In this document: positions 1 through 64,000 of the stretch, piece by piece
Position numbering within the stretch: the first letter of the stretch is position 1
How the letters are laid out: each line of letters opens with the position of its first letter
Assembly (NCBI RefSeq): GCF_020382885.2
Contig: NC_058508.1
Span: 7,618,055 to 7,682,054 of the forward strand
Direction: 5' to 3'
Length of the DNA stretch: 64,000 bases
DNA from: Scatophagus argus
Taxonomy: Eukaryota; Chordata; Actinopteri; Scatophagidae
Notes under the pieces: model-generated
Told to the model about the DNA's origin: nothing
The model's database searches: none
The model's input: the letters and a program-made list of their open reading frames with translations, nothing else
Translations under genes and position numbers: made by a program

Positions 1-167
1 GAAACCAAGTTAAAAAACAATGCATTGATTCAATATGTACAACATTAATACAGTATCATATTTCCATATGACTGTATATAACGAAAACCAAAACAACCAC
101 AACAAAACAAAAATATGGCTGTGACTCAGTGTCAGCAGATATTTACTATTAAATGACTAGGATAGGG

Positions 168-372
168 GCAGCATGGTGGTGCAGTGGTTAGCACTGTCAC
201 CTCTCAGCAAGAGGGTTCCAGGTTTGAATCCCGGTCTGGGCCCTTCTGTGTGGGGTTTGCATGTTCTCCCTGTGCCTGCGTGAGTTTTACTCCGGCTTCA
301 ATTGATTGGTGACCAGTCCAGGGTGAACTCCGCCTCTTGCAGTCAGTTGGGATAGGCTCCATGATGCACTGT
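168..372 (+). repeat. tRNA-derived SINE, internally deleted copy
   Basis: The head reads like a Pol III promoter. An A-box-like TGGTGCAGTGG is followed about 40 bases on by a B-box-like GGTTTGAATCC. The body (bases GGTCTGGGCCCTTCTGTGTGG and onward, ending GATAGGCTCC) matches the second copy near 33.69 kb almost word for word. A central stretch present in that copy, including its 'ttataaagacatgcacatc' segment, is missing here. It lies in the intron just upstream of the first card11 exon seen. No free-standing tRNA is implied. Confidence 0.8.
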
Positions 373-432
373 TGTGACGCAATGTCAGTGTATATAAGTT
401 GTGTGCATGTGCCTGTGTATCACAATTTGCAG

Positions 433-3400
433 CCAGAAGACGTGAGTCCCTCTCCTGATCCTAAAGCCAGTCCACGCATGTCTAGAGCCAGCATCTTCCT
501 CACTCAGATACTACAGGTAAGCAAACAAAAGGTCCTTGTGGAGAAGAAGACTTTAGTCTTCAGGCAAACACCAAACACTTCACTCCACCTTAAAGAATAT
601 GTATTTCATGATAAGTTTCTTGCACTATATGGTCTTTAATAGCAGATGACAAATCTTATAGTCACATTCTTGCAAAGTGGTAGCCACTTTACTGCAAACA
701 TCAAAACATCCATAGAAATTCCATAACTCAGGTTGCCTTTAGTCTGCTTAGTTAATAAAAAAGCAAACAAACATACATTTGTGCTAAAACTCAAACATAT
801 TCAGTGGAAGGTATCCTGATCAGCTCACACATGGCTAACATCATGCAGTGTGACCTTAGGGTATCTAAGAAGTGAGCAGTCACATTAATGAATAATTGAA
901 GAGAATTAAGCTAAAATGTTTTCCATAATATGAAAGTAATCTCTCGATCTTGGTGCTAATAGGGAGCTGTTTTCACAAAATGAATGTGCAGCACTACTGA
1001 ACAAGGCAGTAACTAAGTAACTAAGATACCTCCAATGATATGTTTTGTGTCTCTTTTCACTTGTAGTTTGTCAGCAGGGTGGATATCAAGTACAAGCGAA
1101 TGAACAGCAGTGAACGTGTGAGGATCATCAACTCAGGCAGCACAACACTACCCAGACAAGGTTTTGAGACGCTTAGGCCAGAAGGTGAGAACAAAGTGGT
1201 GCTCGGAGAGCAAAATTCTACACGCACAACCAGAAAAACATCTGGAAAAATCCAAAATATCTGAAAGTTTCAGTTTAAATGTAAGCAGTCAAACATTTTT
1301 GCTTTGGTTCAATTGGAAAAGTTTTAGTTAACTGTCTAAGTGAAAATATGAATATGAAGCAGAGGAGCTAAAAAGTTCAAAGATGGGCAGGATTTTCAGA
1401 CTTTGAATGGTCAGGAAATAGAAAAATAAACAAACAAATATTTCCAAAAATGTTACATATATCAAAAAATTTGAACAGATACACAAATGTCCTGAATGAA
1501 AATGAACTGAACATTTTGTAGTTATAGAAAAAAATTGTAAGGAAATTAGCACTTCCCCAAAGTGTGTGACTGAAGGCATTCACAGTAATTACACTCTTTG
1601 TCTTATTGTATATGACAGCAGGTTGTCTTTAAGCTTAATATTTCATGTTGGGGAGATTTAAATGGATAATCTGGTCCATAACAAACCTTGTGGACCTTTA
1701 GGCTACATTGTCCTTCTACTCATGGGCATATCATTGTGTGTGTGTGCGTGCATGCCTCTTTTCGTGTGCTATCTTGATTATAAATAGACGCTGCCGACCC
1801 AGACAGTGAGCTGAGCAGGAGTTTGAATCTGATTCCCTACAGTCCTGTCACCCCCCAGCGGACCCAGAGGAAAAGACCGGTCCTCTTCACTCCCACTGCT
1901 CTAGCCAAAACCATTATCCAGAAAATACTCAACATGGGGGGAGCCATGGACTTCAATATCTGCAAACCAGGTCAGTGTATAATGGGAGTTAAGCAAGCTC
2001 ATTGCAAAACTTGTCTTTTTAAAGGAATACGTCCACCTTGTTGGAATATTCAGCTGTGTTCACCTTTTGTGAATGGAGGAGATAGTGGAAACGAGTAGTC
2101 AGAGGGAAGAAGAAGAGAAAAGGAAGCTAGTATTGGGAATCAGGTCAGGTATTGTACTTCACTGTGGTGTAAATGTAAAGGGAGGTAACCAGAGAGATGG
2201 CAGAACCAGGAGGCTAGATGGCTGAGTTGATAATTAGGAGGATGATGCAGGATAATGATGACAACAATGACAAAGAGCAGTTTATATCTCTGATTTCTTT
2301 AGTGATAAATCAGTTGACTTCCTATAATGTGAAAAAATTGTTTAATCTCTCAAACCCACAGAGACTTAAAACTTGAGTCCCATGACAAACTAACTACTCC
2401 CAGGACGGGGGGGGGACAAACAGACTGCTGGTGTATAGAGTTGAACATCTGTGTGTTCTCTTGGTTACATGGAGATTCCCCAGGGAATAAAACTCTCAGT
2501 TTCTGTTCCTAAATGTATTAAACATGCGGTGGTGAAAGATATTTCCGTGTCACCCATTCTCAACATTTTTTTTTTTAGAATTTATATACATATATTAATT
2601 CATTTTCATTTTTTTTATTTTAATAATATAATAATAATTAATAAAACTTTATTATGTATTCTGCTGTGTAGACATCTTGTCCAAAGAAGAGTTTCATCTG
2701 AAACAGAATGTGGAGCCCTTCATTCACTACAAAGAGAAACACGCCACATTTGAATGCATCACCCGTGAAAACATAGAGGCTGTGGCCTCTAAGGTATGCT
2801 AATATTGACTTGTGTCTACGCACCTGTGTTTATGTGCTCACGTGTATGTCCTTTTAAAAAATGAAACTTATTATCTCAATATTAGAAATTTTCCATATTG
2901 TAAATACTGTATGTAGCTGAACCAGCAGGATGTCAGATTACCTTAGCAGAAAGACTGGAAATGGGGAAAGTGCTCGTCTTGCTTTGTCCAAGGGTAGGCT
3001 TCAATTAGTGAGCTTTAGTGGTGCTGGTAGACAGATGTTGTTGCTACTGGACAAAGCTGGACTAGCTTTTCTCCCCTGTTTCCAGTATTTGTGCTAAGCC
3101 AAGCTAACTGGCTTCTGAGCTGCTCTAGCTTCATATTTACCCTACATAAGAGTGGTATAAATCACAAACACTTTTATTTATGTTGTTATTTACTTTATAG
3201 ATTTTGCACTAATTCACTTACTGTACAGAAGAATACATTTTTTTAATTCATATGATGTGCAAAATGCCACCAGGTCCCTTTAGATATGACCAAGCAGATC
3301 AAATGCCTGATATATTTGTCATTGTCTTATGTGAGGTGTTGTATACCTCTGTGTTCACTCATGTATGTATGTGTCCGCATTAGAAGGTATAGATCTATAT

Positions 3401-4344
3401 TTGTTTGTAAAACCTGTTTTTTCCACTCGTCATCAGAACAAACACTGCCTACTTGAGGCTGAGCTGAGCTGCGTCAAAGACCTTCTGCGGAGAGAAATCT
3501 ACCCGATCATCATCTACGTCAAGATTTGTGAGAAAAATATCAAGAAGTTACGGTAGGCCCAAGACACCTTACTCACTCTCACACACATTTACTCACTGCC
3601 TTTTACCCACAGCTGGAAACCACAAGCCTTTTTCCAAATACACGTCAATCCTTGCTTTACATTTTCAGTTGAAGCAGCTGATGAGATTGATCCAGCAAAG
3701 TGACAAATCTGCTGTCTCTTTAATTAAGCATTCATATGTGATATTTACTGTACAATCAAATGCCGCAGCCTACGGTTAAAAGATGTGAATGTGTGTCAGT
3801 GAAGAGCTCAACAAAGTTCGACAACTTTTTTATGTCAGCAAAAGTGAAAATTTGGCACTTTAATCAGAATAGAACATTTCCTGTGGTTGCATGATGTCAC
3901 TGGAGATACATTTTTCTGTTTCTCAATGTTTGATCGTCATAATTTGTTGGTGAAAGTCAACAAAACCTGAAGCTTGACATGAGCCAATTACTGTCAGTAT
4001 AATCTTTCTGAGAATTACAACAAAGGACACAAACCGCAGTTGCAAAGTGTCTACAGGATCTCATCAGAGATACTGGGTTCCAAACATTACCACATTCACC
4101 ACTGCAGCACTGCTTCCTTCCTGTTTCATGTCCACACAGGAAGTTGCCTCTGCGTGTGGAGTCGGAGGAGGAGTTTGTGAGGTTGTGTCGGGCGAAAGAA
4201 AAGGAGCTGGAGAGCATGCCATGCCTCTATGCCAGCCTGGAGCCAGAGGCCTGGGCAGGGACTGATGACCTCATCAAGGTCATCAAAGACAGAATTCTGG
4301 AGGAGCAGAAGAAGACAGTTTGGGTGGAGCAGGACCTGCTGTAG
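433..4344 (+). CDS. card11: card11 (CARMA1), C-terminal exons, 5' part outside window
   Basis: CARD11 is the scaffold that links antigen-receptor PKC signalling to BCL10-MALT1 and NF-kB in lymphocytes. Seven exons join with matching phases: 433-516, 1067-1184, 1788-1970, 2672-2793, 3437-3552 and 4140-4344 all carry family sequence; the stop TAG is at 4342-4344 (these are six exons; earlier exons lie upstream of the window). Each exon is flanked by AG and GT. Recognisable parts are the linker [20 protein letters not shown], then [10 protein letters not shown] and [19 protein letters not shown], the start of the SH3/GUK module. GUK-like segments follow: [53 protein letters not shown], and the end [15 protein letters not shown]14 and CARD10 share this module. 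The close match to CARD11 and the neighbouring chst12, as in human 7p22, favour card11. The GUK fold in this family is not an active kinase. Confidence 0.9.
2941..3118. repeat. Foldback MITE-like repeat, copy 1 (card11 intron)
   Basis: The left arm CTTAGCAGAAAGACTGGAAA is mirrored by the right arm TTTCCAGTATTTGTGCTAAG...CTAAC, so the ends form an imperfect long inverted repeat. Similar arms occur near 27.2-27.4 kb and 29.13-29.54 kb. It lies in the card11 intron between the exons ending 2793 and starting 3437. Confidence 0.6.
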
Positions 4345-4383
4345 ACAGACAGACAGACAGGCAGGCAGGCAGGCAGACACACA
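4345..4383 (+). repeat. GACA/GGCA tetranucleotide repeat in card11 3'UTR
   Basis: About five GACA units, then four GGCA units, then a short CA run, beginning right after the card11 stop codon. Confidence 0.9.
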
Positions 4384-4488
4384 CATCTGAGTACCACAAT
4401 ACACACCTTGTAGATCATGCTTTTATGCATATTATTATATTTATGCTTGGACTGAAAGATACACATGTGGACACTGTTATAGACCTAA

Positions 4489-4494
4489 AATAAA
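4489..4494 (+). terminator. card11 polyadenylation signal
   Basis: Canonical AATAAA about 145 bases after the card11 stop codon. The following 60 bases are AT/GT-rich, as expected downstream of a cleavage site. A second AATAAA lies about 50 bases further on. Confidence 0.6.
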
Positions 4495-4734
4495 TGCATT
4501 ATTATATATTATGTAAATGTGTGTCTCTACTTTGAGTCAAAGAAATAAACAGATCAATAACATGAAAAGGGGTCTTTTTTTTAAAACTTAAAAGTTCAGC
4601 ACTGAAGACTGATCCTGCTTAACTTTGACTGTACTGCCCCCAAGTGGAGAATGTCTGTGGAATGCCATGTAATCCAGTATTGACTAAATAAATAAATGTA
4701 TAAATAAATAAATGAATACCGGTAAGTCTCTGAA

Positions 4735-5195
4735 ATGAACATCTACGTTCCTACCCTCACCTATGGTAATGAACCTTGGGCCATGACCGAAAGAGTGAGA
4801 TCTCGGATACAAGCGGCTGAAATGAGCTTCCTCCGCAGGGTGGCGGGGCGCTACCTTAGGGATAGGGTGAGGAGCTCTGTCACCCGGGAGGAGCTCGGAG
4901 TAGAGCCACTGCTCCTTCACATCAAGAGGAGCCAGTTGACGTGGCTCGGGCATCTGTTTCGGATGCCTCCTGGACGCCTCTCTGGGGAGGTGTTTCCAGG
5001 CCTGCCCCACTGGGAGGAGGCCCTGAGGAAGGCCGAGGACACGCTGGAGGGGCTATGTCACTCGGCTGGCTCCTTGGGGTCCACCCGGAAGAGCTGGAGG
5101 AGGTGTCCAGGGAGAGGGAAGTCTGGGCATCCCTGCTCAAGCTGCTGCCCCCCACCAGGATAAAACAGAAGAAAATGGATGGGTGGATATATATA
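4735..5195 (+). mobile_element. Non-LTR retrotransposon 3' end, decayed (RTE/Rex3-like guess)
   Basis: A 142-codon open stretch at 4735-5163 matches the C-terminal tail of a common fish LINE polymerase: LTYGNEPWAMTERVRSRIQA, then FLRRVAG, then LTWLGHLFRMPPGRL. After about codon 85 the familiar continuation (EELEEVSREREVWASLL) moves to another frame, readable at 4941-5207. The copy is therefore frameshifted. Its 3' end reads GAAAATGGATGGGTGG, the start of a short tandem tail. Clade is uncertain; a GATG-type tail suggests RTE/Rex3. Everything 5' of the polymerase tail is missing. Confidence 0.75.
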
Positions 5196-5200
5196 TATAT

Positions 5201-7024
5201 AAGATAAGATGAACTTTATTGATCCCGCAGTGGGGAAATTCACCTGTTGTGGCAGCTCACAAGAACACAAGAAGAGTGCAAAAAGTGTGCATAAACAGTT
5301 ACAAAAAATATAGAGGTGAAATAAATTAACAATTTACAAGGTAAGTAAAAATAGTACACTATAAAGCTATATACAAGTCCTCATAAGGGAAGAAAGAGGA
5401 CTAGACCATAGAATTATACAGTCTAACAGCAGCGGGAATGAAAGACCTGCGGTAGCTCCTTCCTACACTGAGGGTGTAGCAGTCTGCCGCTGAAGGAACT
5501 GCTCAGAGCCTCCACTGTCTGGTGCAGAGGGTGAGAGGTGTTGTCCATGATGGATGTCAGCTTGGCCAACATCCTCCTCTCACCCACCTGCTCCACGGAG
5601 TCCAGTGGGCAGCCCAGGACAGAGCTGGCCCTCCTGACCAGCTTATTTAGTCTCTTCCTGTCCCGGTCCGTGCTGCCCGGTCCCCAACAGACCACAGCAT
5701 ACTGAATAGCAGAGGCTACCACAGAGTCATAAAAAGTCCTTAGAAGGGGCCTGCACACTCCAAAGGACCTCAGTCTCCTCAGAAGGTGGAGGCGACTTTG
5801 GCCCTTCTTGTACAGGGCATCGGTGTTATGTGACCAGTCCAGTTTATGGTTGAGGTGGACACCCAGTTACTTGAAACTGTCCACAATCTCAATGTCCAAG
5901 CCCTGGATGTTCACTGGTGTATGTGGTAATGACCTTCTCCGAAAGTCAATCACCATCTCCTTTGTTTTACTGGTGTTTAAGCACAGGTGGTTGCGCTCAC
6001 ACCAGTCCACAAAGTCCACGATGACTGACCTGTACTCCATCTCATTCCCCTCAGACACACAGCCAACAATGGCTGAGTCGTCAGAGAACTTCTGGAGGTG
6101 ACATCTGCTGGTGTTGTAGGTGAAGTCCGAGGTGTAGAGGGTGAAGAGGAAAGGTGAGAGTACTGTTCCCTGGGGGGCCCCCGTGCTGCAGACCACCACC
6201 TCAGACACACAGTTACGCAGTCTCACATACTGTGGCCTGTTGGTGAGGTAATCGATGATCCAAGCAGCCAAATGTCCGTCCACACCTGCTCTCTCCAGCT
6301 TCTCTCTCAGCAGCACCGGCTGAATTGTGTTGAATGCGCTAGAGAAATCAAAAAACATGATTCTCACAGCGCTCCCAGCACTCTCCAGGTGAGTCAGCGC
6401 CCGGTGCAGCAGGTAGATGACAGCATCATCCACCCCAATGTTTGGCCTGTAGGCAAACTGCAGCGTGTCCATCGCTGTACTCGCCACAGAGCGAAGGTGA
6501 CTGAGGATGAGCCTCTCCATGGTCTTCATCAGGTGAGAGGTCAAGGCGACAGGCCTGTAGTGGTTTGGCTCCTTGGGGTGTGCAGTCTTAGGAACTGGAA
6601 CCACACAGGAGGTCTTCCACAGGACGGGGACCCTCTCCAGACTAAGGCTCAGGTTGAAGATGTACGAGACCACCTCACAGAGCTGGTCAGCACAGTCCCT
6701 AAGCAGTCTGGGGCTGATCCCGTCTGGTCCTGCAGCTTTCCTGCACCTCAGCTGCCTCAGTTCTCTCCTCACCTGGTCCGATGTTAAGGAGAGGGGTGAG
6801 AGAGGGGGGTGGGGAGGGGAAAGGGGTGGACAAAAGGGGATGGTTGGGCTGATGGTGGAAGGGGGGGCTGGTGTGAAGTGGTGTGAAGACAGGGGGGTGA
6901 TGGGAGGTGAAGTAGAGGACAGTGATGGTGTGGTGATATATGCTTTTCTAAATGGGCACTGGTCACTGTTGATTTCTACAGCTAATAGATGAGGTTTTTT
7001 TTCAAACCACACCAGACGGTTCAA
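5201..7024 (-). mobile_element. 5'-truncated non-LTR retrotransposon with reverse transcriptase
   Basis: Read on the minus strand, an open frame from 7024 holds a reverse transcriptase of the jockey/CR1/L2/Rex group. Segments seen are RKAAGPDGISPRLL, HYRPVALTSHLMKTMERL, FDFSSAFNTIQPVLL, GAPQGTVLSPFLFTLY and the catalytic box FSDD, where FADD is usual. A single in-frame TAA at 5867-5869 interrupts it. The same frame then runs on to 5423 with a typical C-terminal part (FYDSVVASAIQYAVVCWG). The 3'UTR contains the L2-like segment AACTTTATTGATCCC as read on the plus strand near 5210, and a short GATAAGAT-type tail. No endonuclease domain is present, so the copy is 5'-truncated and dead. Confidence 0.9.
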
Positions 7025-7279
7025 TTTGACAATAATGGGCAGCCCTGAGGGGGATTTAGAGTAACTGCTTTTGTAAGGAAGATAATCTTCTCATGTGCAG
7101 GCAGAGACATGCATACAGCAATGTGCAGTATTTCTCATAACGCTCATATCAACTGCATACTGCATATAAGAAACCCATTTTGATTTGTACTAGTACTATT
7201 ATTGTACTGTCACTGTTTTGTGTGATAAAATATAACAGGCTAATTGTTATCAAAAAGTAATATTAAAGTCAGAAACATG

Positions 7280-7553
7280 TGTTACGTGCCATTGTATATT
7301 TTGCTGTCCCTTGTATGTGTGTCTGTCTGTGTTCTAGGTGCAGTTTCCTGAGAGAAGATGCAGGGCACCTGCATCAAGCTGTGGGTGTGGCCTATATAAG
7401 TGGCTCTTTTCTCCGCCCTCTCTCTCTCTCTGGCACAGGATCCCAGCCTTTGTTTGTGTTAACCATCTTTTGTTGTAAATAAATATGCTTTTCTTGCTTC
7501 AGATCTAGTATCATTTTACCTTAATGTGTTGTGACTTTGAGCCGGTCATAACA
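7280..7553 (+). repeat. 5' LTR
   Basis: Ends in the short inverted repeat TGTTA...TAACA. It contains a TATA box (CCTATATAAGTGG, near 7391), a CT-rich run and AATAAA near 7479, the normal U3-R-U5 signals. The segment 7341-7553 is repeated at 12231-12450. Confidence 0.9.
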
Positions 7554-7556
7554 TAA

Positions 7557-7568
7557 TGGGGGCTCGTC
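7557..7568 (+). promoter_or_regulatory. Primer binding site, tRNA-Pro type
   Basis: TGGGGGCTCGTC lies three bases after the 5' LTR. These 12 bases match the start of the tRNA-Pro primer site used by many retroviruses and LTR elements. The match stops after 12 bases. Confidence 0.7.
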
Positions 7569-8435
7569 TAAAGTTTAGTTTGAAGTAGGTGAGTTTGTTT
7601 TTGTTCCTCCAGACTCACGTTTTCCATTTTGTTGGTTAGTTAGGAGGTCCATGCTTGTGTTGCCACATGAGGTAGGTTTTTTTTTGGAGAGCTTGCCTGG
7701 TTAAGTCAGCCGGCGGGTGTTGGAGTGACCATCACCACTTTATTGTTTTGGAGCGGTAACCCTGGGGTGGCCCCCGGCGTGCCCAGGAAAGCCGACGAAG
7801 ACTAGTTGAGTCTTAGTAAGTCAGATTAACAGTCTTAGTTAGAGAGGGAACCGGTAAGCTCTAGAGTAGGTTAGTTAGGAACACCAACTTCCAAATAGTG
7901 ATAGCATGTGGTGTGCATGTGCTGGCCTTTGTTTTCACACACACCGTGTGCTGGGTGTAGTGTGGGGAGTTAGAGCAATTTTTTTTGATTTGCGCAGTAG
8001 ATTTTGTCAACTGCTAGGCTGTAGTTGTGGTCTTTTGGAGAATTTGTGACCCTGATACTCATACATGCATGTGTGGGCTTTGTTTAGTCACATGGTTTTT
8101 GCAGGGATGACTCCATTTTCTTCTCAGTGGAGAAGAACAGTAGACTTTAGTGCTTGAGTGGTGCTGGCTCATGTAAGGGTGGCAGTAATACTATTTCTAT
8201 ACTGTGTGGCAAGAAATAGTTGTTGAGTAACTGCTACAATTCAGCCTAGTGTGTTTTTTGTCAGTTTTTTTGCTTATTTGTGGCCTGGTGTGGTCTGACG
8301 GTGACATTAACTGTGTTGTTTAGTGTGCTTGGTGTTTGTAGCACTTGCTCTGTGTGGTAGTGTTAGTTGGGGTGCACTAAGTTGGGCCTCTCAGTGGTAA
8401 TTTGTCTTTGCGTAAAGTTAGTGTGGCATTTCATT

Positions 8436-9566
8436 ATGGAGTTCGATCTAGAGAAGTTTAAAGAAGCTCCTACAGCAGAGCAGCTTTCTTATTGCAGTAA
8501 GGCACAGCTCATGTCCATTGCGGAGCATTACTGCATTGAAACTGCATCAGCTTCTCTTAAGAAGGATGAGCTCAGAGCTACAGTTGTCACTGCTCTTGCT
8601 AAACAGGGAGTGCTTTCGAGTGAGTCTGAAGATTCAGACTTAAGTCACCCTTTTGAGGTTTCTACTAGTAAGACAGAGGCTGTGCAGTTGCAAACGCAGT
8701 CTGTACGTTTACATGAGTTGGAGTTACAGTTCAAAATTAAACAACTAGAAATTGAGGCAAAAGATAGAGAAGAGGGGAGGAAAATGGAAATGGAGAGGTT
8801 GCGGCTGGTACATGAGGAGAAAATGAAGGAACTGGAGCTGAGGTCAAGTGAGACGCAGTCTCAGAGTGCCAGTTCTCATGCGTCTACTGCTTCTCCTCGG
8901 TTTGATGTTGGGAGGAACATTAGTTTAGTTCCTCATTTTTCTGAAAAAGAAGTGGAAAAATACTTTTCCCATTTTGAACGTGTAGCCACCACATTTGAAT
9001 GGCCTAAAGATGTATGGACGCTGTTGCTGCAGTGTGTTTTATCAGGTAAAGCACAGGAGGTCTATTCTTCGTTAACACTCACCCAAAGCGCTGATTATGA
9101 AATTGTTAAAGCAGCCATTTTGCGGGCTTACGAGCTGGTCCCAGAGGCCTATAGGCAGCGATTTAGAGGTTTTCGTAAGATTGACAAGCAGACTTTTGTA
9201 GAATTTGCCAGAGAGAAGGAAATTCTGTTCGATAGGTGGTGCACATCTCAAAAAGCTGAAACTAGAGAGCAACTTCGCGAGTTGGTACTCCTGGAAGAAT
9301 TTAAAAACTGTGTTCCTGAGGCAGTTGCAACCTATTTGAGTGAGCAGCGTGTGTCCAAAGTTGGGGACGCCGCTGTACTTGCTGACGAATATGTTCTGGC
9401 TCACAAAGGGGTCTTTAATGATAAACATCTTGAGGCTAAGAACCGTGCTTTTACTCGTCCTCTTCGCTTTAAGGCTAGCAGCAATGGTCCTGGTTCTTCT
9501 GTTTTTGCTTCAAGGCCTGCTAGTTCTGGCTCTGGAAACTCTGAGAGGATTTGTTTTTTTTTGTAA
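8436..9566 (+). CDS. LTR-element Gag, ends in a shifted zinc knuckle
   Basis: The chosen start is the ATG at 8436 (MEFDLEKFKEAPTAEQLSYC). The open frame extends 23 codons further up, but those residues do not look like Gag. A charged coiled-coil-like segment (residues about 90-145, rich in E, K, R and L) is followed by a capsid-like region with HFERVATTFEWPKDVWTLLL and AYELVPEAYRQRFR, as in other retrotransposon Gag proteins. The frame ends at 9564-9566 within a zinc-knuckle motif, just after a run of nine T residues (9554-9562). The rest of the knuckle continues in the next frame, where it joins pol. Either the run has gained a base or frameshifting is used here. Confidence 0.8.
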   Translation: MEFDLEKFKEAPTAEQLSYCSKAQLMSIAEHYCIETASASLKKDELRATVVTALAKQGVLSSESEDSDLSHPFEVSTSKTEAVQLQTQSVRLHELELQFKIKQLEIEAKDREEGRKMEMERLRLVHEEKMKELELRSSETQSQSASSHASTASPRFDVGRNISLVPHFSEKEVEKYFSHFERVATTFEWPKDVWTLLLQCVLSGKAQEVYSSLTLTQSADYEIVKAAILRAYELVPEAYRQRFRGFRKIDKQTFVEFAREKEILFDRWCTSQKAETREQLRELVLLEEFKNCVPEAVATYLSEQRVSKVGDAAVLADEYVLAHKGVFNDKHLEAKNRAFTRPLRFKASSNGPGSSVFASRPASSGSGNSERICFFL

Positions 9567-12230
9567 AAAGCCTGGTCATGTCATAGCTGATTGTCATGCT
9601 CTCAGTAAAAAGCAGAAAGCTGCTAAGCCAGTGGCATTGTTGGCTTCAGTGTCACGTCTGCCTGGTGGAGCTAATTGTCTCAGTCACTTCGCTGAAGACA
9701 GGCCTGGGGTGGGAAAAGGTCTGAGTAAGTCCAGTGAGAACAGCACTGAGTCTGATCTTTTTGCACCTTTCCGTATGGAGGGGTTGGTGGCCATCTCTGA
9801 GTCAGATAAGTTTGTCCCCGTTCGTATTCTAAGGGACACAGCAGCCGCTCAGTCTTTGTTGGTGGAGGGAGTTTTGCCCCTCTCTGAAGAAACTTCTACT
9901 GGTGAAAATGCTTTGGTGCGGGGGTGTGGTCTGACTTGGATTGAAGCCCCATTGCATGTTGTGTATTTACAGTCTGGGTTGGTTACAGGCTCTGTGGCAG
10001 TGGCTATTTGCCCTGAACTTCCTGTGGAAGGAGTGGACATGATTCTGAGGAATGATTTGGCTGGTGGGGAGGTGTTCCCTACACCCATTGTTGTGAACAA
10101 CCCAGTTGGCTCTAGGTCTGTTAACCAAGGTGATCAGGCATCTCAGATGACAAAAGTCTTTCCTGCTTGTGTGGTAACTCGCGCTCAGTCACGTAAGGTT
10201 GAAGATGTGGTAGATCTTTCAGAAATGTTTATTGCTCCATGCAAAGAAACTGTCGAGAATGTGCCTGCTGGTCCCTCTGCTGCTTCTGAGTTTACAGTAG
10301 CTAAGCAGTCTAATGATTCCACTGTATCTGAGACTATTGAGGTTACATTGTCCAGTCCTGTCACCTTGTCTGATGAGTCTGAGGCTCAGTTAAAGGTTGG
10401 CAGGGAGCAGTTGGTAGAGGCTCAGAAGGCCGATCCTTCCTTGGCTAAGTGTGTAGCAGCAGCATTGCCTAAAGATGAGATGGGTGCCTCTCAAGTGGCT
10501 TACTACTGGGAGGATGGTATCCTCATGCGCAAGTGGGCTCCTTCAGCTGATGACAGTGAGTGTAATGATGTACATCAGATTGTTGTCCCTGCTGGTTACC
10601 GGGCACAGATATTGAGCTTAGCTCATGATAATGTTTTGTCTGGTCATCTAGGGATAGCTAAAACTTACTATCGCATATTAAAGCATTTCTTCTGGCCTGG
10701 TTTGAAACGTGATGTTTCCCAATATTGCCACTCATGTCATACATGTCAGTTGGTTGGGAAACCAAACCAAGTGATCCCACAGGCTCCACTTCATCCTATA
10801 CCTGTGATGGGGGAGCCCTTTGAGAGACTCCTCATAGATTGTGTTGGCCCGTTACCCAAGTCAAAATCTGGTCACCAGTTTCTCTTGACCTTAATGTGTG
10901 CTGCAACTCGATACCCTGAGGCAATCCCACTGCGTTCTCTTAAAGCTAAGGTGGTAGTAAAAGAACTGATGAAATTCTGTACCACTTTTGGGTTGCCAAA
11001 GGTAATTCAAACAGACCAGGGTACTAACTTTATGTTGAAAGTGTTTTCTCAGGTGTTGGAAGAGTTGGCTGTGAAACATCAGGTCTCCAGTGCCTACCAC
11101 CCAGAGAGCCAGGGGGCACTAGAGCGCTTCCACCAGACCCTGAAGACAATGTTGCGTGCTTACTGTCTTGAAACTGGTAAGGAATGGGATGAAGGTATAC
11201 CATTCCTGCTTTTTGCTGTTCGAGAGACAGTTCAGGAGTCACTGGGTTTCAGTCCTGCAGAATTGGTATTTGGCCACACAGTTCGTGGACCGTTGAAGTT
11301 GTTGCGTGAGCAGCTGATGGGGGTTACTTCTCCTGTCCAAAACGTGCTGGACTATGTCAGTTCTTTCAGAGAACGTCTTCATCATGCCTGTGAGGTAGCG
11401 AAAGAATCACTGTCTGGCTCCCAATCTAAAATGAAGGCTCACTTTGATAAGAGTGCTGTTAGACGCAGTTTTAAACCTGAAGATCCTGTGCTGGTTTTTC
11501 TTCCTATTCCTGGTTCAGTGCTTCAGGCCAAGTTTACTGGCCCTTATGTAATTGAAAAGAAACTGAGTGAAACAGATTATGTTATCCGTACTCCTGATAG
11601 GAGACGAAAAACTCGTGTATGTCATGTGAACATGCTCAAGCCCTACTGTGCCCGGCTCAGTGAACCTACCCATTCCCCTCCAGCTAAGGTGTTGCCTGTA
11701 GCTTTAACAGCAGTACTGCCATGTTATTCTCCTCAGGATGATGATCTAGTGATGCAAGATGATCCTGTTCTGTGTGCTCGGCTGTCAAACTCCCAAGTGT
11801 TGAGTGATTTGGAGAATTACTTGTGTCATCTTTCTGGGACAGATAAGAGTGACATTCTCAAGTTAATTGAAAGTAATCACATGCTGTTCTCAGATGTACC
11901 GACCCAAACCACAGTGTTACAGCATGACATTGACGTTGGTGACTGCCCTCCTATTAAGCAGCATGCCTACCGTGTGAATCCCACCAAAAGAGCTCAAATG
12001 CAAAAAGAGGTTGAGTACTTGCAACAGCATGACCTGGCTGTTCCCAGCTTCAGTGCCTGGAGCTCTCCATGTTTATTAGTGCCAAAGTCTGATGGAACAT
12101 CACGCTTTTGTACTGATTTCCGGAAACCTAATGCTGTAACTAAACCAGACTCTTTTCCTCTTCCTCGCATAGAAGATTGCATCGATAGAGTTGGAGCTGC
12201 TTGCTACGTCACCAAGCTGGACCTGTACCT
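9556..12230 (+). CDS. LTR-element Pol: protease - integrase - partial reverse transcriptase
   Basis: The frame opens on the second half of the CCHC zinc knuckle (FFCKKPGHVIADC). A protease follows with ILRDTAAAQSLL, where DTGA is usual at the active site, and a later segment, DMILRNDLAGG. The integrase has its HHCC zinc module at about 10620-10750 and the catalytic triad Asp (10837), Asp (11014, TDQGTNF) and Glu (11104, YHPESQGALERF). A chromo-like tail follows (KFTGPYVIEKKLSETDYVIR). Reverse transcriptase comes after it: SSPCLLVPKSDG, FCTDFRKPNAVT, FPLPRIEDCIDRV. It stops at TKLDLY and runs straight into LTR sequence. The YxDD box and RNase H are absent. Confidence 0.88.
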
Positions 12231-12450
12231 CAGTTTCCTGAGAGAAGATGCAGGGCACCTGCATCAAGCTGTGGGTGTGGCCTATATAAGTGGATCTTTT
12301 CTCCACCCTCTCTCTCTCTCATCTCCCTGGCACAGGATCCCAGCCTTTGTTTGTGTTAACCATCTTTTGTTGTAAATAAATATGCTTTTCTTGCTTCAGA
12401 TCTAGTATCATTTTACCTTAATGTGTTGTGACTTTGAGCCGGTCATAACA
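12231..12450 (+). repeat. 3' LTR, 5'-truncated
   Basis: Begins CAGTTTCCTGAG, equal to position 62 of the 5' LTR, so its first 61 bases are missing. TATA box and AATAAA are kept. It differs from the 5' LTR by two base changes and an extra ATCTCCC next to the CT run. Confidence 0.9.
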
Positions 12451-12626
12451 CATGATAAAATCTAACATGATTCATAATTGTCAGGATGACTCCAGTGCCA
12501 ACTTTTTCATTGACCTACTCTCTCTGTGCTTAGAAATTATCTTGATTCAAACTTTTTTTTTCCCTCTCTTGAGAATATTATGTTAATATATTATGTTGAT
12601 ATATTGTACTCTGGTGTGTTGGTGCT

Positions 12627-12662
<36 letters not shown>

Positions 12663-14190
12663 TTTCAAAGTAGTATGACTACCAGGGAACAAAATTATTT
12701 TAGGCCAGTTCATGAGTGCATTGAGAGTAAAATCAGGAGTGGGGATGAAACGTGTGATGCTGATGGAAAACAGATGGTGATGATGATGATGATGTGTGTG
12801 TGTGGGGGGCGGGGGGGCTCCTTGCTATATTTGATGTGATGTCACAGGCTGAATAGTTCACAAATAACAGGATTTTCAGCGCATCAGCCTGAGGCAGAGC
12901 AGAACACAGATCTCCACAGCCACATCGCCTTATCATCGTTCTCCTGCTTTCAATTTCTTGAGAGGGGATGACATTTGTTTTTGCAGGTAAGCTACAGCGG
13001 GTTATTTTCAGTAACCCTGTGGGAGTGAACGGGGAGGGAGTAAGGAGGAGAGACGATCTGTCTCCATAAATCATCCTAAAGCACAGACATCGTGCTGTAG
13101 CTGACCTAGAAAAGCGAATTTTTCCCCTCATGAGCTCACTCTGCAGAAACCTCAGCGCCAAACTCTCGCGTTGCTTTGCGCGCTCTCGCTCCATCTCCAA
13201 GAAAAAAACCATGAAACAAACAGCGGCTCTCATCACAGGCAGCTGACGCGGCGCTGGGAGCTCACGGGTACAAAAAGGTAGGTAAGATGTTCTTATTTCA
13301 TCACCCTTCTTATTATCAACGGGAAAATCTCACACGTAACCGAACGCTTCGTAACTCATAAACAAGAACATTTTTGCAGGTACTTTTTGCTTCAGTGCTG
13401 AGCACTACTTTGACACCTAGACATCGCCACAGGCACATATACAGCGTATATTGACGGGAAAAAAAAACCCAACAAAAAACGGAAGCTCATTGCTTTCTTT
13501 AGATCCTCTGATGTGCACATAAATTTGACTCGAGACTACCAGGCGACGCTTTAAGGTTCCGAGCCACACGCCGAAAGCCCCCCGGTGTGCGGACAGCCCG
13601 TTCCCGCCGCGCTGCTCTCCCGTCAAAGGCTACATTGTGTCCCCTCTGGCATCCGCCGACGGCTGCTGCGGACAGGACGGTCTTTTTTATCTGCCGCTGG
13701 GTGAGCACAGGCTGCTTGGCATTGCTTTGTCTCTCATTTGCACAGCCTATGTGACACCGGTATTTTGTTGGAGATAAACGTGACAAACTTGGTCAGGAGC
13801 ATGGGCAGTACGACATGTGGCAACTAACCACTGATGTAGTTAATATCCTTTAACGAGACTTTAAAGGCACCACGAACGGTCCTCCTAAAATATTTGGTCT
13901 TTTCCCACACAGAAAGATGCGTGGGCCGTGAATATAAACATTTAGTTAGCTTCTATATCTGCAAATATTGATTTAATGCTTCAACCTACTATCCACGGTT
14001 AAAAGAAAGGCTGACTTTGGCTTCTTTTCGGTTCCCAATCACCACCCACCAGTGACTGGTCAGATCATTTAAGAGTCCAACATTTTATTGATTGTTTTAC
14101 GTTTAGTCGTTGTAATGTGTGTGGTTGTTGGAAACAGACTAATAATAAAAATAAACACGTGTAAGAATATAACATAATCTGCAAACGTCA
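12451..14190. other. Intergenic: microsatellites and probable chst12 5' region
   Basis: A (GT)16 run lies at 12630-12661 and a short TGA/GAT run at 12776-12793. From about 13140 to 13720 the DNA is richer in G+C and in CpG than its surroundings. CAAAAAG|GTAGGTAAG at about 13277 could be the donor of a noncoding first exon for chst12. That exon is inferred only from position, composition and the donor-like site. No coding sequence was found. Confidence 0.35.
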
Positions 14191-14196
14191 CTATAA

Positions 14197-14520
14197 TGAT
14201 ACATTTTATTTATGGGCACCTTTCTTGACACTCAAGGTCACTGTACAGATAAAAGGTACAATATAAAATGCAATAAAAAACAACAAAATACAATAAAAAA
14301 ACAAATTAAAGACATATAAAGATGGACAGTAGTGGCAATCAATCAATCAACCGCCCGCCTCACCCGTACAGACATCTGTTCAGGCTCCAACACTCATAGA
14401 GAGTAGCAAAGCCTCAACAGATGAGTTTTGAGTTGGGATTTAAAATGTGGGAATGGGTTGATGTTACGGTGGTCAGGGGGAAGTGAATTCCATAGTTGGT
14501 GGGCAGAGCTGCTGAATGCT

Positions 14521-14552
<32 letters not shown>

Positions 14553-15015
14553 CATGGCAGTGAGGTGAGCAGAGGGGACAGTGAGGCGCATGGATGAGGA
14601 GGATCTGAGGGTGCGGGCGAGGTTATAATGGACTTTGTATGTGAGTAATTATATTTTATAATGGATGCAACTTGCAATTGGAAGCCAGTGGAGCTGCTGT
14701 AGAACGGGTTTGATGTGACAGGTGCATGGGGTTCTGGTGATGATACGTGCAGCCCAATTCTGTACAAGTTGGAGTTCATGGAAGGTTCTCTGAGGGGGAC
14801 CCCAAACAGAAGGGAATTGCAGTAGTCGAGCCGAGAAGTGACAAGACTGTGGACCAGTACGGCAGCGGTGGGAGGCGTGAGGGAAGGACGCAGGCGGTTG
14901 GTATTGCAGATAGAAATGGTGAACCAGATGAAATCAGGCAGGTGACATGTTATTTCACAGAGACAGTCAGTAAGGGATGAAGGAGTCAGGGTGGAGTCAG
15001 CATTGAACACAACAA
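14197..15015 (-). mobile_element. Non-LTR retrotransposon 3' fragment, frameshifted
   Basis: Read on the minus strand, pieces resemble the C-terminal end of an L1/L2-type LINE polymerase: [17 protein letters not shown], then [17 protein letters not shown], then [12 protein letters not shown]. They occur in different frames, so the copy is broken. It is split by a run of 30 C at 14524-14553. The 3' end near 14200 reads as an AT-rich UTR. Confidence 0.75.
14524..14553 (+). repeat. Poly-C run of 30
   Basis: Thirty consecutive C residues lie inside the LINE fragment. The true length may differ, because long homopolymers are error-prone. Confidence 0.9.
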
Positions 15016-15286
15016 TTGAACACAACCATATTCAGTGGCAAAGAAACACTAGTTAACCCTGAGGTGCGTATGGAGGTATGAGTACAACAAGCCTCTGTGT
15101 TTTTTTTTTTGTACGTACAGAATATAGAGCAGGATACTTGTTTTTCTTGACACCTTTGGGTTATTATCATACTTAATATTTTAACTAGTGTCTAGAAGTT
15201 TAGGAGTGGTGGGGGTTCTTGAAGTCTTAGAAAAATGGTAAGTATGAAGGTATTTTTTTCTCTCTGTGCCTTGTTTCCGTCTGCAG

Positions 15287-15479
15287 GGGACTGCAGGCAT
15301 GGAGCAGAGGTGAGAGTCAATCCATGGATGGCCAGTTACACTTTTGCAGTGTACCAACATCATAAGCTCCATCCTACCACAGACTGCTGTAGCTACCGTT
15401 TATCTATCGCCATGCTGAGAGAGAGCTCCTGGACCCTGACTATGTTGCCATGGTGACCCTGTAGCAAGCAACAGTCACC
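15287..15479 (+). other. Likely 5'UTR of chst12
   Basis: A good acceptor (TTGTTTCCGTCTGCAG) ends at 15286, and no clear intron lies between it and the start codon at 15480. If the whole stretch is retained, it contains a short upstream frame, ATGGAGCAGAGGTGA. A donor-like GAG|GTGAGA sits at 15309-15316, so alternative splicing cannot be excluded. Confidence 0.45.
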
Positions 15480-17706
15480 ATGGGAACGTCCAGGATGTTT
15501 CGCGTCTTCGTCGTCCTTGGCTCAGCCTTCATGATCCTCCTGATCATCATCTACTGGGATGATGTTGGCGCCTCCCACCTGTATTTGCACACTCCTGTCT
15601 CACCAGGCCCCAGAATCCCACACCACCATCCTCCCCAGCAGCGGCCTCAAACCTCCCAAACCCCGTCCTTCCTGTCCGACATCGATGCTTTTGTTAACCA
15701 GTTCTTAGAGCCTGGAACTGGCGAGCCGACAGACACCGCCCCTGCTGACACAAGTAACCAATCAGAGAAAGCAGAGGAACGGTATATACCACGGCGGGAG
15801 TGGAAGATTCACCTGACTCCAGTGGCAGCAGAGCTCCGTGAGAGACAGGTTAATATCTGAAACTATTATACGTATCTCTGCTAGTGGTAATGAATGTTTA
15901 ATTGTCACAGATGGCATCTGACATGTCATAGCAGGAAAATGGCTCCTTTCCCTTCATGCCAGTTCCCAGCTCCATGCTGACTCACTGGGCATAGACCAGG
16001 GTCATTGTTAGTATCATGTAGAGGACCTTAGAGATCGTAGGATTTAGGGGGATCTATTGGCAGAAATATATTCAGAATTATGTTTTCATTAGCATGCAAT
16101 CACTTGAAAATTAGAATTGTTGTGTCTTTGTTGCCTTAGAAAGACTCTTCATGTCTATAGTGTGAGCGCTTCCTCTTCCATGGAGTCTGCCATGTTACAC
16201 TGCCATGTTTCTACACAAGCCCAGGATGGACAATGGGCTTTTGGTGGTTTTAGTGGCTTCTCCTGTACACTTGAAAGGGGATGGTGAAGCGAGGGGTGTT
16301 CAGTTGGTTGCAGTCTGCACCTTAACTGCTAGGTGCTGGTGATGAATCTGATCAGTCATACTGAACCTTGAATACATTTGTTCTGGATGCACATGAATTC
16401 ATTAGTCATTTTAATTAATAATCGTAAATCTGTCTGTGTGTAATCAGGAGCAGCGGCGAAAGTTACTGAAGGAGATGTGTGCTAATGACAGCTTGGTGTT
16501 TCCCGGCAAAAACCGTTCGTTTGAAGACATCCCCAACAAGGAGCTGGATCACCTCATTGTGGACGACAGGCATGGCATTATCTACTGCTATGTTCCCAAG
16601 GTACACCACCAACGTCCACAAATTTTGCTTGTTTGAAAAGTCTGATTTAATTAGTTTAGTAGATTAGTTCGGGTGCAAGTCTGCAAGGAGAACCTGTTTA
16701 AACCTGTTAAACTTCCTAACCCCACCCACCCACCCAGGTAGCGTGCTCTAACTGGAAGCGCATCATGATTGTGCTCAGTGAAAGCCTGCTGATTGATGGT
16801 GTTCCTGTGAGAGACCCAATGGCAATCGACACACACCTGGTCCACAACAACAGCCTGCACTTTACTTTCAGCAAGTTCTGGAAACGTTATGGCAAGTTTT
16901 CAAAGCACCTCATGAAGGTCTGTTCCCATATTATACTATATTATACACTACATGGTGATGGTAATGTCAATGATATCAGTGTTTTTCCCTGTTTTTTGAA
17001 CCGCTCCAGAATCTTCTCTCCTGCTGCTGTCGTCAAAATTATGTTTCTCTAAGCTTCTGACTTTTCTTTCATCCCTTTAAGCATGTTAATAGTAGTTTTT
17101 ATTAGATATGTGATAATGACAGCTATGTGTTAATACAGATTTAATTTATTTTTGAAGGTCAAGCTGAAGAAGTATACCAAGTTTCTTTTTGTACGTGACC
17201 CCTTTGTGCGCCTCATCTCCGCTTACCGGAATAAATTTGAGCTGCCCAATGAAAACTTCTATCGGCGCTTTGCACAGGTCATGCTGCGCCGCTATGCCAA
17301 CCAGCCAACACCTCCTAAATCTGTGGACGAGGCGTTTAGCATGGGTGTCCATCCCTCTTTCTCCCACTTTATCCAGTATCTCCTGGATCCTCAAACAGAG
17401 AAGGAGATGCCCTTTAATGAGCACTGGCGGCAGATGTACCGGCTTTGCCATCCATGCCAGATTCAGTATGACTTTGTGGGCCACCTGGAGACAGCAGAGG
17501 AGGATGGCGAGCACCTACTCCGCCTTCTGCGGGTGGACAACGTGGTGGAGTTCCCCTTCCCCAAAAAGAACCTCACAGCCAGCAGCTGGGAGGCTGATTG
17601 GTTCAGTGCAATCCCTGTCAAGGTGCGGAGAGAACTCTACAAGCTGTACGAACCTGACTTCAGTCTCTTTGGCTACCAAAGACCGGACTCGATCCTGAAT
17701 GATTGA
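15480..17706 (+). CDS. chst12: chst12, chondroitin 4-O-sulfotransferase 2
   Basis: A Golgi type II membrane enzyme that transfers sulfate from PAPS to the C4 hydroxyl of GalNAc in chondroitin and dermatan chains. Four exons join in phase 0: 15480-15848, 16448-16600, 16738-16917 and 17158-17706, giving 416 residues (human CHST12 has 414). The start has a good context (CACCATGG). Residues about 6-25 are a signal-anchor (FVVLGSAFMILLIIIYW), followed by a Pro-rich stem. The PAPS 5'-phosphosulfate loop spans the exon 2/3 junction, PK|VACSNWKR, with Ser where many relatives have Thr. The 3'-phosphate site is FVRDPFVRLISAYRNKF. The C-terminal region ends in LYEPDFSLFGYQRPDS. N-glycosylation sequons are seen (NRS, NNS, NLT). 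CHST11 and CHST13 are the near relatives; the N-terminus and tail fit CHST12. Confidence 0.93.
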
Positions 17707-19856
17707 CTGATGTTTCTACAGAACTAGCTCAGCCACATACAGACATATTTATGTTATGTTGGTATGTTGGTATGTTATGAAACAATGCTACGCTCCTTAT
17801 AGCAGAGACAACTCCCCGTTCTGAAATTGCAGATGTGTTCTTTATTCTTACTCTACACTGAATGTGTTCATGATTAAGGACACTCGCTGCTCTAAGGAAG
17901 CACACTAATAAGTTGAAACCAGGTAATTATTGTCCATTATTGTTTGACTTTTTACATCACAAGGACAACAAGAAGCACAAGAAGAGTTAGACACAGTTGA
18001 GATTGGTATTTTCCAAACAACATGTGTCCTTAAGATGTTGCACATCTGGTGTGTTCACGCTGAGTGTCTCGCACTCCCTCCGCTGACTTCGATGCTACGC
18101 CACGGCTGCCATTTGTGATGATAACTGTGATGATCACACTGGCTTTGTAGCAGGATGTTTGAGACCTCGCCGAAGTGATGTCACAGATCCATGCACCATG
18201 TTTGTGATGTCATGGGAGATTAGTTTTTGTGTAGTTGCACTGGTTGTCATCTAATTCTTTTCACACATGTCTAAGTGCAATGTTTCTGTTGAGCATAAAA
18301 GGAATTTTTATGTTGAAAATTGATGACAGCTATCAACGCCAGAAACCGGTAGAAATCTTTTATACCTCACAGTACATGGAGCAAACGCTGTCCATTTTCA
18401 CAGGATGATGTACTACATGCCACATTGTAGCCTCACCATAGGGAAGCACAGCAGCTCCAGTGGGCAGTAGAAAGCGTAGCTGGATTTGTCTCAACTTGTC
18501 TGGAGTTTAAACATTCTTCCGTTTTCATCTCAGATATACAAACAGACAGTTTTCCAAAGGGAATATTTTCTTTTCTTTTTCGTGACCACAAGTTTTACAA
18601 TCAGCATATCATCTTCGTGTTTAACTGTAGCTACTCTCACTGAACTACATTTTATAACCCTGGAAACTGCAGCAATGTTGTTGTTCCCCACCCTAAATAT
18701 GATGAACATGCTTTCACGTTTTATGGGCAGCAGTTTCATGAGCTGCAGTACTTTGCAGAAAGGAGATGAACACATTATGTGAAGCCGAGCATGTGCTATA
18801 CTACTGCACTGTTGCAAAGATATGTCACTCCACATGTCGGGTTAATGCTAGGAAAGTGAGCACAGCTGTAAACCTTTCCGAGTAACCGTTTGATCATGGA
18901 TAGATTCGGGATTAATCACATCTTGGTCTGGGCATGGATTAGGCTACAGGTTTTATATGAGAAGATTGGGAAGATAAGATAGTGCCTTTGGTTGCAAAAG
19001 TTTACGCAGCAAAAAAGTATTTTTGTATTTTACTTCGAACACACGTACAGTGAGAGCTGTATGAAGGGACAACATGGCATATTTGAAATACTTGGCACAT
19101 GTAATTATTATTTTGAAAGAAAGGGAGATGGCATAATGATTATGATAATGATTATGCTGCTGTGAGAACATACATGCATGTATGCAGTGCTTTGCTGTCT
19201 GTCTCTGGACATGCAGAATTCCTGTGATATTTGTGCTGTATGTGATGTCATGGACATGCCCAGTGTCGCATTTTCTGCAAGTTACTAAGATATACATGGT
19301 CACACTGTGGGCTCAGTGTTGTCTCACTGCCTTTTGCTTTATTTGTTTTGTGTAAGTATACAGTATTTTACTGTATTGTGTTATTTTAACTCCTTAATGA
19401 CTTGATTCTCACTTGGAGAGGTTGAAATTATTTAGCAGCATTCACAAAAGTCTGTCATCGCCACTTGGTGTGGGTTTTTTCCTTTTTTTTTTCTTTTATG
19501 TAGATCAAAATATTCACACAGAAAAGCGGGAATTTGTTAAGAAAAAAAAGTGAAACACACCAATCAGTACACACACTTCCATCTCATCAGTGTTTGGATA
19601 ATCTCTTTAGTATTTTTATGTTCCTTTGTTGTATTTTCTTATGTTGGTGTCAGGGTGTTAATAACTGGTTGCTAAGATGAAATGCCAGCAGTTTTGTTCT
19701 TGGCAGTTTTTTCTTTGGAAATGGAAATAATTTTGTAAGGCGGAATAAAACCTGGCCTGTACATGCTGATCCTGTAAATTGAAAACCAGTCTTGGAGTGC
19801 TCTATCTGAGGGTTAGATTTTGATTTATTTTGATGTTTTTTTACAGGTGTGTGTGT

Positions 19857-19899
<43 letters not shown>

Positions 19900-20010
19900 T
19901 TGGAGGGGGGGGGGGTCATTTTAATCAGTATCATGGTGTCGTGCATCATCTGGTTGTGGTTGTTGGGCATGATGGAAAATCTCTTGAATAAATGATCTCT
20001 ATCTGCTCTG
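17707..20010 (+). other. Probable long chst12 3'UTR
   Basis: No coding signal is seen after the stop. A GT/AT microsatellite lies at about 19847-19896, then a G run. AATAAA at 19987-19992 is the best candidate poly(A) signal, which would make a 2.3-kb 3'UTR. Earlier cleavage cannot be ruled out. Confidence 0.4.
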
Positions 20011-22090
20011 TCTCAGTATTATATAATATAATGACACTGTACAGTTCATATTTGTTAATATTAGAACAAAATTAATATTGACCCGCCGTGTTATCCTTCA
20101 GAGAAAAACTCATCATGGTAGTCTCAAAACCACGAAGAGTTACAGACACTGCGTAAGGACAACAGGAAAGAAATTCTTTAACCAGTGTAGCCAACAAAAA
20201 TGTAGCCAACAGGAAATGCTGCCAATTTTGAAAAAACAAGGAAACTCTGGATGATGAGGAAGCCGATAACGCCAAATTAAACAGAAAAATAAACAAAAAC
20301 AAACATTAAAGCTACATACAGAAAACACTGAACTTTGGGAGGGCAACTGGGTAATTATTCAGCAACTGTGCACAGTGCTCTCAAGGTGTCATTGGGTTTG
20401 TGTTTGTCAAACTGACAATGTCACAACAAGACCTTAGGAGACCGTGTCGACAGACCAAGCTGTGTGAGCAGTAAGATCAGCAACTCTGATCCCTCACTGA
20501 CTTCCCCAGTCTTTCCAAAGTGCCAGTTAAAATAGAAACTTTCTGTCAAGATTTGATAATTCTCAATAATTTATTTTTTTATAGGTCCAGGACCAGGCAG
20601 GACATCATCTGGGCAACAATCCACTATCTTTCTCACTTACTGCACATCTGAATGGTGTGTTTACAAACAGCAGCCGACAAATCCTGCATTGTAGGACTTT
20701 AATGTCAGTATAATCATTATTAGTAAAATCACACACAAACATATTAAATGAATGTTACTACTACAAGAAGGAAAACTGGAAAGAAAAACAGCATTTCGGT
20801 TTCTGCTGTTACCCTGCTTGAGCCCAATCATCAGTGTTCACTGTCCTCCAGTGGTCATAATGAGGAACTGCATAAAATGTGAGACACCTCAAGGTAGATA
20901 GGACATCAAACTAATACTTCCAGGCAATACCTTGAAATTACATCCAAACTTCTCAGTGGAAGCAATTAAAACAGTGCTATATAAAAACACTGATTATTAT
21001 TCTGTTGCAGTATCGATTATAATATCCATGTTCATGTTAATACAATCATAAATCATAAACAGGTATTTATGCTGATTATTTGTGGCCTAACAATAACAAC
21101 ATTTATATTAATGTTAATAATATCCGTATTAATTACTGGCAATCATGTCAGAGTTGGCATGAATCTATTTAATCTTATGTATCTATGACTCATATGCATG
21201 TATACTTGTTGCATGTGTGTGCATTTCAATCAGTGATGGGTTAAACGGAGAGAAGTAATTTCCCAGCTTGTAATTAATAAAGTAAAAAAAAGATGCTGCA
21301 TTTGGGCCTTCAATTCATGTATAATGCACAATTTATATTCACTTTGTGTATATAAGTATGATAGTGTAATACAAGGGAGGAGAGAGAGAGGATAATCAGC
21401 ACCTTCTGTTGAAAACATTCAAGTACACCTTAAAAGCATAGCATAGTTCATGTCCAAAAAAGTCAATCCAAGACATTAAATCTTAAAGAGGAGAACTTTG
21501 TGCTTCTTGCAGTTTCACAAGCTCAAAATCAAAGTTCGTTCACAACAAAAGTTCATTCAGCACCATGTTATAGCACCACATCCAAAACTCAGTAAAGTCC
21601 ACATTACAAACCAGAGTGTTCTTGTCCTTACCATATTCAACCTTTGCTTAGTTTTTTGATTTTTTTAAAAATTCATATTAGACCTCTTTCACTTTGTGTA
21701 ACTAAAAGTCTTTTAAGCAGACTTCCTCCTTTCTTTTAAAATCAGAAACTACTTCACTAGTACTACACTGTGGGCTTAACCTCTCCAAATATCTTACTTT
21801 TATCTTTAATCCACATCATGTGATTGACATGGAAACATTTGTTTGACATTTTGCCAAATATTATTCCCTTTTTCATTGAGAGACTAGACTTTCAATTGTT
21901 TTCAAGCAAGAAAACAAGAAACCATGCAGATCATTTCTCTGTTGTAGTTGTGTGCATGCAGTGTAAAGTTTTTGATCTGAATATAAAAGGAAGAGGGGAA
22001 GAATTTTACAGTAAATTGCATTCTACTAACATATCAGTTCAAAATGTTTGGTCTTGACCTCAGCTTTGCCTTCCCTCTCTTATTTTCTCT
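20011..22090. other. Noncoding, between convergent chst12 and c1qtnf6
   Basis: AT-rich sequence with no supported gene, RNA or transposon. The part nearest 22090 is probably the c1qtnf6 3'UTR on the minus strand. Confidence 0.4.
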
Positions 22091-23380
22091 CTATGCATTG
22101 ATGAGGTATCCATTGAAAGTGATGTAGACATCTACATCATCACTGTAAATTGCATTCTCCCTCTCCCTCTTGTACAGGCGGATCCACACCTCTTCGCTCG
22201 GCTCCAGCTGCAGCATCACACTCTGACTCTGCATGATAGAGCGGTCGCTGGGCTGGGCGTACACAATGGCCTGCTCTGTGTTGTTCTTCATGATGTGTAG
22301 ATACGTCTCTTTGAAGTTCCACGTGTGAATGTTGACATTGAAGAAGTAGGTTCCCGGGTTGTGGCAGATGAACTTCCCCTTGAACATGTCGAAGTGTCCC
22401 TCCAGGTTGACAAACACTGTGTCAAACAGAAGAGTCTGGTAGGCCTCAAGGCTGTGGAGGGATTTTCGACGGCCGACCGAGAAGGCGGAGTGCTGGACTT
22501 TACAGGGGTCTCCTGGAAGACCAGCCTCACCCTTACTGCCTTTTGAGCCCATGGGGCCTCTGGAGCCTGGAGGGCCTTCGTGTCCCGCTTTACCAGGCGT
22601 TCCTCTGTCGCCACGTTCTCCTTTGTCACCTGCACAGAATGGTATTATAATCATCTCATCGGGATTAAAGAAATATATGTATTCTTAAAGAGGACAGAAA
22701 CTAAGCAACTGGTTCTGTGCAGTTTTGGGGTTACTGTCAGATATTTAGGTATAAAGGTTGGAGCTTTCTTTCAACTATATAAACTATCAATAAAGTCAAA
22801 GGTACTGGACCTGGATTTGCCTTTGGCTCAGCTGTCCGGTTATCTCGATGGTTTCATAAGCATGCCTAGAAAAAGAGCTGAGTCCATTTTGTTTGACAAC
22901 AAAGGACCACTTCCTATTTTTTTTTTTCTATTCCATAGAGTGAACTCCAGAGATTTAAAAGTAAATATGCAATTTTTGGCATTATTAAGAAAACCTGCAA
23001 TATGCCATGAAATCTTCTAAAAGCTCTGTCAATCAGCACGTGAAGGCAAAGATTGCCCATATATGGCCAATATTGCATCAACCAATACAAAAAGTGGTCT
23101 GAAGCTGAAAAGAGTAGGGTTATGGTGTAAGGTGTGAGTGTCTGGGGGTCACCTATTATGGCCCATTCTGTACTGTAGATATAGTACCTTTGAGGATGGT
23201 CATGTTGATATAGGTGTGGACCTCCGGCACATAGCTGAACCCTCCGTTGGGAGGTTGGGCTCCGCTGCCCTCTGCAGGATCCAGGTGGTCACAGCAGCGT
23301 CTGCACGGTAAAGGAGGAGGAGGAGGAGGAACCAGGGCCACCAGGGAGGTCAGGGACAGAAGGAGGAAGACACCCAACAT
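22091..23380 (-). CDS. c1qtnf6: c1qtnf6-like, secreted collagen/C1q protein (CTRP6)
   Basis: Two coding exons on the minus strand, 23380-23188 and 22629-22091, join in phase 1 and give 243 residues. Residues 1-17 are a signal peptide ([17 protein letters not shown]), followed by a Pro run and a Cys-rich patch (CRRCC). About 14 Gly-X-Y triplets follow, starting [10 protein letters not shown]; the first Gly codon is split by the intron. The C1q globular head fills the last 140 residues and has [37 protein letters not shown] and [12 protein letters not shown]1q/TNF proteins trimerise through this head and act as secreted signalling or complement-modulating factors. The head is closest to the CTRP6/CTRP8/CTRP1 group. 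Linkage to il2rb, as in human 22q12.3, favours CTRP6. The protein is somewhat shorter than human CTRP6. Confidence 0.85.
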
Positions 23381-25102
23381 AGCTGTGCCTACAGTAGGAA
23401 CAGATGAAACAACTAGTTGATACGAGGAGCCTAAAAAGTTTTGGACTCTTAAGCGTTGAATTGTTAAATCTGGATTTTGGTAACTTGGCGATTTATTTTA
23501 CTTGACCCATTGTGATTTGATCTGGATCAGTGCTGCGATGATCTAAGATGACCCGCTTAAAGAAAGGCTCTGTGACTGCCTTCCAAGTTACTGAAGCTAA
23601 CAAACAGTCAATAAACAGCAATATCACATTATTTTTAATCTACCGGTAATTATTATCAGCTCCTATAAAGACAGAGGGAAATCAGCAGTAGCACAGAGTT
23701 CTCCATTCGATTTATTAAACATATGTTCCAGCTAAACTATTGCTGTTTGGCCGCTGCTCAGAAAATAAGATCATTATGTGTCCTGGATGTTGTTCCCAGT
23801 CAGTGGAAAAGTGAGAGAGGAAGCTTTGACCCTGAGCCAGAGAATATATCTATGACTCCAGAAAAGAAGAAAGATGAGTCAGGAATTATGGGGGGACAAA
23901 TTATGTGAAGCCCTCTCACAGGAAAACAAGCATATTGTCTATAAGTTGGCCTTTCACGCTGACATTTCACTGGTTGCTTAAACAAAATGCCATATAAGAA
24001 TTCTGCCCAAGTGTCTCTACAGAGCTGACAGAGATGTGAGATGGTGCCTCAAAGACTCACTGATGTGATTCTTGTTAAAATTCCAAAAGTAAAGAAAATT
24101 CCAAAATAAGGGTCACAAGATCATAAATCAACTGAAAAATACCCCACAGGCAGCCCAACATTTATCACCAAACAGCTCAGGAGGGTTGACTCTTCACAAC
24201 AGTTTATTTTATCCAGAGAAGTGGGGGGATTTTGGAAGGAGAGCCAAACTGAGTGTTTTTCAATGTAAAAATGATGGCCGTCTGCCAGACTCTCAGTGAT
24301 CAGCCAGTCTCTGTATACTGTTATGGAACAGTGTGTGCTGCTGTGTTTATTCAGGACAGCTGTATCCATACTGGCATCTGCATACATCACACATCCACAT
24401 AGGCTGGAAGTGCAGCAGAAGACCATAAACACATGTATTCTGAATATTTATAAGAGTTTGTTTACTGTTGCAGTTTTGCTGAACAACACTTCAGTCGTTG
24501 GCGTTGTCTTGTAACAGAACTGCAGTGAAATGCAATTCTAAAACTAAACCAGCGAGACCAGCTGCTGTTCAGGGTGGAATGAACAGCTAAACTGGACTAG
24601 TTTTGTTTATTAGCTTTATTAGCTACATCCTGTATGCACTGTACAGCCACTACAATGCAGTCCACTATAATGCATAAATGAACTACAAAGAGAAGCAAAA
24701 GACAATAAAAAGATATTAAACAAGCACAAGGAGAGACAATGACTACAAGTCAGAGGAGAAACTAAAGGACTACACAAAATGATTGTTATTTGTAGTGATT
24801 TTGTGCCTCTCTCAGTCTGAGGGTCTCGCTCCAGTGCAGGAGGACTGGGAGTCCTCCTCCATCCATACACTCTTGCTCCACTGCCATTTGGTCTCCCTGT
24901 TGAAGAACTGCTTAGTAGTACACTTAAGTGTCTGTGGTAGGTTGCAGGCAGTGAAACTGATGGGATATCTGTGTATTGAATGTTTACCACACTCGCACAA
25001 CTGTGTGGACTATGTGTGTGTATATGCATGTCTTTTCCCAGCAGTGGTTCTGCAGCTGCACTGCATATTCAATCATAATATTATTGCTGCTCTTGCTGGT
25101 GT

Positions 25103-25121
25103 TTTTTTTTTTTTTTTTTTG
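25103..25121 (+). repeat. Poly-T run
   Basis: About 19 consecutive T residues within the first c1qtnf6 intron as modelled. Confidence 0.8.
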
Positions 25122-25617
25122 ATGAGTTTTAATCCACCATCCAGTGGAAATCTGTTGCTCGTGTTGAGCCACAGATGACCATTCAGTATGTTTGATATGA
25201 CTCAAACACCGAGCAGGGATATTATATAACAGCTTTTCATGGAAAATACAGCTTGCACTGGAAACTTCATTTTGTAGCCTACATGAAACGCCAAGCAAAA
25301 ATGCTGGATTCTCGCGTACTTAGAAATGTAAATGATGTACGTAAATAGACATGTGAGTTGTATAAACTTATCATTCCACATTTTTTTGCAGTATAAGCCG
25401 AACATTTAGCGTGGACACAAGCAGGGATATCCCTCACGCTGCAACAAAACAAACCAACACACTGGTGTGATTTCCATGCATGCATTAAAACGCGTTCTCC
25501 TGCAGCCTGGTGCTGCAGAAGTTCATCGGTAGGTACTACAGAATTGTCACCACAACGCCCCCTCTCAGCGCCGAGCCGACTGATAACATACATGTTTTTT
25601 ATACGAGTGAGTCTCAC

Positions 25618-25725
25618 CTCGTTCACGTGTCTGCAGCCGCTTCAGTCCGCTGAGGAGACAGAGGACGCAGGAGAGGGATCCCTGAGTCAGCAGCCCTCCC
25701 TCTTCCTGCCTCCGTCGCTGTGCGA
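25618..25725 (-). other. Candidate noncoding first exon of c1qtnf6
   Basis: On the minus strand a G+C-rich stretch ends AACGAG|GTGAGACTC, a strong donor, with the last exon base at 25618. The coding exon has an acceptor (CCTACTGTAG) just before the start codon at 23380, so an upstream noncoding exon is needed. This is the best candidate I see. The 5' limit is a guess. Confidence 0.4.
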
Positions 25726-26642
25726 GCGAGGTGTTGCCTATAGATCCCTCCTAGTTCCACGCGGACTCGGGCAGCAAGTGGCCGTCCTTTCACTTGGCAG
25801 TAACGACCATGCGGGATGGCGGTTCGTGTCTGTGTCAGTCTGTGAAAGGCTGATCTGGGGATAGGAAATTTATGCTTAAGCAAATGTAGTTCTGAAGTGC
25901 TTTCCTGTTCAGCAATTAACTCTGATTAATGTACGATATTTTTGAGTGGTGATGCTGGACATAATTGACTGGATAATGGCATTATTAATAACAGAGGAAA
26001 GTGGAGCATAACTCTGGTGGACCACTCCCCAGGGTCTATTCACTAAGTCACTAAACTCCTGGTCATTCCCTCCTGGGTCTGCATTTCCTCTGTGTTGAAT
26101 TCCTTTATTCCTCCCGTCTGCTGCAGCTGGAGAGAGAGAGAGAGAGACAGGCTATAATCTCCGTATTTTCAGACCTAAATTAAGGCTGTATGTTGTGCTT
26201 CAGAGGCAGATGCCAGAGAAAATGTGGTTTTAGAGACACAGACTCTTAAGGATATACTGAGAGAGAAAAGAGAGGGACAGAAACTGCAGTGAAGGAGAGG
26301 GGGGGACAACAAGACAGACGAGAAGCCCTCAGCTTTGGGCTCTGAGGTTGTACACGTTTCCATCACCACCAAAATAATATTCATCACATTAATCATATTA
26401 CCCTCACGTCCACCCAAACCTGCCACACTTTCCAAAAAAAAAAAAATCATGGATGACCATTCAGCTTCACAGATGCTCCTGACTCTGGCCGTCACTCAGC
26501 CTATAATGGTGACATGCTGGACCAAAAGCCAAACCAAATGAACCAAGCAGGTTTTTATCTCATACACTGTTTTAACTGCAGAAACATCTTCCAGCTAAAT
26601 GAGACACATTTTAGTGGCTTCATCTTGTTTTGCTTGTGACCC

Positions 26643-27095
26643 TGTCAAGGCCCTGGCTAGGTGAAAGGAGGACTCAACTGCACGACTCGAGCCGGTTGAG
26701 CAGGAAATGAGGTTTATTCCGGGCAGATGTCGGTACACAAAAAGGCAGTCAAAACAGGCAGAGGTATTCAGGACGCGAGGCAAAAGACAAGGTCAAAAAC
26801 GAGCAGGGATCAAACACTAAGAGGCAAAGACTATGGCTGTGAATAATGCTGGAACGTGAAGCTATGAACAACAAGACAAGCCACAAGAGGGTATATATAC
26901 ACAAGACTAATGGGGAGTGATAAGAGACAGGTGCAGGAAACACAATCAGGGATCAGGTGCACACAGACGAGGAGGAGGCGGGACAGACAGGAACCTGGAA
27001 CAGAGACAGAGGTGAGTGATCGCAAAATAAAACAGGAAGACAAGACATGAAACATGAGGAAAAAATAAAACACTTAACGGACAGGGATCATGACA
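26643..27095 (-). mobile_element. Solo LTR with 5-base target duplication
   Basis: The 453-base segment starts TGTCAAGG and ends CATGACA (short inverted ends TGTCA/TGACA). It is flanked on both sides by GACCC (26638-26642 and 27096-27100). On the minus strand it has a TATA-like run near 26895 and AATAAA near 26712, in the order expected for U3-R-U5. No internal gag or pol is present, so it is a solo LTR left by recombination between two LTRs. Confidence 0.8.
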
Positions 27096-27103
27096 GACCC
27101 TTT

Positions 27104-27480
27104 AAAGAAATAGTTCAACATTTTAGAAAGTAGGTACACTTATTTGTTTTCAGACTGAGAAACAAGAAGATTTGATAGCACACTTTTGCTCTTTTTAGCT
27201 TAGCATAAAGACCAGAAACAGCAGCTCATCCTTTTCACACTTTGGCTTTGTACTGATCAAAACAAAACAAAACAAAACAGCAAACAAACAGTACAATACA
27301 ATGTGTTTAATAGCGAGCATTAGACATGTTTATCAGTGGATTTTGATGCTTTGGACAGAGCAAGACTAGCTGTTTCCTGTACTTGTGTTATGCTAAGCTA
27401 AGCTAACGGCTGCTGGCCCTAGCTAGTACCTAACCACTTTTATATTTACAGCCATGATATTCTCTTCTTAGATCAAGGAG
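27104..27480. repeat. Foldback MITE-like repeat, copy 2
   Basis: The left arm TTAGCTTAGCATAAAGACCA (27196 onward) is mirrored by the right arm TTATGCTAAGCTAAGCTAAC (27388-27408). The outer segment starts AAAGAAATAGTTCAACATTTT, a phrase also found in altered form at the start of copy 3 near 29.01 kb. The solo LTR lies directly beside it. Confidence 0.6.
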
Positions 27481-29005
27481 ATGTAATGGTTTTAAGATGT
27501 GAAGCAATAAAATTCTTGAGTATTTCACTGTAAAATAAAAAATAAGTGAAATAATATTAGGTGATAAAGGTGATTGCCAACACCATTTTAAGGCAGTGAT
27601 AAATCAAACATTTGTTCTCCAATGTGGTGCATGTCAAAGAAAATCCACATGATTGCCAGAGCCCAAGATTTCCCTGCAGAACATTGCAGCGTAAACAGAT
27701 GATTAACGTTATTCACTTCACCTGTCAGTGGCTTTAATGCTGTGGCTGATCAGTGACAGCCTGCTGCACACATACTAACCACTTCCAACATTTTTTTTAA
27801 AAAAAAGAACTGATACTCTCCTTTCCGAAACAAACTGCAGAGGATGCAGAGGTAGGAGGAAGACCGCTGTTGCATTTGTTTTCATACAGATCGCAGTCCT
27901 GTCGGCGAAAACGAGGAGAACAAGGCAGAATTTGTGCACACGTGTAACATGAGCACAGCTGTTGATCATTACTGGGGGTCTCTGGGGTTTCATAGCCTGC
28001 CATGCAGTTACATCAGGAGAACATTCCTCTGGTTTTCAAGCCAAGGTAAATTATTACGAGACCTGTCTGAAACCGCCTGATGCAGTTGATGCTCTCTTCC
28101 TATAAAAATGTACTCTCTGTTTTTGTTTGGAATCAGAAACACATTTACCATTGGAGCTCATAATTCTGCTGTCCTGCTCTCAGCCTCTGACCCAGTAATC
28201 CTGTTCTTTCAGATGGTATTTGCAGTCTTAAATCAGAAGTCTTGCTTATCTCTAAATTTGTCTCCCACAGCAGCATCTCACAAACGCTGCACCATTGCAC
28301 ACATGTAATCCCTCCCCTCGCTGACTTTGGAGTACAAAAAAGTCCCCTGACCTTTGACCTTCCAGGTGAGCTATTTCTCTTAAATCAATAGACAAAATTC
28401 ACACATCTGCATTCTCCCATGCTACACAATGCTGACTGCAAACCATTGGTGCCAGACTTTGTTTTGTCTCTCACAACGCCACTACATCTTTTTGTACAAA
28501 AAGTATATTGTTAGTGGCTGACATAATCATGGGGCATCACATTCAAAGTTTAAAACCAGAGGTGAGTTGAAATGTCAGACCTCAAAGCATTCTTGTGGTT
28601 TAGCTCAGGATTGGACAGCTGCTCAGCGAACATACTGCACCTATTCATAATTTCAAACAGCTATGCTTACCAACAAATCTGTATGGTTATAAATCCATCC
28701 TAGCAAGACCTTTTTATCGGCATTTATCATTTGATTCCGTGTTGCAAAATTCACTAGCCTGAACTGACGTCTTATCGTAAGATGATTGTTTATTATTCAC
28801 AGGGCATCCTGCCTTGCAACCTCCCATGTTTTTGTGATATCACAATCTCTCAGAGTTGCTTTGTAGCTCCAGCACAAATAGTTATCTTTTCTCTTGCAGG
28901 AGATTAGGTATGACTCATCCGTAAATTGACATGTTAAAGCATTCCTTTATTATTTTTATGATGACAGAAAGCCATTTTGCAAGCAGGAATTTAATGCTGT
29001 TATGC
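27481..29005. other. Noncoding intergenic stretch
   Basis: No gene, structured RNA or clear mobile element can be supported. Short chance frames occur (for example minus strand 27797-28003), without motifs or splice context. Confidence 0.5.
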
Positions 29006-29010
29006 TCATT

Positions 29011-29600
29011 GAGAGAAATAGTTAGACAATTTGGAAAATGCGTCTCTTCACTTTACGACTCCGGGTTAGATGAAAAGACTGAGCCCTCTCTCATGTTTGC
29101 ACATTAAGAATGAGGCTACCACCAACGGTGGGTTAGCTTAGCTTAGCATAAAGAGCCTAAACATGCGTAGCAGATAGCCTGACTTTCATCAAAGGTACAC
29201 GAGATATAACCAGTGGTATGAAAGTTACATCTGAAATGTACTACATTTCAAATTACTAGTTCCCCTGTTAAAATGTGTTTTGTAATGTAACTATTTTAAT
29301 TACTTCATCAAAATATTATTTATGATTGATTAACTAATTAAACAATAGAGCTCAATAAAACATAAATATATATCCTTCAAACAAGAGAACCAATCAAACT
29401 CAACAACGCAACACTCAAAATTTTAACACTTATGGACCAATGAAGGGAGCCTGTTTAAACATGTCCAGTTCCATGTTAAATCTGGACAGAGTTGGACTAG
29501 CTGTTTCAGTTTGTTTTCAGTCTTTGTGCTAAGCTAAGCTAACAGTCTCTGGTAGCTTCTTATTTGGTGTACAAACATGAGCCTGACATTGCTCTTGTCA
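29011..29600. repeat. Foldback MITE-like repeat, copy 3
   Basis: The left arm GTTAGCTTAGCTTAGCATAA (29132 onward) is mirrored by GTGCTAAGCTAAGCTAAC near 29526-29543. The centre (29215-29400) holds AT-rich sequence starting CAGTGGTATGAAAGTTACA, which looks like a second, inserted repeat. Confidence 0.55.
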
Positions 29601-31700
29601 TCTCATCTTTGTGCAAGAAAAGAAAATTTCTAAAATGACAAAAAAAAAATCCTTCAAGCAAAACAGAAAACTCCATGACAGAAATGCTACAAGAGCTTGC
29701 GGTTTTTCAGAGAAGATTAGAATTATAAAGCCTCTGGTGTTTGTTTGCAAGTAAAATACAAATGGTTTACAATCATAGAAATAGTCATACAGACATCTTT
29801 AGATATAAACTGCTAAAAAAATCAAAAAACACTGAGTGTTCTCTTCTTACTTCAGAACAAGTTCATGGATCGGTGCCTGGTTATCCTCACTGCTTTGGTT
29901 CAATCCCTTTCGTATGTTGGCCCTCACCCATGTGGCCCCTGTGGTGATTGTGCTGCGTCTCCTCCTCCTGACAGCAACAGTCTGGCTTTTTGTTTCTACT
30001 GAAACATGCATTCATCCATCCTGACCCCACATCCTCTTATTTCACTGTGGATTTGATCCAAGACAAACCCTGTGACTTTTCCTTTTACAAGTTGTTTTTC
30101 CCCCATTCTCCCTCTCTCTGTTATGCACTCCCTGTTTCACCCTCTCCGGTTCCATTGGCCAGCTGGGTCAAAGCTTCCTCTGTGATTGACTGAGTGAGCA
30201 GAGGAAATCTAAACAGGCTGAGACTATAAAGCCATCCAAACCCAACACAATGAATTAATTTAAATTACTTTGGGCTAAAAGATGGTGGTGAACTGTTATG
30301 ATCTACTGGAGCCCTTAAGAAAAAACTTTCATGTCATTATTAAATATTTCAAAATATGGATATCCATTACATCTGTGTGAATAATGCAATGGTAGAAATA
30401 ACAGTAACCCTTGATCAAATATCCCATTGGAGATTTTATTCATACTGTTTTATTCCTATTTATTTGATCCAATCCTTTAACTGTCTTTAATTCCTCTGTG
30501 CTCATGTCCTTATCCTCACTTTATCTGCCCCGCCTGGTTTTATTTCTTTTTATAAAGCAGTAACATAGCATCATTCTTAAGAAAAAAACAATTAAACTTT
30601 GTTACTATTATATTATACAGTACTGTGGATATATAATTCAGATTTGTTCAGAGAGCATTTTCTTTTGCTGTATTTATTATTGTTCTTCTTCTTTTTGCTT
30701 TTACTGTACTTAATTTTACACTTAGATGGCATAATTTTTCAATAAGGGGCCACCAAAATACATGTCACTTATGAACACACCAAGAAAGTAAAGTACGCTC
30801 TCTTGTCCGTGTAGTTCAGCGAAGTGGCATGTCATAATTCAGGTATGAGGTGAGCTCTTGTGAAATGGAAAGTAGAGATGGAGAAGCACTGATGGAAAGC
30901 ACCATCGTGTGTGGTTTCTCACTGACATGGCTAAATATTGTAAATTCTCTGTGAGGTGAACGGATGTCGCTGGTTGTGTCAGTGTTAAATGTCAAACCAC
31001 ACTCTAATACACACACACCCAGTCACACGCACACCACCAGGACCACCTGACAGGACTTGTAAACACTCAAAAACTACATGTGCGCGCGCACACGCACACA
31101 CACACCACACACACAACAGGCTCTCGTGCTTTTTCTCATGTCGGCTCGCATGCCCACCCCTCAGCCTTCCCTCCACAACGATACAGGAAGTCAAAGGGTG
31201 ACCCATTTCTACCAGAGGTTTTATTGTGTTTGGTCTCTGCGCAGATGTCACTGAGTGCAATGGAAATATTCTGCATATGTAAAGACAAGAGCAAAAACAC
31301 TTTTCACCAACCTCATTGACTTATGTGACTCCAGAAATAGCAATTGGATAAATACTACACTAAATCAGTTAGGCTTGTACACGCAATTTTTTATGGTAGT
31401 TAAGTTTAACGGGTGCAGATAAATTGTAGGATGGATGATCTATTTCGGAATGATGATTAATGATGATTAAAGAACAGCATGAAATCATTTAGATAGAGAC
31501 ATAAACAGATGAGACAGACTGGCAACAACACTGGTGACAAACCAGCAGCCTTATTTTGGTGGGTCAGCATAATCCAAAATAAATAAATGTAATGCTTAAA
31601 TGTTGTTGTAGAGTTGGTTCGTTTCATAACCTTAAGCATTAAATGAGACAAACACAGCACACATCATATATTAGCCTACAGTGTGATTCCTAAAGCTCAC
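29601..31700. other. Noncoding intergenic stretch
   Basis: AT-rich DNA with a CA/CG-alternating run near 31080-31115. No gene is supported. Confidence 0.5.
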
Positions 31701-31704
31701 ACTC

Positions 31705-32506
31705 TTTATTTAAGAATGGTTTTGTTTTTATGGCATGACAGTCGTTTTAAAGCGCTCCCATCACGAATGTATTTGTGCGACTTGACAAACTGACAGAAAC
31801 ATTTAGTTTAAAGTAATGTCTCCTTTAATGCTTTGCTTCATTATGTTGACTCATATGTATTTGCACAATAATACAAATAAGGCACACAGAAACATGAAAA
31901 AAAAGGTTACTTAAAGTCAAGAATTTAACAGAATTGTACACATTCAACAATGACGTATCGTATACAATTCTGCATGTGTATCGGCTGAAGAGTGACTCAG
32001 CAGTCCCAAATATGTACTTCTACAACTGATCAGATGACTTTGTGCTATGTGAAAGGGGTTGCTCGTTTAGATAGCACAGCATTAACACCCGATCTTTACT
32101 GTTTTGGTTCACTCTCACCAGTCTTATGAACCTTGTTTCAAGCAAATGCCCTCCCTCTGAAGCTGGTAGAGACCAGGACAGGGCAAAAAGAGAGTCAGTA
32201 CTGGATTTACATTCATCAGCTGGCCAGAAAGAATGTGTTTGTTAACACGTTCATCATAAAAACTTGGGTGATAATACTGTATGTCGGTTACGTGCCTTCA
32301 GCCTGTTTGTCTTCCCCTAACTGACCAAAAATTAATTAACGCAAATTCAAAGCATAAAAATCTTTGTTGAAATGTAAAAAATCTTTTTTCTTAATCAAAG
32401 CTGAACAAGAACATTACGTATATTCTGTTGAAGATGCTCACATCCACAGTCAAATTTAACTAAAGAATCATTCAGGTTGTTTATATTCCAGACACATCAT
32501 AGGTTT
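31705..32506 (-). other. Probable il2rb 3'UTR
   Basis: The first minus-strand AATAAA after the il2rb stop with a suitable setting reads as TTTATT at 31705-31710 on the plus strand. The exact cleavage site is not determined. Confidence 0.35.
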
Positions 32507-35500
32507 TCAGATAGATTTATTGCTAAATGTTGTCTGCAGCTCTTTGAGGGTCAGATACCCTGTTTTACAGGGCTCCACAGGCATGGAGGAAGACCGGCAC
32601 ATAGCACCTACCACGGGCCAGCCCGCATAGCTACCACCAGCAGCTGCCACAGGTGTGTCCACCTGTTGACTGTCAGAGGATACCTGAGTTAGACTGGGAG
32701 CATTAGCAGAGGGGAGAGGGGAGGAAGGGGGACACATCTGGGAAGGAAGATGGAGAGGGAGGGTGAGAAGAGGAGAGGTCTGGTGATCATCCAAAACCTC
32801 TTCCGTCTCTTCGTCCACAACCAATCTATCTTCCTTGTCCTCTTCATCTTCCTTTCCAATGCCAAAGCCAGAGTCTGGACTCTGAGGCTCCCTCTTCAAG
32901 CTCTCATAGTTTGGAGTTGGGGTGATGGAGGGGCAGAGGGAGAGATGAAGGTTGTGGCCCTTGTGCAGATTGTGGAAATCTTCCTGATAGGTGAAGTAGG
33001 CAGGATAAGGGTCAGTCCGAGCCGAGCTGGTGGAGGAGCTGGATAAGAAGTAGCCCATGTTAGAGAAGAAGGACGAAGAGGAGAAGGAGGAATTGTCGAC
33101 CCCGCTGGTGTCTGAGCCAGCCGAGGGGCAGCTGTTGAAGTGAAGCAGGTTGCCGGTGGAGCTGAAGGAGGTGGATGGGTGCCCGTCAGAGCCTTCACAC
33201 AACTCAACCCGTGAGATGTGGTCGCGTGGCTCGGCCGTGAAGAATGACTCAGCAGCTGACAGAGGATTGAGCCACGTCTAATGAGAGAAGCAGAAAGGAT
33301 TCAGAGTGGAAAATACACCTGGAGAGCAGCACGTGTGCTTCTTAGTTTCATTTTTTTGAATGTTGTATCAGTATCGTTTGAAATACACGCAAGAGACAAA
33401 CCACAGCAAGAGGCCTGTTCTTTTGTGCTCTGAAATTAGATTTTTGTATTGTGGGACACATGGTGTCTGCAACTTGAGTGGTGGTGAGTGGGGTGGTGAT
33501 GTTTTCCTTTCTTCTCATTAACCTGAAACAGAACTGCAAGCTGAAAATAGACAAGGAGGTCATGTCAACCTGAGGGTCCCCCAGCAGTGAGGCTCCTTCA
33601 GTACTCAACCTTACTTCTTCTAGGCACTGTACTTGTACTTTACTTGACTTGAATGATACTTCTTTATATTTCTTATATCTCTATTAAGGGCGGCACAGTG
33701 GTGCAGTGGTTAGCACTGTCACCTCATAGCAAGAGGGCTCCAGGTTCGAATCCCGGTCTGGGCCCTTCTATGTGGAGTTTGCATGTTCTCCCTGTGCCTG
33801 CGTGGGTTTTCTTCGGGTACTACGGCTTCTTCCCACAATTATAAAGACATGCACATCAGGTTAACATTGTCTGTCTGTGTGTGTTGGGTGACCAGTCCAG
33901 GGTGTACCCAACCTCTCGCCCGTAGTCAGCTGGGATAGGCTCCAGCTCCCCGGTATAAGCGATGGGAGGGGCGGTATAAGCGGTATAGAAAATGGATGGA
34001 TGGATTGATGGATATGTCTTTTAAATGTATTTGACAGTCATAATTGCCAATTACTTTGCAGAATTGAAACAGATAAAACTTGAATGATTTTGAATGCAAG
34101 ACTTTTAACTGAATCTGTATATTTCTACACTGTGGTACTGCAATACTTTTTCCACCACTGGCTTGAAGACGTTTGCAGTATGCATGATGCCGCCAAGTGA
34201 TCATACTGTACACGATGAAAATAAAAGTGTTCTTTTTTAGTACACTTTTGCACTTACCACAAAAGAGACAAAACACACAATAAACAACATTAAAGATCTA
34301 TTTGACTGATAAGGGTTTTTTTCAGATTTTCTATTGATATCAAGATAATATTTGTTTTGCTGTCACTGAATCCATTTGGCCATGATAATCGTGCAGTGTA
34401 AATCTAATACTGTGACAGCCCTAATATCCACATTCGGTGACAAATGAAACATAACATCAAAGCTTTAGCTTATCTGAGTTCTCACTAGCAGTATTCAGTG
34501 AGCAGTAACTGAGTACTGACTGTGACAGTAGAGAAGAAGTGAAGTGTAGAAGTGAACAGATCACCATACTATGAGCGTATTTGTTATCTGTGTATGAATA
34601 ATGGCTCAAAATGCTCTGGGTGGTAGGATATAGTGCTTAAGTGGCTTAATGTTTAGTGAGAATATTTATTTTTACTTTTAGATTTCCTCCGTGGACAGAG
34701 TGGAGAGTGTGGAAGTATTTTGAAGGGTTTGGTACTGGCATCTGTTTGTGGAATCTGAAACAGCAAAAAGGGAACCATTAAATTAGACATACTGCATGCA
34801 AACACACATGCATGAACACACACCCACCCACCCCCACACACACTATACTCACCCCTTGCTCAGGCAGCTTCTGTTAAGGACCAACATTAAAGTGAGGATG
34901 AGACCGAAGCTGAATATCACTCCCACCATTAAAAGTGAGGTCTGACCCAGAAGCCACTCTGAAACAGAGAGACAACTTTAAATTGAGTAAAATGCAGAGT
35001 AAAGCAAAGTGATCGGAATGAGCTTGTGTAAGCATGTGTACACACATAAAGAATTTGACTCAGGCTTTTTGTTGCACAGAAACAGACATAGGGAAAAACC
35101 AAAGGCTGCAAAGTTGGACAAAAATAAACAACCTAACAATAACAGAATAACATTTAACTATTACATACACATAAAAATATATAAACAATGTTTACGTATA
35201 GTAAAACACTACACTATTATATTTAGTCATTTGGTCACAGCGCCAAACCATCACAACTCGTTCACACCTGATTTCTCTGTCAACTGAATCATAGTTATTT
35301 TATCTGAGCCTGCAAGGAAGCAACCTCTCACGTAGCTCTTTTTTTGGCTGAGTTTATTAAAGATCCTGAACGAGACTGGACGACTGTTACGTTTCCCGCT
35401 GGTCTGAGATGGTTTGGAGACCCCCGAAAAGACGCTGTATAAAACATCAACACAGCACGTGGTCAGCTGCAAAACAAACTCTGTTTACTTTACAACAGTT

Positions 35501-38500
35501 TTACAAAACTATTCTTGTTCTATTTTGTAGGTTTTCTCCTCTTGGGTCTTGTTTTCCTTTACATTTCCAGTCTCTCTGTTTCTGCCTGCCTTCCTGTATC
35601 TCTGTCCCCTGTCCTCAGTTATTTTAAAAGCTGCTTAATTAGTATTAGTATTTTAGTACTGTCCACTGTCTTTGATTGAGTACATGTGGAAAAGAATACA
35701 CACTATGTTGAAGTTGTTTGGGAAACTGGTTTGTATTTTCTCTTTGAAATGAGAACAGTAATCCTGTTTAGACTGGCATTAAAATTTGTTTTAGTTGTCA
35801 CCAACTGTCAACAAAGGATACACAAAAAGACAAAAGATTGTTACCTTGATTTTGTGATGGTGCGACCTCGTCTGTTGCTACTACCCAGGATGCTGTTGGA
35901 CTCCAGTTGCTCCAGTGGCTATTTGGAAATTGAGTGGGGATGACTCTCACCCTGGCCTGGCAGTATCCCTTTAGTTTTGAAGAAAGTATTTTTTCCTTTA
36001 CTTCTTGCATGAACAGATTGTGGGCCTCCTGAAAACAGATGAAAATTTGGGCAAATATCAAAATTAGGGTGTATCTTTACAACCAGAATCTCAAAGCAAT
36101 ACTGAATGATATGGATATTTTAAAATGAGTAATAAAACTCCAGTGAGCCACAGAGATGAGGAAACAAATTTAGTGACAAACATGTCAACAAAAACACATG
36201 CAGCAGTGTTTTGTCTGGTAACGTGGCTATAGGGATGGCAATGTCAGTCAGCCCATGACTTTGATTCAGACTGAAATATCTCAACAACTATTGAATAAAT
36301 TGACATGAAATTGATATGTCAACGTCCCAGATGGCAAACGACGACCTTGGTGACCAAGATTCAAATTTCTGGTTTTGAGTGACATGTCTCAATAATCGCT
36401 GGAGGGATCGCCCTTAATTTTGGTACACATGTTCATGAATTGTAATACCCTTTATGTATAAAATAACTGTATGAAAATGATGTGGAAGGGGTCGCTCAAG
36501 GTGAACAAACCTCGAGAAAATTATCACATGAATGCACATCTCCCGCTCAGCTTTATGTGCTTTGTAATTTGAGCTCATTGATAAACTGCGCAGTCAGTGG
36601 ACACAGAGCAGCATTTAGCAGCTACAAGGGTCAGGTATGTCCATAAGCAGTTGGATGAGACCAAAAACTGAGCTAAAAGAGTGAATAGCCGACTTAAATT
36701 TGCCAGCATGGGTGGACTTGATAATAACTTCGCTTGTGAACTGTTTGCAGTAGCTTATTTACAATTTGCTATATCAGATTTAACCCATAAGAACCCATGG
36801 TGACACAGGAGTCACAAACTTTTAAATGAGGAAAAAATCTGCTATAAATATCCAATGTAACATATATGTAACAAGATCTTGGACACAAGTTGACACTTTT
36901 TCCAAAACAACTTCAGAAAGGTGTTACATGTGGTCCATGTGATCCGTTTTACATCCCACAAAATTTCCCCATCTATAAAAATGGGTCTGGGTTTTTATGG
37001 GTTAAAGCGGTATATCAGCTTTGTGTTCACAAGTTGTTTTCAGCTGCCCCCATATGTGAAAAAAATAATAATTGAAAAGCAATTGCAGGTTTGCCTTTTC
37101 ATCTGAAGCCTTCACCATGTCAAGATTTCAATTTCTCCAGCAAAATGAATGACATCCCCATCAGCCCCAGCTGTTCTTTGTATTTAGTTCTAATTAGCAG
37201 ATGTGAAACATTTTAAACTAAGATGGTGATAATGGTGGACATTTTATCTGCAAAACATCAGCATGTTACCTTGTTTATGTTAGCATTTAGCTCAAAGCAC
37301 TACAGTGCATTAGCACAGCATCACAGAGCAGCCACCGCTACTGTAGGTTTTTCTTGTGCCTATGATTTACTAATATGCTCATGTGTAATGTTATGAAAAA
37401 GACTGTAGTAAATATGAGTTGTATTTTTATAAAGTGTTTATTTATTCACGCACATGTAAAGTCACTCACCTTCCATGTCTGTTTTTTCTGTTTGACCTGA
37501 AGTTGGAACTTAAAGAACTTGATAAAGCTCGAGCGAGGACTGCCTGCAGTCCACGATATCCAGGTGTCATTGGCAGTGGTGCTGACATTAGGAACGCCAG
37601 GAGGATGCATTTTGACTGTATGCGAACACACGCACGGGACAGGATGGTTAAAAAGGTTATGTCGGTGTAACAGAAGGACCTGAAACAGTTACTTAGTTAT
37701 TGTTTACTGAGGAAGTAAAAGCCACTCACTGTGATCACATGGCTTATAGTTTGTGAGGTTGTCCACCAACTTCCCATCACACTCCATTCTGATGTAGGGC
37801 ATGTCTTTCAAACAGTTCAATTCCTGGTGGGACCCATATTACAGTGAATTACCCGGTGAGACAAGAAATGCATGGGTAAAGCAACTTGGATTATGGATTC
37901 ATTATTTTTCTGAGATGGCTGATCAAAACATTAAAAAGTCAAACCATGATTCAACAGGATAAAATAGAGAAATTCATGAGATTACTTGTTCTTTTGCACT
38001 TACTTCATTTTCAAAGACAAAACTGCAGCCCGGAGGTGAGCTTAGGTGGTCCAGACTGCAGGTTCGACTTAGCAAAAAAAAACAAAACAAACAAAAAACA
38101 AACAAAAAAAAACACCATTAATTGCTGCAGATGTCCTGTTTTTTTCATTTCCAACACTCAAAAGAAAAAAACTTTAAATTTTGACAAGTAGTAATGAGTA
38201 TAATATCTCTACAACCATACATCATTTGGCTGTCAACTCTCTTCTTGTTCATCTTGATCCTGGTTTTCTTCACACCAGAGATCGAACAGTTCACACCAGG
38301 AGCCGCTGGAGAGCCGTTCCAGGTACAGGTGACGTTGTTGATAACATCATTTACGCAGGAGAGTCCTTGAGTGACAGTAGACATAACAACAGACAAAAAG
38401 AGAGAGATTGTCAACTCATGCTCTCGGCTGATCTTTGAGTGTAAATTAAAGTTTCATCAGTAAAACTAAAAATAACAAATTCACTAGAGAGGCAGAATAA

Positions 38501-38689
38501 AAATGCTCAATGGAAGAATAATAAAAACTCAAATTAAAAATTATTATTATTTTCTGTCCTTTGCATCTAAAGGACAGACATGTAGAGACTGAACATAATT
38601 AAACCTCGTGAGCCTTGCTGGGAGTGGGCTGCATCCACCGAAAACACAACCACCAGGATGTTTAAGGACCACAGGATCTCCAAGGCCAT
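32507..38689 (-). CDS. il2rb: il2rb, interleukin-2/15 receptor beta chain
   Basis: Nine coding exons on the minus strand, with every phase matching: 38689-38605, 38365-38221, 38067-38004, 37823-37730, 37615-37470, 36028-35845, 34958-34853, 34754-34676 and 33277-32507. They give 557 residues (human IL2RB has 551). Exon 1 is a signal peptide (MALEILWSLNILVVVFSVDA). Exons 2-4 form the first cytokine-receptor domain (SCVNDVINNVTCTWN). Exons 5-6 form the second, ending in HWSNWSP, the WSXWS motif. Exon 7 holds the membrane helix LLMVGVIFSFGLILTLMLVL. Exon 8 carries a Box1-like VPNPSKYF. The long cytoplasmic exon has NMGYF, AYFTYQEDF and a C-terminal TGYLTLKEL, which matches the STAT5-docking tyrosine site of the human chain. 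Both the intron layout and the tail support IL2RB over IL21R or IL4R. Confidence 0.92.
33610..34165 (+). repeat. MITE-like repeat interrupted by a SINE
   Basis: The outer parts are about 33610-33683 (GGCACTGTACTTGTACTTTACTTG) and 34016-34165 (ending CTTTTTCCACCACTGG). They resemble the start and end of the common teleost repeat seen again at 57892-58140. The SINE sits between them, in the last il2rb intron. Confidence 0.45.
33684..34015 (+). repeat. tRNA-derived SINE, full-length-looking copy
   Basis: A box TGGTGCAGTGG and B box GGTTCGAATCCC lie near the 5' end. A unique body follows, then the end GTATAGAAAATGGATGGATGGA with a GGAT/GATG tail. The tail resembles the end of the LINE fragment at about 5175-5195. 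It lies in the last il2rb intron, between coding exons 8 and 9. Confidence 0.85.
36236..37340 (+). repeat. Dispersed teleost repeat in il2rb intron
   Basis: The 36236-36560 part contains TCAACAACTATTGAATAAAT and similar phrases. The 37105-37340 part contains CCATCAGCCCCAGCTGT and GTTAGCATTTAGCTCAAAGC. These are typical of a high-copy fish repeat, here with unrelated DNA between the parts. Related reverse-oriented pieces lie near 43400-43500 and 41700-41770. I cannot name the family. Confidence 0.5.
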
Positions 38690-39747
38690 GACAGTACGTC
38701 TGCAACCACAGAAGATCAGTACATGCTGTACATTAAAATGACACTGAATCACAAACACACACAAACTCAGACAAAGTGGTGGTTATGATCACATTGTGAC
38801 TGAGAGCAGTTACCCAAAAAAGTTTCTTCCTCAGTATGAAAATGATTTCTCTTTCAATGGAGAGAAACTCATTTCTGAAACCTGGACGTTGAAACTGCAC
38901 CATTACTAGGCTGTATAACTCTGAGAGTGAGAAAACATTCGTGATCCATGCGAGGCAAAATACTCATCCTGAAAGGCGGCAACGAGCAGTTACGAGTGAA
39001 ACTTGACTGAAAACACTGGCACCTGTGCTGTGTAAAAAATTGTGTGATTCAGTAAGAGCTGACAGTTACTAAGTGTCGCCTTAATTTTGTTGAATGCAAA
39101 TGGTTTCATGTTTTGAAGTGCATTTCTGTCACAAAAGAATCGATATACCGTGTGTGTGTGTGTGTGGTGTGGTGTGCGCGTGTGAAAATCAGAATTCAGC
39201 TTATGATTGCATAACTTGAATATTTCCCATGAAGTCGCACATTTTGTCATCAGCATGTCGCTGCTGGTTTTTCCAACAAAACCTGAACTGAGTAGGACTG
39301 TGATGAAAAGAGCAAATGTGTCATCATAAGTGTTATGCATATTATAATACAGTGTACAAGGGAAACAAAACCACTTGTTCCGAATCATAACGGCAGATCA
39401 AGGAACCTACACAGTATCATCTAAATGCAAAACACAGCCAGTCAAAAGAGCCGGTGCAAAAAGATACAGTATTAAATGATTTGATGTCCACATTTTAACA
39501 TACTAGAATATTACTATAGACTGAAACTTTCAAAAGTGATTTTTGAACATCAACAGTAAAACGTGATACAGTACCTGATGAGCGGGGGTCAGTAAAAGTA
39601 GCCGAGGGTCCCTGAAGGGAAACACATTGTCGTCCTCTGAGCTGGACTGACAAGTTCAGTAGATTTCCTTTTGCTCTTTTTCTGTTTCTGTCCCCCTTTC
39701 TTTCTTTCTACTTGAACATCTCCCACTCTCTTATGCAATCTCCCTCC

Positions 39748-39790
<43 letters not shown>

Positions 39791-42700
39791 ACTCATCCCT
39801 CTGTCTCCTCATTCTCACCTCTCTCTCTCTATCTCTCTCTTTCTTCTTTAAAGTGCCCAGTGACATTTTCCACTTGTAACCACAACCTGTCTCTGGGGCG
39901 TACAGGAAGCCTCGCGAAGCTCTGTGTGATAGTGAGAAAGAGGATGGGCGGCGTTGGAGCTGGGTGGAGGGGGGGGTGGTATAACTCTTGTAGAGTGGAG
40001 CACCTCCTCCTCTCACCAGTACCAGCTACCTGGACCTCATAACAGCTTTTGAGATCATCGCACGAAATACAAGCACACCTGGCACATCTGGTTTCAATCA
40101 CAACGTAAAGTGGGTATAAAGTGGGTATAAAGAGGAACTCGCACATTTCCCTATGAAGTGGTTTATGTCAGTGAAACTCAGCTGAAAATGAAGATTCAGA
40201 GGATTAAAGAAGCAAAAGCAACCCGATTTAGAACCATGTGGTTATTTAAGGTGCAAACACGCACAAAAGTTGTACAGCGTCAAAACCACTGACATTACAG
40301 CCACAGCAGACACAAACCGTATGTCTACTGCTCTAGCGCTTCTATAGCAGGAAAGAGGAAAGGAGGTTGATAGCTAAAGCAGCAGTCTGCTCTTTACTCA
40401 ACGGTCAGTGAACAGTTTAATTTCTGTAACCACCCAGACTTCATTTCTATCTGCTGTCTCATCATGAGAGGAGACTGATACAAAAGGGGCTGTATGAAAT
40501 TAGGTTTAAGAAATTAAGAGGATTATCATATTGTCACTAATACACAAAGACATGCAGAATATAATTGCTGTTACCTACATTCAGCATCACCTCATCAGGA
40601 CATTTGATTGGTTATCTCCTTAAGCAAGTCAAGGGAAGGTTCCAAATTTGATATCAATAATCTTGGACAGGGTCTTGCTTATTTAAAAAAGCCCATGATA
40701 CCCCTCTATATGAGAGTTGTGTCTCAGATGTAGACTGAAGAAAAACATTTGTAAGAATAGATTTTCACCCACTTACATTCAAACCTGTACAGTCAAATGT
40801 CAAAATGTGAGCGCAGTAAGTATGGTGCAGTAGATAAAACTTAGATCAATGTTCACCTCAGTCTTAAAGTTCATTGACAGGCCATTGTGCAACACGCATC
40901 CATTTTGACACAAAGACCTACAAACCACAAAGCATTCACAGACACAAAAACATCAACTGTTGCTACACAATATGTTTGAACTCGGCAGGTTTGCGTGTTG
41001 AGTGAGTTCAGGACTGCAGTAGGACAGAGGGTGATCACACACACACACACACACAAGTTCCCATAGTTACTTAAGTGTCAGCATCATTTAGCGCCGGTTC
41101 GAAGAAAGACAAGGGCAGGGGATGGTTGAGGCATGTGGAGGAGGTGCAGGAGGAGGAAGAGCATACACCTCTCACCAAAAGGTCAACATTCGCCGTGCCT
41201 GCGGCGGGAAGTTGCTGAACAGACCATAGTGAAGTCTGTGATCGGAAGGCAACAAGAAAACACTCACCATCAACAGACCGCAAAGGCAGGCGGTGGGGGC
41301 GAGTGCTCAGTGGGGAGGAGGTGAGAACAGCAACAAGGGTGGGCATACAAGTGCTGCACAACTGGTAGCTCTATAAAAACAAACTAACAAAACTTGCAAG
41401 TCTTTAGAGGTATGCAAGTCTTCAAGTCTGCAAGCTTATAGAGGTATCAGTTAACATAGTGCTAATTTAAAAAAAAAAAAATGCTGAAAAAGTGACACAG
41501 CAGCTGATCTTTCTATTTAACACTGTTGACTGACTCATCTAATGGGGAAGTCAGACACCAAAATAAGTTCAATTCCTGTAAGCAGGGGCCAGAGTTGACT
41601 AAGCTCAACAACCTGCGCTGCAAAGGGCTCTGTATTAACCTGCTACAAAATGATTCAGACACAGTCCCAACACTTAACACAAGACTGTCCGTCCTCATGA
41701 AGCAGCTGGGTGTAATGTTTATAATGCTAAATTTACATGTCAGCATGCTAGAATTAGCTAATAAACGCAGAACACAAGCACAGTTCAGGCTGGTGGAAAT
41801 GCCAATGAACTAAAGTATTGGGCAGTTTTGACCAACTGATGGCTAGAAATAAGTATGCTACATGTGTAAACTGTCCCGACTGTGTTGTTGGCTAAACTGA
41901 GGCTAGCAGGTATAAACCATACCAGGTAGCCTGCCCTATAAACTAAACATAGACAAGACAGTCTGCAGAACTAAAACATATGAAGCAAAAATTAGAATAG
42001 GAATCTGTGTAGGTTAGCAAATGTAGTTCACATTTGTTTTCCTAAGTTTTAAGCAGTGCAGAATTAATATTTTTAGCCACACAACAGAGAAATACAATGT
42101 GACAGGCAAAAAAAATTTAAAGGTATACTAATAGATAACTTCTGACCTGCTAGACGTTTCATTATTTATCTGCAGAAATCCTGCTAACAGTCTGTATTTT
42201 CTTTCTTTTCCGATTTTGCAGTATTCTTCATTTGACAAATCTGGAGAAAGATAACTCATTGATTTTTTTTCATACCTCTTTACAGCTAATCTCAATATGC
42301 GACAGGTGTGCAAAACTGACTACACCACCAGCTTCACACGAGTACCAGATGTGTTTGAACAGTCGGTGTCTGTGCATCAGCGCCGAATGAACACCTCAGC
42401 TGGGCTTTATTGATGCAGCTTATTGTGAATCATCTTATGCAACTTCAAACAGTTCCCTCAGTCTCATTTATCTGTGCAGCAAGGAGCAGATCAGATCATT
42501 TCTACAGACTCTCTTTATATATAGATCTGACCTGATAGGAGAGGCAACACCGTGACAAAAGTTTCAGTGGTTTGAGTTAAAACCGCCCCCATTCTGCTCC
42601 CTTTACACATCACACACAGAAATAACTCCTCCGACTACCGGCAGCATTCAGCGGTTTACTTGGGGACTTGTGGATTTCTATGCATTTTATGTACCCTAAA

Positions 42701-43600
42701 TTTTATACTGAACTCAAGGATAAGAAAAAGTATCTTTATAAATTAATTACTAATATATGAATTAATAAATTTAAAAAAACTGAACGAGTTTAGTTATCAT
42801 TTTTTTTTCCTTCACACATTTTAATATCTATTCATAGAAACGCACACACACAGTGTTGTTACTTTGGTGCCTTATCGCCCAACTGATGGGACCAAAGGGA
42901 TATGACAGATATGTTTTTATCAAACCAATAAGCTTTTTAGACGTATTTCATCTCTAAACTTCATGTTGACCACTTATTGTTAAGCAGCAAGCTTACAACA
43001 TACATTGTTGCAAATCACACTTAAGCTTATCATTTCCAAAGTAACCTAAGATGTGAATCGCAAGGGCGCTGTGTGTGTCGTGCTCTCAGCATAGTAAGAA
43101 AGATCTCATTTTGCTGTGTCTTTTTTCCCCATTTCCATCAGTATCCTATTGAGCTTCTGGCTCATGATGTTTCTGTCTGTCCACTGGGCTGCAGAAGAGT
43201 GACAGAAATGCAGGTTATGATCAGTGAAATATACCAAAATAAAAAAGAAGCCAGTACAATGACAGAGAAACAGAGAGAGGCAGAGGAATCATCAGTCTTG
43301 TGGCCGTACCAGAGATGGGGGTCGACAGGCCCGGCAGTATGTATATAGTATATGGTGGCTGATGTAGGAGTCCCTGGTGAGGGATTTCCCTGTTACAGCA
43401 GCACCTACAGCAGGTATAATGTTTATCATGTTCACCAGCTTAGTTTGACATGTAAGCATGTTAACATTAACTAATTAACACTAGCTGGAGCCTGACTTTC
43501 ATATCAATGTTTTGCAATTATTTATTCAAAAACCAAAGGTTTGGACAAAATAATATTTTGACATGATGATAGTGCTTGTTTGGGTTGTTACAATTCATCC
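38690..43600. other. Intergenic: il2rb upstream and simple repeats
   Basis: No gene is supported. It holds a GT run near 39151-39168, a (CT) run at about 39757-39787 followed by more CT-rich sequence to 39840, and an AC run at 41037-41056. The il2rb promoter should lie within the first kilobases, but I see no decisive TATA or initiator. A 5' noncoding il2rb exon may exist upstream of 38700; none could be chosen. Confidence 0.4.
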
Positions 43601-43603
43601 TCA

Positions 43604-43700
43604 AGGGCAGTGGTACTCAAACTTTTCATGTCAAAGACCCCTAAACTGAGACCCTGAAGCCCAGTTTCATGATTGTCCCGCAGTCTCCATCTGATTGGCT
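43604..43700 (+). repeat. Possible hAT-like MITE end
   Basis: GGGCAGTGGTACTCAAACTT, followed by TTCATGTCAAAGACCCC, resembles the terminal sequence of common hAT-type MITEs in fish. The other end was not found. Confidence 0.35.
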
Positions 43701-43899
43701 TCAAATGTTTTCGTACTGAAAGTGCATGAAACCCCAGCCCAAAACAGTCACACCACCCTGTCATGTCTGCTGTGTTCGCACAGACCGACCAGCCAGTCAG
43801 CTGACAGACTGGTTGACAAACCTCAGAGCTACAACACTCGCTCCCGAAAGGTGTATGAAGAATTAATTAATTAAGGGGTCATATTTTTCAATGCTGTAT

Positions 43900-44152
43900 C
43901 TATATTTATGTAGCAATTCTGGGCGGCCTATACGCCTTTTTACAGAGTGTACACTGTTTAACAACCTGAATGTAACTGAGGCCATGATTATGCTCTATTT
44001 ATATGTATATATATATATATATGTTCTATTATGTTTATTAGTACATCTTGCATGTCTTTTTATCTTAAGTCTGTGGAGAATTCTGGAATTTGTGAATTTC
44101 CTTTGGGGATTAATAAAGTATCTATCTAAAGTATCTATCTATCTATTTTGAG
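43900..44152 (+). mobile_element. Truncated LINE 3' end with TATC tail
   Basis: The stretch ends TTGTGAATTTCCTTTGGGGATTAATAAAGTATC and then a (TATC)n tail at 44118-44152. This is the typical 3'UTR end of an L2/CR1-like fish LINE, comparable to the ends at about 5210 and 57370 on the minus strand. No coding part is left. An AT run lies at 44004-44022. Confidence 0.6.
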
Positions 44153-44364
44153 ATCATACTGTTATAATACAGTGTGAGACATGCTGCTATAATACCTGCA
44201 TTATGCTGACTCTTGAGGATGTCTTGAAAATAATACATTTTTATGGAGATTTTACGTAGATTTCTTTTGCACTGAAAGAGATGTAAAGTAATACTATACA
44301 GCTTAACTTTTGCAGAACACGTAACAGATACGGGATAAAGGCAGGCCAAGTACTAAATATCACG

Positions 44365-44840
44365 CCGTGTGGGTTTTAGTCCACGTCATGTTTCATGTTT
44401 GTCTTGTCTTCCCTGTCATGTCACGTAAAGTGTGTTAATTCTGTTGAGCACTTTTCATGTCAAGTAAAATCATTCATGTCTTGTCTTGTCGTTCTCTTTC
44501 TGTTTAATTTTGTACTCACCCTTTCCCTTTCGTTTCAGGCACTTCGTCCCTTTGTGTGATTTTCCCTCCGCTGTGGTTGTCTATCCGGCCCTGATTGGTC
44601 TCACCTGTGCACCCCTTTCTCATATATAAATAGTCCATGTCTCCCTTTGTCTTGTGTCAGTGTGCTGCTTGCTTTTGCCTTGTCTCGTCATGCCATGATT
44701 GGTCACCACAGTTTTCTGGTTCATTTTGCTACAGTAAGTGTGTGAATTTGAGTTTTTGAAAGCCATAAAAGACTATTATTTTGGACTCCTGTCTGCCTCT
44801 CCTTTTGACTCTGCATCGGGGTTCAGCCCTCTGCGACAGC
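44365..44840 (+). mobile_element. LTR-like segment, related to the solo LTR at 26.6 kb
   Basis: It contains CATGTTTCATGTTTGTCTTGTC, a later GATTGGTCTCACCTGTGCACC, the TATA-like CATATATAAATAG near 44621, and CATAAAAGAC. The same order of phrases appears on the minus strand of the solo LTR at 26643-27095. Ends and target duplication could not be fixed. Confidence 0.45.
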
Positions 44841-46480
44841 GCTGTCTTTATGACAGCACAGAATCATGCAGTAGGTTTACTCTGTAATGTCAGTGATACA
44901 GCAGTATCACTGATATTAGTTAGAGTTAGAACTAAAAAATTAGTTCTAACTCCTTTAAAGCCACCAGCAGTGAAGTAAAGTAATACCTCAAAGACCAACG
45001 CTTACTGTGAATCAGCTTCTGGCTGGAGTTTTAACACTTGCTCTTGTTTGCACTGAAACAAGTATTAAGTCTGCACAGCCTGATTCTGAGGTTGTTTTTT
45101 TTATCTGCCCATGGGCTTATAACAAATATAACACATGAAGTGTTTCATCTACTAGGTGTAACTGGTGCAAAGACAGAGGCCCAGGATGTGTCAGCTGTGG
45201 GGACATGAAAATGTTGTTCCGGGATCAACAGGCATCAACAGGGGCAGCACCTGAGGGCTTTCTGTCACCCTCACCTACAGCAAGCACAACATGAGAGAGA
45301 AATCAGAGGAAGTCATCACCAACACCAGTAACACATTGTTAACGCACGACAAGAAAAAAAATAAGAGAGAGAAAAACAATGTAGGTTTCTCACCTGCGCC
45401 TTTGTTGGTCCTGTGTCTTTTTGGCCAGTTGAGATCATAACGCCACCACAGGAGAAGTGAGTCAAAACAAAAGGTGTTAAATTTCTTAAGAATGTTGTGC
45501 AAGACACGTGAGAGCATTACATCAAGTTTCACTTCTGGACAAGAAGACAAAAACAACAAACACCAACCGTTAACAAGAAAAAAGATCAGATTACTGATTG
45601 TTGTGCAAAAAAAAAAACAAAGAGCACACATGCACAATTACTTTAATGACAACAGCAGGAAACATTGAAAAGGAATGATTTGCCAGATAACATTCAGGCT
45701 GAAATCTCAATCTCTTCAGAAGCACACTTTAAGGTCACCTGTGAAAATGACTACTTTTGATATCCTGTGAAAGTGAAAACCAAACTGCAGAGGGTTTGCA
45801 AAAGCACACAAGTCAGTACACACTTTAGAGCCGGTCGCACATTAAGTAAAAATCTGAACGAAGTAAAAGTAACACATGAAAGCAGTCGCTCAAACTGATG
45901 ACAGAATGTTCACTTGAATCTGCAGCTCCCCTCAGTTTTGCAGCGAGTTTCAGCTCTTTGTGGAAATGTTTTCAGACAAAAAGCTTTACAATCCCACTGT
46001 GCCCGAGCTGCTCAGCACCAAGCAGTCGGCTCACAGTTACACAGCACACATTCAAAAACTAAAAATGAAACTGATAGGCCATACAGCATTTAACTCAGAA
46101 AGAGGGAGAAAGAGAAACCGTGCCATTTATGACAGAGACAAAACAGACCAATTCACCACTTGGTGATAAACTTTAGCTTGTTTATTTGTCTGACATATTT
46201 TTATTTTGTGTGGCTGACTGCTAGAGCAGAACCCTGCTCCAAAAAGGTGTGCGATCGGGAGGATCAGGAAAGTTTTTTAACATTCATAACAGCATTTAAA
46301 ATGCTAACAGTTATTTCACAGCTTTCCCACAACCCTCCCAAACTCAAAACTTTATTTCATCCTGGGTGAGGTCTCAAGGACGTATCCTCACCTCCACCAA
46401 CCTGTAACGTCAACACTGGACATTTCCCATTAAAATTAGAGTTACGTTAAAAAGAGATGCACAGAAAATTATTTTGTTCT
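44841..46480. other. Noncoding stretch
   Basis: No gene or repeat could be supported apart from short A-runs. Confidence 0.45.
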
Positions 46481-46489
46481 TTTTTTCAA

Positions 46490-47849
46490 CTTTATTTCAC
46501 AAGTTTATGCCATTTATTGTGTTCTTTGTTTTAATACCACACACAAATGTCAACTGGCTAAAACAATATAAAACATAACTTCCACAATATTTCATTATTT
46601 ATATTATGTACATGCACTCATATATTCAGAGGCAAAAAAAATCTCAGGCCTTCGCTCACTCTCAAAAGCACTTTGCTGGTAGAGAGGCCATTCCAATGAG
46701 GATCCTTCAGCTTTTGTTTGCCAGATTTTACAGCTATTTGATTTACACATGTCTGTATTCATTCTGTAAGCACTGTTGGACAAGATGTCTCAGAGTGATG
46801 ATATGCTACTTTGAACCGTTCGAGAGCCAAAACGTACAAACAGCGACAGCTTTTGTCACTTTCACTACGAAACTTCTCTTTTAACTCATACTATAACATT
46901 TTGAGAAACAGATTACATGCTGGTGTTGAATGTGCATCAAACTCATCACTGCCACTAACAAATATTGTCACTCCCAGTTGGATTCACAAAAAGAATCTTA
47001 ACACTTAGGTTATATTATTTCCACTGCAATAAAGGATGATTTAAGCTCATTGGTGGGGAGCAAAGCCCCAACCCTTTTGCCTGATTTTCTAACTGTAACT
47101 CTCCCCTTCCCTTCCTTCCTACTTAAATGCCAGGGTTTAGCTTACGACCAATACACAAGTGCCAAGATTGTCTTTTACCCGAATTTGACAAGTGGACTGT
47201 ATTATTTTGACGCTTTTCTGGAAACTCAGCTGTGACGGATATGTAACAGGAACAAAACGTGGGATCAGGAGCACAACGCGAGGATTAAATTCCATTGTAT
47301 GTCTGACTGCTTTGTCCCTGGTCACGCCCACATACAGGAAACACTATCTACAATACTTGTGGGGTTTGATTAAAAAAAATGGAGGGTTAAGAAAAAGCAA
47401 AATCTCCTCCTCTGCCACAAGCGACTGAACATTACAAAGAGAGTGGTTTGGACATGAGGTCTTATTTTCTACAGCTCTGTCGGCACATTAGCATGACTTA
47501 CAGTATTAATGGAGGCATGAGTGAGCTTAGCAGCACTCATGACAAAACAGTGGATTATACAAGAGTTATAAATAGCAAAGGTTGTGTTGACAGCAGAGTT
47601 CTAGGATCATCAGCTATGCATAAAAATGCACACATGTCTTGAAGACAGGCAAAATTATGATCTTATTGAATTTTTGTTGTTTAGAAAAAGAAAGAAAAGA
47701 AAAACAGGCTCTCATTTCACCTGTGTAGTAGTATAATAATACTCATTACTGGATTCTTATTGGAGTGGTCCTTCAGGTGCTGCCTGCCTTCTGCTTCTAA
47801 CCTCCATCAGTTCAGGCTGCTCAGGCGGGATAGAGGCCAGCTCTCCTCT
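46490..47849 (-). other. Probable ube2i 3'UTR
   Basis: On the minus strand, AATAAA (TTTATT at 46490-46495 on the plus strand) lies about 1.35 kb after the ube2i stop. The sequence between has no coding signal. Confidence 0.4.
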
Positions 47850-50160
<2,311 letters not shown>

Positions 50161-50479
50161 ATGTTAGCTTGACTGCTTCGCTAAAGCTAACGTTACTGCT
50201 GTTTTGATGGCGACAGAAATAACACACCCTTTCGACGTTCAAAACCAAAACTACTGGGCCAATTAGGGCTTAAATGACCAAACTGGATAAAACTTCACTT
50301 TTATAAACATTCCTCAAGCACTCTTATCGATATATACTGGTGTTATTTTTGACAATTTACCACAGTTGAGTAAAACAATGTGACTCGTAACACCGTTTCG
50401 ACAGCTAGCAAGAAAGGACCCCAATTTGTTTATTTCGTTAGGACCTTCAGGCAGTATACGGGACAACCGAGTGAATTCC

Positions 50480-50520
50480 GTCAGAGATGGGCGGCCATCT
50501 TTGTTGTGGCATTCATACTT
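50480..50520 (-). promoter_or_regulatory. Possible YY1-like site in ube2i promoter
   Basis: The minus strand reads ACAAAGATGGCCGCCC, near the YY1 pattern AAGATGGCGGC. The site lies about 380 bases upstream of the first ube2i exon donor. This is pattern matching only. Confidence 0.25.
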
Positions 50521-52324
50521 GGGAAATCACGCTTTCGGGTGATTGAATCATTTTGACTCATCTCTCCTCAACGAACCATCTTCCAGTACCCTTTTTATTG
50601 TTTGTTTATTTTTCATACCAACCTGTTTTGAGTTTATAATATTACTACATACTATTTAATACTGAACAATAGTCATTACGTTTAATGAAATAATCCTTTA
50701 TTGAACCCCCAGGGGAACATGCTGGGAGAGGTCAAAGTTAAAAGCAAGTTCAGTGTGAAAAATGTAGTCTTGTCTGACAGCTTTACAACTTATAATTTAT
50801 TGGTAAAAGCCTACTTTCACAAAGATACAATAATGTGTAGTAATTCCTCCAGTTGTGTGACCTATGTGTATTATAGACTTCAGAGAAATACCCGCCCAGT
50901 GCAAGCATGAAGTACTATTGACAGTTTATACATTACACATTTGTGAAGATGACTTGTGCATCAGTTGGTGAGGGCCAGACACACACACTGATAAAGCTGC
51001 TGTCAGTCAACAAGTGGGATATTTGATTTATTTTAAGCAGGTACAGTACACTAAAAGTCCACAGGAAAAAACAGAACTGTTTAAAATGAGTAGTTTGTTC
51101 TCTTTTTACCAGCGGCAAGGATCTTTAGTTCTGTTCTCTAACAAGTTTCTTTTTACCTCAGTGGAACATAGCAACAGCTGACATCATAAACAGTGGTTAG
51201 GATATCTAATAACTTGCTTTTTTCGAAACAGTTTTTCACATACTTGCCATTTCCAGCCCCATATGAGCTAAAGAGGTAAATATTGCACATAGTACCAACG
51301 TGGCATAGCAAAAGCCAAAATACATAAACTTTGGTTTGAAAATCGGGCATCTTGCCAGACACCCCAAATCAAGCACAGGAACCGGACTGAACTGGTTTTG
51401 ATTTCCTCTGCGTCAGCATCACTTTTTTTTTTTTTTTTTTTTTTTGATTCTCGGTAAAGCTGCAGCCTTTTTGTAGGTCTATTGTCTGCCACAGTTTTAA
51501 CACTGAGTAGTATTTTTTTTCAGCACGTAACTTTGAAACTAACAAAAATGTTATGAAGTGAAAATACAACATCCAAAACATTTTTACTTCGATCAAAATC
51601 AGCATAAGACTGAAAGAAGTACACTAAAATGGCTTCCTTTTTTTTTTAGCTTTATTCCCTTTTATTATATGTGTTGTGTGTCTGTTGTTGTGTTCGCCTT
51701 GCCTATGGACCTTGAGTCTGAAATAAAGATATACAATATAAAATCCCATGGATTATGAGGGAGACTTGGTTGATCAATACTTTTTCTGTTTGCAGTATTC
51801 TGCCCTTCTGACTTCCATGGCCTGCTAGAAAAGGTAAACATTTACATTTCAGGTTATTGACTAAAGAAATTTTCCTTCCATGTCATGAGTTAGCCATTTT
51901 AAAGGAAAAGATGTGACACCCTACCTCTATGTAGCATAAGAAAAAAATTAGGATAATAAGTCTCTGTATACTGTAACATTAATGAAATATATCCATATGA
52001 CCTCCTATCAAGAAAGTGCATTTCTTCTAAACAACCCTGTCTTAATACTTAACGCTAATCCCATAATAGTACCTTTTAAACACTCCGATATATGATAGTG
52101 ATATCAGGAAACAAACAAAAGCAAACAAGTTATTTCAGGACAAAGTAAACTTTTCAAAAATATGCAACTTTCCCATAGTGGAAAGTTAGACATTGCATAG
52201 TATAGAGAAGATTTCCATTAAAGTTTTCTGCTGAAACTTGCAACTTCTAAGTTAGAAATTAAGTTTTTTAATAAACACACGACTTGTCCTTGTAAAATGT
52301 CACGACACCTTTGCTTTTAGCAGT
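50521..52324. other. Noncoding between ube2i and mpst
   Basis: AT-rich, with a T run of more than 20 near 51422-51445. Minus-strand AATAAA sites read as TTTATT near 51653 could end the first mpst transcript. No gene is supported. Confidence 0.4.
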
Positions 52325-53631
52325 TCACTGCCTTTCCTCTTTCATTCCCTCTCCCTCTGAGATGATATGATCTGGAGATGCCCTTTTAAACCACTCAGAC
52401 CAGGAGCCATCATAAACACACACCCCAGGGTGCCCAAGCAGATGAGCAGCCAGAACAACATGACATGCAGTCACACCAGACCCACAGGTAGCCCAGATTG
52501 GTTTCTCCAGGTCGACCCCTGCCTCTCTGAATAGCTTGGACAGGGCCTCAGGTCCCAGTTCCTTTCCAGAGGCATCCATGAAAGAAGTGAATGGCATGTT
52601 GATGGCACCGGGGTAATGTCCCGGCAGCGTGTCTGTGAGGGTGAGACAGAGGAGTGAGATACAGGCAAATGAAACAATAATTAATGATTCACTTACTAGA
52701 TTTATTGTTTTCTTCTTCCTTCAGCCGCATCTCCTGGTCTTCACCAGCTAAACCTGAGCACTCTCTGCTGGTGAAGGCCATGAGATGTGGCAGAGAGCCA
52801 TGGAAGAAATCTAGTAAGTAGACCTTGAGCACATTTTTTTTAAAACTACTTAGCTTACCAATACTAACAACACACTTGACATTGCACTAGACAATGTAAC
52901 TACACGGCAGCAAATACAACTACACGTTTTAAACAACTTTACACAATAAAACTATCAGTAATTGGGATGTTCATCGCACTGCTACTGACCTCTGTTCACT
53001 GCAAACATGCTTTTTAATTTAAAACCTTGTCATCCTGCTCACCGTCTCTGGGTTCCGGCTCTGTCCCCCTGAAGCGTCCTGCAGACCTGGCGTCCACAGT
53101 CTGGACCTGCTTGGTCCTGATGTTCTCCAGCACGTCTTCGTAGCTCTTGACCCACGACTCATTCACGGTCGCCTTGAACTGTCGATACTCCGGCTTCGAG
53201 TACTCAGATGTTACCGGATACTCGTTAGCAAGCCAGTTCTTCATGCCACCGTCCAGCACAGACACCGAACTGTGTCCGAACAGCCGGAACATCCACCACA
53301 CCCGGGGCGAGCTGAACGACCCGAAGTCGTTGGTGTCGTAAACAATTACATGCGTGTCGTTCCCGATGCCCAGGTCTCCTACATACTGTGAGAACTGGCT
53401 GGGAGTTGGCAGCATGTGGTCCAAGGCAGAGTTTTTGTCACAGCACTCGTCTATGTCAAAAAACGAGGAGCCCGGTATGTGCTTCTGCATGAACTCAGCT
53501 CTCGGGTCCCGTTTGGTTTTCGGCAGGTACCACGAAGTGTCAAGAATGCGAAGCTTTGGCCCGACGAGACTATTTCTGACAGCATCCGCCAGCCACTGAG
53601 CTGACACCAGCGCCCGGGTCTGTGCCGCCAT
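52325..53631 (-). CDS. mpst: mpst-like sulfurtransferase, copy A
   Basis: 3-mercaptopyruvate sulfurtransferase moves sulfur from mercaptopyruvate to an active-site cysteine and then to thioredoxin or other acceptors; it contributes to H2S production and cysteine breakdown. Two exons on the minus strand, 53631-53043 and 52632-52325, join in phase 1 and give 298 residues (human MPST has 297). Two rhodanese domains are present. The N-terminal inactive one includes LDTSWYLPKTKRDPRAEF and RVWWMFRLFGHSSVSVLDGG. The catalytic one includes RFRGTEPEPRD and the loop CGSGVTACH. CGSGVT marks MPST; thiosulfate sulfurtransferase (TST) has a basic CRKGVT loop. MPST and TST neighbour each other and IL2RB in human, which fits this location. 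Confidence 0.92.
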
Positions 53632-53859
53632 GACGAGGCTCTGGTGGTGAGATACAAGCTGCGAGCGCTAGAGGGAAACGTTCAGGGTGGAGAGTTGAAC
53701 GCAGGAGCAGCGTTTGTGCGTAAGGGAGGATGCACACAGGCTCTCAGTGTGCTTTAGATGCACTTTGGTTTCAAATTGGAAAAAAAATATCATGAATTTA
53801 AAGAAAACACATATAGACTCATTATACACAGCAATATTAAGGACCCACAAGTGCAATAT

Positions 53860-54137
53860 TAAGAACTACTTTCTGAACTACCTCACACTTGCGCACACTT
53901 GCACATGCATACTTAGGCTGCTATATGTTAAAACCGGCTTCTTATTTAAATGCTTAGCTTATTTAAATGTCTAGTTTTATAATTTTATATTCTATTTAGC
54001 TTATATTCTATTACCTCGTACTCTTATATTTTTATAGTCTACTTACTGCTCCCGGGACCTGAGTCCTAATTTCGTACCATAAACATGTGAATGTGAGCTG
54101 GTATGACAATAAAGTTCCTTGAATCCTTGAATCCTAT
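53860..54137 (+). mobile_element. Truncated LINE 3' end with TTGAATCC tail
   Basis: The AT-rich stretch ends GACAATAAAGTTCCTTGAATCCTTGAATCC, an AATAAA-containing 3' end followed by a short tandem tail. This is typical of a 5'-truncated fish non-LTR element. No coding part is present. It lies between the two mpst genes. Confidence 0.5.
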
Positions 54138-54722
54138 AACAGATTTATTTAATCATCACCATTATCTACAGTCCTTCAAAGGCAGGCACTAGATAATAAA
54201 AGAATGCTTTTACTATTCACAAATTAGCTGGAATTCAGATCTGACATGAGCTGAAAAACAAAATATGGTATTATTCTCATGTAATGGTGTCAAGGGAGGT
54301 CCAGAGAAACAAGAACATGAAACAGAAAAAAAAAAAGAATATAGCAGCTTCTTCCGCTTATATGCTGATGATAATTCAGCACTAAGTTTTGTCAGCAATT
54401 AAGGTCTCCTGAAATTACTTCAGGGCAACATGTTTTGACATAAAACAAAATTCTTTAAAGCCAACAAAAATACATTTTTAGGAGTTCAGCCTCCATACCT
54501 CCTTTTTATGCCATCGTCAAACATATAAAGCTTATGTGTTAAATCCACATAAAAATCCTCTACCTCTACCATACTTCCACTGACAAAGATTTAAGGCTTA
54601 AAACTCATTTCTGAGGTCAAAATATCTCTGATTATGCATCTCTTATGATGAATCAATGATGTGATTAATGAGTCAGACACAGTAAGTGATGTGTTTAATG
54701 CTGATTTGTAAATTCATCTCAG

Positions 54723-55969
54723 TCATGTCTTTGGGCTCTGGACCTCGGAGACGACATGCTCTGGTGGAGCCCTGGTGACCCACTCATACCAGGATCCGTC
54801 ATACACAGCCGCTCCAGGGGCGCCGCACAGATGGGCGGCCAGCACCATGTGACAGGCGGTCACGCCCGAGCCACAGGATCCACAGAGGGGCTTATCCAGG
54901 TCCACCTGCGACTCTTCAAAGAACTTCTTCAGCTGCTCTGTCGAGAGCATCATGCCATCATCATCAACAAACTCGAAGAAAGGCATGCATTTGGAGCCAG
55001 GGATGTGACCCGAGCGGACACCTGTGGGACAATGAGTAGTTTACCTCTTTGCACAGTCATATATAAGCCTGTTCTCTCATTGTGTCTTACTTTAAGTAGT
55101 AGAGAAAAAAGGACGTGCTTGTCTAACATTAAAATTTGTCTGTAGTATATTTACGGAGGACTATTTTGGTGTTAAAGAAAAAACACGGGGCTTTCTTCAG
55201 AAGTCAATCACTTTATGAGCCAACACCTTTTGATCTGAGCCTTTCCCCCCTACATTTGAACCTACACAAGATGGCATTAGAATGAGGCTATTTTCACATA
55301 AGAAGAAATAAGTTCCCCAAAAAAGTTTTAAAGATAATGAATTTGAAAGTTTTACATTTGAATCTAGTTGGATTTACCCTCTCTTGGTTCTGGTTCTCTT
55401 CCGCGGAACCTCGCATGGGGCCTCGCATCAACCACCTGAAACTCCTGAGTTGCAATGTTGTTTGTAATGTCCTCAAAGGACCTCACCCAGGAGGGGTGGC
55501 TCACAGTGGCGGTGAAGCTGGCTGAATCAGGTTTGGTGTACGCCCCTGTAACTGGATGGCCCTCTCTGACCCAGTTCCTAAACCCACCGTTCAGCACCGA
55601 CACTTGAGGATGCCCAAAAAACCGGAACATCCACCAAACCCTGGTGCAAGAAAATGCTCCAAAGTCACTGGCGTCGTAAACAACCACATGGCTGTCATTT
55701 CCAACACCCAGACTCCCAACATAATCGGCGAAAAACTTCTCAGTGGGGAGCATGTGATCAAACTTTGAAGTCCTGTCCGAGCACTCGTCGATGTCGAAAA
55801 ACGACGCTCCTGGGATGTGAGACTGTGCAAATTCCTTCTTGGCGTCTCTTTTCATCATAGGCAGGTACCAGGACGTATCCAGGACCCGCAAACGCGGTCC
55901 GACCAGATTGCGTTTGACAAGGTTTGCAAGCCATTTTGCAGAGACAAGAGCTTGAGTTTGCGCTGCCAT
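54723..55969 (-). CDS. mpst: mpst-like sulfurtransferase, copy B
   Basis: Same enzyme family, orientation and gene structure as copy A, whose coding exons start about 1.1 kb downstream. Exons are 55969-55378 and 55021-54723, joining in phase 1 at the equivalent place (after EPEPRE), and give 296 residues. Recognisable parts are MAAQTQALVSAKWLANLV, LRVLDTSWYLPMMKRDAKKE, RVWWMFRFFGHPQVSVLNGG and RFRGREPEPRE. The catalytic loop is CGSGVTACH, so this copy is also MPST-type. The residues before the loop (LCGSCGSGVT) carry an extra Cys compared with copy A (IWATCGSGVT). The shared intron and similarity along the whole length point to tandem duplication. It could be the positional counterpart of TST with an MPST-type loop. 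Confidence 0.9.
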
Positions 55970-57362
55970 GTTTAGAAGTGCAGCTATTTGTTCTCAATTT
56001 ATCTGCCTTCTCTGGTTTACTAATCGACACGTTACCTCCACCAACTGGCATGGAGTGAAATTATGGCAACAGCTTCGACATGGGATCAAGCCACTGCGGT
56101 CAAGCCAGCCTCCACAATGTTTTCAAGTGCTTTATATACTAAACACTATGGTATCAAGCCCCAGTCTGCTCTTCAGATTACAGGTTTCCCTTCCTGTCCA
56201 GTGAGAACTGCTACTGCACAATGACCACTTTTGCTTTTAATACTCATATTTTTGCTTATAAGGATGTTTCAACTTCTGTTCTACTGCACTACATGTCATA
56301 GGGAAAGTAACTATATTTGGCAGCTTTAAAGGTTCAGTATACAGAATTTGTCCAGTCTTTTAAACGTACAATAAGTTGAAATAGTAAGCCAGGTTTGTGA
56401 CTCATGGTCAAGGGGCTGACGAGCGTAACACAGGTTTCTTTGTGTATTAATGAGGTCAACATGAATGGAATGCATTAAGACTTTTCTTCCCTGGACTTCC
56501 CTTGACTGTAATGACCGTTTGCTTTCTTTAATAGTAGGTTACTTTTTTTTCCCCATAATGAGCCTTACAGTGGACAAAGGTGAGAATCCAGATGAGCAGA
56601 TGTGATCAGCTCAACTGTTTTAAAATGCTTGAAGTGCCCAATCTGAATGTCTGACTGGTATAATTAGGTGTATTTCCTTTTCATTTTTACTATTTAATTG
56701 AGATATTTTCAAATTAATCATTTATTTGTATTTTACACAAAATTTTAGTTCTTCAAAATGCTAATTCCCATATTTTCAGATATACTGTTCAAAGATTACT
56801 GTTCACATGCTGGGAATGTTTTAAATTGATTACAATATCTCATGTCTAATTAAAAATTTATTGGACATTAGGTCTGGCATCTGAGAAGGAGTCATCAGAG
56901 AGAACTGTTGTCATTCCCATACAAATTTGTTCTCATGATGTGGAGCTGGTGACTCCAATTTCCTCTAACACACACTCAGACTTATTGTGTATGACTTGAA
57001 TTTCACTTCTGGTAACTCTTTCCTTAACTCATTTCCATTCATCTAGAAAATAGGTTGAAAAGAAAATAACTAAAAGGCTAATTCAATTCAATTCAATTCA
57101 ATTCAATTCAAGACTTCTGTCTCTCTCCTTCTGTCTACACTGTTTTATCAGTTTGTAAATATATGTATAGTGAGCTGGATTTCAGGAACTGATTAAAAAA
57201 CAAACTTGGGTTCATGATTGGGATACTGATGAAATAGTGACCTGTGACACCTGATGATAACATGTACTAAGGATATAAAGTAAAAGGGCATGAAAAATAC
57301 GGAGCCTTAAAAGTCAAAGCTGTGTAGTCCTACTACAGCTGTAGGAATCATTTATGGGTTTA

Positions 57363-57620
57363 ATCAGAATAAGAATCAGAATTCCTTTATTTATCCCAAA
57401 GGGAAAATTCTTTCTACTTACACCCGACTAAGAAAATGCAAATGAAAGACAGTAACATTAAATAAATAAATAAATAAAATAAAATATCAAATATTTACAT
57501 ATATCTATACATTTATACATTTCCAGGGAAATGTATGTCCATGAGTCCATTACAGTACAGAGTTCAGTAATTTGATGGCAACAGGCAGAAATGATTTCCT
57601 GCTTCTTGTTGAAACTACAA
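57363..57620 (-). mobile_element. Truncated L2-like LINE remnant
   Basis: On the minus strand it ends CCCTTTGGGATAAATAAAGGAATTCTG, a typical L2-like 3'UTR. The upstream phrase ATGGCAACAGGCAGAAATGATTTCCTG (plus-strand view, about 57575-57600) corresponds to the segment at 5430-5455 of the larger element. There is no coding left. Confidence 0.6.
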
Positions 57621-57891
57621 ACATATTCTGTTGTGCAAACAATTAACAGGTGAAATTTGTCAAAGTTAAACATGAACAAGAAAAAAAGCAATCACAGAGG
57701 CTTTTTTGAGGTCAGAATTTTTGGACTACAACTCAGCTTTGTGTAATTTATGCCTGCAACCTAAAAGACTGCAGCAGCTTTTCCAGTAGGAGTCTCTGTC
57801 ATACCTCCTGCTGGTGTGCTTCTCCTTAGCACCACCAAGTGGTGTTTCAGTATACAAACTGTTTTACTGTTCACTTGTGTGAACAGCAGTG

Positions 57892-58140
57892 GAAAGTAAC
57901 AGAGTACCGATACTCAAGCACTGTACTGAAGTATGTAAGTAAGTACAGTAAGTACTGTACTTTACTTGAATAATTTCATTTGCTGCTACTTTATCTTCTC
58001 CACTCGACCCCATCTCAGAGGGAAATACTCTACTTTTCCCACTACATTTAACAGCTTATAGATTGTATATGAATTATTTCTACACTGTGGCACTGCCACT
58101 TGAACTTAAAAGAGCTGAGAACTTCTTCCACATTTGGATG
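57892..58140 (+). repeat. Common teleost MITE-like repeat
   Basis: Starts CAGTGGAAAGTAACAGAGTACC. Continues with TACTGTACTTTACTTGAATA, CCCATCTCAGAGGGAAATACTCTACTTTT and ends near GAACTTCTTCCAC. These phrases are typical of a very common fish repeat. Parts also flank the SINE at 33.6-34.2 kb. Confidence 0.55.
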
Positions 58141-58300
58141 CAAAACTTTTGAAACCAAGCAGACCAAAAACTGAGACAAGGCGGAAGAGGCAGACACAGA
58201 AAGAGACATTTTAGAGAGGGCATGGAGGGTGGGGGTGGGTGTGGGGCGCAAGAAACTCAATTGCTTAATTGGAGTCACTACTTCTATATTATTGGCACAC

Positions 58301-58392
58301 CCATGTGTTTGTGGTCCAACCAAGCTTTCCTCCCATTGACTCTTCTACCATCCCACCAACTGGTCAGATCTCAGAGAAATTCCCACATTGAG
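58301..58392 (+). other. Candidate noncoding first exon of the fusion gene
   Basis: CCACATTGAG|GTAAGC gives a strong donor after base 58392, 1.7 kb upstream of the acceptor at 60118. A first noncoding exon is needed because that acceptor lies 19 bases before the start codon. The position is a guess. Confidence 0.25.
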
Positions 58393-60137
58393 GTAAGCTG
58401 ATATTTTTTAAACATGTATGAATAATGTGGAAATGAAATTGTGGATTTGTAATGATGTATTCACTTGTGTCAATCCTCAAGGAAAGCTCAATGTTATAGA
58501 CACAGGATCTATAACTAAATTAAAGACCAAACTGAAAAAAGCAGACCTTAATTTTTATCAGTTTTGGTGATTTCTTGTCTTAGGAATAGTTTTAAAATGG
58601 AGAAAAATAATAAGCACAAATAATACATTAGCATTGCTGCTCGGAACAATTCCCTATTAACTCATGTTACTCCACTGACAATTTTCAGAGAGAGAGAGAG
58701 ATGCTATTTAATTAGTGGAAAGTTTTCTCAAATGTAAACCATTGATTGATTGATTGCTGACAACCATTTCTGTTGCTTAAACTGTGTATTTAGAATTTTG
58801 TTTCTGGAAATAAATGTTGCTGTCAAGGTTTTTGACAGTTATTGTACCTTGACTGAATTAGGGCTTTGAAATAATAAAACAAGAGAAGAAGCAAAACATT
58901 TTTGAATGTGTTTTGTTTGCCTGTCATGATGATTGTCTTAAATGGTTAAACCTTATGCATCATGTAATACAGTAGTAGTGGTACTGATACAGCTTGTATT
59001 TGGTAAATCGGGTGATTGGAATCACAAGACCAGCGTTCTTGCAGAACCTGAATTCATCCTCAGACAGCCAGCAGTGTGTGGATGACTCGAACTAATGAGA
59101 CAAATCAGGAGAAATCTAATTTTCCAGCATTCCTACAGTGAGGGATGTATTTCCTTGACAACCAGTGGCAAAAGACGTCAAGCTGTAGTTTTGCGTGGTG
59201 TGGTGTGGTGAGTGGTGAAAAGGGAGTAACTGCTTTCACGTGTGAGCAGATGAACTTAGTTATCAGTCATTACTGATTACTGAGTCCAGGGGGATTGTCT
59301 CACGTGGAATTAATACCTGGGTACATTCCACTGCATCTACATTAACACACAAAGAGACCTCTGTCAGACACAGCAGTACCTTTAGCATAAACCAGATAAC
59401 TGATTTATTGGTTCCACTCACGTGAGAAGGGATTGGACATCATTTGAAGGAGACATACAGGAATGAAAAGGGCTTTTGCTGTATATATTGCCCATATATT
59501 GCTATATTATTGATAGTGGTATGTTGCATTGTACCAGTTTGTGTGTGTGTATATATGTATGCTCAAGTGATGCTTTGATCTAAGTGCGAACATCCACATG
59601 CTCAGAATCACAATGCTAATGTGCTTATGTGTAGCTGGTAATAATTATTATTTTCCTCATCTAGTTATTTAGTTTTTCATGTTAGCATGCTAAAAAACAC
59701 AAAGAGCAGGCTGATGAGGATACCATTAGTTTGTAGTTATTTAATCATAGTCCCAGTGCTGGAAAAACTAAAAAACATCTGACCCAATGACTGCGATTTG
59801 TGGCAATAACCTACATTTGTTGAGGCATTTCACACAAAAAACTTAGTGGTGCTAGAGAAAATGTCAGAGGATCACCAAAGTCATGAGATCTCAAACTTCA
59901 GTCCCTTTAAATTAGTGGGCTGTTTGACCTTGCCATTTTGAGCCATGATTGGGCCATAGCCTTAAAGCTCTACATTCTGAAAACAACTGTTTTTTTATCT
60001 TTACTAGCTCTGTATTTGTTCACTTTATAGTCATTGCTACATAAATATTGAAAAGAACACAAACATAGTACTTGGATTTACCACAGATTCTTTTTCTCTT
60101 TTTGCCTTCTCTATACAGCCTCCTACATATCAACAGG

Positions 60138-63100
60138 ATGGCCCTTCTTAACTACCCTGTTCCACAGTTGGATGTTACCTTGCAAGAAGTGAGCCGTGTC
60201 CTGCAGCTCACTTTGAGTCCTGACCTTTACTCTGAGTTCAAAAGTACAATAGAACAGCAGAGGGAGCTCCTTAAAGAAGGCCATCAAAAATTAGCAACCA
60301 CTGCTGCTGGCCAAGAGAACTGGGTGACGGAGCAGTTCAAGAGAGGTCTGCTGTCTTGTGCTGACCCCCTGCCTACCTCCACAGCCCTACCTGTTGTTCT
60401 TCTTCCTTCCCAAGCAAAGCGATGTACCCAGCTGGGGAGAGCAGCTGCTCTGCTCTGGGCAGCAGCTAAGCTACACAGTGAGCCCTTGTTACTGGAGGGC
60501 AATGTGCCAATGGAGCGCACACAGCAGTCTGAGGTATTCGCTGCCAGTCGAATTCCTGGCAGGTGCCAAGATGAGATTAAGGTGAGATTACAGACAGAGA
60601 TTTCTAGAACTAAAATGAAAAGTTAGAGGTTTTCAATTTTCAAAAGGTCAGACCTATACTGGTTTTAATCTGCAGCTTTGTTATCTCCAGCTCTATCCTG
60701 ATAGCCTACACGCCATCATTGCCTGTGTAGGAGGAGTGTTCCCTGTTGACATACTGTGGCGTCCCAGCACTGGTGGGCCAGTTTCTGCGCGATCTTTCAT
60801 TGACATCTACAACCAGCTGGCTCAGGTGATGGACCAACCCAGAGCAGGAAAACAGAATGATCCCTCTATCATTTGCAGCTTCTCAGCTCTGGAGCGTAAA
60901 GCCTGGGCAACCACCAGAGAAGAAATCCTGAGTCAAGGAGGGGATGCAGCAGCATCACTGGTGCTGATGGAGAGTGCTGTACTTACACTCTGTCTGGATG
61001 ACTGCGATGCACCGTCTCAACTGGCTGATATCCTCAATGCAGTTAGGCTGGGAGGAGGAGGAGACTGTCCACGTCTGAGATACTATGACAAGGTACTAGA
61101 CAGAATCTTGATGAGGATTTTAAGCTAAGCCAAGATTCCTTACCTCTTTCACACACATGTGTGTCTGTCATTCTATTGAACTAACAAATAATGGCATAAA
61201 AATGCACAAAATGTGAAAAGTTTTTCTGCTGAAAGAGAAACAAATAGTTTTATTGCAATTGAAATGATGACTGAAACCCAAGCAAATATTTGTTGTTTCT
61301 ATTTTTGACAGGTGGTGAACCTGGTGGTCTTCAAGGACAGCACAGCCGGGATGGTGTTTGAACACAGTGCTGTGGATGGGATGGTGGCTGGGCTTGTGAC
61401 TGAGCGTGTGTACAATTTGTCAGAAACCGCTGATTTAAACCTAGTCCATACTGACACAGAAAGTATGAATGGGTCTGTCAAAGTAAACAGTGTTAATTCT
61501 GTTTTCCCAACTTCCTTAACATTCCCCTTGCAGGGCATAAATACACCCAAACCAAGCTCTAACTTAAAAGCAATACACCCAGTTCTCACATTTGATGTGT
61601 CCTCATATCCTGATGTGTTTTCTACTCTCAGAGGACACAGGGGCCTGTATGATGCTTGGATCAACTTTTCTTTACAGCTTTCCCTGAGGCAGACTCTTGG
61701 GGAATCTGCTGCCAGTCACATCCTGGTCACACCTACCCATATGCGTCACTACAAACATGGCCGGTGTGATCCTACATACTCACTCACATTGCATTCTCGA
61801 AAGTTATTAGGTGCTTTGGCATCCTGCGTTGGTCCAGATAACAGTATCCAATACACTAAAGACCATCTACACCTGTTTCATGTTGCATTTTTGGAGCATA
61901 AGAGTCTTATAAGAAACACCAAAAATGGCCAAGGTGTTGGTCCCCATATAGCCGCCCTGCGTCGATCATTGCCATCTGACAACCCATTAAAGAAGTACCT
62001 GGACCCTTTCGGATGTCCATCTGTGTACCTAACAGGCACGGATCTGATGGAGGGTGTGGAGTGTGGAGTTGGAAATGTTTATGCCCAAGATCAGCTTGCT
62101 GTAACCTATCTTGGGAAGAGAGACAAGGTTCGCATTGTGCTAAATGGGAAAGGGAGCTTTGCTCTGGCACTGGAGAAACTTCAAGACAGCCTGAAGAAAA
62201 ACCTGAAGTTAGTTATGCTTCTAGCTGTACGATATGCGATTGCACACCAAATGGGAGCTCTGGAGAGTCTACTGAAACAGGGTCAAACTGACAAAACAAA
62301 TGTAGAGACATATCACTGTTCAGAGAGCCAAGACAATGGCAAAAATGCTGCTGACTCCACCTCTGGCATGAGTCCAGACTACACTCTTGTCATCCATGGT
62401 GGCGCAGGAGAGGACATGATGCTGAACACTGACGTGATTGGTGTCATTGAGTTTGCTCTACAGACGGCCTTAACCCTTGGATCCCAAGAGCTTCAACAAG
62501 GTGGCAGGAGTCTGGACTCAGTTCAGAGGTCAGTGGAAGCTTTGGAGGACTGTTTCCTGTTCAATGCAGGTAAAGGCTCGGTATTTAACAAAGATGGCAA
62601 AAATGAAATGGAAGCAACCATTGTAGATGGCAGTGCATCAAGATCAGGGTCTGTTGCTTGTGTGCAAAGTGTGAAGAATCCAATTAAAGCAGCCAGATGT
62701 GTCATGGAGAAAAGCTCACATTCACTCATTGTGGGAGATGGAGCTGAGGAGTTTTTGCATGGGTTGGAGGAGAAAGAGAAGCCTGTTGGACCTGAGTATT
62801 TCTACACTGATATACGTTACAGAGAGTTAACTGCAAAACTTAGTGGTAGAAATACCTCAAAAAACAATCACCCTCAAACAGTTGGAGCTGTGGCCCTGGA
62901 TCGCTGGAATAGATTGGCTGCTGCAACCTCCACAGGAGGGTTAGTTGGAAAGCTGAAAGGGCGAGTTGGAGATACAGCAGTAGTAGGAGCAGGAATATAT
63001 GCTGATGACAAGGTAGCTATTACATGCTCTGGAGATGGAGATGTATTTCTGAGGCACACAGTTGCACAGAAAATAGCCAGTCTGTACCATTACAAAGGCT

Positions 63101-64000
63101 ATAGCCTTAGGCAGGCATGTAGAGAAGTGATGGCTGAAAATCTGAATGGGATCTGTGCAGGAATCATTGCTGTGGACATTAAAGGTGATGCCATCATTGA
63201 AACAAATTCTGGTGTGATCTTTGTTGCCTCAATGATAAATGGCATTCCACGGGCAGAAGTCCTGAGGCCCGTGAAGAGTTTCTCTAATGTAATCTGGGAA
63301 ACGGATGAGCTGGTTGCTTACCTTAATCCCAAGCCCTGGATCCCTGGGTCAGCCATTCTGACCAGAAAAGCTCTCAATGGGGCAAGCAGCATCTTCCAGT
63401 TGGCTACACCTGATTTTGTGGCAATGCTACAAGGAGCAAGGGCTGTGTCAAGCTTGCTATGTGAGCGATTGGGGGTGCAGCGCTGTGCTTTGGTTTTCAA
63501 TCCGACATCTGGACAGGCAGCACAAATCAGGCTTCTCCCACTTCATGGCCTAGAGCCAAAATGGCAGCCCCATCTTGCCCATGAAGAAGAATTCCACACT
63601 CATGATCCAGGCTATTGCACCTCAAAAAGTGGCCCTTGCTGGGATGATGAAGCACTGGCCCAGGTTCAAGCCAGGATTAGAAGTGAACTGCCAACACCAA
63701 ACGCACCCTCTTGTTTTGACTTTTTTGGAGATGCTTCCAATGATGACCTGTTCAGTCGCATTGTGCGTGGACAGCAACAACAGTGGAGAGTGTGGGAAGA
63801 CAGTGAGCATGTGGCCTTCCTCACACCATATCCAAACTCTCCTGGACTAACTGTTGTGGTGCCACGCAAGCCACTTTCCAGTGATATCTTCAAACTTGAA
63901 GAAGCTGATTACAAAGCTCTGATCATAGCCACTTATAAAGTTGCCCAACTACTTAAAGAGGGAATGAGAGCTCGAGGTATTGCACTGATCTTTGAGGGCT
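60138..64000 (+). CDS. Carnitine acyltransferase-like / asparaginase / HIT-like fusion protein, partial 3'
   Basis: Exons 60138-60581, 60691-61092 and 61312 to the window end join in phase 0. They give 1178 residues, still open at the edge. The start ATG has a good context (AGGATGG) and follows an acceptor at 60118. Residues 1 to about 600 follow the choline/carnitine acyltransferase fold: YPVPQLDVTLQEV near the start, catalytic FEHSAVDG with His300, then HYKHGRCD and DQLAVTYLG. Residues about 640-930 follow the Ntn asparaginase/isoaspartyl peptidase fold: VIHGGAG (His644), NAGKGSVF, nucleophile TVGAVALD with Thr805, ATSTGG, GRVGDT and CSGDGDVF. Residues about 940-1040 and 1107 to the end look like HIT domains. 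Several key residues differ from active relatives (see findings). I do not know a characterised protein of this layout. Substrate and cellular place are unknown. Confidence 0.85.

Follow-up and report, generated by a model that had tools for sequence, protein, structure and literature searches.

A fish gene joining acyltransferase-like, asparaginase, histidine-triad and AsnRS-like ligase domains has a counterpart with the same domain order in a sulphur bacterium

Carnitine acyltransferases (CAT) form a mainly eukaryotic family. The histidine-triad (HIT) phosphoramidase MccH cleaves aspartamide-adenylate and carries a signature of Lys in the third triad place, Glu five residues before the triad and Phe in place of HinT His39; genes of the MccH type also occur as stand-alone resistance genes (PMC7157772). 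The AsnA of Leishmania, an AsnRS-paralogue ligase of bacterial origin, provides a precedent for such an enzyme in a eukaryote (PMC3532385). The gene described here lies at the end of a 64,000-nucleotide stretch of the Scatophagus argus genome (NC_058508.1, 7,618,055 to 7,682,054; hereafter the window) and encodes, in this order, CAT-like, Ntn asparaginase, HIT1, HIT2 and AsnRS-like ligase (AsnL) domains. We consider it moderately probable that it encodes a synthetase, shared by horizontal transfer, that makes an acylated compound of the aspartyl/asparaginyl type and includes its own adenylate hydrolase.

The fusion gene occupies window positions 60138-65217 on the + strand, as do all features below on that strand, and its three coding exons yield a protein of 1583 aa; it extends 1.2 kb beyond the window end, to a stop at 65217. 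Coding exon 1 (60138..60581, aa 1-148) holds the start of the CAT-like domain, as evident from Pfam and sequence, and exon 2 (60691..61092, aa 149-282) continues it, while the in-window part of exon 3 (61312..64000) covers aa 283-1178 and its remainder (L009:1056-2272) reaches the stop. Within the window the exons form a single open frame of 1178 aa without a stop, both introns are GT..AG, and the whole of exon 3, including its part past the window end, displays 1302 open codons, for which the chance is about 1e-30 at the local composition. The splice joins DEIK/LYPDS and RYYDK/VVNLVVF each fall inside a gap-free alignment with an intronless bacterial homologue, which supports both joins. Immediately ahead of coding exon 1 lies a probable 3' splice site, which suggests a preceding 5' UTR exon. 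These observations bear out the first-pass annotation of the window, which had read several enzyme folds in one frame with clean splices as a multifunctional fused enzyme; its three folds are all present and matched by Pfam, but the layout was incomplete, a fourth enzyme type (AsnL) lying beyond the window end. An assembly join error within 61312-64000, considered there as well, is unlikely, and a join or contamination artefact of any kind is extremely improbable: the window contains no N, the gene sits on a 22.96-Mb contig between vertebrate neighbours on both sides, it has introns and a paralogue elsewhere, the same domain order recurs in another organism, and silent sites are saturated.

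The CAT-like domain (60156..61977) matches the Pfam family Carn_acyltransf over aa 7-504 (E 5e-54), with the profile unmatched after position 495 of 574. The His-centred FEHSAVDG box that had been noticed in this part is confirmed, its catalytic-type His being H300 (codon 61363). The Arg binding the carnitine carboxylate, which we take to be R518 of CrAT, is lost, since FDRH of CROT and VDRH of L117 are replaced by VGPH in the fish (Pro493) and by FGPH in the bacterial homologue L032; the STS motif, presumably a carnitine acyltransferase motif, is changed to TGT in the fish and TGV in L032 in an alignment by eye. Rows L118 and fish C6 of the CAT alignment, being wrong-strand frames, were disregarded, and the CAT tree used both strands.

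The Ntn asparaginase/isoaspartyl-peptidase domain (62383..63234, aa 640-923) matches Asparaginase_2 of Pfam (E 3e-78), and the TVGAVALD segment, one of those by which it was first recognized, carries the nucleophile-type Thr805 (codon 62878). The best PDB match of this domain is the L-asparaginase precursor 2zak (6.6e-58), presumably E. coli IaaA; 4o0c, which we take to be of the human ASRGL1 type, matches at 3.5e-40. An ordinary E. coli plasmid asparaginase, pursued as a lead to a cluster, adjoins aspartase and C4-dicarboxylate transporter genes and no cluster.

The two HIT-like stretches reported earlier are both present, but the first is decayed and the triad of the second lies beyond the window end. 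HIT1 (63283..63675) reads AxQxR at the triad position. The in-window part of the MccH-like HIT2 spans 63721..64000, and its motif ExxxxxYxHxK (E1177-GFEID-Y1183, H1185, K1187) begins inside the window and runs on beyond its end; the Pfam HIT match covers aa 1103-1174 (E 8e-6). HIT2 exhibits most of the MccH signature, namely the Glu five residues before the triad, the catalytic middle His H1185 and the third-position Lys K1187. The first triad His is Tyr in all three fusion-family copies (fish contigs C16 and C2, and Parabeggiatoa), and the position of the MccH Phe holds Leu in the C16 copy and Phe in the other two (3p0t-based alignment). At the second fish locus, on contig C2, only the two HIT domains remain within a duplicated gene block, and the fusion is therefore old, predating the duplication of the block. 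That C2 is an ancestral HIT-HIT gene rather than a trimmed fusion is less likely, as all the domains stand in order in L032 and the copies pair HIT1 with HIT1 and HIT2 with HIT2.

The HIT evidence also bears on a role in detoxification, in which the fish protein would dismantle toxins of the aspartamide-adenylate type from bacteria of the gut or the environment, HIT2 cutting the P-N bond and the Ntn domain the released amide, with AsnL and CAT binding or modifying the toxin. MccH, a characterised HIT protein with the same Lys and Glu marks, performs this cleavage and has stand-alone resistance forms; fish keep a HIT-only copy, and hydrolases make up two of the four live domains. However, detoxification needs no intact ATP-using ligase, and AsnL not only retains motifs 2 and 3 of the ligases but also clusters with paralogues of that kind, so that this role is rather unlikely. 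The dead HIT1 and a CAT-like domain that lacks both the carnitine Arg and an STS-type motif would suit a non-catalytic scaffold of decayed enzymes, an option left by the first-pass annotation; this is very unlikely, as fish and bacterium alike retain the key catalytic residues of four of the five domains (the His of CAT, the Thr of Ntn, the His, Lys and Glu of HIT2 and the motifs of AsnL), HIT1 alone being clearly decayed.

The fourth enzyme domain, past the window end, matches tRNA-synt_2 of Pfam (E 9e-29). Its identity to bacterial ligases of the AgnA type is 32-48% among the plasmid rows listed and 37-47% in eight aligned sequences; it is 37% to AgnA (agrocin 84 synthetase), as compared to 23-27% to annotated AsnS. 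Class II motifs 2 and 3 are kept (FRGED..HLNQF and GWGMGTER), 65 invariant columns are common to AsnL and the eight bacterial rows, and Pfam detects no OB (anticodon-binding) domain in AsnL, HIT2 preceding the core. In a tree of 93 rows built by a quick method with three AsnS as outgroup, AsnL groups with AgnA/AsnA-like AsnRS paralogues, apart from AsnS. Fish AsnL and L032 fall in a 39-row set, the other 38 rows of which are bacterial, while AgnA itself (L030) is placed outside this set, at another point of the family and with a long branch. A canonical fish AsnRS is an improbable origin of AsnL: in an exon-by-exon search of the fish genome, the AsnL query matched nothing beyond the gene it came from and the HIT piece on C2.

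Members of the AsnL family occur in clusters that bear signs of aminoacyl- or peptidyl-nucleotide antibiotics. An S66 (MccF-type) gene is found near AsnL in 64 of 79 other bacterial loci, with S66 in 0/19 control stretches, a small, overlapping and unmatched set, and a SAM-methyltransferase is found in 58 of the 79; S66 or MccF-like genes are annotated in six of the nine plasmid AsnL loci. Among the same 79 loci, LuxE occurs in three, asparaginase in two, HIT in one and CAT in none; due to these low counts, and to the LuxC, LuxE, HIT and one asparaginase query having been taken from those same AsnL loci, operon support for the full domain set is thin. The closest unfused kin, L036 and L038, adjoin LuxE, methyltransferase and synthetase-like genes, L036 having LuxC and a LuxD-like gene as well, and in L102 a gap of 12 bp separates the AsnL gene from that of an asparaginase.

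The last arrangement is consistent with asparagine metabolism, AsnL acting as an ammonia-dependent asparagine synthetase in a regulated Asp/Asn cycle with the Ntn asparaginase, and with the acyltransferase attached; the best NCBIfam model for AsnL is likewise asparagine synthetase A (PRK06462, E 6e-58). We regard such a cycle as decidedly unlikely, since AsnL scores 196.5 bits, below the 322-bit equivalog cut-off of that model, the LuxE-type, methyltransferase and synthetase-like neighbours of L036 and L038 do not form amino-acid operons, and making and breaking in a single chain would be futile. Acylated or isoaspartyl-modified substrates, as envisaged at first, are conceivable, but the relatives of the enzyme suggest instead an aspartyl/asparaginyl-adenylate chemistry like that of microcin C and agrocin.

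A single ORF without introns in a Candidatus Parabeggiatoa MAG (L032:1-4500) encodes all the domains of the fusion in the same order, the nearest kin thus lying in a distant lineage among the collections searched. Of 89 loci (L023-L111) tested for CAT, L032 alone proved to carry the full fusion; these loci comprised nine plasmid loci and 80 of 188 AsnL relatives, the latter collected by short peptide patterns on contigs of at least 3 kb, with misses possible. Repeats in its flank recur in the MAG on at least 39 further contigs, with 40 of the 1177 candidates scored, which ties the contig to the MAG and rules out a stray eukaryotic contig as the source. The AsnL domains of fish and Parabeggiatoa share about 61-64% aa identity; as aa identity of 64% goes together with a mere 17% at 99 fourfold sites, AsnL is old and under purifying selection. 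A viral source of the fusion was rejected, as no relative was found in viral contigs by single protein or alignment and CAT exon 1 had no match in phages; CAT had none in plasmids. The same fused protein being present in a sulphur bacterium, horizontal transfer between bacteria and animals seems to have taken place, in one direction or the other; the reaction and the product ascribed to the enzyme are inferred. Among open-access titles and abstract starts, no description of the architecture or its transfer was found.

A reversed history, the fusion having been built in a eukaryote from a bacterial AsnL and acquired from there by Parabeggiatoa, is possible, if short of probable. CAT, a mainly eukaryotic family, was found in 3/398 Pseudomonadota genomes, 6/369 of the class and 2/42 of the order, and in 0/301 and 0/377 genomes of two other phyla, where the controls gave no match either; L032 is the sole full fusion, and its composition is alien to the MAG (GC3 0.54 as compared to 0.33-0.485 in 24 stop-to-stop ORFs). 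On the other hand, among the proteins searched, bacterial ones are the nearest to both AsnL and the Ntn domain, and HIT proteins of bacteria were matched by HIT2.

For the favoured synthetase, AsnL would convert aspartate, asparagine or a related acid to its adenylate and couple it to an amine, the CAT-like domain would pass an acyl group to the product rather than to carnitine, and the Ntn domain may trim or recycle the aspartyl amide. HIT2 would destroy aminoacyl-adenylate or phosphoramidate that is free or has left the pathway, and would thereby shield the AspRS/AsnRS of the cell itself; of this built-in protection the HIT-only C2 copy could be a stand-alone version. A bolder form of this proposal, a vertebrate single-chain synthetase with self-immunity making an acylated aspartyl/asparaginyl-nucleotide (a Trojan-horse, aaRS-inhibitor-like compound), the second copy having become a stand-alone immunity protein after duplication, is rather doubtful. 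Bacterial ligases of antibiotic-type clusters are unexpected in vertebrate chromosomes, and if the domains work as suggested, fish would form or break down metabolites of the adenylate type in a way not known from animals, with a sulphur bacterium possessing the same machine. The HIT-only copy is a natural test of the function preserved by selection, and the kept domains permit direct assays of AsnL activation, HIT2 cleavage and Ntn autocleavage.

As compared to CROT, CrAT, ChAT and CPT2, the CAT-like domain is alike in its family-level match and the His of the HxxxDG-like box (FEHSAVDG), but has Pro for the carnitine Arg and an altered STS-type motif. The Ntn domain resembles the isoaspartyl peptidases IaaA and ASRGL1 over the whole domain and in the Thr nucleophile, and differs in being an internal domain of a fusion. 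HIT2 shares with MccH (PMC7157772) the Glu five before the triad, the third-place Lys and the middle His, whereas it has Tyr for the first triad His, a dead HIT ahead and a fused ligase. AsnL has the same AsnRS core without an anticodon domain as AgnA (pAgK84) and the plasmid or genome proteins named 'asparagine synthetase A' or 'amino acid--tRNA ligase-related'; the annotation gives those ligases as separate genes, apart from what appears to be a fusion to GNAT in Pantoea, and L032 is the only one found linked to CAT, asparaginase or HIT. The Leishmania AsnA (PMC3532385) differs in being single-domain, unfused and of the E. coli AsnA type, to which it is 58% identical. The Parabeggiatoa ORF, which is bacterial, intronless and cut at its 5' end by the contig, has the same five domains in the same order as the fish protein.

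The first-pass annotation had read three exons (60138-60581, 60691-61092 and 61312-64000) as a fusion of acyltransferase, asparaginase and HIT folds, and this reading is borne out: the exons form a single open frame of 1178 aa when joined, with GT..AG introns, and Pfam detects all three enzyme folds in the one translated chain, Carn_acyltransf at aa 7-504 (E 5e-54), Asparaginase_2 at aa 640-923 (E 3e-78) and HIT at aa 1103-1174 (E 8e-6). Exon 3 remains open beyond the window end to a stop at position 65217, with AATAAA signals 3' of it, giving a total of 1583 aa. The C-terminal ~350 aa form a class II tRNA-synthetase core (tRNA-synt_2, E 9e-29). NCBIfam ranks asparagine synthetase A highest for it (E 6e-58), though at 196.5 bits the score falls short of the 322-bit cut-off. 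The fish gene is thus a fusion of four enzyme types: a carnitine-acyltransferase-like (CAT-like) domain, an Ntn asparaginase, the pair HIT1 and HIT2, and an AsnRS-like ligase (AsnL). No description of this architecture was found in searches of open-access papers.

The fusion gene is a vertebrate gene. The window lies at C16:7618055-7682054 of the fish genome (570.7 Mb, 48 contigs). On the 5' side the fusion is flanked by a pair of rhodanese-type genes together with an IL2RB-like exon (under its Pfam cut-off), and on the 3' side by a MID51-like gene and a bZIP stretch, which by eye reads as ATF4. The window also carries ordinary vertebrate-type genes for a sulfotransferase (17134-17703, plus strand), a C1q/collagen protein (22094-22684, minus) and two tandem rhodaneses (53017-55993, minus), along with reverse-transcriptase (5870-7090, minus) and retrotransposon integrase (9340-12372, plus) ORFs. 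A block on contig C2 holds an ATF4-like gene (69% identity across 65 aa) and a rhodanese gene that shares 55-63% identity with its counterparts on C16, the contig of the fusion. It also holds a complete gene of two exons and 310 aa with two HIT domains only (C2:24662962-24662699 and 24662244-24661576, minus strand). A phase-0 intron splits the HIT1 coding part of this HIT-only gene and is lacking in the fusion. When C2:24653000-24672999 was searched with the whole fusion, nothing matched except the HIT pieces. The HIT parts on C16 and C2 share 59% aa identity and 31% identity at 96 fourfold sites, so the copies are old and under purifying selection; the two blocks are probably ohnologues from the teleost genome duplication. 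The remaining asparaginase genes of the fish genome, on C10 and C12, were matched exon by exon.

Relatives of AsnL were found in bacteria. Among the plasmid matches listed (30 of 66 records; tblastn with HIT-AsnL), AgnA-type rows are 32-48% identical to fish AsnL, the agrocin 84 synthetase AgnA itself being at 37%, and asnS-annotated rows only 23-27%. AgnA is described in PMC4392301 as a truncated AsnRS homologue without the anticodon domain. On a Pantoea agglomerans plasmid (L024:11515-13110) the AsnL match lies within a gene whose annotation is GNAT N-acetyltransferase; this appears to be an independently formed fusion of an acyltransferase with AsnL. A pattern-based scan of a species-genome collection (84,980 species by its own description) gave 188 AsnL relatives, and among the best 80, which were retrieved, a 6460-bp contig of a Candidatus Parabeggiatoa MAG (L032) ranks first by far (59%, against at most 47% for the others). 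Its ORF is one intronless frame with the start cut off, and holds all fusion domains in the fish order in a colinear alignment (CAT 31%, asparaginase 46%, HIT-HIT 37% and AsnL 61% identity). A stray eukaryotic contig is ruled out by the 1960-bp flank: with 40 of 1177 candidates scored, it matches the MAG 110 times, the flank itself counted, and the matches extend to 39 further contigs. The fusion ORF (L032:1-4500) is compositionally foreign to its MAG, with a GC of 53.6%, where six other stretches have 37.8-43.1%, and a GC3 of 0.54, where the 24 stop-to-stop ORFs in those stretches that reach 250 aa or more have 0.33-0.485; it was probably gained from an outside source.

In the AsnL tree (93 rows, quick method, SH-aLRT support only, three AsnS as outgroup), fish and L032 group at 100 (starred) on a long stem (0.97), adjoining the bacterial loci L036 and L038 (91), nested in a starred set of 39 rows of which the 38 non-fish rows are all bacterial; AgnA falls outside this set on a branch of 1.81, flagged by the tree program. 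In the HIT tree (8 rows), the HIT1 trio has 97/94 (starred) and the HIT2 trio 81/82 (unstarred), and the two fish copies pair within each (98/98 and 95/96, both starred). This pairing by domain indicates that the tandem HIT duplication predates the fish/bacterium split, and that a single transfer accounts for both fish copies; the fusion itself is very likely also older than the split. The CAT tree (11 rows, two of them long or partial; deeper order weak) joins fish and L032 at 99/100 (starred), separate from another row taken from the same fish genome, which we take to be CPT2. Fish and L032 AsnL share 64% aa identity and 17% identity at 99 fourfold sites, which speaks against a recent transfer. 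Three domains, AsnL, HIT2 and Ntn, have a bacterial look, whereas CAT is rare in bacterial genomes (3/398, 6/369, 2/42, 0/301 and 0/377 in overlapping samples; 14 control genomes never matched, and the two zero counts had no positive control of their own). Leishmania carries a bacterial-type AsnA (PMC3532385), so there is a precedent for the transfer of an AsnRS-paralogue ligase to a eukaryote.

The neighbourhood of AsnL was analysed in 79 bacterial loci (L033-L111, all those kept except L032; flanks of 10 kb, or less where the contig ends; tblastn 1e-6). An S66/MccF-type carboxypeptidase occurs in 64 loci (median gap to AsnL, where found, 2.1 kb) and a class I SAM-methyltransferase in 58, with one of four queries for each drawn from L036, L038 or L064, as compared to 0 and 1 of 19 control stretches (146 kb, partly overlapping, not matched to loci). 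LuxE was found in three loci, LuxC in two, asparaginase in two and HIT in one, the LuxC, LuxE and HIT queries and one of two asparaginase queries being drawn from L036, L038 or L064 themselves; CAT was found in none of the 79. The asparaginase of L064 and L102 and the HIT of L038 were first detected with fish domains as queries. An S66, LD-carboxypeptidase or MccF-like gene is also listed at six of nine plasmid loci. Genes for acyl handling are present at the sister loci. The L036 set comprises SAM-MTase, LuxD-like, LuxC, LuxE and synthetase-like genes, S66 lying upstream; at L038, LuxE is accompanied by a pair of tRNA-synt_2b genes and an HxHxK-type HIT. L064, from a Legionella MAG, carries YcaO, AsnL, GNAT, ThiF, aminotransferase, asparaginase, LuxD-like, LuxC and LuxE genes, and at L102 a gap of 12 bp separates AsnL from asparaginase; some of the domains joined in the fusion are thus also found in pairs as neighbours. 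Another genome of the order that includes Parabeggiatoa has a stand-alone CAT-like gene of divergent sequence (L144:4413-5912), 3' of a gene that by eye looks like an NRPS-type adenylation gene. S66 (MccF) is an immunity enzyme of nucleotide antibiotics, as is the MccH-type HIT. Gene content suggests that the bacterial AsnL clusters, agrocin 84 apart, make nucleotide-antibiotic compounds, and the frequency of S66 near AsnL suggests that aminoacyl-nucleotide-type clusters form a large group spread over several phyla.

AsnL has 65 invariant columns in common with eight bacterial relatives, including motif 2 and motif 3 residues. The Ntn domain (best PDB match 2zak, 6.6e-58; human ASRGL1-type 4o0c, 3.5e-40) retains TVGAVALD and GRVGD, and its CTGTGE-like stretch is CSGDGD in fish and intact CTGTGE in L032. 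The CAT-like domain retains the His of FEHSAVDG. Two sites with roles in carnitine enzymes are changed in fish and L032 alike, the Arg of the CROT FDRH to Pro and STS to TGT (fish) or TGV (L032), and carnitine is therefore unlikely to be the acceptor. All three copies of HIT1 (fish C16, C2 and L032) are dead.

The simplest common theme of these domains is aspartyl/asparaginyl-adenylate chemistry. AsnL would make an adenylate and an amide, HIT2 would hydrolyse that adenylate type and the Ntn domain would act as amidohydrolase for aspartyl amides; an acyl transfer step may be provided by the CAT-like domain in the fusion and by Lux-type genes near its closest relatives. The reading we favour, at even odds, is that the fusion is a synthetase with built-in protection. 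Of its main functional rivals, detoxification by the fish protein appears rather unlikely, and Asp/Asn cycling more improbable still.

The putative protective domain, HIT2, reads E-x5-Y-x-H-x-K. MccH is a histidine-triad phosphoramidase that cleaves aspartamide-adenylate. In its clade, according to PMC7157772, Lys replaces the third His, Glu lies 5 residues ahead of the triad and Phe occupies the place of HinT His39; H101 and K103 of MccH are essential, and F44H retains activity. HIT2 differs from MccH in having Tyr at the first triad His, and the Phe is kept in C2 and L032 and is Leu in C16; it is not filed as a full member of the MccH type. However, it resembles MccH in the Lys at the third place, the Glu before the triad and the middle His, and by these marks HIT2 would work like an MccH.
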